A stretch of 42,775 bases of DNA from Caulobacteraceae bacterium (GTDB lineage: Bacteria; Pseudomonadota; Alphaproteobacteria; Caulobacterales; Caulobacteraceae). The position numbers and the translations under genes were made by a program. Below are positions 1 to 42,775 of this stretch, piece by piece; the stretch's first letter is position 1, and each line of letters opens with the position of its first letter. Location: assembly GCA_025352085.1 (NCBI GenBank), contig JANXUA010000165.1, forward strand, positions 1 to 42,775, read 5' to 3'. The notes beneath the pieces are model-generated. The model ran no database searches. It saw nothing but the letters and a program-made list of their open reading frames with translations, and was not told where the DNA came from.

Positions 1-473
1 GCCTGTTCTCGCGAGGAGACCCCGGCCGCCACGAGGGCCTTTTGGCGCGACGCCTCCCTAGCGGTGTACGCCGCCGTCCGCAGGGCGGACGACAATAGCA
101 GCTGCTGCTGGTCATAGGCGGCGCGCAGACCCACCACCTGCAGGCGCGCGGCGGCGACGGACGCGGCGGCGCGTTTGTCGGCGACCTGAATATCGGCTGG
201 ATCGAGCCGGAACAGCACCTGCCCGGCCTTGACGTGTTGGTTTTCCGCGACATCGACCTCGATCACGCGACCGGAAATGGCGGTACTGATCGGCGCCTTG
301 GCCGCCTGGACATAGGCGTCGTCGGTCGTCTCGGAGCGTCCTGAAGTCAGAATGAAATACGCCACTATGCCCAGGATGATCACCGGACCGGCGATCATCG
401 CCGGCCACCGCCAACGCGCTAGCGGCGCGGGCGGTTCAGCCAGATCTTCGGCGCTGGAATCGATTGAGCTCAC
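1..473 (-). CDS. HlyD/EmrA-family efflux adaptor, partial (C-terminus off left edge)
   Basis: This is the periplasmic adaptor (membrane fusion protein) of a multidrug or secretion pump, linking an inner-membrane transporter to the outer membrane. The visible 157 residues start at a GTG preceded by AAAGGTG. They show a short cytosolic N-terminus, one membrane helix (about residues 25-43, PAMIAGPVIILGIVAYFI) and then the family signature TTDDAYVQAAKAPISTAISG. The first biotinyl-lipoyl half follows (VDVAENQHVKAGQVLFRLD), and then the start of the alpha-hairpin (AAASVAAARLQVVGLRAAYD). The single helix and the TDDAYV motif fit EmrA-type adaptors that pair with MFS pumps. The rest of the gene and any partner pump lie outside the window. 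A divergent TetR gene next door is the likely regulator. The substrate is unknown. Confidence 0.88.
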   Translation of the reverse strand, partial: MSSIDSSAEDLAEPPAPLARWRWPAMIAGPVIILGIVAYFILTSGRSETTDDAYVQAAKAPISTAISGRVIEVDVAENQHVKAGQVLFRLDPADIQVADKRAAASVAAARLQVVGLRAAYDQQQLLLSSALRTAAYTAREASRQKALVAAGVSSREQ

Positions 474-522
474 GCCGCGATCACCTTTGTTGAGTGGGTT
501 CGCCCACTTCGGAGCCCGACAT

Positions 523-551
523 TCATGCCCGTCGCCCCTAGGCGCTGTCAA
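523..551 (-). promoter_or_regulatory. Possible sigma70-type promoter for the efflux adaptor
   Basis: On the minus strand a perfect TTGACA -35 (546-551) is followed after 17 bases by GCATGA (523-528), a weak -10. It lies about 50 bases upstream of the adaptor GTG start. A TGTACA palindrome (about 560-565) sits just upstream of the -35, inside the interval shared with the TetR gene, and is a plausible but unproven repressor contact. Confidence 0.35.
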
Positions 552-591
552 GAAAAATGTGTACAGTCGGGTTTCGTTTTGGAGATCTGTC

Positions 592-1209
592 ATGCGCGTC
601 AAGACCGACGCCAAACGTCAGGCGATATTGGCCGCCGCCGGCGCCGTGTTCCGCGAACTGGGGTTCGCCGGCGCGAGCATGGCCGCCGTGGCCGAACGGG
701 TCGGCGGTTCAAAAGCGACGCTTTATCGTTACTTCAGCTCCAAGGAAGACCTATTCGTCACCCTCATGTTCGACGCGGTGTTCGACGACGCCAACGCTAC
801 CTTCGACATGCTCAAACCCTCCGATGATCTACGCCGGACGCTGGAACGCTTCGGCGCGAGTCTTCTTCAGAGCAGCCTCTCGGAGAGATCACTGTCGGTG
901 CGCCGTAACTCCCTTTCGGAAGGCGAGCGATCCGGGATCGGCCAGATGCTGTACGACCGCGGGGCCAAACGGCTGTGGTCGCGAATGGCGGATTTTATGG
1001 CCGGCGAAATGGCGGCGGGCCGCCTGCGGCTCGTAGATCCGTGGATGGTGTCGATGCATCTGCGCGGCATGCTGGAGGCCGACGTCGTCAATCGGGCGGT
1101 CATGGGCGCGAAGATCGACGCCCGACCCAGGCATTTACGCGAGCACGCCGCCAAGGCGGTGGACGCCTTCCTGCGCGCCTATGCGACGGCGCCTGCCGAC
1201 GGTTCCTGA
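592..1209 (+). CDS. TetR/AcrR-family transcriptional regulator
   Basis: A 205-residue one-component repressor. The N-terminal helix-turn-helix is clear: AILAAAGAVFRELGFAGASM, then VAERVGGSKATLYRYFSSKE (roughly residues 12-52), a canonical TetR_N domain. The C-terminal ligand and dimer domain is of the AefR-like type, with SLSVRRN and a late-helix segment RGMLEADVVNRAVMG. The ATG at 592 is chosen because the HTH begins about 12 residues later, the normal distance. Upstream in-frame sequence is not family-like. It is divergent from an HlyD-type adaptor, so it probably represses that efflux system and itself and is released by a pump substrate. Its last 31 bases overlap the convergent MFS gene. 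The ligand cannot be inferred. Confidence 0.93.
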   Translation: MRVKTDAKRQAILAAAGAVFRELGFAGASMAAVAERVGGSKATLYRYFSSKEDLFVTLMFDAVFDDANATFDMLKPSDDLRRTLERFGASLLQSSLSERSLSVRRNSLSEGERSGIGQMLYDRGAKRLWSRMADFMAGEMAAGRLRLVDPWMVSMHLRGMLEADVVNRAVMGAKIDARPRHLREHAAKAVDAFLRAYATAPADGS

Positions 1210-2444
1210 ACACCCCAGTCGATCGGTTCGACCTTGCGGATCATAAGGCCCCAGGCGAAAGCGCCAAGCAGGGACACCGCGCCGGCGATGACGAAGGCCC
1301 AGTTAAACTCTCCGGTCCTGTCCACGATAACTCCGGTGATGATCGGCGCGACGATGCCGGCAAGATTGGCGATGCCGTTCTGCAAGCTGAACCATTTCCC
1401 GCCGACACGCGGGCCGGCGAGGGTTTGGGCGATACAAAATAGGGCCGGCGCAGTTACGCCGAACGAAAGGCCGGCGACGAACAGGCTGACGACACTGACC
1501 CGCAAATCGCCCACGGCGCAGGCGACCAGGCTGCCGGCAATCGCCAGGGATCCGCCGATGATCGCGCTCTTGCGCACCAGTGTGACACTCGCCCCGGCGG
1601 CAATCCATTGATCGCACGCCCAGCCGCTGGCGACCGTACTGGCGGCGTAGACCAGATAGATCAGGCCGCTGAGCGTGGCCATTTCAGTCATGCTGAACCC
1701 GCGCGCCTTGACCAGATAGAGCGGCAGCCAGGAGAGCACGAAATAAAGCGCATAGTTGCCGCAGAATTGGCCAAGCGACGCGCCACGCGCCTCCCAACGG
1801 CGTAGAATAGCCAAGAATGACGGCGCCGGACCATCGACATGTCGCGTCGCCGCCACGGACGCCTTGGCGGTTGTCGTCAGCCATGGCCACAACCAGAGCA
1901 GGGAAGCGCAGCCAAACAGCAGGAACACCGGTCGCCAGCCCGTAACGGCCATGAGTAGGCCGCCGAAAAAGGTTCCGAACGCCGGCCCGAGCGCCAAGCC
2001 GGTCATGATCAGCCCGTTGGCCGCGCCAAGCCTTTCGGGTGGAAGATGCTGGGCGAGAAGCTTAGATATGCACGGGAACGCCGCGCTCTCGCCGACCCCG
2101 AGCAGGACTCTCAGAGCGAGCAGGGCAACGAACCCTGTCGCCAGCCCCGAAGCCGCCGTCGCGAGCCCCCATAAAGCCAAGCCCAGCGCCAGCGTGCGAT
2201 AGGCGTTGACGCGCTCGATCAGCCAGGCGACCAGCGCGTGGCTGGGCACGTAGCTCCAGAAAAAAGCCGAAATGAGCAGCCCGATCTGGGTGCTGGTGAG
2301 GTGAAGCTCGCCCTTGATCAGTGGCGCGGCGGTGGCGAGGTTGCCGCGATCAATATAATTGATCAGCACCACCAGAGCGAGCAGGGGCACGACCGTCCGG
2401 CCCAGCTGGGGCCGTGCGATGGGAATTGCCTCCGCCAACGCCAT
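1179..2444 (-). CDS. MFS transporter, anion:cation symporter (ACS)-like
   Basis: A 421-residue 12-helix major facilitator. The first helix carries NYIDRGNLATAAPLIKGEL, typical of the ACS family (sugar-acid, phthalate and tartrate type proton or sodium symporters). The second helix has LLISAFFWSYVPSHALVAWL, and the fifth region has RVLLGVGESAAFPCISKLLA with the usual conserved glycines. A central cytoplasmic loop (about residues 190-215) separates the two six-helix halves. It is the last gene of a minus-strand set with a small unknown protein and an APH-like kinase (36 bases between it and the former). An organic acid or similar anion is the likely substrate by family; the actual one is not evident. 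The C-terminal end overlaps the convergent TetR gene by 31 bases. Confidence 0.9.
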   Translation of the reverse strand: MALAEAIPIARPQLGRTVVPLLALVVLINYIDRGNLATAAPLIKGELHLTSTQIGLLISAFFWSYVPSHALVAWLIERVNAYRTLALGLALWGLATAASGLATGFVALLALRVLLGVGESAAFPCISKLLAQHLPPERLGAANGLIMTGLALGPAFGTFFGGLLMAVTGWRPVFLLFGCASLLWLWPWLTTTAKASVAATRHVDGPAPSFLAILRRWEARGASLGQFCGNYALYFVLSWLPLYLVKARGFSMTEMATLSGLIYLVYAASTVASGWACDQWIAAGASVTLVRKSAIIGGSLAIAGSLVACAVGDLRVSVVSLFVAGLSFGVTAPALFCIAQTLAGPRVGGKWFSLQNGIANLAGIVAPIITGVIVDRTGEFNWAFVIAGAVSLLGAFAWGLMIRKVEPIDWGVQEPSAGAVA

Positions 2445-2480
2445 CGGTCAGCCCCCCCCTCAAGAACGCCGGTTCAGTGA

Positions 2481-2891
2481 TCAGCTCGCCGGCAGGTCCA
2501 AGCGCCGAGCATGCGCCATAGCGCGATAGAGCGCCAGTATTTCCCGGTCGAGATCCGCGTCGCCGCGCGCCTCGACCAATTCGTGAAGCTTGATCAACAG
2601 TCGGCGCAGATCGGCGTTGCGCTGATCCAGGGCCCTCCAGGAAAGGTCGCCACCATCCGTGGCCGGCGCGAGGCGATAGGCGGGAGCGGCCTTGGCGAGC
2701 AGGTCTCCGATCGCGCCGTTCTCCCACACCCGCGCCGCAAGGCCGCGTTCGGCTTCCTGGGCCATCATGACCGCAAGCAGGGCCAACATGCCGACGCGCC
2801 CGGCCAAATAGTCACCGCCGGCTTCGACCGGTTGCGACGCGGTCAGGGCGGCGGCTTGCCCGATGAGCAGGTCCGGCAGGCTGGGGGTCAT
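2481..2891 (-). CDS. Conserved hypothetical helical protein beside APH-like kinase
   Basis: A 136-residue soluble protein that I do not recognise by family. It appears all-helical, with a run LLALVAVM-like in its first third (MLALLAVMMAQEAERGLAAR) and a charged C-terminal half (LIKLHELVEARGDADLDREI). There is no signal peptide or metal-binding motif. Its ATG overlaps the stop of the upstream phosphotransferase by 4 bases (ATGA), so translation is probably coupled. Small helical proteins of this sort sit beside ACAD10/APH-like phosphotransferases in other genomes, as far as I recall, and a partner or accessory role is inferred only from that coupling. Confidence 0.7.
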   Translation of the reverse strand: MTPSLPDLLIGQAAALTASQPVEAGGDYLAGRVGMLALLAVMMAQEAERGLAARVWENGAIGDLLAKAAPAYRLAPATDGGDLSWRALDQRNADLRRLLIKLHELVEARGDADLDREILALYRAMAHARRLDLPAS

Positions 2892-3901
2892 GCGACCTCC
2901 AGAGCGCTCAAGCGTTCGGCCAGGATTTCATCGTGGCGCCGGGCGGTGTACCAGCCGGAAAAAGCCAGGATGGGCTCGATGAAGCCGCCGTCCTTCCAGG
3001 CCTTGGCCGAGGATGTCCAGATGGCCTGGCCCTTGACCGCCGCGAACAGCGACCACCAGGCCATGGCCTTGGGATCGATCGCCAACCCGCTCGCCCGCGA
3101 CCAGATCGCCAGGGCCTCGGCCACGCCGATCATGCCCGACACCCGACCGTCGGGGATCGGCGACCACAACGGGTCCATCGCCCAGGCCAGATCCTCCAGC
3201 GGGTCGCCCAGATGCGCCATCTCCCAATCCAGCACAGCGATGATGCTGCCTCTGCCGTCATGCAGGAAATTGCCTGAGCGATAGTCGCCGTGCACCACCG
3301 AAATGCGGGCGGCGGTCGGCGGCGGGTCGCGACGCAAACGGCGGATGGCCGCGCGGACGATCGGCTGCGGATGCTGTTCGTCGGCGTCGATGACACCCGC
3401 CCAATAGTCCAGCTCACGGCGCCAGCACGCCGAGTGCTCGGGCGCGGGTGCGACCTCCACAAACGGCAGACCCGCCAGCGGCTCGGCGGCGATCTTGCCG
3501 AGGATCGAGAAGAACTGCTCGCCAATGGCCTCGCGATGTTCGCCGTAGGGATCGGCGCTGAACGGGCTGGCGGCCGCGCCGCCATCGACCCGCCGCATGA
3601 TGAAGAACGGACGATCCAGCTCCGCGCCGTCTTCCTCCAGGGCGACCACTTGCGGCGCCGCGACACCCTTGCCGACGAAAGAGCTTATGGCCAGGAACTC
3701 CAGCCGCCTGTCGGTGTCGATCAGGCTGCCGGGCGGATCGCGCCTCAGGATGTAGCCGTCGCGCCTCCCACCGATCACAGCGTCATAGCGATAGGTCTCG
3801 CGGCTCGCCCCGCCGGAAATCCGCGCCAGAGCCTCCACCGCGACGGGCGCGCCGGCGGTGCGGGTCAGATAAGCGGCCAGGGCGTCGGCGAGGGGGGTCA
3901 T
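2888..3901 (-). CDS. APH-like phosphotransferase family protein (ACAD10-type)
   Basis: A 337-residue kinase-fold protein of the aminoglycoside-phosphotransferase/choline-kinase superfamily. The N-lobe has the glycine-rich ISGGASRETYRYDA and YILRRDPPGS, with a nucleotide-site basic residue. The hinge region reads FFIMRRVDGG. The catalytic loop is VVHGDYRSGNFLHD (Brenner motif HGDxxxxN), followed by the metal-binding AVLDWEMAHLGDPLEDLAW. All core residues are present, so it is probably active. The ACAD10/YcbJ-like subgroup is usually linked to lipid or hydroxy-acid metabolism, not drug resistance, and the acyl-CoA context further along the window agrees with this. It lies 7 bases after the preceding gene and overlaps the next by 4 bases. 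The substrate is unknown. Confidence 0.87.
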   Translation of the reverse strand: MTPLADALAAYLTRTAGAPVAVEALARISGGASRETYRYDAVIGGRRDGYILRRDPPGSLIDTDRRLEFLAISSFVGKGVAAPQVVALEEDGAELDRPFFIMRRVDGGAAASPFSADPYGEHREAIGEQFFSILGKIAAEPLAGLPFVEVAPAPEHSACWRRELDYWAGVIDADEQHPQPIVRAAIRRLRRDPPPTAARISVVHGDYRSGNFLHDGRGSIIAVLDWEMAHLGDPLEDLAWAMDPLWSPIPDGRVSGMIGVAEALAIWSRASGLAIDPKAMAWWSLFAAVKGQAIWTSSAKAWKDGGFIEPILAFSGWYTARRHDEILAERLSALEVA

Positions 3902-3908
3902 GGCGGCC

Positions 3909-5015
3909 CTAATCCTTGACGTCCATGACGTCGTTGAAGCCGGACGGCGCGTGCGGGCCGATCACCAGCTGCTCGAAGACGCCGCGGCCGATCTGCCGGT
4001 TTCCGGCGTCGTCGGTAAGGGTCACCTTGCAGACCGCCTGCACGTGCAGATGGTGCATTTGCCGAACGTCGATGTCGGCCAGTTTCATATCCTCCCGCTC
4101 GACGGTCAGTTCGCCATGCGCCATGCCGTGCGTCCATTTGGGATGACCATAGCCCAGTCCCAGCATGAAGAATTCGTACTCCGGTTCATACACCACCGTG
4201 CGCCGCAGGCGCGGATCGTTGACGCTGACGACCGCGCGCGCCGCGTGACGGGCGCTGGGCTTCCACTCGATCGCCACCGAACAATCGCCGCCCTCTAGAA
4301 AGTCATCGGCGGTGGCGCTATCGGCCGCCCAGATGGCGCGGCGGTTCCATGGCTCGCCGGCGGCGTCGTCATTGCGATGGAAGAAGAAACTGCCGGTTTC
4401 GAAGTTGGTCGGCGACCAGATCCAGTGGAACTGGAACGGCGCCGGCGGGATTGGCTCCTGCGGATCGCGCGATCCGATCGGCCGCACGCCCCACGAGCGG
4501 TCGCGCGTGCCGACAAAGCCGTCGACGCTCCGGCGCTGGCCGTCCAGCTCGATCCAGCCGGTGTAGCGCCCGTTCTGGGTCAGCCGGGTCAGGTCCATGC
4601 TGATGCGCGGACCGTGCCGGCGAATGAACCTCGGCTCCTCAATCGGAAACGCCCGACCGACGAACAGGATGTCGGCCTTGAGCCCATGCTCGGGGGCGTC
4701 GATGCGCAGCCGCAACTGTTTGAGCGGCTCGACAATGTCGATGGCGATTGGCCCGACGGTCAGGTCCATCCGCTCCATGTTCAGCCACCGGCTGGCGTGC
4801 AGATTGGTTTGAACGCCATTGCGGATCACGCAAAAGCTGGCGTCGGCGATGTTCAGGTGCGGATAGACGCCGAACGCCATGGCGAAAAAGTCGCCACCTT
4901 CGGCGCCATAACCGTTGAAGAAATAGCGATCATAGAAATTGCGGTCGGTCCCGCTGTAGGCGATGGGTTCGCTGGTCTGATGGATGGGGTAGTCGTCACC
5001 CTTGGTTAAGGCCAT
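3909..5015 (-). CDS. Conserved hypothetical protein, AttH/CrtC-like beta-barrel suspected
   Basis: A 368-residue soluble protein. The start at 5015 has GAGGAG seven bases upstream, and the sequence before it is not protein-like. The composition is beta-rich, with many aromatics and conserved-looking blocks: FYDRYFFNGYGAEGGDFFAM near the N-terminus, GFVGTRDRSWGVRPIG in the middle and FQFHWIWSPTNFETGSFFFH after it. The RDRSWG/RP block followed by WxW recalls AttH/hydroxyneurosporene-synthase (CrtC)-like lipocalin-fold proteins, often annotated as DUF7064/7065-type; I am not certain of the assignment. It is first in the four-gene minus-strand set with the APH-like kinase (7-base gap). A role in handling a hydrophobic molecule is an inference. 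Confidence 0.75.
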   Translation of the reverse strand: MALTKGDDYPIHQTSEPIAYSGTDRNFYDRYFFNGYGAEGGDFFAMAFGVYPHLNIADASFCVIRNGVQTNLHASRWLNMERMDLTVGPIAIDIVEPLKQLRLRIDAPEHGLKADILFVGRAFPIEEPRFIRRHGPRISMDLTRLTQNGRYTGWIELDGQRRSVDGFVGTRDRSWGVRPIGSRDPQEPIPPAPFQFHWIWSPTNFETGSFFFHRNDDAAGEPWNRRAIWAADSATADDFLEGGDCSVAIEWKPSARHAARAVVSVNDPRLRRTVVYEPEYEFFMLGLGYGHPKWTHGMAHGELTVEREDMKLADIDVRQMHHLHVQAVCKVTLTDDAGNRQIGRGVFEQLVIGPHAPSGFNDVMDVKD

Positions 5016-5093
5016 GGTCGTCTCCTCGCTGGAACCCTGCCAAGGCCTTAGGGCCTTGAGCGGGCTCAATGCAATCGTGACCGAGGGGTAACC

Positions 5094-5474
5094 TTGAAAC
5101 GCAATCGACGCATCCTGCTTGTGCTGGCCGCCCTCAGCGGCCTGACCTCGGTCGCTTTGGGCGCCTTCGCCGCGCATGGCGTGGCCGACCCGCAGGCCCA
5201 GGCCTGGCTGAAGACCGGGGCGAATTATCAGATCGTCCACGCCCTGGCGGTGTTCGCCGCCCTAACCGCCCTGCCCCGCGGCAGTCGCCCGGGCATGGTC
5301 GCGGCGACGCTGTTCGTGATCGGCGCCCTGATTTTCAGCGGCACATTGTACGCCATGGCGCTGGGCGCCCCGCGCTGGCTGGGCGCCATAACACCCGTCG
5401 GCGGACTGGCCCTGATGGCCGGATGGATCGCCTTGGCTTGGGGCGCATTCCGTTTGGATGACAATCGGCTGTAG
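5094..5474 (+). CDS. DUF423 small membrane protein (YgdD-like)
   Basis: A 126-residue inner-membrane protein with four predicted helices: residues 8-28 (LVLAALSGLTSVALGAFAAH), about 46-60, 70-90 and 100-120. The family signatures are GAFAAHGV, the middle GANYQIVHALAVF and the late LIFSGTLYAMALGAPRWLG..TPVGG. Its start is TTG, supported by GAGGGG seven bases before it and by the absence of an in-frame ATG. The function of DUF423 proteins is unknown. It is ten bases ahead of the proline iminopeptidase gene and probably cotranscribed with it. The 78-base gap to the divergent unknown gene must hold both promoters. Confidence 0.92.
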   Translation: MKRNRRILLVLAALSGLTSVALGAFAAHGVADPQAQAWLKTGANYQIVHALAVFAALTALPRGSRPGMVAATLFVIGALIFSGTLYAMALGAPRWLGAITPVGGLALMAGWIALAWGAFRLDDNRL

Positions 5475-5483
5475 AAGGAATTC

Positions 5484-6476
5484 ATGACTCGCACCGCCAA
5501 GCCTCCCGCCCCCATGTCCACCGCCGGCCGGCGGGGACTCTATGTCGAGACCGAGCCGTATGGGTCCGGCTGGATGGCGACCGACGGGCCGCACGAAATC
5601 TATTACGAAACCTGCGGCGCGCGGAACGGCAAGCCGGCGGTCGTGCTGCACGGCGGCCCGGGCGGCGCCATCAATCCGACCATGCGGCGGTATTTTGATC
5701 CGGCGCGCTGGAATGTCGCCCTGTTCGATCAGCGCGGCTGCGGGCAAAGCCGGCCCAACGCCTCACTCGACGACAACACCACCTGGACCCTGGTCGACGA
5801 TATCGAGCGTCTGCGCCGCCATTTGAAGGTCGATAGATGGGCGGTCTTCGGCGGATCGTGGGGGTCCACTCTCGCTCTGGCCTACGCGATCAAGCACCCC
5901 GATCGGGTCTCGGCCCTGATCCTGCGCGGCATATTCCTGATGACCCGGCGCGAGACGCAGTGGTTCTACCAGGACGGCGCCTCGATGATCTTCCCCGATT
6001 CCTGGGAAGGCTTTTGCGCGCCCATCCCGCTGTCGGAGCGCGGCGACATGATCGGGGCCTATCACCGGCGCCTCACCAGCCCGGATCGAAAGGTCCAGGC
6101 CGAGGCCGCCGCCGCCTGGAGCCGGTGGGAGGGCGACGCTCTATCCCTGCGCGGTCCCCTGGCCAGGCCGGCCAAATTCGATGAGATCGACTTCGCCATC
6201 GCCTTCGCGCGTATCGAATGTCATTTCTTCAGCCACAACGGGTTCATGGACGAGGATGGCTGGCTGATCAAAAACGTCGGGGCCATCCGCGAAATTCCCG
6301 GCTGGATCGTTCAGGGCCGCTTCGACATGGTCACGCCCATGGAAAGCGCCTGGTCCCTCAAGACCGCCTGGCCTGAAGCCCGGTTCGACCTGATCTGGGA
6401 CGCCGGCCACGCCTCGACGGAGCCGGGCATTGTCGACGCCCTGGTGCGGGCCACCGACGCCGCCCTCACGGCTTAG
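5484..6476 (+). CDS. pip: Proline iminopeptidase (alpha/beta hydrolase, family S33)
   Basis: A 330-residue cytosolic exopeptidase that removes N-terminal proline from peptides. Sequence marks: the oxyanion region VVLHGGPGGAINPTMRRYFD, then FDQRGCGQSRPN. The nucleophile elbow is GGSWGSTLALAYA with Ser in GxSxG, the catalytic Asp is in GRFDMVTP and the catalytic His is in DAGHAS. The cap region has LRGIFLMTRRE and WSRWEGDA, typical of bacterial monomeric Pip. AGAAGGAATTC directly precedes the ATG. An internal ATG ten codons later is possible, since the family often starts nearer to GLYVETEPY, but the strong ribosome site favours 5484. Confidence 0.95.
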   Translation: MTRTAKPPAPMSTAGRRGLYVETEPYGSGWMATDGPHEIYYETCGARNGKPAVVLHGGPGGAINPTMRRYFDPARWNVALFDQRGCGQSRPNASLDDNTTWTLVDDIERLRRHLKVDRWAVFGGSWGSTLALAYAIKHPDRVSALILRGIFLMTRRETQWFYQDGASMIFPDSWEGFCAPIPLSERGDMIGAYHRRLTSPDRKVQAEAAAAWSRWEGDALSLRGPLARPAKFDEIDFAIAFARIECHFFSHNGFMDEDGWLIKNVGAIREIPGWIVQGRFDMVTPMESAWSLKTAWPEARFDLIWDAGHASTEPGIVDALVRATDAALTA

Positions 6477-6485
6477 CGGTGGATT

Positions 6486-7640
6486 TCAGAGGATCGCCCC
6501 GCCGCCGCGCGTGACCTCCGAATAGCGGTGGACGCGGACGGACAAAACCAAGGCGAAACCGACCATCATGGTGATCATGACCGTCCCGCCGTAAGACAGC
6601 AGAGGCATGGGAACGCCGACGACGGGCGCCAGTCCCATCACCATGGCCCCGTTGATCATCACGCACAGCGCGAAGGTGGCCGTGACTCCGGCCGCAGACA
6701 ACCGCCCGAAGTGCGAATGGGCGATCGAGGCCATGCGCAGGGCCATGAAGATCACCCCCGCATAAAGGGCGAGGATCACCGCGCAGCCGACAAACCCGAA
6801 CTCCTCGGCCATGGAGGAAAAGATGAAGTCGGTGGATTTTTCGGGCAGGAAATTGAGCTGGCTCTGCGTGCCCAGCCCGAACCCCTTGCCGAGCAGACCG
6901 CCGGAGCCGAGCGCGATCTTCGATTGAATGATGTGATAGCCCGAACCGGTGCGGTCGGCTTCCGGATTGAGAAACGTCAGCAGGCGCGCGCGCTGATAGG
7001 CTTTGAGCACGAACATGAACATCGGCGGCACGATCGCTACCAGGGCGAGAAGCCCAGCGCCGACAACGCGCAGGCTGAGGCCCGCCATGATCATGATCAA
7101 TCCGCCGGTGGCGGCGATGAGGATCGCCGTGCCCAAGTCCGGCTGATGGGCGACAATAGCCGCCGGTAAACCGATCATCGCGGCGGGGATCAACAGCCAC
7201 CAGGACAACCGGGCGTTGCGGGCCGAAAGGCTGTGGTAAAACCGCGCCAGCGCGAGCACCAGGCCGACCTTGATGATCTCGGACGGCTGCAGGCGGATCG
7301 GTCCGATATCCAGCCAACGCTGGGCGCCCAGGGTGGAGTGGCCGATCACGGCCACCGCGAGCAGCAGCAGCACGCCGATACCGTAGATCGGATAGGCCAG
7401 GGCGAACCACACCCGCAGGTCAACCAAAGCCAGGCCGATCATCAGCGCAAAACACACGCCAAACAGGATGAGATGCCGACCGGCCCAGGGGGACCATGAG
7501 CCCCCCGCGATCGAATAGAGAACCAGCGCGCCGGCGGCGGCGATACCGGTGATGAACAGACAAAATGTCCAGTCGATCTGGCCCAGTTTGACAACCAGTC
7601 GGTCGCGTTCGCCCTCCTGGGTGATCGCGCTGGCGGTCAT
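6486..7640 (-). CDS. rodA: Rod-shape SEDS glycosyltransferase RodA
   Basis: A 384-residue polytopic membrane protein of the SEDS family (about ten helices). It polymerises lipid II into glycan strands for side-wall growth, together with PBP2. Diagnostic segments: GAQRWLDIGPIRLQPSEIIK, the periplasmic loop motif AHQPDLGTAILI, GSGGLLGKGFGLGTQSQLNF, FLPEKSTDFIFSSMAEEFGF (with the catalytically important loop) and the terminal GVPMPLLSYGGT. All are intact. It is the last gene of the mreBCD-mrdA-rodA operon and its ATG overlaps the mrdA stop (ATGA), as expected for partners made in fixed ratio. Confidence 0.97.
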   Translation of the reverse strand: MTASAITQEGERDRLVVKLGQIDWTFCLFITGIAAAGALVLYSIAGGSWSPWAGRHLILFGVCFALMIGLALVDLRVWFALAYPIYGIGVLLLLAVAVIGHSTLGAQRWLDIGPIRLQPSEIIKVGLVLALARFYHSLSARNARLSWWLLIPAAMIGLPAAIVAHQPDLGTAILIAATGGLIMIMAGLSLRVVGAGLLALVAIVPPMFMFVLKAYQRARLLTFLNPEADRTGSGYHIIQSKIALGSGGLLGKGFGLGTQSQLNFLPEKSTDFIFSSMAEEFGFVGCAVILALYAGVIFMALRMASIAHSHFGRLSAAGVTATFALCVMINGAMVMGLAPVVGVPMPLLSYGGTVMITMMVGFALVLSVRVHRYSEVTRGGGAIL

Positions 7641-9568
7641 GTCGCGGACACCGGCGCCGGCTTTTCGGCGACGACGGGCGTCGGGGGTGGCGGCGGGGCG
7701 GTGATGCGGGCGCGGATATCGGCGTCTTTCAGGAGGGCGACACGCAAGAGTTCGGCCGCCTTGGGCGCGGCGGCGGCGGCGCCGAAGCCGCCGTGCTCGA
7801 CCAGAACGCTCACGGCGTAACGGGGATCGTCATACGGCGCGAAGGCGATGAACCAGGCGTGATCCTTTAGCGACCATGCCAGATTGGCGGTATTGCGCGA
7901 CCCGGCGCCATAGGAATGCGCCTGCGCCGTGCCGGTCTTGCCGGCCATCTTGATCGGCCCAAGATTGAGACGACTGTTCACATTGGTGTAGGCCGTTCCG
8001 CCCGGATCGTTGACGACCGACGCCATCGCAGCGCGCACCAGCGCCAGATGCGCCTTGGCCACCGGCAGAGCCGGCGCCTGAGCGCCCGACGGCTGCACCA
8101 CGCCGCCGATGGAATGGATCAGGCGCGGTTGCAGGGCGGTCGCGCCATTGGCCAGGCGCGCGCACATCACGCACAATTGCAGGGCGTTGAGGTTGAGATA
8201 CCCCTGCCCGATCCCGAAACTGGGCGTCTCACCGCCGTGCCAGACGGGATCTTTCGGAAAATGCCGGCGCTTGTATTCGGGATCGGGCACCAGGCCCGGC
8301 CTTTGCCCCGGAATGCCGATATCGAACAATTCGCCCAGACCAAATTGCCGGGCCATGGCGGCGATCTTGTCCGGCCCGACCGCCAGGGCCGTTTGATAAA
8401 AATAGATGTCGCACGAGGTCTTGATGGCGTCGTGCATGTTGACGGCGCCGTGCACCTTGTCGCAGTGCCAGATGCGGCCGCCATAGGGCCACGAGCCGTG
8501 GCAGACCCGCTTAAGCTCCGGATCCACGCCGCTCTCCAACGCCGCCAGGGACACCATGGTCTTGAACGTCGAGCCGGGCGGATAGGTAGCGCTGAGCGCC
8601 TTGTCGTAGAGCGGCTTGCGATCATAACCGGACAGGGCCTGGTATTCGACGCTGGTTAGGCCCTTGACGAAGCGATTGGCGTCAAAACTCGGCGCGGACA
8701 ACAGGCACAGGATGTCACCGCTGCGGCAATCCATCATCACCGCGGCGCCGCTGTCCTCGCCGAATATTTCCAGACCACGATTTTGGATGTCCGCGTCGAG
8801 GGTCAGCTGGATCGGCGCACCGGGGATCGCCGCGATATCGCCGGCGGGGTCGTGACGCACGACCCGGCCCTTGACGTCGACCTCGACCTTGCGTGCGCCG
8901 GCCGTGCCGCGAAGTTGCAGATCGAACGCTTTTTCAACGCCTTGTTTACCGATCCTGAAGCCAGGGTTGAGCAATATCGGTTCGGCGTTGGGGCCGGTCT
9001 TGGTCACGTCCTTGGCGCTGACCTTGGCGACATAACCGATCACATGCGCGAAGGCCCCGGCGTACGGATAGACCCGCACCTCGCCCATGTCGGCGGTCAC
9101 ACCGGGCAGTTCGGGCGCGCGGACGTTGATGCGCGAAAATTCCTCCCAGGTCATATCCTCGACCAGTGCCACCGGCGCCTTGCGCGGGGCCGCGTCGATA
9201 TCGGCGCGCAATCGCCGAAGCCTGGCCTCGTCCATCGGCACCAGGGTGGTCAGATTGGCGAGGGTCGCGTCGATGTCGACATGGTCGTCCTTGGCCAACA
9301 GCAGACGAAAGTCCGGTCGGTTGGACGCCAGCACGACGCCATTGCGGTCAAGAATCAAACCGCGCGGCGGCGGGGTCAGCAGGAACTGGAATTGATTGTG
9401 CTCCGACAATTTTTTGTAGCGGTTGGCGTCCAGGAGCTGCAGGTGCGCCAGGCGTCCGCCCAGGGCGATGAGCCCAACCCCGAACCCGCCGCCCAACAGA
9501 AACGCCCGCCGCTGGAAGGTTCCCTGGCGCTCGTTCACCTCGTCCATGAAGATCGACGGTTCAATCAT
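7637..9568 (-). CDS. mrdA: Penicillin-binding protein 2 (elongasome transpeptidase)
   Basis: A 643-residue monofunctional class B transpeptidase that cross-links lateral-wall peptidoglycan. After a short cytosolic tail comes one membrane anchor (about residues 24-46), then the PBP dimerisation domain with PPPRGLILDRNGVVLASNRP and GFRIGKQGVEKAFDLQLRGT. The transpeptidase domain has the catalytic serine in PPGSTFKTM (SxxK), the SxN-equivalent KTSCDIYFYQ and KTGTAQ (KTG). The bacterial PBP2 zinc or loop region CHGSWPYGGRIWHCDK is present. The C-terminus ends in a proline-rich tail of about 25 residues. It overlaps mreD upstream and rodA downstream by 4 bases each. Confidence 0.97.
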   Translation of the reverse strand: MIEPSIFMDEVNERQGTFQRRAFLLGGGFGVGLIALGGRLAHLQLLDANRYKKLSEHNQFQFLLTPPPRGLILDRNGVVLASNRPDFRLLLAKDDHVDIDATLANLTTLVPMDEARLRRLRADIDAAPRKAPVALVEDMTWEEFSRINVRAPELPGVTADMGEVRVYPYAGAFAHVIGYVAKVSAKDVTKTGPNAEPILLNPGFRIGKQGVEKAFDLQLRGTAGARKVEVDVKGRVVRHDPAGDIAAIPGAPIQLTLDADIQNRGLEIFGEDSGAAVMMDCRSGDILCLLSAPSFDANRFVKGLTSVEYQALSGYDRKPLYDKALSATYPPGSTFKTMVSLAALESGVDPELKRVCHGSWPYGGRIWHCDKVHGAVNMHDAIKTSCDIYFYQTALAVGPDKIAAMARQFGLGELFDIGIPGQRPGLVPDPEYKRRHFPKDPVWHGGETPSFGIGQGYLNLNALQLCVMCARLANGATALQPRLIHSIGGVVQPSGAQAPALPVAKAHLALVRAAMASVVNDPGGTAYTNVNSRLNLGPIKMAGKTGTAQAHSYGAGSRNTANLAWSLKDHAWFIAFAPYDDPRYAVSVLVEHGGFGAAAAAPKAAELLRVALLKDADIRARITAPPPPPTPVVAEKPAPVSAT

Positions 9569-10077
9569 CGAAACCGCACATCCGCGTCTTCGTAGCGATC
9601 AATCAACAGATTGGCCAAGGGATACAGCGCCGCGCTCACCAACCATTGGGCGACGACGCCGAGCAGGTTCGGAACCGTTCCCGCCGCCATCGTTTCAAAC
9701 GCGGCGCCGATCCCGAAGGCCAGGGCGCATCCTATGCCATACCAGCCCCACAGCACCCAAAAACTTTGGCCCGACAAGGACGCGCGCGCAAGAAGGATCA
9801 AGGCGTGCAGGCCGAGCAGGCACAGGGCCCAAAGTCCCAGCGGCGTCCCCCACAACAGATCTTGAAACAGGCCCAGCACCAGCAGGGCCAGGGGTGGCGC
9901 GACCGACGGACGAATGACCGCCCAGGCGAAGGCCGGCACGAGGCCGAACACCGGCTCGGGCAGTTGCAATGTCGCGACCCGGAGCGGCAGGGCGAACGAC
10001 AATGTGCCGACGATGCAAAGCATCATCGGGCCGCCGACCCACAGGATTGGCCGCAAAGGTCGCGAGGTCGGCGTCAT
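9565..10077 (-). CDS. mreD: Rod-shape-determining membrane protein MreD
   Basis: A 170-residue protein with five to six hydrophobic helices and few polar loops. The family is poorly conserved in sequence. The assignment rests on size, topology, the segment PEPVFGLVPAFAWAVIRPS followed by LALLVLGLFQDLLWGTPLGL (a typical MreD motif around F-DLL-G-PLG) and position between mreC and mrdA. MreD associates with MreC in the elongasome and is thought to tune PBP2 activation. It overlaps mreC by 4 bases and mrdA by 4 bases. Confidence 0.93.
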   Translation of the reverse strand: MTPTSRPLRPILWVGGPMMLCIVGTLSFALPLRVATLQLPEPVFGLVPAFAWAVIRPSVAPPLALLVLGLFQDLLWGTPLGLWALCLLGLHALILLARASLSGQSFWVLWGWYGIGCALAFGIGAAFETMAAGTVPNLLGVVAQWLVSAALYPLANLLIDRYEDADVRFR

Positions 10078-11020
10078 GGCGGCGACGCCGATGGAGCGCC
10101 CGGCGCGGGCGGGCGCGGCGGTTTGACGGTCAACGCGGGCGGCGGTGGGGCCTCGGTGTTGGTGCCGGGCAAGACGCTGGGCGCCAGCGCGCCCGGCGTC
10201 GCGATCTGAGAGAAATCCCTGAACAAAAGTATGCGCAGGTCATCGATCGGCGTGGCGTCGGCGTCCAGCGCCACGCGCCATTGGCCGTCGAGCCCCAGCA
10301 CGGCGACGCCCACCGGCAGACCGCGCGGCAGGACGCCGCCATCCCCCGAGGTCAGGATCCGATCGCCGGCCCGCAAGCGATCCGACGTCCGGACGTAATC
10401 AAGCCGGGGATTGGGACCGCCGTCGCCGACCAATATGGCGCGGCCGTTGTTGCGCGAGACCAAGACCGGCAATCGGCTCTCGACGTCGGTGAGCAGCATG
10501 ATCCGGCTGGTCTGCGCGGCCACGCCGGTCACCCGCCCGACCAGTCCATGCTCGCTCAGTGCAGGGTTGCCTTCGATGACCCCCTGGGCAGACCCGGCGT
10601 CCGCGAGGCGTGTGTTGGCGAACGGTCCGCGCGCGTCAAGGATCGTATGGGCGAACACCATCGGCATGGCCGGCTCGGTCTTGACGCCCAGCACGGCGCG
10701 CAGCCGGGCGTTCTCAAGCCGCAGGGCGCCCACTTCGTCTTTCCACACCTGATCGGCGACGAGGGCGCGCTTCAGATCGCGGTTCTGTCTGGCGGCGAAC
10801 GCATAGTCCTGGATCGTGTTTGACACCTCGCCGGCCCAAACGATCGGTCGGGACAGGGCGCCGCTCACGGGCGCGATGACACTGTCGCCCGCGCGGCGAG
10901 TGGCCTGGAGCGCGCCCGAAACACCTTCGCGTCGGTTGCCGGCGAACAAGGCGAGCGCCGTGAGCACTGCGACGACCACGGCCGCGCCGGCTAGCCACGC
11001 CAAGGGCGCCTTTATGTCAC

Positions 11021-11045
<25 letters not shown>
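10074..11045 (-). CDS. mreC: Rod-shape-determining protein MreC
   Basis: A 323-residue bitopic protein with an N-terminal membrane helix (LAWLAGAAVVVAVLTALALF). A coiled coil follows (about residues 75-115, ending in VGALRLENARLRAVLGVK), and then two beta-barrel domains with LADAGSAQGVIEGNPALSEH, GLVGRVTG and DRILTSGDGGVLPRGLPVGV. MreC activates PBP2 in the periplasm. The start is TTG at 11045, with GGAGG seven bases upstream and 14 bases between genes. There is no ATG in a family-consistent place. The C-terminal 40 residues are proline-rich (PPRPPAPGAPSASPP), which is common in alphaproteobacterial MreC. Confidence 0.95.
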
Positions 11046-12103
<1,058 letters not shown>

Positions 12104-12234
12104 TCAGGACTCGAGGGGTTTGGGGCAAGAGGCGGGGCGAGACCATCCCTTGAGCCCGTCCAGGTCGCGTCGCGCCGCGTCAAGCGACATCGCGCCCCGT
12201 AGAAAGACTCATGGAACAGACGCGCACCTCTGCC

Positions 12235-12263
12235 CTTAGAATGAGCCAAATTCAAGGTTTTAA
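12235..12263 (-). promoter_or_regulatory. Candidate promoter of the mreBCD-mrdA-rodA operon
   Basis: On the minus strand TTAAAA (12258-12263) and TCTAAG (12235-12240) are 17 bases apart, each matching four of six consensus positions of a housekeeping promoter. It would give a 5' leader of about 125 bases before mreB. The interval 12104-12355 otherwise shows no open frame of note and no clear hairpin, and it also must contain the promoter of the divergent DUF3126 gene. Confidence 0.35.
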
Positions 12264-12355
12264 TCGAAGGATCGCACGGTCGCGACGCCGCCGCGGTTGC
12301 GCCCACCCCGGTCGATCCACTACCATCCGAGCGCAGATCAACCACGGAGCGCCAA

Positions 12356-12565
12356 ATGGACCAGAACGACATCGACCGCGTCCAGGCGCACCTCAAACGC
12401 ACTTTCGGCAATCCGCACATCGCCGTCAAAGCGCGCCCGAAGCAAAAGGATTCCGCCGAGGTCGAGATGAAAGGCGAATTCATCGGCGTCATCTACGAGG
12501 ATGAAGACGAAGACGGCTCGTTCATGTTCGAAATGGCGATCCTGGCCGAGGATCTGGACGGCTAA
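12356..12565 (+). CDS. DUF3126 family protein
   Basis: A 69-residue cytosolic protein found almost only in Alphaproteobacteria, of unknown function. It has the family pattern: an N-terminal helix MDQNDIDRVQAHLKRTFGN, a beta segment IAVKARPKQKDSAEVEMKGE, then FIGVIYEDEDEDGSFMFEMA ending in ILAEDLD. The acidic loop EDEDEDG is striking but normal for the family. GGAG lies about 8 bases before the ATG (acggagcgccaaATG). It stands alone, divergent from mreB and convergent with the sulfotransferase-like gene (9-base gap). Confidence 0.92.
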   Translation: MDQNDIDRVQAHLKRTFGNPHIAVKARPKQKDSAEVEMKGEFIGVIYEDEDEDGSFMFEMAILAEDLDG

Positions 12566-12574
12566 CGTCCGACC

Positions 12575-13195
12575 TTATCGATTGGCCGTCATCGCGGCGA
12601 CCCGGGTCTGGAATTCCTCGGTTGAGTTGACCTTCGGCATGGGTTCGGCGGGGACGGGAACACCCAAAAAGGCGCACAGGGGCTCCCAACCCTGGGCGAC
12701 TTCGTAGATCAGCAGGCGATCGGCGGGGATGACTTCGCGGACCTCGGCGTTGTGGCGATTGAACACCGAGATGACCCAGTCGCGCTCGTGCATGCGCCGC
12801 TCGAACATGTCGCCGATCACCTTCCAGATCATCGATTCAAAGGGATTGGTGGGCTCGGCGGTGAGGTCGCGGGCGAAGATCGTCGCCTGGGTTGATTTGA
12901 ACCACGCCTCGGGATCACGTTCAGTGTGGATGATCTTGGCCTCTGGGTAGGCGGCCGCCAGCTCCTTGTAATACGTCGCGCTCGGCCAATCGACGGTGGC
13001 GCCGAAGCCCTCGAAAATCTGCTCCCAATCAGGCTTGCCGCCATCGGCGACGGCCTCCCAATAGCCGGCCGCCGGTGGCGCCTGGAACACTTCGATCATG
13101 TGGTAGCAACGACCGAATCCGAGTCGCTCCAAGGCCAGCTTCAGCGACATGGTGCCCGTGCGCCCGAGCCCCGAACCGATGACCGATAACGGCAT
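12575..13195 (-). CDS. Sulfotransferase-family protein (PF17784-like)
   Basis: A 206-residue P-loop protein. The N-terminal VIGSGLGRTGTMSLKLALER matches the 5'-phosphosulfate-binding loop of the bacterial/plant-like short sulfotransferase family. The middle IIHTERDPEAWFKSTQATIF resembles the 3'-phosphate site (RDP..W..S). The C-terminal end has LLIYEVAQGWEPLCAFLGVP, the usual W.PLC.FL motif. It presumably transfers sulfate from PAPS, but many members have no tested activity and the acceptor is unknown. AGGGGGG precedes the ATG. It is monocistronic, in the gap between DUF3126 and the helicase gene. Confidence 0.85.
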   Translation of the reverse strand: MPLSVIGSGLGRTGTMSLKLALERLGFGRCYHMIEVFQAPPAAGYWEAVADGGKPDWEQIFEGFGATVDWPSATYYKELAAAYPEAKIIHTERDPEAWFKSTQATIFARDLTAEPTNPFESMIWKVIGDMFERRMHERDWVISVFNRHNAEVREVIPADRLLIYEVAQGWEPLCAFLGVPVPAEPMPKVNSTEEFQTRVAAMTANR

Positions 13196-13280
13196 GACGT
13201 GTCCCCCCTGAGGAAACGAACTGTCGGACGGATTGGAGCGCAGATCAATCGTTGTCGAGGAACGCGCGGGCCGCGGCCGG

Positions 13281-15608
13281 TCAGCCTCGCTGCAGGAAGC
13301 TGTCGATCACCCGCTTTTCGCCGGCATGTTCAAAGGCGACGGTGAGTTTGTTGCCCTCGACGGCGGTGACGGCGCCGTAGCCGAATTTCTGATGGAACAC
13401 CCGATCGCCCCGGGCGTAGGCGCTGGCGACGGCGGGATCGGAGATCGCCACCAGACGGCCCTCGCCCTCGATCGCCGCCGAGCGTCCCGTGGGACCGCCG
13501 GCATAGCCGCGTGAATGGGCGCGCTTCCAGCCGGGGCTGTCGTAGCCCGACCCGTAGTGGGTTTCATCCCAGCGCGAGGCGGTTTCGCGCAGACCGGGTC
13601 CGCCGCCATAGTAGCCGGTCTCCGACGCCGCCTCGACGTTGGCCAACGGCAGTTCGTCGACGAAGCGGCTGGGCAGCTGGCTGGTCCAGCGGCCATAGAC
13701 CTGCCGATTGGCGACAAAAGAAATCCGCGCTTCGTCCCGCGCGCGGGTCAGGCCGACATAGGCGAGGCGCCGCTCCTCCTCGAGGCCGCGATCGCCATTC
13801 TCGTCCAGGCTACGTTGGCTGGGGAAAACCCCCTCCTCCCAACCGGGCAGGAACACCAGCGGAAATTCCAGCCCCTTGGCGGAATGCAGGGTCATGATCT
13901 GCACCGCGTCGTCCCCGGCGCCGCGATCAAGGTCCATCACCAGAGAAACGTGCTCCAGATAAGCCGACAGGGTGTCGAACGCCCCCATCGACTGAACGAG
14001 TTCCTTGAGGTTTTCCAGGCGCGTTTGGCTGGTTGGGCCCTTATCGAGGCGCAGGGCGTCGACATAGCCGCTCTCTTCGAGAATGGTTTCGGTCAGGCGG
14101 GCGTGGGGGACGGCGTCGATCTGCCCACGCCACCGCTCCATGTCGCGCAGGAAGTTGCCAAGGGCGGTCCGCGCGCGAGCCGGCAGTTCATCGCTGCGCA
14201 CCAGATCAAACGCCGCCGCGCCGGCCGAGACGCCGCGATCCCGCGCCAGAGTCAAAAGCTTTTGCACCGTGGCGTCGCCGATCCCGCGCCTGGGCGTGTT
14301 GACGATCCGCTCGAAGGCGAGATCGTCGTCCGGCGATTGCACCAGGCGTAGATAGGCATGGGCGTCGCGGATCTCCGCGCGTTCGAAAAAGCGCGGCCCG
14401 CCGACCACCGTGTAGGGAATCTGCAGCAAGACGAACCGCTCTTCGAACGCTCGCATCTGGAACGAGGCGCGCACCAGTATGGCGACCTCGCGATAGCGCC
14501 GATCCTTGCGCCAGCGCTCGATATCCTCGGCGATCAGGCGCGATTCCGCCTCGCCGTCCCAAACGCCGCGCACCTGAACCTTTTGACCGCCGGTCGCCCG
14601 CGTCCACAGGGTTTTGCCCAGCCGATCCTTGTTGGCCGCGATCAGGCCGGACGCGGCCGCCAGAATATGCTCGGTGGAGCGATAGTTGCGTTCCAGCCGC
14701 ACGACCTTGGCGCCCGGAAAATCCCGCTCGAAGCGCAATATGTTGTCCACCTCGGCGCCACGCCAGCCATAGATCGACTGATCGTCGTCACCGACGCAGC
14801 ACAGGTTCTGGCGCTTCTGCGCCAGTAGCCGCAGCCACAGATACTGGGCGACATTGGTGTCCTGATATTCGTCCACCAAGATGTAGCGAAAGCGTTGATG
14901 ATAGTCGGCCAGCACATCGGCGTGCCGCGTGAACAGGGTCAGATTGTGCAACAGCAGGTCGCCGAAATCGCAGGCGTTGAGGATGCGCAGCCGGTCCTGA
15001 TACATCGCATACAGCGCCGCGCCGCGATTGTTGGCGAAATGCGCGCCCTCGGCCGGCGGCAGTTTGTCGGGCGTCCAGCCGCGGTTCTTCCAGTGATCAA
15101 CCAGGCCGGCGAAATGCTTGGCCGTCCAACGCTTTGGATCGATATTCTCAGCGATCAACAGCTGTTTGATCAACCGCTCCTGATCGTCGACGTCGATGAT
15201 CGTATAGCTGGATTTCAAGCCCACAAGCTCGGCGTGCCGACGCAGGATCTGCGCGGCGACTGAATGGAAGGTGCCCAGCCAGCGTAGGCCCTCCGCGGAA
15301 GGACCGATCATCTCGCCGATGCGGTGCCGCATTTCTCGCGCCGCCTTGTTGGTGAAGGTGACCGCCAGCAATTCCCACGGCCTGGCCTTGCCGGTGGTCA
15401 GGATGTGCGCCAGCCGACTGGTCAACACCCGCGTCTTGCCGGTGCCGGCGCCGGCGAGCACCAGCACCGGCCCCGCGGTCGCCTCGACGGCGGCGCGCTG
15501 CTCCGGGTTCAAGCCCGCGAGCGCATCGCCGCCGCCATCCACGCGCGCCAGATCGGAAATGCGCGGCGCGGGAAGGTCTGCCGGGGGGGTCAAGTCGGGC
15601 GAATCCAT
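13281..15608 (-). CDS. uvrD: UvrD/PcrA-type superfamily 1 DNA helicase
   Basis: A 775-residue 3'-5' helicase acting in excision and mismatch repair and in clearing RecA or stalled polymerase. Motifs in order: Q motif GLNPEQRAAVEAT, Walker A LAGAGTGKTRVL, motif Ia TFTNKAAREM, Walker B ILVDEYQDTNVAQY, motif III VGDDDQSIYGWRGA, motif IV RNYRS, motif V IMTLHSAKGLEFPLVFLPG and motif VI AYVGLTRARDE. The extreme C-terminus (FHQKFGYGAVTAVEGNKLTV) is the PcrA/UvrD Tudor-like tail that contacts RNA polymerase. The ATG at 15608 is preferred. A TTG seven codons upstream is possible, but its extra residues are not family-like. Divergent from prfC with 91 bases between. Confidence 0.96.
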   Translation of the reverse strand: MDSPDLTPPADLPAPRISDLARVDGGGDALAGLNPEQRAAVEATAGPVLVLAGAGTGKTRVLTSRLAHILTTGKARPWELLAVTFTNKAAREMRHRIGEMIGPSAEGLRWLGTFHSVAAQILRRHAELVGLKSSYTIIDVDDQERLIKQLLIAENIDPKRWTAKHFAGLVDHWKNRGWTPDKLPPAEGAHFANNRGAALYAMYQDRLRILNACDFGDLLLHNLTLFTRHADVLADYHQRFRYILVDEYQDTNVAQYLWLRLLAQKRQNLCCVGDDDQSIYGWRGAEVDNILRFERDFPGAKVVRLERNYRSTEHILAAASGLIAANKDRLGKTLWTRATGGQKVQVRGVWDGEAESRLIAEDIERWRKDRRYREVAILVRASFQMRAFEERFVLLQIPYTVVGGPRFFERAEIRDAHAYLRLVQSPDDDLAFERIVNTPRRGIGDATVQKLLTLARDRGVSAGAAAFDLVRSDELPARARTALGNFLRDMERWRGQIDAVPHARLTETILEESGYVDALRLDKGPTSQTRLENLKELVQSMGAFDTLSAYLEHVSLVMDLDRGAGDDAVQIMTLHSAKGLEFPLVFLPGWEEGVFPSQRSLDENGDRGLEEERRLAYVGLTRARDEARISFVANRQVYGRWTSQLPSRFVDELPLANVEAASETGYYGGGPGLRETASRWDETHYGSGYDSPGWKRAHSRGYAGGPTGRSAAIEGEGRLVAISDPAVASAYARGDRVFHQKFGYGAVTAVEGNKLTVAFEHAGEKRVIDSFLQRG

Positions 15609-15699
15609 CCCGGAACATATGGAGCACAACGGCCCCGGACGCCATGGCTTGAGGGTTCGACGGTTTGCCTCGCGCGGCGACCCGCGCTATCGCCCGCGC

Positions 15700-17289
15700 A
15701 TGTCATCTTCCTCTCCCGCCGCCGAGGCCGCACGCCGGCGCACCTTCGCCATCATCAGCCACCCCGACGCCGGCAAGACCACCCTGACCGAGAACCTGCT
15801 CCTGGCCGGCGGCGCGATCCGCGCAGCGGGCGCGGTGCGCGCGCGCGGCGAGCAACGCCGCACGCGGTCGGACTGGATGAAGATCGAGCGCGAGCGCGGC
15901 ATTTCCGTTTCCGCCAGCGCCATGACCTTCGATCACGCCGGTCTGATGTTCAACCTGCTCGATACGCCGGGCCATGAGGACTTTTCGGAAGACACCTATC
16001 GCACCCTCACCGCCGCCGACGCGGCGGTCATGGTGCTGGACGCCGCCAAGGGCATCGAGCCGCAGACCCTCAAATTGTTCGAAGTCTGCCGCCTGCGCGA
16101 CATCCCGATCATCACCTTCATCAACAAGATGGATCGCGAGGCGCTCGACCCCTTCGCCCTGTTGGACGAGATCGGCGCGAAACTGGCGTTGGACCCCGCG
16201 CCGCTCTACTGGCCGGCCGGATCGGGTAATCGCTTCAAGGGCATGATCGATCTGCGCCATGATCGGTTCCTGCCGTTTCAACGCCATGCGTCGGAACACC
16301 CCAAGGCGGTGGCGTTTCACTCCAACGCCATGGACGGCCTCCTGGACCCTGACGAGCGCGAGGAGGCCGCCGAGGGAGCCATGCTGGTGCAGGAGGCCGC
16401 CAAGCCCTTCGACCCGCAGAGTTTTCTCGAAGGCCACATGACGCCGGTTCTGTTCGGCTCGGCCCTGCGCCATTTCGGCGTCGATCAGCTGCTGGAAGCG
16501 TTGGGCGCCTATGCCCCCCCGCCCGGGCTGGTCGCCGCCAAGCGTGGTGGCGAGGACACCCACGCCGCGCCGGGCGATGACGAGGTTTCCGGCTTCGTAT
16601 TCAAGATCCAGGCCAATATGGATCCCAACCACCGCGACCGCATCGCCTTCGTACGCGTGACGTCAGGGCGGTTCAGCCGGGGCATGAAGCTGAAGGTGCA
16701 GAACACCGGCCGGCAGATGAGTGTCAATGCGCCGATCATGTTCTTCGCCTCCGACCGCGAGCTGGCCGAGGAAGCCTTCGCCGGCGATGTGATCGGTATT
16801 CCCAACCACGGGGTTCTGCGCGTCGGCGACAGCCTGTCTGAATCGGGAACTTTGCGTTTCGCCGGCCTGCCCAACTTCGCCCCGGAAATCCTGCAGCGGG
16901 TGCGCGTGAAGGACCCGTTGAAGGCCAAGCACCTCAAGAAGGCGCTGGAAGGCCTGGCCGAAGAAGGCGTCACCCAACTCTTCCGCCCTACCCTGGGCGC
17001 CGATTTCATTGTCGGCGCGGTGGGCCAGCTGCAATTCGAGGTCATGGCCGATCGCCTCGGCGGCGAATATGCGCTGGATGTAGTGTTCGAGACGGCGCCC
17101 TACGCCGAAGCGCGCTGGCTGGTGGGCGCGAAGGCCGACCTGGAGGATTTCATCTCCAAACACCGCAGCGCCATGGCCGAGGACATCGATGGCCAGCTGG
17201 TCTTCCTCGCCAAGTCGGCCTGGGAGATCGGCTATCTTTCCGAACGGTTCCCGAAGGTGGCGTTCGAGCGCACCAAGGAGCGGGGGTGA
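15700..17289 (+). CDS. prfC: Peptide chain release factor 3
   Basis: A 529-residue translational GTPase, the same length as the E. coli protein, that recycles RF1/RF2 from the ribosome after termination. G1 is ISHPDAGKTTLTEN, with switch I region SDWMKIERERGISVSASAM. G3 is LLDTPGHEDFSEDTYRT (with the RF3-typical EDTYRTL) and G4 is TFINKMDREA. Domain II and III follow, with GFVFKIQANMDPNHRDRIAF and FGVDQLLEAL before it. The ATG at 15700 begins just ahead of the conserved RRRTFAIISHPDAGK. No clear ribosome site is visible. It overlaps the downstream methyltransferase by 4 bases (GTGA). Confidence 0.97.
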   Translation: MSSSSPAAEAARRRTFAIISHPDAGKTTLTENLLLAGGAIRAAGAVRARGEQRRTRSDWMKIERERGISVSASAMTFDHAGLMFNLLDTPGHEDFSEDTYRTLTAADAAVMVLDAAKGIEPQTLKLFEVCRLRDIPIITFINKMDREALDPFALLDEIGAKLALDPAPLYWPAGSGNRFKGMIDLRHDRFLPFQRHASEHPKAVAFHSNAMDGLLDPDEREEAAEGAMLVQEAAKPFDPQSFLEGHMTPVLFGSALRHFGVDQLLEALGAYAPPPGLVAAKRGGEDTHAAPGDDEVSGFVFKIQANMDPNHRDRIAFVRVTSGRFSRGMKLKVQNTGRQMSVNAPIMFFASDRELAEEAFAGDVIGIPNHGVLRVGDSLSESGTLRFAGLPNFAPEILQRVRVKDPLKAKHLKKALEGLAEEGVTQLFRPTLGADFIVGAVGQLQFEVMADRLGGEYALDVVFETAPYAEARWLVGAKADLEDFISKHRSAMAEDIDGQLVFLAKSAWEIGYLSERFPKVAFERTKERG

Positions 17290-18197
17290 CCAACCGCGAG
17301 GCCGTCTACGGCGCCCCCGCCGCCGCACTGGCCGCCCACGCGGCGGACGCCATCCAGCTATCGCCGTTCGTTCCCGGCGCCCGGGCCGTCGAGGATCTCG
17401 CCGACGGGTCGCTTGACCGCATCGTCGTCGCCGCGCCGGCCGGGACGCTGGAGCGGCGCTCTGTCCTCGCCCACGCCTTGCGGGCGCTGTCGCCGGATGG
17501 AGCGCTGGTCGCCTTGGCGCCCAAGGACAAGGGCGGATCGCGTCTGGGCAAGGAACTGCAAGGCTTCGGCTGCGCGGTCAACGAGACCTCGCGCAGGCAC
17601 CATCGCATCTGCGCCGCCCGCCGCCCGGCCGACCCGATTGACCTGACGGGCGCCATCACCGCCGGCGCGCCGCGCCTCATCGAGGGTATCGATCTATGGT
17701 CGCAGCCGGGCCTGTTCGCCTGGGACCGTCTCGATCCGGGCAGCGCGCTTCTGCTGGAAACCGCGCCCGCGTTCGCCGGACGCGGCGCGGATCTCGGCTG
17801 CGGCATGGGTGTTCTGGCGCGCGCCGTCCTCTCCTCCCCTAAAGTGACCGCCCTCACCCTCATCGATCTCGATCGGCGGGCGATCGACGCGGCGCGACGC
17901 AACATCTCCGATGCGCGCGCCGCTTTTCTGCAACAGGATCTGCGCCAGCCTCCGCCGACGCTGACGGACCTCGACTTCGTGATCATGAACCCGCCATTTC
18001 ACGAGGGCGGCGGCGAGGACAAACATCTGGGGCAGACCTTCATCGGCACGGCGGCGGCCATGCTGCGCAAGGGCGGCGTCTGCCGACTCGTGGCCAACGT
18101 CGCCCTGCCGTACGAAGCCGCGCTCGAACGCAGCTTCGCCACGGTGACCTTTCTGGCGCGCGGCGGCGGCTACAAGGTGTTCGAGGCGCGCCGATGA
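17286..18197 (+). CDS. RsmC/RlmG-like class I SAM methyltransferase
   Basis: A 303-residue protein with the two-domain plan of RsmC (16S rRNA m2G1207) and RlmG. The N-terminal half is a degenerate methyltransferase-like domain. The C-terminal half is active-looking: SAM motif I GRGADLGCGMGVLARAVLSS, acidic motif II TLIDLDRRAIDAARRN and the catalytic IMNPPFHEGGGEDKHLGQTF, the NPPF motif used for exocyclic amine methylation of guanine. The start is GTG inside the prfC stop (GTGA), and its own stop overlaps the rsuA start (ATGA). The trio RF3, methyltransferase and pseudouridine synthase looks like a ribosome-function operon. The exact rRNA target is inferred by family only. Confidence 0.88.
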   Translation: MTNREAVYGAPAAALAAHAADAIQLSPFVPGARAVEDLADGSLDRIVVAAPAGTLERRSVLAHALRALSPDGALVALAPKDKGGSRLGKELQGFGCAVNETSRRHHRICAARRPADPIDLTGAITAGAPRLIEGIDLWSQPGLFAWDRLDPGSALLLETAPAFAGRGADLGCGMGVLARAVLSSPKVTALTLIDLDRRAIDAARRNISDARAAFLQQDLRQPPPTLTDLDFVIMNPPFHEGGGEDKHLGQTFIGTAAAMLRKGGVCRLVANVALPYEAALERSFATVTFLARGGGYKVFEARR

Positions 18198-18934
18198 TCA
18201 AGGCGCCGACCGCGCGGCTGGACCGGCTACTCGCCAATCTCGGCTACGGCACGCGCCGCGAGGTGCAGGGCCTGATCGGCGCCGGGCGCGTCCTGCTGGA
18301 CGGCAAGACCCTGCGCGACATTGGCCAAAGGCTGCCCGTCACCGCCGATCTTGCGCAAAGGATGACCGTGCGCGGCGCGCCGCTCGATCCCCCCTCCCCG
18401 CTGACCCTGATCATCCATAAGCCGCTGGGCGTGGTGTGCTCCCACCGCGAGGCGGGCCGCAGCCTGTATGAGCTTCTGCCCGACCGCTGGCGCGCGCGCG
18501 ATCCGGTCCTCTCCACCATCGGACGCCTCGACGCCGACACCTCCGGCCTGCTCCTGATCACCGATGACGGCGGACTGCTGCACCGGGTGATCTCGCCGCG
18601 CAATCATGTGGCCAAGCGCTATCACGTCACCCTGGATCGGCCGCTGGAGGGCGGCGAAGCGGCGCTTTTTGCCGCCGGGACCCTGGTTCTGGAAGGCGAC
18701 ACCGCGCCCCTCGCCCCGGCGCGGCTCGAGCCGCTGGCGGCGACCACCGCTTACCTCACCATCACCGAGGGCCGCTACCATCAGGTCCGCCGGATGTTCG
18801 CGGCGGTCGGCAACCATGTGACCGGCCTGCACCGCGACCGGATGGGCGGCCTGGATTTACCAGGCGATCTGACGCCGGGCGCGTTTCGGATCAGCACGGA
18901 ATCCGAAATAGCGGCCCTGTTCGCGGGCAAATGA
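18194..18934 (+). CDS. rsuA: RsuA-family pseudouridine synthase
   Basis: A 246-residue enzyme that isomerises a uridine, most likely in 16S rRNA. The N-terminal S4 RNA-binding domain is RLDRLLANLGYGTRREVQGL with IGAGRVLLDGK. The catalytic domain has the active-site motif IGRLDADTSGLLLITDDGGL with the essential Asp, the KRYHVTLDRPLEGG strand and the late ITEGRYHQVRRMFAAVGNHV. That YHQVRRM motif with a single S4 domain places it in the RsuA/RluB/E/F group. RsuA itself is the best fit, but RluE-type specificity is not excluded. Start overlaps the methyltransferase stop by 4 bases. Confidence 0.92.
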   Translation: MIKAPTARLDRLLANLGYGTRREVQGLIGAGRVLLDGKTLRDIGQRLPVTADLAQRMTVRGAPLDPPSPLTLIIHKPLGVVCSHREAGRSLYELLPDRWRARDPVLSTIGRLDADTSGLLLITDDGGLLHRVISPRNHVAKRYHVTLDRPLEGGEAALFAAGTLVLEGDTAPLAPARLEPLAATTAYLTITEGRYHQVRRMFAAVGNHVTGLHRDRMGGLDLPGDLTPGAFRISTESEIAALFAGK

Positions 18935-18976
18935 ACCTGCTTTAGTCACCGTCGAATTCAACGAAGGATCCTCGCC

Positions 18977-19612
18977 ATGCTCACCGTCCACCATCTCGGC
19001 ATATCCCAATCGGATCGCATCGTCTGGCTGTGCGAGGAACTGGAGCTGCCTTACACCTTCGTGAAATACGACCGCGATCCGATGACGCGCATGGCGCCGG
19101 CGGCCTACAAGGCCCTGCACCCGTTCGGCACGGCGCCGGTGATCAATGACGGCGACCTGACGCTGGGCGAAACCGGCGCGATCATGGAATACATCCTCAC
19201 CAAATACGGCAAGGGCGCCCTGGTCGTCGGGCCGGACAAGCCCAACTACGCCGACTATCTGTTCTGGTTCCACTTCGCCAACGGCTCGATGATGCCCGCC
19301 GGCATGGTCGATATGGTGGTCGGCATGATCGGCGGGGATGCGGACCTGTTGAAAGCCCTGCGCGCGCGGGCGGATACCGCCCACGCCATGGTCGAAGACC
19401 GCCTCGGCAAGGCGCCCTATTTCGCCGGTGACGACTTCACCGCCGCCGACATCATCATGCTCTTCCCGCTAACCACCATGCGCGCCTTCGCGCCGCGCGA
19501 TCTGACGCCCTATCCGAACATCCGCGCCTATCTGCAGCGCATCGGCGCGCGTCCGGCCTACCAGCGGGCAATGGCGAAAGCCGATCCCGATCTGCCGCCC
19601 ATGCTGACCTAA
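18977..19612 (+). CDS. Glutathione S-transferase family protein
   Basis: A 211-residue cytosolic GST-fold protein. The thioredoxin-like N-domain starts MLTVHHLGISQSDRIVWLCE and includes the glutathione-binding cis-proline segment HPFGTAPVINDGDLTLGETG followed by AIMEYI. The helical C-domain contains PYFAGDDFTAADIIMLFPL, the N-capping/hydrophobic staple motif of the fold. AAGGA lies nine bases before the ATG. A conjugating or stress-response role is usual for the family. No substrate is evident. It follows rsuA by 42 bases on the same strand and its stop overlaps the convergent ABC permease gene by 4 bases. Confidence 0.92.
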   Translation: MLTVHHLGISQSDRIVWLCEELELPYTFVKYDRDPMTRMAPAAYKALHPFGTAPVINDGDLTLGETGAIMEYILTKYGKGALVVGPDKPNYADYLFWFHFANGSMMPAGMVDMVVGMIGGDADLLKALRARADTAHAMVEDRLGKAPYFAGDDFTAADIIMLFPLTTMRAFAPRDLTPYPNIRAYLQRIGARPAYQRAMAKADPDLPPMLT

Positions 19613-20376
19613 CGCCCCCGCCACCATTTCAGCCCGCGCCGCTCCAGGTTCTGAAACACAAGATGAACGCCGGCGGCCATCAGGGCCAGGGCGACGATGG
19701 CGGCGAACATTTTGGCGGTCTCAAGCCGGTTGCCGGCCTCCAGAATCCGCCAGGCGAGGCCCTGGGCGCCGCCCGATCCGGCGACGAACTCGGCCACCAC
19801 CGCGCCGATGATGGCCAGACCCGAGGCGACCTTGGCGCCCTCGATGATGAACGGCAGGGCGGCGGGAAGGCGCAGGCGCGTCAGGCGCTGCACGGGCCTC
19901 GCGCCATAGAGGTCGAAAAGACGCTCCAAATCCGGATCGGCCGAGGTCAAGCCGCGCACCGTGCCTGAAAAAATCGGGAAGAAGGCGACGATGGCGGCAA
20001 GGGCGATGATCGCCCGATCGGGGTGGTCGACCCCCGCCCAGATCACGATCAGAGGCGCGATGGCGATGACGGGCGTCACCTGCAGGGCCACGGCCAGCGG
20101 GCGAACGGCCCGGTCGAGCGTGCGGCTGAGCGTCACCAACAGCGCCAGGCCGCCGCCGAACAGGCCCGCTGCGACCAAGGCCTCCAGCGCCATGGCCAGG
20201 GTACGCCAGGCCGATAGCGCCAGGATCCGAGCGTTCTGGATCAGGGCGACGACAATCGCCGACGGTGGCGGCAGTAGATATTGCGGCGTGTGATTCAGCC
20301 GGCACGTCGCCTCCCAGACGCCTAGCAGAACGGCCACGAGGGCAAGGGGCGCCAGCAGGGATGAAAGGCGTTTCAC
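19609..20376 (-). CDS. ABC transporter permease (NitT/TauT/ThiX-like)
   Basis: A 255-residue inner-membrane permease with six predicted helices, the first at residues 8-24. The coupling-helix region is FSGTVRGLTSADPDLERLFD followed by LYGARPVQRLTRLRLPAALP, the EAA-type loop contacting the ATPase. The C-terminal part has LAWRILEAGNRLETAKMFAA as in SsuC/TauC/ThiX-type permeases. It is the last gene of the ABC set and overlaps the ATPase gene by 4 bases. The import direction follows from the binding-protein gene in the same set. Confidence 0.92.
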   Translation of the reverse strand: MKRLSSLLAPLALVAVLLGVWEATCRLNHTPQYLLPPPSAIVVALIQNARILALSAWRTLAMALEALVAAGLFGGGLALLVTLSRTLDRAVRPLAVALQVTPVIAIAPLIVIWAGVDHPDRAIIALAAIVAFFPIFSGTVRGLTSADPDLERLFDLYGARPVQRLTRLRLPAALPFIIEGAKVASGLAIIGAVVAEFVAGSGGAQGLAWRILEAGNRLETAKMFAAIVALALMAAGVHLVFQNLERRGLKWWRGR

Positions 20377-21125
20377 GCCGCCGCCGCCATGCCCGAGGCG
20401 AGATGGCCCGATACTGTCTCGACCGCGTCGCGAAACAGGGCCGTGGTGCGAAAGCCGGCGGGCCGCGGAACGGGCGCATCGATGGTCGTTTCGCCCGCAA
20501 ACCGCCCCGGTCCGGCGGTCATGACGACGACGCGACCGGCCATATACGCCGCCTCCTCGACATTATGGGTGACGAAGACGATGGCCGGGCGCGTCTCGCG
20601 CCACAGGGCCAGAACATCGTCGGCGAGGGCGCGGCGGGTGATTTCGTCAAGGGCCGCGAAAGGTTCATCGAGCAAAAGGAGCTTGGGGTTCGTCACCATG
20701 GCCCGGGCGAGCGAGGCGCGCATCGCCATGCCGCCGGAAAGCTCCGCCGGGCGGGCGTCTTCCGCCCCGGCCAGACCGACCCGCGCCAAAGCCTCGCGCG
20801 CGCGCCGCCGCGCCTCTCCGCGCGCGAGACCCGCCAGCGCCAGCGGCAAAGCGACATTGGCCGTCGCGCTCAGCCATGGCGCGAGGGTCGGGGCCTGGAA
20901 CACCACCGAGGTTTCGCCGCGCCCGGCCGCCCGCTGCACCTGCCCGCGCGTCGGCGCCTCAAGGCCGGCGAGAAGGCGCAGCGCGGTTGACTTACCACAG
21001 CCCGACGGGCCGACCAGCGCAACGATCTCGCCGCCGGTAAGGGTCAGATCGAATGGCCCGAGCGCGCGGCCGCGACCCGGATAGTCGACCTCGACGGCGC
21101 TCAGGGACGCGACGGGTGGCGCCAC
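20373..21125 (-). CDS. ABC transporter ATP-binding protein (NitT/TauT-like)
   Basis: A 250-residue nucleotide-binding subunit. Walker A is VGPSGCGKSTALRLLAGLEA, Q-loop SVVFQAPTLAPWLSATANVA, signature ELSGGMAMRASLARAMV, Walker B KLLLLDEPFAALDEITRRAL and H-loop FVTHNVEEAAYMAGRVVVM. The EPFxALDxxTR motif is typical of SsuB/TauB/NrtD relatives. It lies 5 bases after the binding-protein gene and overlaps the permease gene, so all three form one importer unit. Confidence 0.94.
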   Translation of the reverse strand: MAPPVASLSAVEVDYPGRGRALGPFDLTLTGGEIVALVGPSGCGKSTALRLLAGLEAPTRGQVQRAAGRGETSVVFQAPTLAPWLSATANVALPLALAGLARGEARRRAREALARVGLAGAEDARPAELSGGMAMRASLARAMVTNPKLLLLDEPFAALDEITRRALADDVLALWRETRPAIVFVTHNVEEAAYMAGRVVVMTAGPGRFAGETTIDAPVPRPAGFRTTALFRDAVETVSGHLASGMAAAA

Positions 21126-21130
21126 CCGGC

Positions 21131-22123
21131 CTACTTCCCCACCGCCGGATTGAACTTCAGCGTATAGGCGCCCTTGGGATCAAGGGTTTTCGGATAGACG
21201 CCCTGCTCCGACGCCACTTTGAAGAAGGCCTGCCAGCGGACGTCGGACATGGCGCCGACGCCGTCCGGGGAATCGACAATGGCGTATTCGACCATCTTCG
21301 CACGCGCCTGGGCGAGGACGTCCGGGGACATTTCCGGATTGTCCTTGAGGATCAGCGCGTCGCCCGGCTTGGGATCGCCGTGCAGATAGGCCTTCCAGCC
21401 CGCCGCGCTGGCTTCGACAAAGGCCTGCACGGCCACCGGATCGGCGCCGATCAGGTTGTCGGACGCCAGCACCATGCCCGCGTATCCGGGGTAACCGTCA
21501 TCGGCCAGCAGGAAGACAGCGGGTTTGATGTGCGCCTCCTTTTCAAGGGTGTAGGGCTCGGAGGTCAGATAACCCTGCTGCACCAGGCGCTTGTCGGCCA
21601 GAAACGGGGCGTTGTTGAAAGTGTATTTGCGCACCTGGTCGTCGGTGAAACCGTATTTCGCCCGCAGCCACACCCAGAAGGCCGTCACCGAGGCGTCGGA
21701 GAGCAGGATCGGGTGACCCTTCATGTCGGCCAATGAGGCGATCCCGGCGTCTGGGTGGGCGATGAGGACCTGCGGGTCCTTCTGCATGAAGGCGGCGACG
21801 GCGCGCACCGGCACGTGCTCGTTGGCCAGATTCATGACGATGAAGGCGTTGGAGCCAATGCCCATGTCGACCGCGCCGGACGCCACCAGTTGCGGCACGT
21901 TCACGCCCGGACCGCCCGGGATGATGGTGACCTTCAGGCCGCGCTTGGCGTATTCGCCATTGGCGAGCGCCTCATAATATCCGCCCATTTCCGCCTCGGC
22001 GCGCCAGTCGGTGGCGAAACGGATGGTCTTGACGGCCCCCGGCGACTTGGCGGCGTCCGGTTTCGGCGCGCACGCCGCCGTGAGAAGAGCCAGACCGAGC
22101 GCGAGACAGACAGCGGTTTTCAT
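21131..22123 (-). CDS. ABC substrate-binding lipoprotein, NMT1/ThiY-like
   Basis: A 330-residue binding protein. Residues 1-20 are a lipoprotein signal with lipobox LTAAC (MKTAVCLALGLALLTAACAP), so the mature protein is lipid-anchored at Cys. The start at 22123 has GAGGA eight bases upstream. The mature part begins TIRFATDWRAEAEMGGYYEA, then YAKRGLKVTIIPGGPGVNVP, the pattern of NMT1/THI5-like proteins that bind pyrimidine precursors, sulfonates or similar small anions. The DW..E...GGYYEA and PGGPGVN blocks lean toward ThiY-type (formyl-aminopyrimidine) over SsuA. There is no room upstream for a thiamine-pyrophosphate riboswitch (only 71 bases to the preceding gene), and the substrate stays open. 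Confidence 0.88.
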   Translation of the reverse strand: MKTAVCLALGLALLTAACAPKPDAAKSPGAVKTIRFATDWRAEAEMGGYYEALANGEYAKRGLKVTIIPGGPGVNVPQLVASGAVDMGIGSNAFIVMNLANEHVPVRAVAAFMQKDPQVLIAHPDAGIASLADMKGHPILLSDASVTAFWVWLRAKYGFTDDQVRKYTFNNAPFLADKRLVQQGYLTSEPYTLEKEAHIKPAVFLLADDGYPGYAGMVLASDNLIGADPVAVQAFVEASAAGWKAYLHGDPKPGDALILKDNPEMSPDVLAQARAKMVEYAIVDSPDGVGAMSDVRWQAFFKVASEQGVYPKTLDPKGAYTLKFNPAVGK

Positions 22124-22194
22124 CGACGACATCCTCGAAATGAAGGGCGACGTTAAGCCGCCGTTGGCGCCGCGCCAAGACACGCCGCCCATCT

Positions 22195-23988
22195 TCACGT
22201 TCCCAGCGCCTCGCGGCGGGCCTCAAGGGTCAGCCATTCGTCCTCGGCGGCGGCGAGATCGGCGCGCGCCTTGTCCAGGGCGTGCGAGGTGCGGGTGAAG
22301 GCGGCGACGTCGCGGGCGTAGAGATCGGGATCATGCAGCGCCGCGTCATACCGCGCGATGGCATCCGCGAGTTTGGACATCAGCGCTTCGAGTTGGGTCA
22401 GGCGATGTTGATCCTTGAACGACAGCTTGACCGCCGGCGGCGATGCGCGCGGCGGGGTAGGTTTGGCGCGTTTCGGCGGCGCGCCGCTTTCCGGGACGGC
22501 GAGAAAGCCCGGGTTCTGCTGCAGAAAATCCGACCAGCCGCCGGGGGTTTCGACCACCTTTCCGCGACCATCCAGGGCGATGGTCGAGGTCGCCAGCCGG
22601 TCAATGAAATCGCGGTCATGGCTGACCAGGATCAAGGTGCCGGCGTAGTCGCTCAGCATGTCTTCCAAAAGTTCGAGGGTCTCCATGTCCAGATCGTTGG
22701 TCGGCTCATCGAGCACCAGCACATTGGACGGCTTGGCCAAGGCGCGGGCAAGGAGCAGCCGGTTGCGCTCGCCGCCGGAAAGGCTGGTCACCGGCTGGCG
22801 CAACTGATCGTCGCGGAACAGGAAATCCTTGGCGTAGGCGGCCACATGTTTGGGCCGGCCCTGCACCATGATCTGATCGCCGCCCAGCGGCGCGAGAGCC
22901 TGCGTTAAGGTCATGTCGTTGGTCAGGTCCGCCCGCGCCTGATCGACATAGGCGATGTCGAGATTGGCGCCGAGCCGCACCGACCCGGCGTCCGGCGCGG
23001 TCTCGCCCAACAGGATCTTCACCAGGGTGGTCTTGCCCGCGCCGTTGCGGCCGACGACAGCGACCCGGTCACCGCGCTGGATGCGGGTGGAGAACCCAGC
23101 CAGCAGGGGTCGGCCACCGTAGGCCTTGGAAATTCCCTTGGCTTCAAGCACCCGTTTTCCCGACGGCGCGGCGACACTGGCCGCCGTCAGGGTCATGTCC
23201 CCGCGCGCCAGGCGCAGGCGCTCGGCCTTTTCGGCGCGCAGGGCGACCAGCCGTCGGCGGCGCCCTTCATTGCGCGCGCGTCGAGCGGTGACCCCGAAAC
23301 TCATCCAGTTCTGTTCGCGCTCGACGAACTTTTGCAGCCGCCGGTCCTCCTCTGCCTCGGCGGCGGTGATCTTTTCGGCCCAGGCGTCGAATTTGGCGAA
23401 ACCGTCGTCCATCCGCCGCACCCGCCGGCCCTCCAGCCAGAATGAGGTGTTGGTGACCCGTTCCAGAAACGCCCGGTCGTGGCTGACGATCAGCATGGCG
23501 GCGCGGCTGCGGGTCAGGCGCGCCTCCATCGCTTCGATGGCGACGATGTCGAGATGGTTGGTCGGCTCGTCGAGCAGGAGGACGTCGGGCGCCTCGGCGA
23601 AGGCGCGCGCCAGGGCGGCGCGGCGGGTCTCGCCGCCGGAGAGACCCACGGTCGAGCGCGCCGGGTCCATCTCGAACGCCATCAACGACGCCTCCGCCTC
23701 GTGCGCCGCCGCACCACCGGCGACGGCGAAATCCAGCAGGGTGGCGCCGGTGATCGCCGGCTCCTGGCTCACCAGCACCACCTTCAGGCCCGGACTGAGA
23801 AAGCGGTCGCCGGAATCGACGGCGGTGAGGCCGCCGAGGATGCGCAGCAGGGTCGATTTGCCGGCGCCGTTGCGGCCGACGAGGCAAGCGCGCGCCCGCG
23901 CCTCCAGCGCCAGATCGACGCCGTCGAACAGCCAGCGCGGGCCATCGGCGAGACGCACGTCGCGCAGGGCGAGAAGGGGCGGCGCCAC
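22195..23988 (-). CDS. uup: ABC-F family ATPase, Uup-like
   Basis: A 597-residue soluble protein with two tandem ABC ATPase domains and no membrane segments. The first has LVGRNGAGKSTLLRILGGLT and DVLLLDEPTNHLDIVAIEAM; the second has VVGRNGAGKTTLVKILLGET and NVLVLDEPTNDLDMETLELL. The linker between them (about residues 200-260) is charged and helical, as in the P-site tRNA-interaction motif of ribosomal ABC-F factors. A C-terminal extension (from about residue 510) ends in a predicted coiled coil, which is Uup-type. Uup proteins bind branched DNA and ribosomes. The start is GTG at 23988 without a visible ribosome site. It precedes the importer genes by 71 bases; a functional link is not implied. 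Confidence 0.92.
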   Translation of the reverse strand: MAPPLLALRDVRLADGPRWLFDGVDLALEARARACLVGRNGAGKSTLLRILGGLTAVDSGDRFLSPGLKVVLVSQEPAITGATLLDFAVAGGAAAHEAEASLMAFEMDPARSTVGLSGGETRRAALARAFAEAPDVLLLDEPTNHLDIVAIEAMEARLTRSRAAMLIVSHDRAFLERVTNTSFWLEGRRVRRMDDGFAKFDAWAEKITAAEAEEDRRLQKFVEREQNWMSFGVTARRARNEGRRRRLVALRAEKAERLRLARGDMTLTAASVAAPSGKRVLEAKGISKAYGGRPLLAGFSTRIQRGDRVAVVGRNGAGKTTLVKILLGETAPDAGSVRLGANLDIAYVDQARADLTNDMTLTQALAPLGGDQIMVQGRPKHVAAYAKDFLFRDDQLRQPVTSLSGGERNRLLLARALAKPSNVLVLDEPTNDLDMETLELLEDMLSDYAGTLILVSHDRDFIDRLATSTIALDGRGKVVETPGGWSDFLQQNPGFLAVPESGAPPKRAKPTPPRASPPAVKLSFKDQHRLTQLEALMSKLADAIARYDAALHDPDLYARDVAAFTRTSHALDKARADLAAAEDEWLTLEARREALGT

Positions 23989-24076
23989 TGTTTCAGAAAT
24001 CCAGGATCATGTTGGAGCCGCGACTATCGGGGTTCGTCGGCGGGGTCCAGCGATCCGACGCGTCGACGGCGGGTTC

Positions 24077-24192
24077 TGGCGGTAGGCCGGCGGTGAATTG
24101 GCGGTAAATTGGCGGTCAATTGGCGGTCAATTGGCGGTTTTTTGGCATGTTTTGGCGGTTGAATGGCGGTCCAAAGGCGGTTGCTTGGCGGT
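24077..24192. repeat. Array of about 11 head-to-tail 11-bp units (TGGCGGT + ~4-bp spacer)
   Basis: TGGCGGT or a close variant begins at 24077, 24088, 24099, 24110, 24121, 24132, 24143, 24153, 24164, 24175 and 24186: spacing is 11 except one step of 10. Eight are exact. The others are CGGCGGT, TGGCATG and AGGCGGT. Spacers are mostly AT-rich (gaat, aaat, caat, caat, tttt). Decayed units may continue to 24214. It lies in the 439-base gap between the divergent uup-like and DegT-like genes, 89 bases from the first. The period is not a multiple of three, so this is not a coding repeat. Confidence 0.9.
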
Positions 24193-24255
24193 GATTGGGT
24201 GGCCTTCTGGCGGGTCTCGCCTACAATCAGAAACCTTTAGTGAATTGTAATACCT

Positions 24256-24272
24256 AGATATTGTGAATATCT
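24256..24272. promoter_or_regulatory. Perfect palindrome AGATATT-GTG-AATATCT
   Basis: A 7-3-7 perfect inverted repeat in the AT-rich part of the gap before the DegT-like gene, about 155 bases from its start. It has the size and symmetry of a dimeric repressor site. No regulator is identified. Confidence 0.45.
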
Positions 24273-24366
24273 CCATTCCGAGGGGCGGCGGTTTTCAACG
24301 CTTGCCTCCTGTAACAGCTCGACACGGCGGCGCATCACCCGCCCAATGGGCAAACCAGACGATACA

Positions 24367-24381
24367 TTGCATAATGCAATA
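24367..24381. promoter_or_regulatory. Perfect palindrome ATTGCAT-A-ATGCAAT
   Basis: A 7-1-7 perfect inverted repeat ending 46 bases before the DegT-like start codon, a usual operator distance. It is much more AT-rich than its surroundings. The binding protein is unknown. Confidence 0.5.
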
Positions 24382-24427
24382 TGATCGCGCGCAGGTCAAG
24401 ATTACCTTCGCATGTTATGAGTTCGAC

Positions 24428-25585
24428 ATGACCCTCCCCTTCATCGATCTGGCCGCCCAGCAGCGGCGTCTGCGCCCGCAGCTCGACGCGGCGATCGCCG
24501 TGGTTCTCGATCACGGCGCCTATGTCATGGGCCCCGAAGTCGCGGCCTTCGAACAGGCCTTGGCGGCGTTCTGCGGCGCCAAACTGGCCCTGAGCTGCGC
24601 CAACGGCACCGACGCCCTGGCCCTGCCGCTGATGGCCTGGGACGTGGGCTTAGGCGACGCGGTGTTCTGCCCCAGCTTCAGCTTCACCGCGACCGCCGAG
24701 ATCATGCCGTGGACCGGCGCCGCGCCGGTGTTTGTGGATATCCGCCCCGACACCTACACCCTCGACCCGGCGGCGCTGGAGAACGCGATCCGGGCAATCA
24801 AGGCCGAAGGCAAACTGAGACCGCGCGCCATCATCGCCGTCGACCTGTTCGGCCAGAGCGCCGACTATCCGGCCATCGCCGCCATCGCCCGCGCGCACGA
24901 TCTCAAATTGATTGCCGACAGCGCGCAGGGTTTCGGCTGCACGCTGAACGGCCGGCACCCGATCCATTGGGCCGACGCCGTGACCACCAGCTTTTTTCCG
25001 GCCAAGCCGCTGGGCGCCTATGGCGACGGCGGCGCGGTGCTAACCAACAACGCGGCGCTTTGGGAGCGGATGGATTCCCTGCGCATCCACGGCAAGGCGA
25101 CGCCCGCCGATCTGGCCGGCCAGACATTCGCGCACGAGGCGAAATACCTTTCCGCCCGCGTCGGCATGAACAGCCGCCTCGACACCTTGCAGGCGGCGAT
25201 CCTGCTGGTGAAACTATCGGTGTTCGCCAAGGAAATTGCTTTGCGGGGCGCCGTCGCCGACCGCTATGCGCACGGCCTCAAGGGCTGCGTAGCCGTGCCG
25301 CCCAAGGTGATCCAAGGCGGCGTTTCGACCTGGGCGCAATACACCATCGAACACTCCAACCGCGACGGCCTGGCCGCGCACCTGAAGACCTTGGGCATTC
25401 CGACGGCGGCCTACTATCCCGTGCCGTTGCACCAACAGACCTGCTACGCCGATTATCCCGCGCCGGGCGGTCTGCCGGTGACGGAGGCCGCGGCGGCCCG
25501 CGTCCTCAGCCTGCCCATGCACCCCGACCTCGACGAAGAAACGCAGGACCGGATCATCCAGGCGGTGCGGGCGTTCAACGGCTAG
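24428..25585 (+). CDS. DegT/DnrJ/EryC1-family PLP-dependent aminotransferase
   Basis: A 385-residue fold-type I aminotransferase of the nucleotide-sugar group, which aminates keto-sugars bound to a nucleotide for O-antigen, glycan or glycolipid synthesis. The N-terminus MTLPFIDLAAQQRRLRPQLD is the family start, which fixes the ATG at 24428 although a longer frame continues upstream. Cofactor residues: CANGTDALALPLMA (phosphate cup), the Asp region IAVDLFGQSADYPAI then LIADSAQGFGCTLNG, and the PLP-lysine loop TTSFFPAKPLGAYGDGGAVL. It ends with the substrate-side HIP-like block IHGKATPADL and YPVPLHQQTCY. It stands alone without sugar-epimerase or transferase neighbours in the window. The sugar is unknown. 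The upstream region holds two palindromes and the 11-bp array. Confidence 0.92.
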   Translation: MTLPFIDLAAQQRRLRPQLDAAIAVVLDHGAYVMGPEVAAFEQALAAFCGAKLALSCANGTDALALPLMAWDVGLGDAVFCPSFSFTATAEIMPWTGAAPVFVDIRPDTYTLDPAALENAIRAIKAEGKLRPRAIIAVDLFGQSADYPAIAAIARAHDLKLIADSAQGFGCTLNGRHPIHWADAVTTSFFPAKPLGAYGDGGAVLTNNAALWERMDSLRIHGKATPADLAGQTFAHEAKYLSARVGMNSRLDTLQAAILLVKLSVFAKEIALRGAVADRYAHGLKGCVAVPPKVIQGGVSTWAQYTIEHSNRDGLAAHLKTLGIPTAAYYPVPLHQQTCYADYPAPGGLPVTEAAAARVLSLPMHPDLDEETQDRIIQAVRAFNG

Positions 25586-25887
25586 GCGGCGTTTTACGTT
25601 CGCGGTGTTCGTGGGCTTATAATACCGCGGGCGCGTTCGATATCGCCGCGATTCAAGACCGAACCGCGAATGCCGCCGCCCGCCCCGCCCGACAATAACG
25701 GCGCTCTCGATATCTGGATTCGAATATAGGCCTTTTGCCCGTCAGCCGGCGAAACTCACACCGCCGCGACATTTCATCGCAATTACAATATTTAACAATT
25801 GGTTTACCGATCGATTGTGGCTTTCGCACGGCTTGTCTCAGTGCTGTCGAATATGCCGCTCATGATGAGTCAATGGGGGACGGGCCA
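25586..25887. other. Gene-free stretch downstream of the DegT-like gene
   Basis: About 300 bases with no convincing open frame, RNA gene or clear terminator. Composition shifts toward AT from about 25760 (AATTACAATATTTAACAATT), which would suit a promoter for the small frame that follows, but no good -35/-10 pair stands out. Confidence 0.5.
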
Positions 25888-26049
25888 ATGACCACTACCG
25901 TGAGAACACCGGCCGTGCGCCTGGCGCGGCACGGCCCCAAAAACTCGGACGCTACCGCGGTTCTGATGGCCAGCGCGATCGTAACGATCGTTCTCGTGGC
26001 GCTGGCGAGCACGATCGCGACGATCGTTCTTATGTCGACGAACGGCTGA
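25888..26049 (+). CDS. Possible 53-residue single-pass membrane protein
   Basis: An ATG frame with GGGGGACGGG ending five bases upstream. The N-terminal 20 residues are basic (RTPAVRLARHGPKNS) and the rest is one long hydrophobic stretch (ATAVLMASAIVTIVLVALAS continuing to ATIVLM). The second half contains an internal duplication: two 20-base copies, 25975-25994 and 26011-26030, differ at three positions and are 36 bases apart, giving IVTIVL and IATIVL. I do not recognise a family. The overlapping frames are low-complexity too, so it may not be a gene. Confidence 0.35.
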   Translation: MTTTVRTPAVRLARHGPKNSDATAVLMASAIVTIVLVALASTIATIVLMSTNG

Positions 26050-26192
26050 GCGTTGCTCGGGCGCAAGCCTTTTATCGAGCGCATGTCCGCGACGATCAGA
26101 CGAGCGACGAATTTCTGGAGGAGCGGAGGCGCGAATCTGCACGATGACGATAGAAACGATGCTCCAATCACCGTATTCGTTCCTGAAGGTAA

Positions 26193-26647
26193 CATTGGCG
26201 CGATGACGGGGGCTTTTTGCGCCTATCACATCATATCGGTAAAGTTCCGCGATTGCAGGATCGCGGGGACGGTACGACTTGGAGTGAAATCAATCTCAAG
26301 GGCGCTATCGACCTCGGCGCGAACGCCGTTCGCTCGCTGTTGCTTGTAAACGGTGCCGCCGCTGCCGGCTTGCTGACGTTCTACGGAAATGTCGGCGCAG
26401 CCGCTGGCCGGGTTTCAGGTTCGATAGCAGTCTGCTCCGCTGGGCGTTGATCGCGTTCGGTTTCGGAACCTTTCTTGCCGTTCTGTGCGCAATCTTCGCT
26501 TGTTATTCTTAGCTGCGGACTGCGACTACAGAGCCGCCGAAACCTGATGCGGGTACCGAATTGCCGATCGCGGCCGCGACATTTGGGCTCCTTAGCGCCG
26601 TGGCCTTCTTCGCTGGATTGACTGCCGCAGGGTGTGGTCTCGGCTAA
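26193..26647 (+). pseudogene. Decayed three-helix small membrane protein gene
   Basis: Fragments of one membrane protein lie in two frames. The first, to about 26408, reads WSEINLKGAIDLGANAVRSL then LLVNGAAAAGLLTFYGN. The second, from about 26410, reads SLLRWALIAFGFGTFLAVLC then AIFACYS, hits a TAG at 26510 and continues in the same frame to ELPIAAATFGLLSAVAFFAG ending at TAA 26645-26647. The IDLGANAVRSLLLVNGAAA block followed by two more hydrophobic helices matches, from memory, a widespread family of 150-170-residue hypothetical proteins in Rhizobiales and related bacteria. One frameshift and one nonsense codon make it a pseudogene unless the reads are wrong. No clear start codon or ribosome site is visible. 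Confidence 0.55.
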
Positions 26648-26713
26648 CCCCCGCGAGCCATGTAGAAAACGTGACAGATTCACAATTCTGCCCAACCTGA
26701 AAGGCTTACCCCC

Positions 26714-28282
26714 TCAACCTCCCAACCTCTCCTTCAAATGATCCCCCACCCGCATCGCATTGGCCACGGTAGTCAATGTCGGATTGACCGCCGCGGCCGT
26801 CACGAAGAACGACGTGTCGACCACATAGAGGTTATCGAGGTCGTGCGCTTTGCACCACGGATCGAGCACCGAGCTTTTGGGGTCGGCGCCGAAGCGAACG
26901 GTGCCGCATTGGTGGGCGGTGCCGTAGAGAGGCAGCAGGGAATCGAGTTGGAAATGATGATGCGAGATCGGGTGGGCGTGGTCGACGAAACCGTCCAGCG
27001 AATCCTTTAGCGCGTCCACCAGCCGCTCGTGCCCTTCGAGATTGTTGTGGTCATAGGCCAGCATGATCTGGCCGTCCGGCCGCAGGGTGACACGATTGTC
27101 CGCCATCGGCAGGTCCTCGGAAATCACCAGCATGGAGAGCATGCGCGAGGCGACGGCGTCGGCGATGTGGACGGGGATGAGGGCGGGCGGGATCCAGTCG
27201 GACACCTGACCTTCCAGCGTCTGGCCGCTCATGTATTCGAGCATCTGGATGTGACCCATCGGGAACTCGAAGCCGCCGCGCGGATCGCGCCAGTAAAAAT
27301 CGTTCACCGCCAGGGTCTTGGGAAAGCTGATGTCCATCGGCGCGGGGGTCAGCGACACCATGGCCGTCAGGGTGTGGAACATATAGTTGCGCCCGACCTG
27401 ATCGGAGCCGTTGGCGAGGCCGTTGGGATGGGCGGGTGAGTGCGAGGCGAGCAGAAGCGCCGCGGTATTGGCCGCGCCGGCGGCGACCACGACGATATCG
27501 CCGCTGTAAGTCTCCTCGCCGTTCGCGGTCTGGCAGACGACGCTCTGCACCGTCTTGCCCGAGCCATCGGTCTGCAGCCGGATCGCCTTTCGGCCCGGCA
27601 GGATGGTGACGTTCGGCGTCGCCAGCAGGGGTTCGATCGCCAGCGTGCGCGCATCGCACTTGGCGCGCAGCAGGCACGGATAGCCGCCGCAGGTCTTGCA
27701 TTTGATGCACGGCGAAGTGGCCGGATGGGCCTCGTCGAGCTTGACGCCGACGGGCAGGGAGAATGGTTTCCAGCCCTGGACCTCCCAGTGCGCCTTCAAC
27801 TGGGCGATGCCCGGATCGTGGGTGATCGGTGGATAAAAGTACGGCGGCTCATCGCCGTTTTCGGTGGCGTCGACGCCGCGCTGGCCGTGCACCTGCCACA
27901 GCTTTTCGGCCTCGGTATAATATGGGGCCAGATCGGTCAGGCTGATCGGCCAGGCGGGCGAGACGCCGCCGGCGTGCTGGGTCTGCTGGAAATCGCGATT
28001 GCGCAGGCGCTGCAGGGCCGCGCCGTAAAAGGTGGTGTTGCCGCCGACCCAATAATAGCTGTTGGGCGTGAAAGGATGGCCGCTCTTGTCGAACCATTGG
28101 TCCTTGGTGCGATAGCGATGGTTGATGAAGACCGCCTGCGGGTCCCAGTTTTCCGCCTCGCGCGGCAGGGGATCGCCGCGCTCCAGGATCAGGATGGACT
28201 TGCCGGTCGGCGCGAGACGCTGGGCCAGCGTGGCGCCGCCGGCGCCGGAGCCAACGATGACGATGTCGTAGTGCGACGGCAT
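26714..28282 (-). CDS. GMC-family FAD-dependent oxidoreductase
   Basis: A 522-residue flavoprotein dehydrogenase acting on alcohols or sugars. The FAD-binding Rossmann motif is at the start: YDIVIVGSGAGGATLAQRLA. Next comes VGGNTTFYGAALQRLRNRDF, the flavin loop, with PAWPISLTDLAPYYTEAEKL. The C-terminal GMC domain has the active-site AHQCGTVRFG block with His, and NLYVVDTSFFVTAAAVNPTL. Residues around 190-215 hold a cysteine cluster, CIKCKTCGGYPCLLRAKCD, as in bacterial members of the BetA-like clade. AGGGGA lies six bases before the ATG. The following IR elements separate it from the SDR gene upstream. The substrate is unknown; a PQQ- or cytochrome-linked electron acceptor is only possible. 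Confidence 0.92.
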   Translation of the reverse strand: MPSHYDIVIVGSGAGGATLAQRLAPTGKSILILERGDPLPREAENWDPQAVFINHRYRTKDQWFDKSGHPFTPNSYYWVGGNTTFYGAALQRLRNRDFQQTQHAGGVSPAWPISLTDLAPYYTEAEKLWQVHGQRGVDATENGDEPPYFYPPITHDPGIAQLKAHWEVQGWKPFSLPVGVKLDEAHPATSPCIKCKTCGGYPCLLRAKCDARTLAIEPLLATPNVTILPGRKAIRLQTDGSGKTVQSVVCQTANGEETYSGDIVVVAAGAANTAALLLASHSPAHPNGLANGSDQVGRNYMFHTLTAMVSLTPAPMDISFPKTLAVNDFYWRDPRGGFEFPMGHIQMLEYMSGQTLEGQVSDWIPPALIPVHIADAVASRMLSMLVISEDLPMADNRVTLRPDGQIMLAYDHNNLEGHERLVDALKDSLDGFVDHAHPISHHHFQLDSLLPLYGTAHQCGTVRFGADPKSSVLDPWCKAHDLDNLYVVDTSFFVTAAAVNPTLTTVANAMRVGDHLKERLGG

Positions 28283-28295
28283 GGGCTTTCCCCTG

Positions 28296-28350
28296 CTAGA
28301 GCAAACCCCGTTCAGACGGAATCGTCTGGAAAGGAGATAATTTGCTCTAG
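28296..28350. repeat. Palindromic intergenic element, first copy
   Basis: CTAGAGCAAA (28296-28305) and TTTGCTCTAG (28341-28350) are perfect 10-base inverted arms. Nested inside is a second hairpin CAGACG-GAAT-CGTCTG (28313-28328). The outer TAGAGC...GCTCTA with a nested stem resembles the abundant REP-like palindromic elements of alphaproteobacterial genomes. It sits between the GMC and SDR genes and could stop or protect transcripts. Confidence 0.75.
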
Positions 28351-28361
28351 AAGCAAAAGTG

Positions 28362-28413
28362 TAGAGCCTGATTCAACGTCCGCAACTGTTCCGTGCAAGC
28401 GCATCAGGCTCTA
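28362..28413. repeat. Palindromic intergenic element, second copy
   Basis: TAGAGCCTGAT (28362-28372) and ATCAGGCTCTA (28403-28413) are perfect 11-base inverted arms around a 30-base loop without further pairing. The right arm read on the minus strand begins with TAG, which is the stop codon of the SDR gene (28411-28413). Same TAGAGC core as the adjacent element. Confidence 0.75.
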
Positions 28414-29217
28414 GTCCAGATGAAACCGTTTCGATCCCGCCGCCAGGACGGCCTTGACCAACGCCTCGGGCAGGTGGCGCAACAGGAAGGCGGCGACCTT
28501 GTTGTGCCAGCCGGGTATAACCACCACCTTGGCACGCTCATTGGCGCGGATGGCCGTTTCGATGACCGGCTCGGCCAGCTGGAAGAACATACGCGGCGAG
28601 GCGTCCATCACCGCCTGAGTGCCGTTGGCGAGGGCAAATTCGGTGCGGGTGAAGCCGGGACAAAGGGCGGTGACGCGCACGCCCTTGGCGCGGTATTCGC
28701 ACGCCAGGGCTTCGGAAAACTTGATCGCCAGGCTCTTGGCCGCCGGATAGAGGGTGTGGCCGGCCATGCCGGGCGAAAAGCCGGCCAGAGAGGCTACGTT
28801 GATGATCGCGCCGTCGCCGCGCTCGACCATGCCGGGCAGCACGCCGTGCGCCAGGCCGCAGGCGCTGACCACCAGAGTCATCAGGAAGGATTGCTGCTGC
28901 GACCACGGCACGGCGGCGAAGCTTTGCGGAATGGAAAAACCGGCGTTGTTAACCAGCACATCGACCAGCCGGCCGCGCGCGGCGACGGCGTCGAGCACCA
29001 TCTTCTCGATCTCGTAAACCGCCAGATCGGCGCCGATGGAAAAGGCCTCAATGCCGTGCGCGGCGGTGAGCTCCGCCGCCAGGGCGTCCAGGCGATCCAC
29101 TCGCCGCGCCACCAGGGCCAGATCATAGCCCCTCGCCGCATAGGCCCGCGCAAAGGCCGCGCCGAGGCCCGCCGAGGCGCCGGTGATCAGGACAAGCTTG
29201 CGAGGAATGACGTTCAT
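28411..29217 (-). CDS. Short-chain dehydrogenase/reductase
   Basis: A 268-residue classical SDR. The cofactor motif is LITGASAGLGAAFARAYAAR (TGxxxGxG) with ARR at the second strand, which favours NADP(H). NNAGFSIPQ follows, then INVASLAGFSPG (catalytic Ser) and LYPAAKSLAIKFSEAL (YxxxK). After these come RVTALCPGFTRTEFA and a hydrophobic-basic C-terminus. The sequence resembles DltE/YqjQ-type oxidoreductases that reduce lipid-related ketones. The start at 29217 is chosen over a GTG eight codons earlier because MNVIPRKLVLITGAS is the usual spacing. The stop codon lies inside the inverted repeat. It precedes the GMC gene in the direction of transcription and follows the FAD-oxidase gene by 73 bases. 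Confidence 0.92.
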   Translation of the reverse strand: MNVIPRKLVLITGASAGLGAAFARAYAARGYDLALVARRVDRLDALAAELTAAHGIEAFSIGADLAVYEIEKMVLDAVAARGRLVDVLVNNAGFSIPQSFAAVPWSQQQSFLMTLVVSACGLAHGVLPGMVERGDGAIINVASLAGFSPGMAGHTLYPAAKSLAIKFSEALACEYRAKGVRVTALCPGFTRTEFALANGTQAVMDASPRMFFQLAEPVIETAIRANERAKVVVIPGWHNKVAAFLLRHLPEALVKAVLAAGSKRFHLD

Positions 29218-29290
29218 GATCCGCTTTCGTTCGGGCGCCACGATCGCGCCCGGCGGCCTGTCAGGCCAAGGTTTCGGTTCAGCGGTCGCA

Positions 29291-30781
29291 TCAGGTCAAG
29301 CGGGTGAAGCCGTCCGCGCTCCAGTCCTCGCTGCCCACGCCGTGATGAACGATGAAAAGGCCGCCTGGGTCGTATTTCGCCTTCACCGCGCGCAGGCGCG
29401 GATAGTGCGGCCCCCAGAACGCCGCCCGCCAGTCGGCGTTGAAGTAGTCACTCTCCGAAACATAGGATCCCGCGCCCGGCGCGACGGCGCGAAGCACCGC
29501 CGCGGCCGCGGCGACCTTGGCCGCGTTTCGCCGGGCGTTCCCGAGATCAGGCGGGTAACCGATCAGGTCGAAATAGGCCGGCGGGCCGCCGGTGGCGATA
29601 ATCGCCAAGGCGAAAGCGTCCAACACCCCCGGATGGGTCGCGGTGTCGCGCGTGGCCGCGAGGGCCGTTTCGGGAGCGCCGGCCAGACCTTTGTTGAAAT
29701 GCAAGGCCACGCTCATGTGACGGCTGGCGTTGAACAGGGCCTCGCCCAGCCGCGGCCGACCGGCGGGAGCCAACAAGGCTTTGGATAGCCACATCGAGTC
29801 ATAGCCGTGCAGGAACGCGCCCACCTGTTCCTGATCGTCGGCCCACCAGGCGTGATGCGGCGGCGCGGAGGGTCGCTCATCAAACAGCATGGCTGTCGAT
29901 CCACGCTTGCGGCGGCCTTGAGCGTCCCACCAACCCCGCGCGGGGCCCCCGCCGCCGCCCTTGATGGCCCAAAACAGGTCCGGGTCCCGGCGCGCGTTGA
30001 CGGTGCGCAGAACACCGTCGGCGGTCACGATCTCGGCTTGCAACAGACTGGCGGCGGCAAGGCCGTAGCGCTTGGAGAACGATCCAAAGCCGCCACTTTG
30101 AATCAGGCCCGCCACGCCGACCGTGGCGCACCCGCCGCCCTGCACATACCGCCCGGCCTGGGTCGTGACCGCATCGTAGGCGTCCATCCACATCGCACCG
30201 GCGTCCAGCGTCACCGCCGGCGTCCCCGACCCCAGATCGTCGCCACCAGTCGGGACAAAGGCGTCATGAACGGTGACCGCGCGCAAGGCGCGGGTCCAGA
30301 TCATCAAGGAGTCGTCGGCGTTGGACGTGCCTTGATAGCTGTGCCCGCCTCCTTTTACCGCCAGGCGCAGGTTATGGATCCGGGCGAAATTGACCGCCGC
30401 GACGACATCGGCGGGCGTTTGGGCGGCCACCACATAGGGGCTGCGTCCGGGGGTCCAGGCATCCAGCCAGCCCGACACCTGGGTTCCAAGGGGTTGATCG
30501 CCAATGAAATACGGATTGCGCAGGGACTTCAGCAGGCTCGCGCACTCGGCCCCCTTCGCGTCGATCCGACAGGGCGCCAAGAGGGGCGCCGGTTCAAGAA
30601 GCCGTCCCGCCACGGCGCGGCCGAGCCCCGCCCACGCCGCCACGTCGGGCCATCTGGCGTCCGATGGTCGGGCCCGTCCAGCGCGGGAAACCGACTTTTC
30701 ACCCGCGCGACCGGGCGACGTCGCGGCGAGCGAAATCGCGGCGGCGCCACGGAGAAGTTCCCGGCGGCGCATTGACGGCAT
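29291..30781 (-). CDS. Tat-exported bicovalent FAD oxidoreductase (BBE family), internal deletion suspected
   Basis: A 496-residue berberine-bridge-like oxidase. The N-terminus MRRRELLRGAAAISLAA is a twin-arginine signal. The FAD domain has both covalent-attachment residues: His in VKGGGHSYQGTSNADDSLMI and Cys in QGGGCATVGVAGLIQSGGF. Then FWAIKGGGGG is followed directly by PARGWWDAQGRRKRGS, where relatives continue with a FGVVT strand and about 90-100 further residues before an FWD...P motif. The C-terminal end (YVSESDYFNADWRAAFWGPH, then LRAVKAKYDPGGLFIVHHGV) is the intact BBE tail. The reading frame is open, so the loss is in frame. There is no clear ribosome site; it follows the MaoC stop by 6 bases and may be coupled. 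Confidence 0.85.
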   Translation of the reverse strand: MPSMRRRELLRGAAAISLAATSPGRAGEKSVSRAGRARPSDARWPDVAAWAGLGRAVAGRLLEPAPLLAPCRIDAKGAECASLLKSLRNPYFIGDQPLGTQVSGWLDAWTPGRSPYVVAAQTPADVVAAVNFARIHNLRLAVKGGGHSYQGTSNADDSLMIWTRALRAVTVHDAFVPTGGDDLGSGTPAVTLDAGAMWMDAYDAVTTQAGRYVQGGGCATVGVAGLIQSGGFGSFSKRYGLAAASLLQAEIVTADGVLRTVNARRDPDLFWAIKGGGGGPARGWWDAQGRRKRGSTAMLFDERPSAPPHHAWWADDQEQVGAFLHGYDSMWLSKALLAPAGRPRLGEALFNASRHMSVALHFNKGLAGAPETALAATRDTATHPGVLDAFALAIIATGGPPAYFDLIGYPPDLGNARRNAAKVAAAAAVLRAVAPGAGSYVSESDYFNADWRAAFWGPHYPRLRAVKAKYDPGGLFIVHHGVGSEDWSADGFTRLT

Positions 30782-30787
30782 CAAGGG

Positions 30788-31237
30788 TTAGCCGCCAAAC
30801 AGCACGGTGATGGTTTCGGCGACCAGGGCGGGGCGATCCTCGCCTTCGATCTCGATCGTGCACTGGTTTTTCAGCTGCACGCCGCCGGATTTCGGCTCGG
30901 CCGCCAGAAGGACCTGACGCAGGCGAACGCGCTTGCCGATCCGCACCATATTGGTGAAGCGCACCTTGTCCGAACCATAGTTGATGCCGCGCGTCACGCC
31001 TTTCACCGGCAGCATGCCCGCCGCCAGGTGCGGAATCAGCGACAGGGTCAGAAAGCCGTGCGCGATCGGCCCGCCGATCTCGCGCGTAGCCCGTTCAACG
31101 TCGACGTGGATCCATTGATGATCGCCGGTGGCGTCGGCGAACTGATTGACCCGCTCCTGGGTGATTTGCAACCAGTCGGACACGCCGACCTCCTTGCCGA
31201 CAAACGAAGGCAGATCCGAAAATTCGATGGGCGACAT
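30788..31237 (-). CDS. MaoC-family (R)-enoyl-CoA hydratase/dehydratase
   Basis: A 149-residue hot-dog fold enzyme that hydrates trans-2-enoyl-CoA. The catalytic segment is ADATGDHQWIHVDVERATRE (Asp and His of the hydratase motif), followed by GGPIAHGFLTLSLIPHLAAG. The INYGSDKVRFTNMVRIGKRV strand is typical of MaoC-like NodN dehydratases. AAGGAACTC precedes the ATG. It lies 48 bases after the acyl-CoA synthetase on the same strand and was probably made with it, giving an activation-plus-hydration pair in beta-oxidation of an unidentified acid. Confidence 0.93.
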   Translation of the reverse strand: MSPIEFSDLPSFVGKEVGVSDWLQITQERVNQFADATGDHQWIHVDVERATREIGGPIAHGFLTLSLIPHLAAGMLPVKGVTRGINYGSDKVRFTNMVRIGKRVRLRQVLLAAEPKSGGVQLKNQCTIEIEGEDRPALVAETITVLFGG

Positions 31238-31285
31238 GTCTTGAGTTCCTTGAAGAGTGGCGGGTTGAAGGCGGGCGCGATCGCC

Positions 31286-32833
31286 CTAGACGATGGTGGC
31301 GTTGGCCTTGCCCCAATAGGCGTCGCGGATCAGGCGCTTGTAAAGCTTGCCGGTGGCGTGGCGGGGCAGTTCGGCCATGAAATCGATCCGCCGCGGCGCC
31401 TTGACCCCCGAGAGGTGGGCGCGGGCGTAGGCGTTGAGCTCGGCCGCCAGGGCGTTGCCGGCGTCGGCCCAATCCACCGGCTGGATGACCGCGACCACCT
31501 GTTCGCCCATCTCCTCATGCGGCGCGCCGACGACGGCGACATCGGCAACCTTCGGATGGCCGATGAGCAGGTTCTCGATTTCCTGCGGATAGATATTCAC
31601 CCCGCCGGAGATGATCATGAAGCTCTTGCGGTCGGTGAGAAAGAGATAGCCGTCCTCATCCAGCCAGCCCACGTCGCCCAGCGTCGACCAACCGTTCTTG
31701 TTACGGCTTTCGGCGGTCTTTTCCGGGGCGTTGTGGTATTCGAATTCACCGCCGCCGGCGAAATATACCCCGCCCTCGACGCGCGGGCCGACCTCATTGC
31801 CGTCCTCGTCGCAGATCTTGATCTCGGCGGTCAGGCCGCGCCCGACCGAGCCCTTTTTTCGCAGCCATTCCTCGGAATTGATCACGCAAAAGCCGTTGCC
31901 CTCGGTGCCGGCGTAGTACTCGTTGATGATCGGTCCCCACCAGGCGATCATCTGTTCCTTGACCGGCACCGGACAGGGCGCGGCGGCGTGAAACACGCTT
32001 TTCAGCGACGACATGTCGTATTTGGCGCGGATTTCCGGGGCCAATTTCAGCATGCGCACAAAATGCGTCGGCACCCACTGCGCGCACGTCACGCGATATT
32101 TTTCGATCAACGCCAAAGCCGCTTCCGGGTCGAACTTCTCCATCATCACCACCGTGCCGCCGAGCGACTGCACCGCCATCGACCAGCCCAGCGGCGCGGC
32201 GTGATAGAGCGGCGCTGGCGACAGATAGATGGTGTCGAAATCCATGCCGTAGAGAGCCTGGCCAAGCATGGCCAAGGGATTGGGTTCATCCAGCGCGCCC
32301 GGCGCGGTCAGGCCGCTGATACGCCTGACGCCCTTGGGCCGGCCCGTCGTCCCCGATGAGTAGAGCATTGAGGATCCGGGGCTCTGATCGGCGATCGGTG
32401 TCGCGGGAAAGCCTGCTCGCGCCGTCTCCAAATCGATGAACGGCGCCGTCGCGCCATCGACCATGAACAGAAACACGTCCGCGATTAACGGCGCGACCTC
32501 GAGCGCCACCGCTGAAACCCCAGCCGACGCGACCAGCACCTTGGAATCGCTGTCGCGGACAATGTATTCGACCTCGCCGGCGGTCAGCTTCGAGGAAATG
32601 CAGGTAAAACGGATGCCGCTGCGCTGAGCGGCCCACAAAAGTTCGTAATAGCGCGGGCTGTTGTCCATGAAGAAGGCTACGCCGTCGCCGGCCTTCACAC
32701 CCAGCGATCGCAGCAGATGGGCGCTCTGGTTCGAGCGCGCCTCAAGCTCGCCATAAGTGACCGTCGCGCCTGTGGCGGCCATGATGTAGGCAGGCTTGTC
32801 GGGCTGGGACTGGGCGTACTGAGACGGATGCAT
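31286..32833 (-). CDS. AMP-forming acyl-CoA synthetase (FadD-like)
   Basis: A 515-residue ANL-superfamily ligase that activates a carboxylic acid with ATP and then CoA. The N-terminus MHPSQYAQSQPDKPAYIMAA fits relatives and sets the start at 32833. The P-loop is SMLYSSGTTGRPKGVRR (motif A3). Then come A5 NEYYAGTEGNGFCVIN, A7 YLFLTDRKSFMIISGGVNIY (with hinge Asp) and the C-terminal lysine region PRHATGKLYKRLIRDAYW (A10). All core motifs are intact. The group is used for medium, long-chain or steroid side-chain acids; the substrate is not evident. It lies just upstream of maoC and divergent from an enoyl-CoA hydratase. Confidence 0.94.
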   Translation of the reverse strand: MHPSQYAQSQPDKPAYIMAATGATVTYGELEARSNQSAHLLRSLGVKAGDGVAFFMDNSPRYYELLWAAQRSGIRFTCISSKLTAGEVEYIVRDSDSKVLVASAGVSAVALEVAPLIADVFLFMVDGATAPFIDLETARAGFPATPIADQSPGSSMLYSSGTTGRPKGVRRISGLTAPGALDEPNPLAMLGQALYGMDFDTIYLSPAPLYHAAPLGWSMAVQSLGGTVVMMEKFDPEAALALIEKYRVTCAQWVPTHFVRMLKLAPEIRAKYDMSSLKSVFHAAAPCPVPVKEQMIAWWGPIINEYYAGTEGNGFCVINSEEWLRKKGSVGRGLTAEIKICDEDGNEVGPRVEGGVYFAGGGEFEYHNAPEKTAESRNKNGWSTLGDVGWLDEDGYLFLTDRKSFMIISGGVNIYPQEIENLLIGHPKVADVAVVGAPHEEMGEQVVAVIQPVDWADAGNALAAELNAYARAHLSGVKAPRRIDFMAELPRHATGKLYKRLIRDAYWGKANATIV

Positions 32834-32834
32834 G

Positions 32835-32861
32835 TCAGACCAACTCAATCCAAACAGGCAT
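32835..32861 (-). CDS. Possible 8-codon leader peptide (MPVWIELV)
   Basis: The strong ribosome site GGGAGGA (32866-32872) is placed for an ATG at 32861, not for the acyl-CoA synthetase. The frame reads MPVWIELV then TGA, and that stop ends one base before the synthetase ATG. The synthetase itself has no comparable site. This suggests termination-reinitiation coupling or a regulatory uORF, but it could be coincidence. Confidence 0.35.
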   Translation of the reverse strand: MPVWIELV

Positions 32862-32963
32862 GGATTCCTCCCGAAATCTGCTTATCGTGGCCGGTGTTAT
32901 GACCTGCCCGCGCGGACTTCGTAAAGGGCGCCCAGACGTCAACCCCTGTAATTGGACCGACCT

Positions 32964-33854
32964 ATGACGACTCCGACTTTCGAGACTCTGCTCTACTCCC
33001 TGGACGAGGGGATCGCGACCATCACCCTCAATCGACCCGATCGCCTCAACGCCTTCACGGGGCAGATGATGAAGGACCTGATCGCCGCCTTCGATCACAC
33101 CGACGCCGACGACGCGGTGAAGGCGGTGATCGTCACGGGCGCCGGGCGCGGCTTTTGCGCCGGCGCGGATCTCGCCGCCGGCGGCGCCACCTTCGACTAC
33201 GACAAGTCAGCAGACCCCGAGCGGGCCGGGGTCGACGCCCGCGTCGGCGGCGTACATCGCGATGGCGGCGGACGGGTGACCTTGCGCATCTTCGACAGCC
33301 TCAAGCCGGTCATCGCCGCCGTGAACGGCCCGGCGGTCGGCATCGGCGTCACCATGCAGCTGGCCATGGATATCCGACTCGCCTCGAGCGAGGCGCGATT
33401 CGGCTTCGTGTTCGCCCGACGCGGCATTACGCCGGAAGCGGCGTCATCTTGGTTTTTGCCCCGACTGGTTGGCGTCCAGACAGCCCTCGAGTGGTGCTAT
33501 ACCGGCCGCGTGTTCCCGGCTCAGGAAGCCCTGGACAAGGGCCTCGTGCGTTCAATGCACGCTCCGGACGATTTACTTCCGGCGGCGCGGGTTTTGGCGC
33601 GCGAAATCATTGACAATACAGCGCCGGTGTCCATCGCCCTCACCCGGCAGTTGATTTGGCGCATGGCCGGCGCCGATCAACCGATGCGAGCTCACCAAGC
33701 CGACAGTCGCGCGATCCAGTCGCGCGGGGCGTCTGCCGATGCGCGCGAGGGCGTTACCGCATTCCTTGAAAAACGTACGCCGAACTACCCAAACAAGGTA
33801 TCGAGTGATCTCCCCGACATTTGGCCACATTGGAAAGCGCACGACTTCAATTGA
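32964..33854 (+). CDS. Enoyl-CoA hydratase/isomerase family protein
   Basis: A 296-residue crotonase-fold enzyme. The oxyanion-hole segment AGRGFCAGADLAAGG and the second segment VNGPAVGIGVTMQLAMDIRL are present. The catalytic glutamate region reads FGFVFARRGITPEAASSWFL (Glu of the PEA motif), which is the ECH-active form. An in-frame TTG four codons upstream is possible, but MTTPTFETLLYSLDEGIATI is the natural start. The C-terminus beyond residue 250 contains ADAREGVTAFLEKRTPNY as usual. It is divergent from the acyl-CoA synthetase, with a 130-base shared interval. A role in the same degradation route is inferred from the position. Confidence 0.93.
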   Translation: MTTPTFETLLYSLDEGIATITLNRPDRLNAFTGQMMKDLIAAFDHTDADDAVKAVIVTGAGRGFCAGADLAAGGATFDYDKSADPERAGVDARVGGVHRDGGGRVTLRIFDSLKPVIAAVNGPAVGIGVTMQLAMDIRLASSEARFGFVFARRGITPEAASSWFLPRLVGVQTALEWCYTGRVFPAQEALDKGLVRSMHAPDDLLPAARVLAREIIDNTAPVSIALTRQLIWRMAGADQPMRAHQADSRAIQSRGASADAREGVTAFLEKRTPNYPNKVSSDLPDIWPHWKAHDFN

Positions 33855-33938
33855 CAATGTTTTACGATTTTGTCCCCAAAAATAAAGATTTATATGAAGG
33901 TTTCGCGCTGAATTCGACTTTAACCTGAATAACCCCCC

Positions 33939-33967
33939 TTGTTTTTGTCACGATTCTTTCATAATAG
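33939..33967 (+). promoter_or_regulatory. Candidate mucR promoter in an AT-rich upstream region
   Basis: TTGTTT (33939-33944) and TAATAG (33962-33967) are 17 bases apart, about 65 bases before the mucR ATG. The whole 33855-33970 stretch is unusually AT-rich for this window with runs of T. MucR/Ros proteins bind AT-rich, T-A-stepped DNA and usually repress their own genes, so autoregulation here is a reasonable inference. Confidence 0.35.
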
Positions 33968-34031
33968 CCGACAAATGCCGACGAGGGCCTGAACCCAAGC
34001 GCGGGTGCGCAAGACAACGAAAGACGATAGA

Positions 34032-34457
34032 ATGGACGACAAGTCAGAGATCATCGAGATGACGGCGGAGATCGTGGCCGCTTACGTCGAAAACAATACT
34101 CTTGCCACCGCCGATCTTCCGGCCCTGATTCAAAGCGTTCACCGCGCTCTGGCCGGCATCGCGACGGGCAATGAGACTGTTGAAGCCACGCCGAAAGAAC
34201 CGGCTGTGCCGATTCGGCGTTCGATTACGCCAGATCACCTCGTGTGCCTGGAAGATGGCCGCAAGTTCAAATCATTGAAGCGCCACCTGCGCACCAAGTA
34301 TAACATGAGCCCTGAAGACTATCGCGCCAAATGGGGTCTTGCCAAAGACTATCCGATGGTCGCGCCGAATTATGCGAAAGCCCGCTCCGAGTTGGCCAAG
34401 CAAATGGGTCTGGGTCAGGGCGGCCGTCAGGCGCCGAAGGCCGCCAAGCGCAAGTGA
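34032..34457 (+). CDS. mucR: MucR/Ros-family zinc-finger transcriptional regulator
   Basis: A 141-residue regulator. The N-terminal helical part (MTAEIVAAYVENNTLATADL then LPALIQSVHRALAG) forms the oligomerisation domain. The C-terminal part is the prokaryotic zinc finger: ITPDHLVCLEDGRKFKSLKR then HLRTKYNMSPEDYRAKWGL, with the Cys and two His ligands. The tail is basic (GGRQAPKAAKRK). Members are H-NS-like global regulators of surface polysaccharide, motility and cell-cycle genes in Alphaproteobacteria. The ATG at 34032 is preferred to a GTG nine codons upstream, since MDDKSEIIEMTAEIVAAYV is the usual beginning. It stands alone. Confidence 0.96.
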   Translation: MDDKSEIIEMTAEIVAAYVENNTLATADLPALIQSVHRALAGIATGNETVEATPKEPAVPIRRSITPDHLVCLEDGRKFKSLKRHLRTKYNMSPEDYRAKWGLAKDYPMVAPNYAKARSELAKQMGLGQGGRQAPKAAKRK

Positions 34458-34469
34458 GTTGAAAGCGCG

Positions 34470-34529
34470 GCGAAGCGGTCTCCCGGGGGGCATTGTCTCA
34501 ACGATCAGGGACAGTGTGGGGGGCTTCGC
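34470..34529. terminator. Imperfect long hairpin between convergent mucR and sufE
   Basis: GCGAAGC (34470-34476) pairs with GCTTCGC (34523-34529). Inside, CATTGTC and GACAGTG pair with one G-T wobble around a short loop. No T-run follows, so it is a weak terminator model, possibly acting on both converging transcripts. Confidence 0.3.
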
Positions 34530-34556
34530 TTCGGCCGCCGCCAGTCCTCTCGAGTC

Positions 34557-35003
34557 TCAATTCAGGCGCGCGCCCTCGGCGTCGCGCCTGATTCTTTGCA
34601 CCATCGAAAACAGGCCGTTGGAGCGCTGCTGAGACAGGGCGCCGCTCAGGCCCAGGGTGGCGAACGCCGCCTTGGCGTCGAAGGCTAGAATCTCCTCCGG
34701 CGTGCGCGCCGAATAGAGCCGCATCAGGATAGCGATCAGACCGCGCACGATATGGGCGTCGGAATCGCCGCGAAACCGCATCAACCCGTTCTGATCCTTC
34801 TGCGTCACCAGCCAGACCTGGCTGGCGCAGCCGCGCACCTTGTTGGCGTCGGTGCGTTCGGCGTCGCTCAGCGTCGCCAGATCCCGTCCCAGATCGATGA
34901 CATAGCGATAGCGCTCCTCCCAATCGCCAAGCACATCGAATTCCTCGACAAGCTCGGCGAGCGCGCGGTCGATGTCGGGCGCGAGGGGCGCCAAATGGGT
35001 CAT
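34557..35003 (-). CDS. sufE: SufE-family Fe-S assembly sulfur acceptor
   Basis: A 148-residue protein that accepts persulfide sulfur from the SufS cysteine desulfurase and stimulates it. The conserved block KVRGCASQVWLVTQKDQNGL carries the acceptor Cys, and FRGDSDAHIVRGLIAILMRL follows it. The N-terminal helical part FDVLGDWEERYRYVIDLGRD and the late LGLSGALSQQRSNGLFSMVQ are typical. No other suf gene is in the window. It is convergent with mucR and 25 bases ahead of the acyl-CoA dehydrogenase gene stop, in the same direction, so possibly transcribed after the latter. Confidence 0.95.
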   Translation of the reverse strand: MTHLAPLAPDIDRALAELVEEFDVLGDWEERYRYVIDLGRDLATLSDAERTDANKVRGCASQVWLVTQKDQNGLMRFRGDSDAHIVRGLIAILMRLYSARTPEEILAFDAKAAFATLGLSGALSQQRSNGLFSMVQRIRRDAEGARLN

Positions 35004-35027
35004 GGCTGAAGGACCGGAAGGAACGCG

Positions 35028-36173
35028 TTACGCCGCCTTATCGAGGGACAAGGCCTCATAGCGTCGCAAATGGTGATCGACCGAGCCGAATTCACCCTCG
35101 ATCATCGTGGCGCGCTTGAAAAAGTGGCCAATGGCCATTTCGTCGGTCATGCCCATGCCGCCGTGCAGTTGAATCGCGTTCTGGCCGACAAACCGGCACG
35201 CGCGGCCAATCTGGACCTTGGCGGCGGAAACACCCTTGGCCCGCTCGGCGGCGCTTTCGCCCAGTTTGATGTGCGCCATATAGGTCATGGAAATCGACTG
35301 TTCGAGCTGGATGAACATGTCGACCATGCGATGCTGCAGCACCTGGAATGAGGCGATCGGCACGCCGAACTGCTTGCGCTCCTTGGTGTAGGACAGCGTG
35401 CCCTCGTGCAGACGGCGCAGGACGCCCAGCGATTCCGCACAGGTCGCGGCGATGGCTTCGTCGACCACCTGCTCTACCAGAGGCAGGGCCGCGCCCTCAG
35501 CGCCGATCAGGGCGTCGGCCGGGATTGAGACATTCTCGAAGGTGACCTCGGACGCGCGGCGCCCGTCGACGGTCGGATAGTCGCGGGTGATTAGTCCAGC
35601 GGTGGATTTATCGACCACGAACACCGAAACGCCCTGCGCCTCGCGCTGGCCGCCGCCGGTACGGGCGGTAACGATCAGATGACTCGCCCACGGCGCGCCG
35701 ACCACCACCGATTTCATCCCGTTGAGCACATAACCGGCGCCTTTCCTGGTCGCCGTCGTCTTCAGATCGCTCAGATTGTAGCGGCCCTGCGGTTCGGCGT
35801 AGGCGAAGGCGAAAGTCGCCTTGCCCTCGATGATCTTCCCGATCAGGTCCGCCGCGCCGGCTGGCGCGCCATGTTTCAGGAAACCGCCACCGATCACCAC
35901 GGTGCCCAGATAGGGCTCGACCACCAGCGCCTTGCCGAACTCCTCCATCACCACCATCACTTCGGTGGCGCCGCCGCCCAGACCGCCGTGGTCCTCGGAG
36001 AAGGACGCGCCCAATATGCCCAGATCCTCGGCGAACGCCTTCCACACCGCCGGGCGCCAGCCGTCCGCCGAATTGATCGACGCGCGGCGCGTGTCGAAAT
36101 CATAGTGATCGGCCAGATAGCTGGCGACCGAGTCGCGCAGCATCGATTGTTCGTCGGTGAAGCTGAAATCCAT
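35028..36173 (-). CDS. Acyl-CoA dehydrogenase family protein
   Basis: A 381-residue flavoprotein introducing a 2,3-double bond into an acyl-CoA. The N-domain begins MDFSFTDEQSMLRDSVASYL and has SFSEDHGGLGGGATEVMVVM. The middle beta-domain has FAYAEPQGRYNLSDLKTTAT and GMKSVVVGAPWASHLIVTAR. The C-domain has RKQFGVPIASFQVLQHRMVD and AIQLHGGMGMTDEMAIGHFF. The end (GSVDHHLRRYEAL) lacks the usual IYEG catalytic-glutamate motif of MCAD-like enzymes. It is 55 bases after a second, different acyl-CoA dehydrogenase, as in the FadE pairs that form mixed tetramers in sterol side-chain degradation; that model is inferred. Confidence 0.93.
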   Translation of the reverse strand: MDFSFTDEQSMLRDSVASYLADHYDFDTRRASINSADGWRPAVWKAFAEDLGILGASFSEDHGGLGGGATEVMVVMEEFGKALVVEPYLGTVVIGGGFLKHGAPAGAADLIGKIIEGKATFAFAYAEPQGRYNLSDLKTTATRKGAGYVLNGMKSVVVGAPWASHLIVTARTGGGQREAQGVSVFVVDKSTAGLITRDYPTVDGRRASEVTFENVSIPADALIGAEGAALPLVEQVVDEAIAATCAESLGVLRRLHEGTLSYTKERKQFGVPIASFQVLQHRMVDMFIQLEQSISMTYMAHIKLGESAAERAKGVSAAKVQIGRACRFVGQNAIQLHGGMGMTDEMAIGHFFKRATMIEGEFGSVDHHLRRYEALSLDKAA

Positions 36174-36228
36174 GGGACGGCGTCTTTCTGTCGTTGTGGT
36201 CGGGCGGAGAGGGTGAATCGGGCGGCCG

Positions 36229-37433
36229 CTAGAGGCCCAGCACGACCTTGGCGATGATGTTGCGCTGGATCTCGTTGGAGCCGCCGTAGATCGACGTCTT
36301 GCGCACGTTGAAATAGGCGCCGGCGACGCCGTGCGCGTCATCGGGGCCAACCGCCCCCAGGTTGTGCGGGGCATTGCGCAGATAAGGCGCGCCATAATGG
36401 CCCGCCGCCTCCAGGGTCAGCTCGGTCAGCCTTTGCTGGATCTCGGTGCCCTTGATCTTCAGGATCGAGGATTCCGGTCCGGGTCCCTTGCCCGCGCTCT
36501 CGCCGGCCAGGGTGCGCAGTTCGGTGTATTCCAGCGCCGTCAGGTCGATCTCCAGTTCGGCGACTTTGCGCTTGAAGAACGGGTCGGCCAGCAGGGGGCC
36601 GGTGTCGTCGGCCAGTTCGCTGCGCGCCATCTGGCGCAAACGCTCCAGCCCGCGCTTCGAGCGCGCCACGCCGGCTATGCCGGAGCGCTCGTGCAGCAAC
36701 AACGACTTGGCGCACGTCCAGCCTTGATTTTCATGGTAAATCCGGTTTTCTACCGGCACCTTCACGTTATCGAGGAAGACATCGTTGACCTCGTGGCCGC
36801 CTTCCAGGGTGATGATCGGCCGCACGGAAATCCCCGGCGACTTCATGTCGATCAGCAGGAAGCTGATGCCCGCCTGCGGCTTGGCGGTCGGGTCGGTGCG
36901 GACAGGAAGAAGCCCCAATCGGCGTGCTGCGCCAGGGTGGTCCAGGTTTTCTGGCCGTTGACCAGATAATATTCCTTGCCGTCATCGGCGGTGAAGCGCT
37001 CGGCCTTGCACTTCAGCGAGGCGAGATCGGAGCCGGCGCCGGGCTCGGAATAGCCCTGGCACCACCATTCGATCCCGTCGCGGATCCCCGGCAGGAAGCG
37101 CGCCTTCTGCTCCTCGGTGCCGAAGGTGTAGATCACCGGCGCGACCATGGTCACGCCGAACGGCAGGACCGGCAGGGCTTCGGCCTTGGCTAACTCCTCC
37201 GACCAGATGTATTTCTGCGTCGGCGTCCAATCGGTGCCGCCCCATTCCTTGGGCCACGCCGGCGCGGACCAGCCTTTTTTGGCCAGGATGCGGTGCCAGG
37301 AGAAATAGTCCTCCTTGGTCAGGGCTTCCTCGTTTTGCTGCTTCGCGCGCAGGGCCTTCGGATAGTTTTCCGCGATGAAGGTGTGCACCTCCTTGCGAAA
37401 CGCGGTGTCGTCGGCCGAAAAATCGAGATCCAT
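36229..37433 (-). pseudogene. Acyl-CoA dehydrogenase gene with a one-base deletion
   Basis: Two adjoining frames together encode a complete acyl-CoA dehydrogenase of about 401 residues. The first starts at 37433 after AGAGGAAAC: MDLDFSADDTAFRKEVHTFI, with WWCQGYSEPGAGSDLASLK, up to ADWGFFL near 36903. The second carries on from VRTDPTAKPQAGISFLLIDM, with SLLLHERSGIAGVARSKRGL and a perfect end TSIYGGSNEIQRNIIAKVVL. One missing base after CTG at about 36903 (CTG-TCC where CTG-GTC is expected) explains the shift. Nothing else is decayed, so the lesion is either very recent or a base-calling error. If real, the first part alone would be a dead N-domain. It would be the partner of the neighbouring dehydrogenase. 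Confidence 0.9.
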
Positions 37434-37598
37434 GGTGTTTCCTCTTGCAACCCGTGCGCGACTGATCATCGATCATAAGGGGCAGCCCCCCCCGTTGCCA
37501 AGAACCGTTGGCCAAGGAAACACCTATAAACACCGGGTGCCGAGAATCAAAAACGGCGCCGGGTCGCCCCGGCGCCGTTGATCGTCCCACCGTGCGCG

Positions 37599-37977
37599 TC
37601 AGTCGGCGTTGGAATGCGACCCGGCGATGGAGGCCGACGCCTCGCCCGCGTTGTGCGCCAGAACCTGACAGGGGCCGCCGCGCTCGGCGATCAAGCCCAG
37701 CTTGCCCGTCGCGTCGGCGTGGTTCGCCTGCCGCAGAGCGTCGTAGCGCGCCACGTCGGCACGCTCGAGAATCTCGGCCACGCGGGTACGGCTTTCCGCC
37801 TTCACAAGGGCGTCGAACATGGCGGCGTCGCCGGCCCCGAGCGCCTTAGCCGACGCCAGGCCGTCAAAGCGGGCGGCCGCCACATATTGGGAATTGGTCA
37901 GGCGTGGCGAACGCGGCCGACGCCGGCAGAGCGACGGCGGCCATAGTGAAAGCGACGATGATGGTGTTGACGGACAT
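37599..37977 (-). pseudogene. Small secreted protein gene, frameshifted after the signal peptide
   Basis: From the ATG at 37977 (AAGGA about 12 bases upstream) the frame encodes a clear signal peptide MSVNTIIVAFTMAAVALPAS then AAFA, and next runs out of family-like sequence. One base later the adjacent frame encodes the mature protein of about 100 residues (LTNSQYVAAARFDGLASAKA, later RADVARYDALRQANHADATG and ERGGPCQVLAHNAGEASASI). One extra C near 37901-37902 accounts for it. Helical secreted proteins with a YVAAARF.GLA start and a single late Cys are familiar in Caulobacterales-type genomes; function unknown. Either a recent pseudogene or a sequencing error. It shares its leader with the next gene upstream. 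Confidence 0.7.
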
Positions 37978-38050
37978 GACCCGCTCGTCCTTTGGGGTTG
38001 AATGTCGCCGTTCATTCCATATTCATCGCCGAAATTCAAATCAACTATAG
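37978..38050 (-). promoter_or_regulatory. Shared leader/promoter block, copy A
   Basis: Immediately upstream of the secreted-protein start. Plus-strand landmarks are TCCTTTGGGGTTGAATG, CGTTCATTC, TATTCA and ATTCAAAT (38034-38041), in the same order and nearly the same distances as in the block before the UrcA-family gene. AT-rich sequence continues to about 38120. No further gene is seen up to the UrcA-family stop at 38186. Confidence 0.6.
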
Positions 38051-38185
38051 TAAATATTGCTTCATTACACGTTATTGATATATATTTCTCTTAATGTAAT
38101 TCACGTAATATTAAAGATAACCAAGGCGACCGGCGTCGCCGCACCTCAAGGTCGGGCCCGAGGTGCAGCGACGAACCAGTCAGAT

Positions 38186-38524
38186 CTAATGAAACGCGAC
38201 CTGGATCGATTTGGGATCGGCCGACGCGAGAGCCGCAAGCGCGCTGGAGTGCATTTGTTCGACGCCCTGCGAGATCAGATCGTCGCGGCAGGACCGGTTG
38301 TTGCGAACGTCGGCGGGTGAATGGCCTTCGCCGTACGACGCACAGGCGGCCCGGCTGGCGGACTGCATGCGGCTGTAGAGCGTGGCGACGCCCGATTTCG
38401 TGGCCAGATTGAGATCGCCGATGTGAACCGTCATTTGCGGAACATCCGCTTCGGGGGCGGCCTCAGCGACAGCCGCGGTCGACAGGACGGCGGCGAAAGC
38501 AAGAATGGTTTTACCGATGAACAT
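38186..38524 (-). CDS. UrcA family secreted protein
   Basis: A 112-residue exported protein. The signal peptide MFIGKTILAFAAVLSTAAVA ends near AEAA. The mature part shows the UrcA pattern: MTVHIGDLNLATKSGVATLY then SRMQSASRAACASYGEGHSP, and later Cys in NNRSCRDDLISQG. The two cysteines probably form a disulfide. UrcA-family proteins are small periplasmic proteins in Sphingomonadales and Caulobacterales; their function is unknown. AAGGAGG lies nine bases before the ATG. The leader and the first signal-peptide residues resemble those of the neighbouring secreted gene. Confidence 0.9.
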   Translation of the reverse strand: MFIGKTILAFAAVLSTAAVAEAAPEADVPQMTVHIGDLNLATKSGVATLYSRMQSASRAACASYGEGHSPADVRNNRSCRDDLISQGVEQMHSSALAALASADPKSIQVAFH

Positions 38525-38597
38525 GACCCGTTCCTCCTTGGGGTTTGAATGAAGCGTTCATCCTGTATTCAGAAACGTAATTCAAATTAATTAGTGT
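38525..38597 (-). promoter_or_regulatory. Shared leader/promoter block, copy B
   Basis: Immediately upstream of the UrcA-family start. Plus-strand landmarks TCCTTGGGGTTTGAATG, CGTTCATCC, TATTCA and ATTCAAAT (38580-38587) repeat copy A. The ATTCAAAT box is 56 bases from the start here and 57 in copy A. AT-rich sequence continues to about 38660. Confidence 0.6.
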
Positions 38598-38718
38598 TTA
38601 TTATGATTTATTAAACGGGATTAATGTGTATTCGATGTCATGAATATTTCTTAATATTGAATTCGAACGTGGTCGGATTTTCTTGCGCCGGGCCTTCGAA
38701 TTGGGCATGGAAACGCGC

Positions 38719-38934
38719 ATGAACGCCCCTCCCCGCCTCATCGCCACGCCGTGCGTGCAGGTCTGCGTCGTCGATGGCGAAAGCGGACTTTGCCTGGGCT
38801 GTTACCGAACCCTGGGCGAGGTCGCCGGATGGTCACGCCTAACCGACGAGGCGCGCGCCCTCGTCATGGCGGAACTGCCGGGCCGCAAAAGCCGCATTGC
38901 CCCGGAGAAGCTGGCGATGATGGGCGCGGCCTAG
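38719..38934 (+). CDS. DUF1289 family protein (YdhL-like)
   Basis: A 71-residue cytosolic protein with the full DUF1289 signature: TPCVQVCVVDGESGLCLGCY then RTLGEVAGWSRLTDEARALV. The four cysteines (CxxxC...CxGC) suggest a metal or iron-sulfur site, and the following RTxxEIxxW is family-defining. Function is unknown. The start could be this ATG or one four codons earlier; GGAAA just before 38719 decides weakly. It is on the plus strand, alone, facing the NTF2-like gene tail-to-tail. Confidence 0.9.
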   Translation: MNAPPRLIATPCVQVCVVDGESGLCLGCYRTLGEVAGWSRLTDEARALVMAELPGRKSRIAPEKLAMMGAA

Positions 38935-39053
38935 CGGAAAGACTTCAACGCCCGGCGCCGACTTCAGTGGCGACTCTGCCCGCGTTCGAAACCTCCGCTC
39001 CCGATCGCGAACCTTCCGAAGAACGCCGATGGTCGGGAAGCGGAAATCAACCC

Positions 39054-39515
39054 CTAGGGGCTCGGCGCCAGGTTGGCGTGGCGAGCGACCTCTTGCCAAC
39101 CTGACGGCGTAGAGAGCCAGACGGCCGTGAATCGCAGCGGCAACAGCTTGCCGGCCAGAGGCATCTTGCCAGCCCACTCGACTTTCTCAGCGCCGATCAC
39201 CACCGCGATGTTGCCGTAGTGGTGGATGTACTCAATGGTGCGTTCGTAAGATTTAAACGAGAGCGTTCCGCCCTTGACCATCGCGAGCACCTGCGGAGCG
39301 GTGGCGAATTTGTTCAGCGGATTGGTGACCACAAAGTCCTTGGACCAGAGCCGCTCAAGGGCGACAGGGTCGGTCGCCATGAAGGCCGCGACTTCACGTT
39401 GGTTTGCACGTCTCAGCTCCGCGTCCGCCCCATGATTTTCATCTCGATCTTGAGCCGAGGACGAACCCGCGACAATTGCCAAGGCACAAGACAGGCCAGC
39501 CCACGACATTTTCAT
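39054..39515 (-). CDS. Secreted NTF2-like (SnoaL/DUF4440-type) protein
   Basis: A 153-residue exported protein. A signal peptide is seen (MKMSWAGLSCALAIVAGSSS ending SAQ), and AAGGA lies nine bases before the ATG. The mature part has the cone-shaped alpha+beta NTF2 pattern: a helix LRRANQREVAAFMATDPVAL then ERLWSKDFVVTNPLNKFATA, followed by KSYERTIEYIHHYGNIAVVI and a final TAVWLSTPSGWQEVARHANL strand pair. Such DUF4440 domains bind small ligands or act as enzymes; this one has no assignable activity. It is transcribed alone. Confidence 0.87.
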   Translation of the reverse strand: MKMSWAGLSCALAIVAGSSSAQDRDENHGADAELRRANQREVAAFMATDPVALERLWSKDFVVTNPLNKFATAPQVLAMVKGGTLSFKSYERTIEYIHHYGNIAVVIGAEKVEWAGKMPLAGKLLPLRFTAVWLSTPSGWQEVARHANLAPSP

Positions 39516-39794
39516 CTTGATATATCCTTGGTTTGATTTGCTTGTGGCGCACCATGCTCTGCACAAGTCGGCGGGACAATCAATAACCACCGGTCGGTTG
39601 CACCCGTTCACTTGCGAACCGTCTGAGTGCGCCCGGACAACTGAAGAATGCCGTCAACCAGATGGCTTGGCCCTTCCGCACCCAAAACATCTGCCTTGGG
39701 CCGCTCCCGCCCTTTGCTTGGCTCCAACATCCGACCGTTCGCGACGCCGGCGGCCTTCGAGCCTCACCAGGCGCCAAGCGTCCGGATGTACCCC
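39516..39794. other. Gene-free stretch between NTF2-like gene and dusA
   Basis: About 280 bases without a credible gene. Short frames exist in several registers but have no ribosome site and no family features. No hairpin terminator or RNA gene was recognised. It should hold the promoter of the NTF2-like gene (plus-strand side) and the end of dusA. Confidence 0.5.
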
Positions 39795-40805
39795 CTAAGC
39801 CGCCCGCAGATCGCGGGTGCGGAGCGCCGCCTCGCGCACGGCGTCAAGCGCCCGCTCCACCACCTCCGCACCGGCGCCGGGGACGATGCTGTCCACCGTC
39901 AGTGTCCGCCGCCAGACCCGCGCGCCCGGCAGGCCGTGAAACAGGCCCAGCATGTGCCGCGTCATGGCCGGCAAACGGGTCCCGCGCGCCAGCTCCGAGC
40001 GAATGTAGGGCAGATACCGCTCCACGGCGTCGAACGGCGAGACGACGTCGGCCGCCGGATCAAACAAAGCCCGATCCGCTTCGCCAAGCCGCGCCGGCTC
40101 GTGATAGGCGGCGCGGCCGAGCATGACGCCATCGACGCCGTGGGCCAGATGCTCCCGCGCGGCGGCCACGCTGGGCACCCCGCCGTTGATCACGATCGTC
40201 AGATCCGGGCGCTCGCGCTTCAGCCGATAGACCAGATCGTAGTCGAGCGGCGGAATGTCGCGGTTGTCCTTGGGCGAGAGGCCCGACAGCCACGCCTTGC
40301 GCGCGTGCACCGCGAACACCCGCACGCCGGCGGCGGCGCAGGCGTCGACCATGGCGAACAGGCTCTCTTCGGGAACCTGATCGTCCACCCCCAGGCGGCA
40401 CTTGACCGTCGCCGGGATATCGACCGCCGCGATAATCGCCGCCATGCAGTCGGCGACCAGGTCGGGCTCGCGCATCAGGCAGGCACCAAAACGCCCGCTC
40501 TGCACGCGGTCGGACGGACAGCCGATGTTGAGATTGATCTCGTCATAGCCGAAATCCTCGCCGATCCGCGCCGCGACCACGAGATCGGCCGGATCCGATC
40601 CGCCAAGTTGCAAGGCCACCGGATGCTCACCGCGATCAAAGCCAAGCAGGCGCTCGCGATCGCCATGCAGCACCGCGCCGGTGGTCAGCATCTCAGTGTA
40701 GAGCCGCGCGCGCGACGTGAGGACGCGATGGAACGACCGGCAGTGACGATCCGTCCAGTCCATCATCGGGGCGATGGAAAATCGATGAGAAATGTCCGAA
40801 CTCAC
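39795..40805 (-). CDS. dusA: tRNA-dihydrouridine synthase A
   Basis: A 336-residue flavoenzyme reducing uridines 20/20a in the D-loop of tRNA. Motifs: SIAPMMDWTDRHCRSFHRVL (FMN site and DusA start), then LQLGGSDPADLVVAARI, the catalytic NLNIGCPSDRVQSGRFGACL with Cys, VKCRLGVDD (DusA-typical), FAVHARKAWLSGLSPKDNRD and INGGVPSVAAAREHLAHGVD. Length and motifs all fit the DusA subfamily. The start is GTG at 40805 (GTGAGTTCGGAC). No ATG is available ahead of the conserved block other than the double Met inside it. Divergent from the PQQ dehydrogenase gene with 152 bases between. Confidence 0.95.
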   Translation of the reverse strand: MSSDISHRFSIAPMMDWTDRHCRSFHRVLTSRARLYTEMLTTGAVLHGDRERLLGFDRGEHPVALQLGGSDPADLVVAARIGEDFGYDEINLNIGCPSDRVQSGRFGACLMREPDLVADCMAAIIAAVDIPATVKCRLGVDDQVPEESLFAMVDACAAAGVRVFAVHARKAWLSGLSPKDNRDIPPLDYDLVYRLKRERPDLTIVINGGVPSVAAAREHLAHGVDGVMLGRAAYHEPARLGEADRALFDPAADVVSPFDAVERYLPYIRSELARGTRLPAMTRHMLGLFHGLPGARVWRRTLTVDSIVPGAGAEVVERALDAVREAALRTRDLRAA

Positions 40806-40957
40806 TTAATTCGACCCTGTCCAGGATGGTCGCCCGCGCGCGGACGCGCTTCCATACCCCACCGCGCCGCGAGATTCACCATCGCGCGGGTTTGCCGCGA
40901 CGAAGCCCGGCCCGACCTGTTGAACCGCGCCGACCTGGGCCCTAGTCTGGCCAGCTG

Positions 40958-42775
40958 ATGCGTCCGCTCGCCCGCCTTCTGTTGCTGATGGGTCCCGCCG
41001 CGCTGGCGGCGTGTTCGCCGCGCCCGGTCGCCCGCGCGCCGCTCGAACCGGATCGGGGATGGGCGTTCTACGGTTCCGACGAGGGCGGCCAGCGGTTCTC
41101 CGCCGCCCGCCAGATCACACCCGACAACGTGAAGAACCTCAAGGTTGCGTGGGTTTTTTCCACCGGTGACCTCGTTTCCAAGGCCGGCGCCGTCAAACGC
41201 GCGGCGTTTGAAGACACCCCGATCATGGCCGAGGGGCATCTTTTCGTCACCACGCCGTTCGACGAGGTCATGGCGCTTGATCCGTCGACCGGCAAGGCGA
41301 TGTGGCGGTTCGACCCCCGGATCGACACTGAGATCCACTATGGCGAGGGGTTCACGGCGCGCGGCGTCGCCTTCTGGCGCGATCCGGCCGCAACGGCGAA
41401 CGCGCCCTGCGCGGCGCGGATTTATCTGGCCACCAATGACCGGCGTCTGTTTGCGCTGGACGCCGCGACAGGCAAGGTCTGCGCCGGCTTCGGCGTCGGC
41501 GGATCGGTGGACGTCGCCGCCGGCGTCGCGCTGAACAGTCCGGCCGAGATGCAGATCACCTCGCCGCCGGTCGTCGCTCGCGGGATCGTGGTCGTTGGTT
41601 CCTCCGTCGCCGACAATCAGCGGGTCAAGGCGGCCTCCGGCGCCGTTCGCGCCTTCGACGCGGTCACCGGCAGGCTGCGCTGGAGCTTCGACCCTCTCGC
41701 CTCCGCCAATCCACCGATCACCGCCGGCGCCGCCAACGTCTGGGCGCCGATGTCCGCCGACGCCGCCCGCGGCCTGGTCTTCCTGCCCACCACCAGCCCG
41801 AGCCCGGATTTCTGGGGCGGCCTGCGCAAGGGCGACGACGGCGACGCCGATTCCGTGGTCGCTCTCGATATCGCGACCGGTCGGAAGGTCTGGGCGTTCA
41901 AGACCGTGCATCACGACCTGTGGGACTATGACAATCCGGCCCAGCCGACCCTGGCCATGGTCGCCTGGCGAGGCGTGATTCAGCCGGCGGTGCTGCAAAC
42001 GACCAAACAAGGACTGCTTTTCACCATCAACCGCGACACGGGACGGCCGGTCATCCCGGTTGAAGAGCGTCCCGTGCCGCAGGACGGCGCGCCGGGCGAG
42101 GCGCTCTCGCCGACCCAGCCGTTTCCGATCGCGCCCAAACCTCTGGCGCCCAGCGTGATCGCGCCGGGCGACGCCTTCGGACTCTTCCCCTGGGAAAAGA
42201 AGGCGTGCCGGGACAAGATCGCCGCCGCCCGGCACGAGGGCCTGTTCACCCCGCCGTCGACCCGGGGCACGATCCTCTATCCCTTTACCGGCGGCGGCTC
42301 GAACTGGGGCGGGCTGGCCTTCGACGAGGCGCGGCAGGTCGCCTATGTGAACACTTCCAGCGCCCTGCATCTGGTGACGCTCATTCCGGCGGCGCGGTTC
42401 CAGGCCGCCAAGGCCGCCGAGCCCGACGTGGAAATCTCGCCCCAGACGGGCGCGCCGTTCGCCATGCGGCGGCAGGTCCTGCTCTCAAAAATGGGCCTGC
42501 CGTGCAATCGGCCGCCGTGGGGCCTGCTGCACGCCATCGACATGCGTACCGGCAAGCTCATGTGGGAGGTTGCGCTGGGAACGACCCGCGATCTGGCGCC
42601 CGGCAGCCAGTTCCTGCTGCCGCATGCCGGCGTGCCCAATTTCGGCGGACCGATAGCGACCGCGTCGGGCCTGATCTTCATCGGCGCGGCGCTGGATAAC
42701 TATCTGCGCGCGTTCGACGCCGGATCGGGCGCCGAACTATGGCGCGGTCGCCTGCCCGCCGGCGGCCAGGCGACG
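40958..42775 (+). CDS. PQQ-dependent dehydrogenase lipoprotein, partial (C-terminus off right edge)
   Basis: 606 codons, open to the window edge. The N-terminus MRPLARLLLLMGPAALAACS is a lipoprotein signal with lipobox LAAC, so the protein is anchored by lipid, unlike the multi-helix anchor of membrane glucose dehydrogenase. The rest is a propeller of PQQ-type repeats: DRGWAFYGSDEGGQRFSAAR, QITPDNVKNLKVAWVFSTGD, HLFVTTPFDEVMALDPSTGK, then VHHDLWDYDNPAQPTLAMVA and GGGSNWGGLAFDEARQVAYV. These are typical of the glucose/quinate/shikimate-like group, which oxidises sugars or alcohols in the periplasm and passes electrons on. No clear ribosome site is present. Genes for PQQ synthesis are not in the window. 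Confidence 0.93.
   Translation, partial: MRPLARLLLLMGPAALAACSPRPVARAPLEPDRGWAFYGSDEGGQRFSAARQITPDNVKNLKVAWVFSTGDLVSKAGAVKRAAFEDTPIMAEGHLFVTTPFDEVMALDPSTGKAMWRFDPRIDTEIHYGEGFTARGVAFWRDPAATANAPCAARIYLATNDRRLFALDAATGKVCAGFGVGGSVDVAAGVALNSPAEMQITSPPVVARGIVVVGSSVADNQRVKAASGAVRAFDAVTGRLRWSFDPLASANPPITAGAANVWAPMSADAARGLVFLPTTSPSPDFWGGLRKGDDGDADSVVALDIATGRKVWAFKTVHHDLWDYDNPAQPTLAMVAWRGVIQPAVLQTTKQGLLFTINRDTGRPVIPVEERPVPQDGAPGEALSPTQPFPIAPKPLAPSVIAPGDAFGLFPWEKKACRDKIAAARHEGLFTPPSTRGTILYPFTGGGSNWGGLAFDEARQVAYVNTSSALHLVTLIPAARFQAAKAAEPDVEISPQTGAPFAMRRQVLLSKMGLPCNRPPWGLLHAIDMRTGKLMWEVALGTTRDLAPGSQFLLPHAGVPNFGGPIATASGLIFIGAALDNYLRAFDAGSGAELWRGRLPAGGQAT

Follow-up and report, generated by a model that had tools for sequence, protein, structure and literature searches.

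A helically phased array of 11-bp repeats in a Caulobacteraceae genome probably serves as the platform on which a TerS-like, ring-forming protein binds

Introduction

What could a run of eleven 11-bp direct repeats be doing in the gap between two divergent host genes? The question is raised by the window analysed here, a stretch of 42,775 nucleotides that makes up contig C23 of the draft genome G000 (3.0 Mb), taken as a Caulobacteraceae MAG. The gap lies between a gene for an ABC-F type ATPase (22195..23988, - strand) and one for a DegT/DnrJ/EryC1 aminotransferase (24428..25585, + strand). An initial annotation of the DNA had likened the repeats to the sites of OmpR/PhoB-class response regulators or of CtrA, with a minisatellite among the alternatives. 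Here the array is compared with others in the same genome, in a sister species (G003) and across the genus, and its likely function is considered.

Results

The array in the window

The array occupies 24077..24192 and reads TGGCGGT on the + strand, or ACCGCCA on the - strand, which is the strand of the cassette described below. Its steps are six of 11 bp, one of 10 bp and three of 11 bp. The number of units and their spacing, as given in the initial annotation, are correct and far beyond chance, although only eight of the eleven units are exact copies of TGGCGGT; two are altered in the first base only (CGGCGGT and AGGCGGT) and one is degenerate (TGGCATG). Degenerate units on either side (CGGCGGG at 24067 and TGGCGGG at 24209) widen the array to 24067..24215 on the same strand. 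It is called by TRF as 11/22-bp arrays. A search for TGGCGGT-N4-TGGCGGT with at most two mismatches gave 11 matches in the window, eight of them within the array, compared with a mean of 0.75 and a maximum of 4 in 100 dinucleotide shuffles. When the window was scanned in 1-kb pieces the array reached a chain score of 18.5, against 2.5 for the best other piece. There was no Rfam match in 23900-24500. The AATT-N7-AATT pattern that had been pointed out is present in a few of the middle spacers, but is no feature of the array family. Similarly, the divergent gap is real but its link to the DegT gene is incidental, as other copies adjoin trpS, dnaG, a DEAD-box helicase gene and others.

A scattered family of arrays

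A search of the genome and its relatives for TGGCGGT at an 11-bp period, as the initial annotation had proposed, revealed further arrays with conserved cores in both G000 and G003. Those in G000 are on contigs C35, C143, C164, C65 and C152, with a weak array on C43 and a short one on C156; approximately nine are found in G003. The window array is one of a scattered family and not an isolated promoter feature. Across six G000 arrays (65 units) the GGC of the core is invariant and the remaining core bases carry 0.8-1.7 bits, compared with about 0.2 bit per base in the spacers, and the steps are of 11 bp (53 times) or 10 bp (12 times). The combination of fixed cores, free spacers and a near-helical period, seen at several loci, bears out the earlier description of a helically phased multi-unit array and argues for a protein-binding platform, not a minisatellite. 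A genome-wide scan with the bare TGGCGGT pattern was set aside; it returned mostly identical-spacer minisatellites of unrelated bacteria (e.g. L080, L101 and L120, with an 11-bp period), which are a separate phenomenon.

Arrays are part of a cassette with a shared operator

Nearly all arrays belong to a cassette with a promoter whose -10 element lies within the palindrome TTGCATWWTGCAA, which in the + orientation of the window lies on the downstream side of the arrays. Exact copies of TTGCATWWTGCAA number six in G000, all six at arrays, while a reversed-pattern control gave one match per strand. In six of seven G000 cassettes the -10 sits inside the palindrome on the opposite strand, together with a TTGA-type -35 and a 17-bp spacer. 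Read in the - sense, the order is thus promoter/operator, then a gene or a short spacer, then the ACCGCCA array. The window copy of the palindrome, TTGCATAATGCAA, is at 24367..24379 and overlaps a putative -10 (CATTAT, 24371..24376, - strand), with a putative -35 (TTGACC, 24394..24399, - strand) at a spacer of 17 bp, both assigned by consensus. The candidates for a common regulator of this operator motif (TTGCANNNTGCAA) are XRE-type repressors. Two XRE repressor genes, 69% identical, were noted (L174, at about 15970 on G000 C9, and L252, 114-431), each preceded by several TTGCAT-type sites. The same operator promoter (TTGACATATAAATTGCGTTTTGCAA) precedes a gene for a 227-aa protein of no known kind on G000 C97 (L190, 3512-4195), which is another likely member of the regulon.

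The linked gene encodes a relative of the terminase small subunit

In intact cassettes the promoter drives a gene for a relative of the terminase small subunit (TerS), and the 3′ end of this gene is where the array begins. This is the case on C35 and C156, where the array starts within or directly after the 3′ end of the gene. The protein matches Pfam Terminase_2 weakly, below the cut-off, and the PHROG terminase small subunit at 1e-7. Two classes can be distinguished. Class B genes encode a C-terminal EEW-type motif and are followed by terL in five of nine cases. Class A genes lack the motif, are followed by terL in none of 29 cases and carry the arrays (class split, Fisher p 0.005). A class A profile matches PDB entry 21di, ‘Pam5 small terminase’, over residues 1-85 with an E value of 6e-18, and the N-terminal HTH domain is therefore homologous to TerS by both the PDB and the PHROG match. 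The entry has nine such chains, and homology to it suggests that class A TerS forms a ring oligomer. Moreover, the closest relatives of the class A protein on viral contigs lie directly before TerL genes. The EEW-type motif presumably contacts TerL; since class A proteins are without it, this contact may be missing from them, which leaves packaging itself as a possibility. The operator type described above is common to class A terS, class B terS, terS-terL pairs and a portal/scaffold/capsid module.

At two loci (L191 and L192) the array extends into the coding end of terS, where it encodes a proline-rich, repetitive C-terminus (PPSDR.PTAI-like), as would arise by growth of an array at the 3′ end of a gene. 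Two loci (L245, 11196-13028; L252, 1927-4227) encode, on the strand of class B terS and upstream of it, large proteins that have a similar W-x-x-G-x-A-P-G-P start region and no family match.

Linkage of terS and array across the genus

Genes for TerS-like proteins of this type were found in 12 of 16 genomes of the genus, with up to 11 in G023. After many of these genes comes an array with a different core: CCTGCC in G020 and G023, GCGCC in G008 and G011, GCTGCC in G020 and G021, and GCGGCC on C63 of G003. A core-agnostic test found a chain of at least seven units at 10/11-bp steps for 18 of 25 class A genes and for none of nine class B genes; other spacings and shuffles reached at most six units. 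The seven remaining class A genes had no clear array of at least seven units in the stretch tested. Class A arrays have 7-14 units, follow the gene or overlap its last codons, and have cores of CCGCC, CTGCC, GCGCC, GGCC or CCCC according to clade. A GCC-chain test gave a concordant result, with at least six units in 16/32, compared with 0-1 for control step sizes and roughly 1% of random windows. By a crude Mantel test, HTH sequence and array core did not correlate significantly. A 120-genome sample of the order gave few matches beyond the genus; these were more distant, and none showed arrays of this kind.

Copies without a gene

No terS adjoins the array in the window copy or in 13 further copies from G000 and G003, and the C143 copy is also without the operator promoter. 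In the window the gene was either lost or never present. The conserved cores of gene-less copies suggest that these arrays are still bound in trans by a class A TerS of the same genome with the same core. Gene-less copies contain an AT-rich box with a consensus near CAATANGATA, mostly 12, 23 or 34 bp from the array. These distances keep the box in register with the helix (Rayleigh p about 3e-6), a pattern that might also result from common descent of copies whose first units have eroded. The box of the window (TATTACAATTCACTAAAG on the - strand, 24235..24252) is likewise in register with its array. Comparison of the IHF consensus WATCAANNNNTTR with the 14 gene-less copies gave one perfect match and eight with one mismatch (combined p 2.6e-5), several of the best matches being outside the box; the resemblance of the box to an IHF site is tentative.

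Gain and loss of cassettes

Two G023 cassettes share a 696-bp block that is 92% identical and ends at the last array unit, and their flanks are unrelated. The region upstream of trpS also differs between species. In G004, the nearest relative, glnD and trpS are adjacent with a gap of about 105 bp and no cassette; in G000 the region is about 1.4 kb with a ParE-like gene, a dodecin gene and a gene-less cassette; in G003 it holds a terS cassette with another core. The ABC-F gene of the window is preceded by different genes in the relatives compared. Taken together, the differences at the trpS and ABC-F loci and the block shared in G023 point to cassettes being gained and lost as units. Neither target duplication nor a transposase was seen at the cassettes.

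Among neighbouring genes, type III CRISPR-Cas genes (Cas6, Csx1/CARF and Cas10; L135, 218-4711) lie on the promoter side of the dnaG cassette of G003, and toxin genes of the BrnT, HigB, ParE and Gp49 families are near several cassettes (L129, L130, L132 and L192).

Packaging genes in the genus

On C142 of G003, terS is followed by terL, a P22-type portal gene, a possible scaffold gene and a Phage_capsid_3 capsid gene. This portal gene is split by an in-frame TGA (L245, 8347-8369), reflecting a pseudogene, recoding or an assembly error. In other genomes the portal-scaffold-capsid block is free-standing, with host-like genes around it, and in three of these genomes the portal gene is preceded by the operator motif. 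Nine of the 16 genomes of the genus have a portal gene, G000 not being among them. A search of G000 found no complete TerL (PF03237) or portal (PF16510). However, the start of a TerL gene, preceded by the operator and covering 36 residues, lies at the end of G000 contig C133; its product is 87% identical to the G003 TerL over 23 residues.

Discussion

We propose, with a probability of roughly 0.6, that a ring-forming protein of the TerS type binds the array as a helically phased platform, and that the array is probably one of the dispersed pac-like sites of a packaging regulon of phage origin. That class A TerS binds it is the firmest part and appears very probable; use of the array in packaging has odds that are even or slightly better. 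At the level of sequence, the anatomy of the cassette, the homology to TerS, the linkage of gene and array, the common operator motif, the pattern of cores and spacers and duplication as a unit are established; ring formation, wrapping, the identity of the repressor and binding in trans are inferred, and recruitment of TerL and packaging are the least certain parts of the explanation. In the proposed mechanism, the TerS ring would present its HTH domains outward, one per helical turn, and DNA would wrap along the ring via units spaced 10-11 bp. A complete element would consist of the operator-controlled promoter, class A terS and the array. The window copy would retain promoter/operator, AT box and array, and its ligand in trans would be the class A TerS encoded on C35 (761-1237), where the array has the same ACCGCCA core. 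Given their common operator type, the cassettes, the terS-terL pairs and the portal/scaffold/capsid module would be expected to be switched on together, probably via loss of an XRE-type repressor. The most likely role of the arrays would then be as dispersed pac-like sites that steer headful packaging of chromosomal DNA from chosen places. The main objections to use in packaging are that class A has no TerL-type tail and that the G000 assembly contains no complete packaging module. The non-significant Mantel test, the seven class A genes that showed no clear array and the RcGTA TerS, which is without an HTH domain and known pac sites (PMC6854486), also weigh against the proposal as a whole. 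A more ambitious version, which we put at somewhat less than an even chance, is dispersed, addressable gene transfer. Here the many TerS-array cassettes and solo arrays of a chromosome would mark the starts at which a co-regulated head and motor of phage origin package host DNA, each TerS variant having its own core; arrays would be natural wrapped-TerS sites, and cassettes would have spread either as minimal packaging parasites or as a targeting layer owned by the host.

Among the rival readings, class A TerS could be a repurposed or poison subunit that binds arrays, joins the real TerS, or both. It would thereby prevent, slow or redirect packaging, whether by the resident phage-like module or by phages that invade, as a form of immunity or decoy. 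The missing EEW-type motif of TerL-linked TerS, the operator type common to classes A and B, the CRISPR-Cas locus beside one G003 cassette and the toxin genes near others would all fit. A pure inhibitor, however, would need no array at its own 3′ end, no set of up to 11 copies with distinct cores and no gene-less arrays retained in trans, and we regard this reading as unlikely, if the best of the rivals. Far less probable is that array and operator promoter form a leader or control region of the following host genes (ABC-F, trpS, dnaG), bound by an OmpR/PhoB/CtrA-type or other regulator. In the cassettes read, the array-adjacent gene is often co-directional. Nevertheless, the arrays go with terS and with no class of host gene, most relatives have no array upstream of the same host genes, and we know of no response-regulator consensus that the core and spacing match. 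The 5′ leader was dropped as a main reading because arrays begin where terS ends and, in some cases, the gene that they face is convergent. Moreover, the core varies by species and cassette, and so the response-regulator or CtrA site suggested by the initial annotation finds no support.

Two further readings are more improbable still. A partition or nucleoid-anchoring site of the parC-ParR kind, or a set of replication iterons, would look alike in its 11-bp direct repeats and AT-rich block. The cassettes read, though, showed no ParR/ParM, ParA or Rep gene; the linked protein is a TerS relative, and the cassettes are numerous and variable among species. Least probable of all is a neutral minisatellite enlarged by slippage. 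The identical-spacer TGGCGGT repeats of unrelated bacteria prove that such tandem repeats occur, but in the arrays described here spacers vary between adjacent units and between loci while cores are constant, and a partner gene, an operator and an AT box are constant companions; the minisatellite alternative of the initial annotation is thereby set aside.

The preferred reading, a TerS binding platform, can be set against known systems. Plasmid R1 parC has about ten 11-bp direct repeats bound by a ring or arc of ParR, at a single locus and with a ParM motor; it is alike in its 11-bp repeat array, but its protein family is unrelated to TerS. In cosB of phage lambda, three gpNu1 R sites with uneven spacing stand with an IHF site in one phage genome. 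If the AT box is an IHF site, the likeness lies in repeated TerS sites beside a site for a bending protein, but the cassettes have no identified cleavage site. Satellites of the SaPI/PICI kind carry their own TerS and pac, and the TerS redirects packaging by the helper to their own DNA. The cassettes differ in being only about 0.3-0.7 kb long, with no integrase, replication or other satellite genes. The headful phages P22, SPP1 and Sf6 also have a recognition site in or beside terS and an HTH domain, and the co-regulated portal found here is itself P22-type. However, the present family differs in its 7-15 phased units, its many chromosomal copies, the absence of a linked terL and a class A protein without a TerL-type tail. 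Gene transfer agents (RcGTA and CcGTA) resemble the present system in having packaging genes of phage origin spread over several loci of alphaproteobacterial chromosomes, but here there is an HTH-bearing TerS with array sites, the head genes are P22-type and promoters are separate. The TerS of RcGTA has no HTH or specific DNA-binding domain and no known pac sites (PMC6854486, PMC7947584), and CcGTA is acted on by XRE-family repressors (PMC9632790, PMC10688885). No description of dispersed TerS-array cassettes was found in the literature searched, coverage of which was incomplete.

How TerS recognises DNA, whether by wrapping, threading or interdigitation, is unsettled, as sites are short and binding is weak (PMC9611059). 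Known pac sites are either short (22 bp in P22) or consist of few contact points (SPP1) (PMC9611059). In the solved HK97 TerS-DNA complex the DNA, bound at a site of 15 bp, runs through the ring channel and is not wrapped (PMC11331095), which we count against the wrapped-ring reading. Phased arrays of 7-15 units beside terS offer a natural substrate for a direct test of wrapping with one HTH per turn. Should packaging make use of the sites, they would provide specific starts scattered on a bacterial chromosome, in contrast to the random packaging of known GTAs, and the arrays would predict which genes move.
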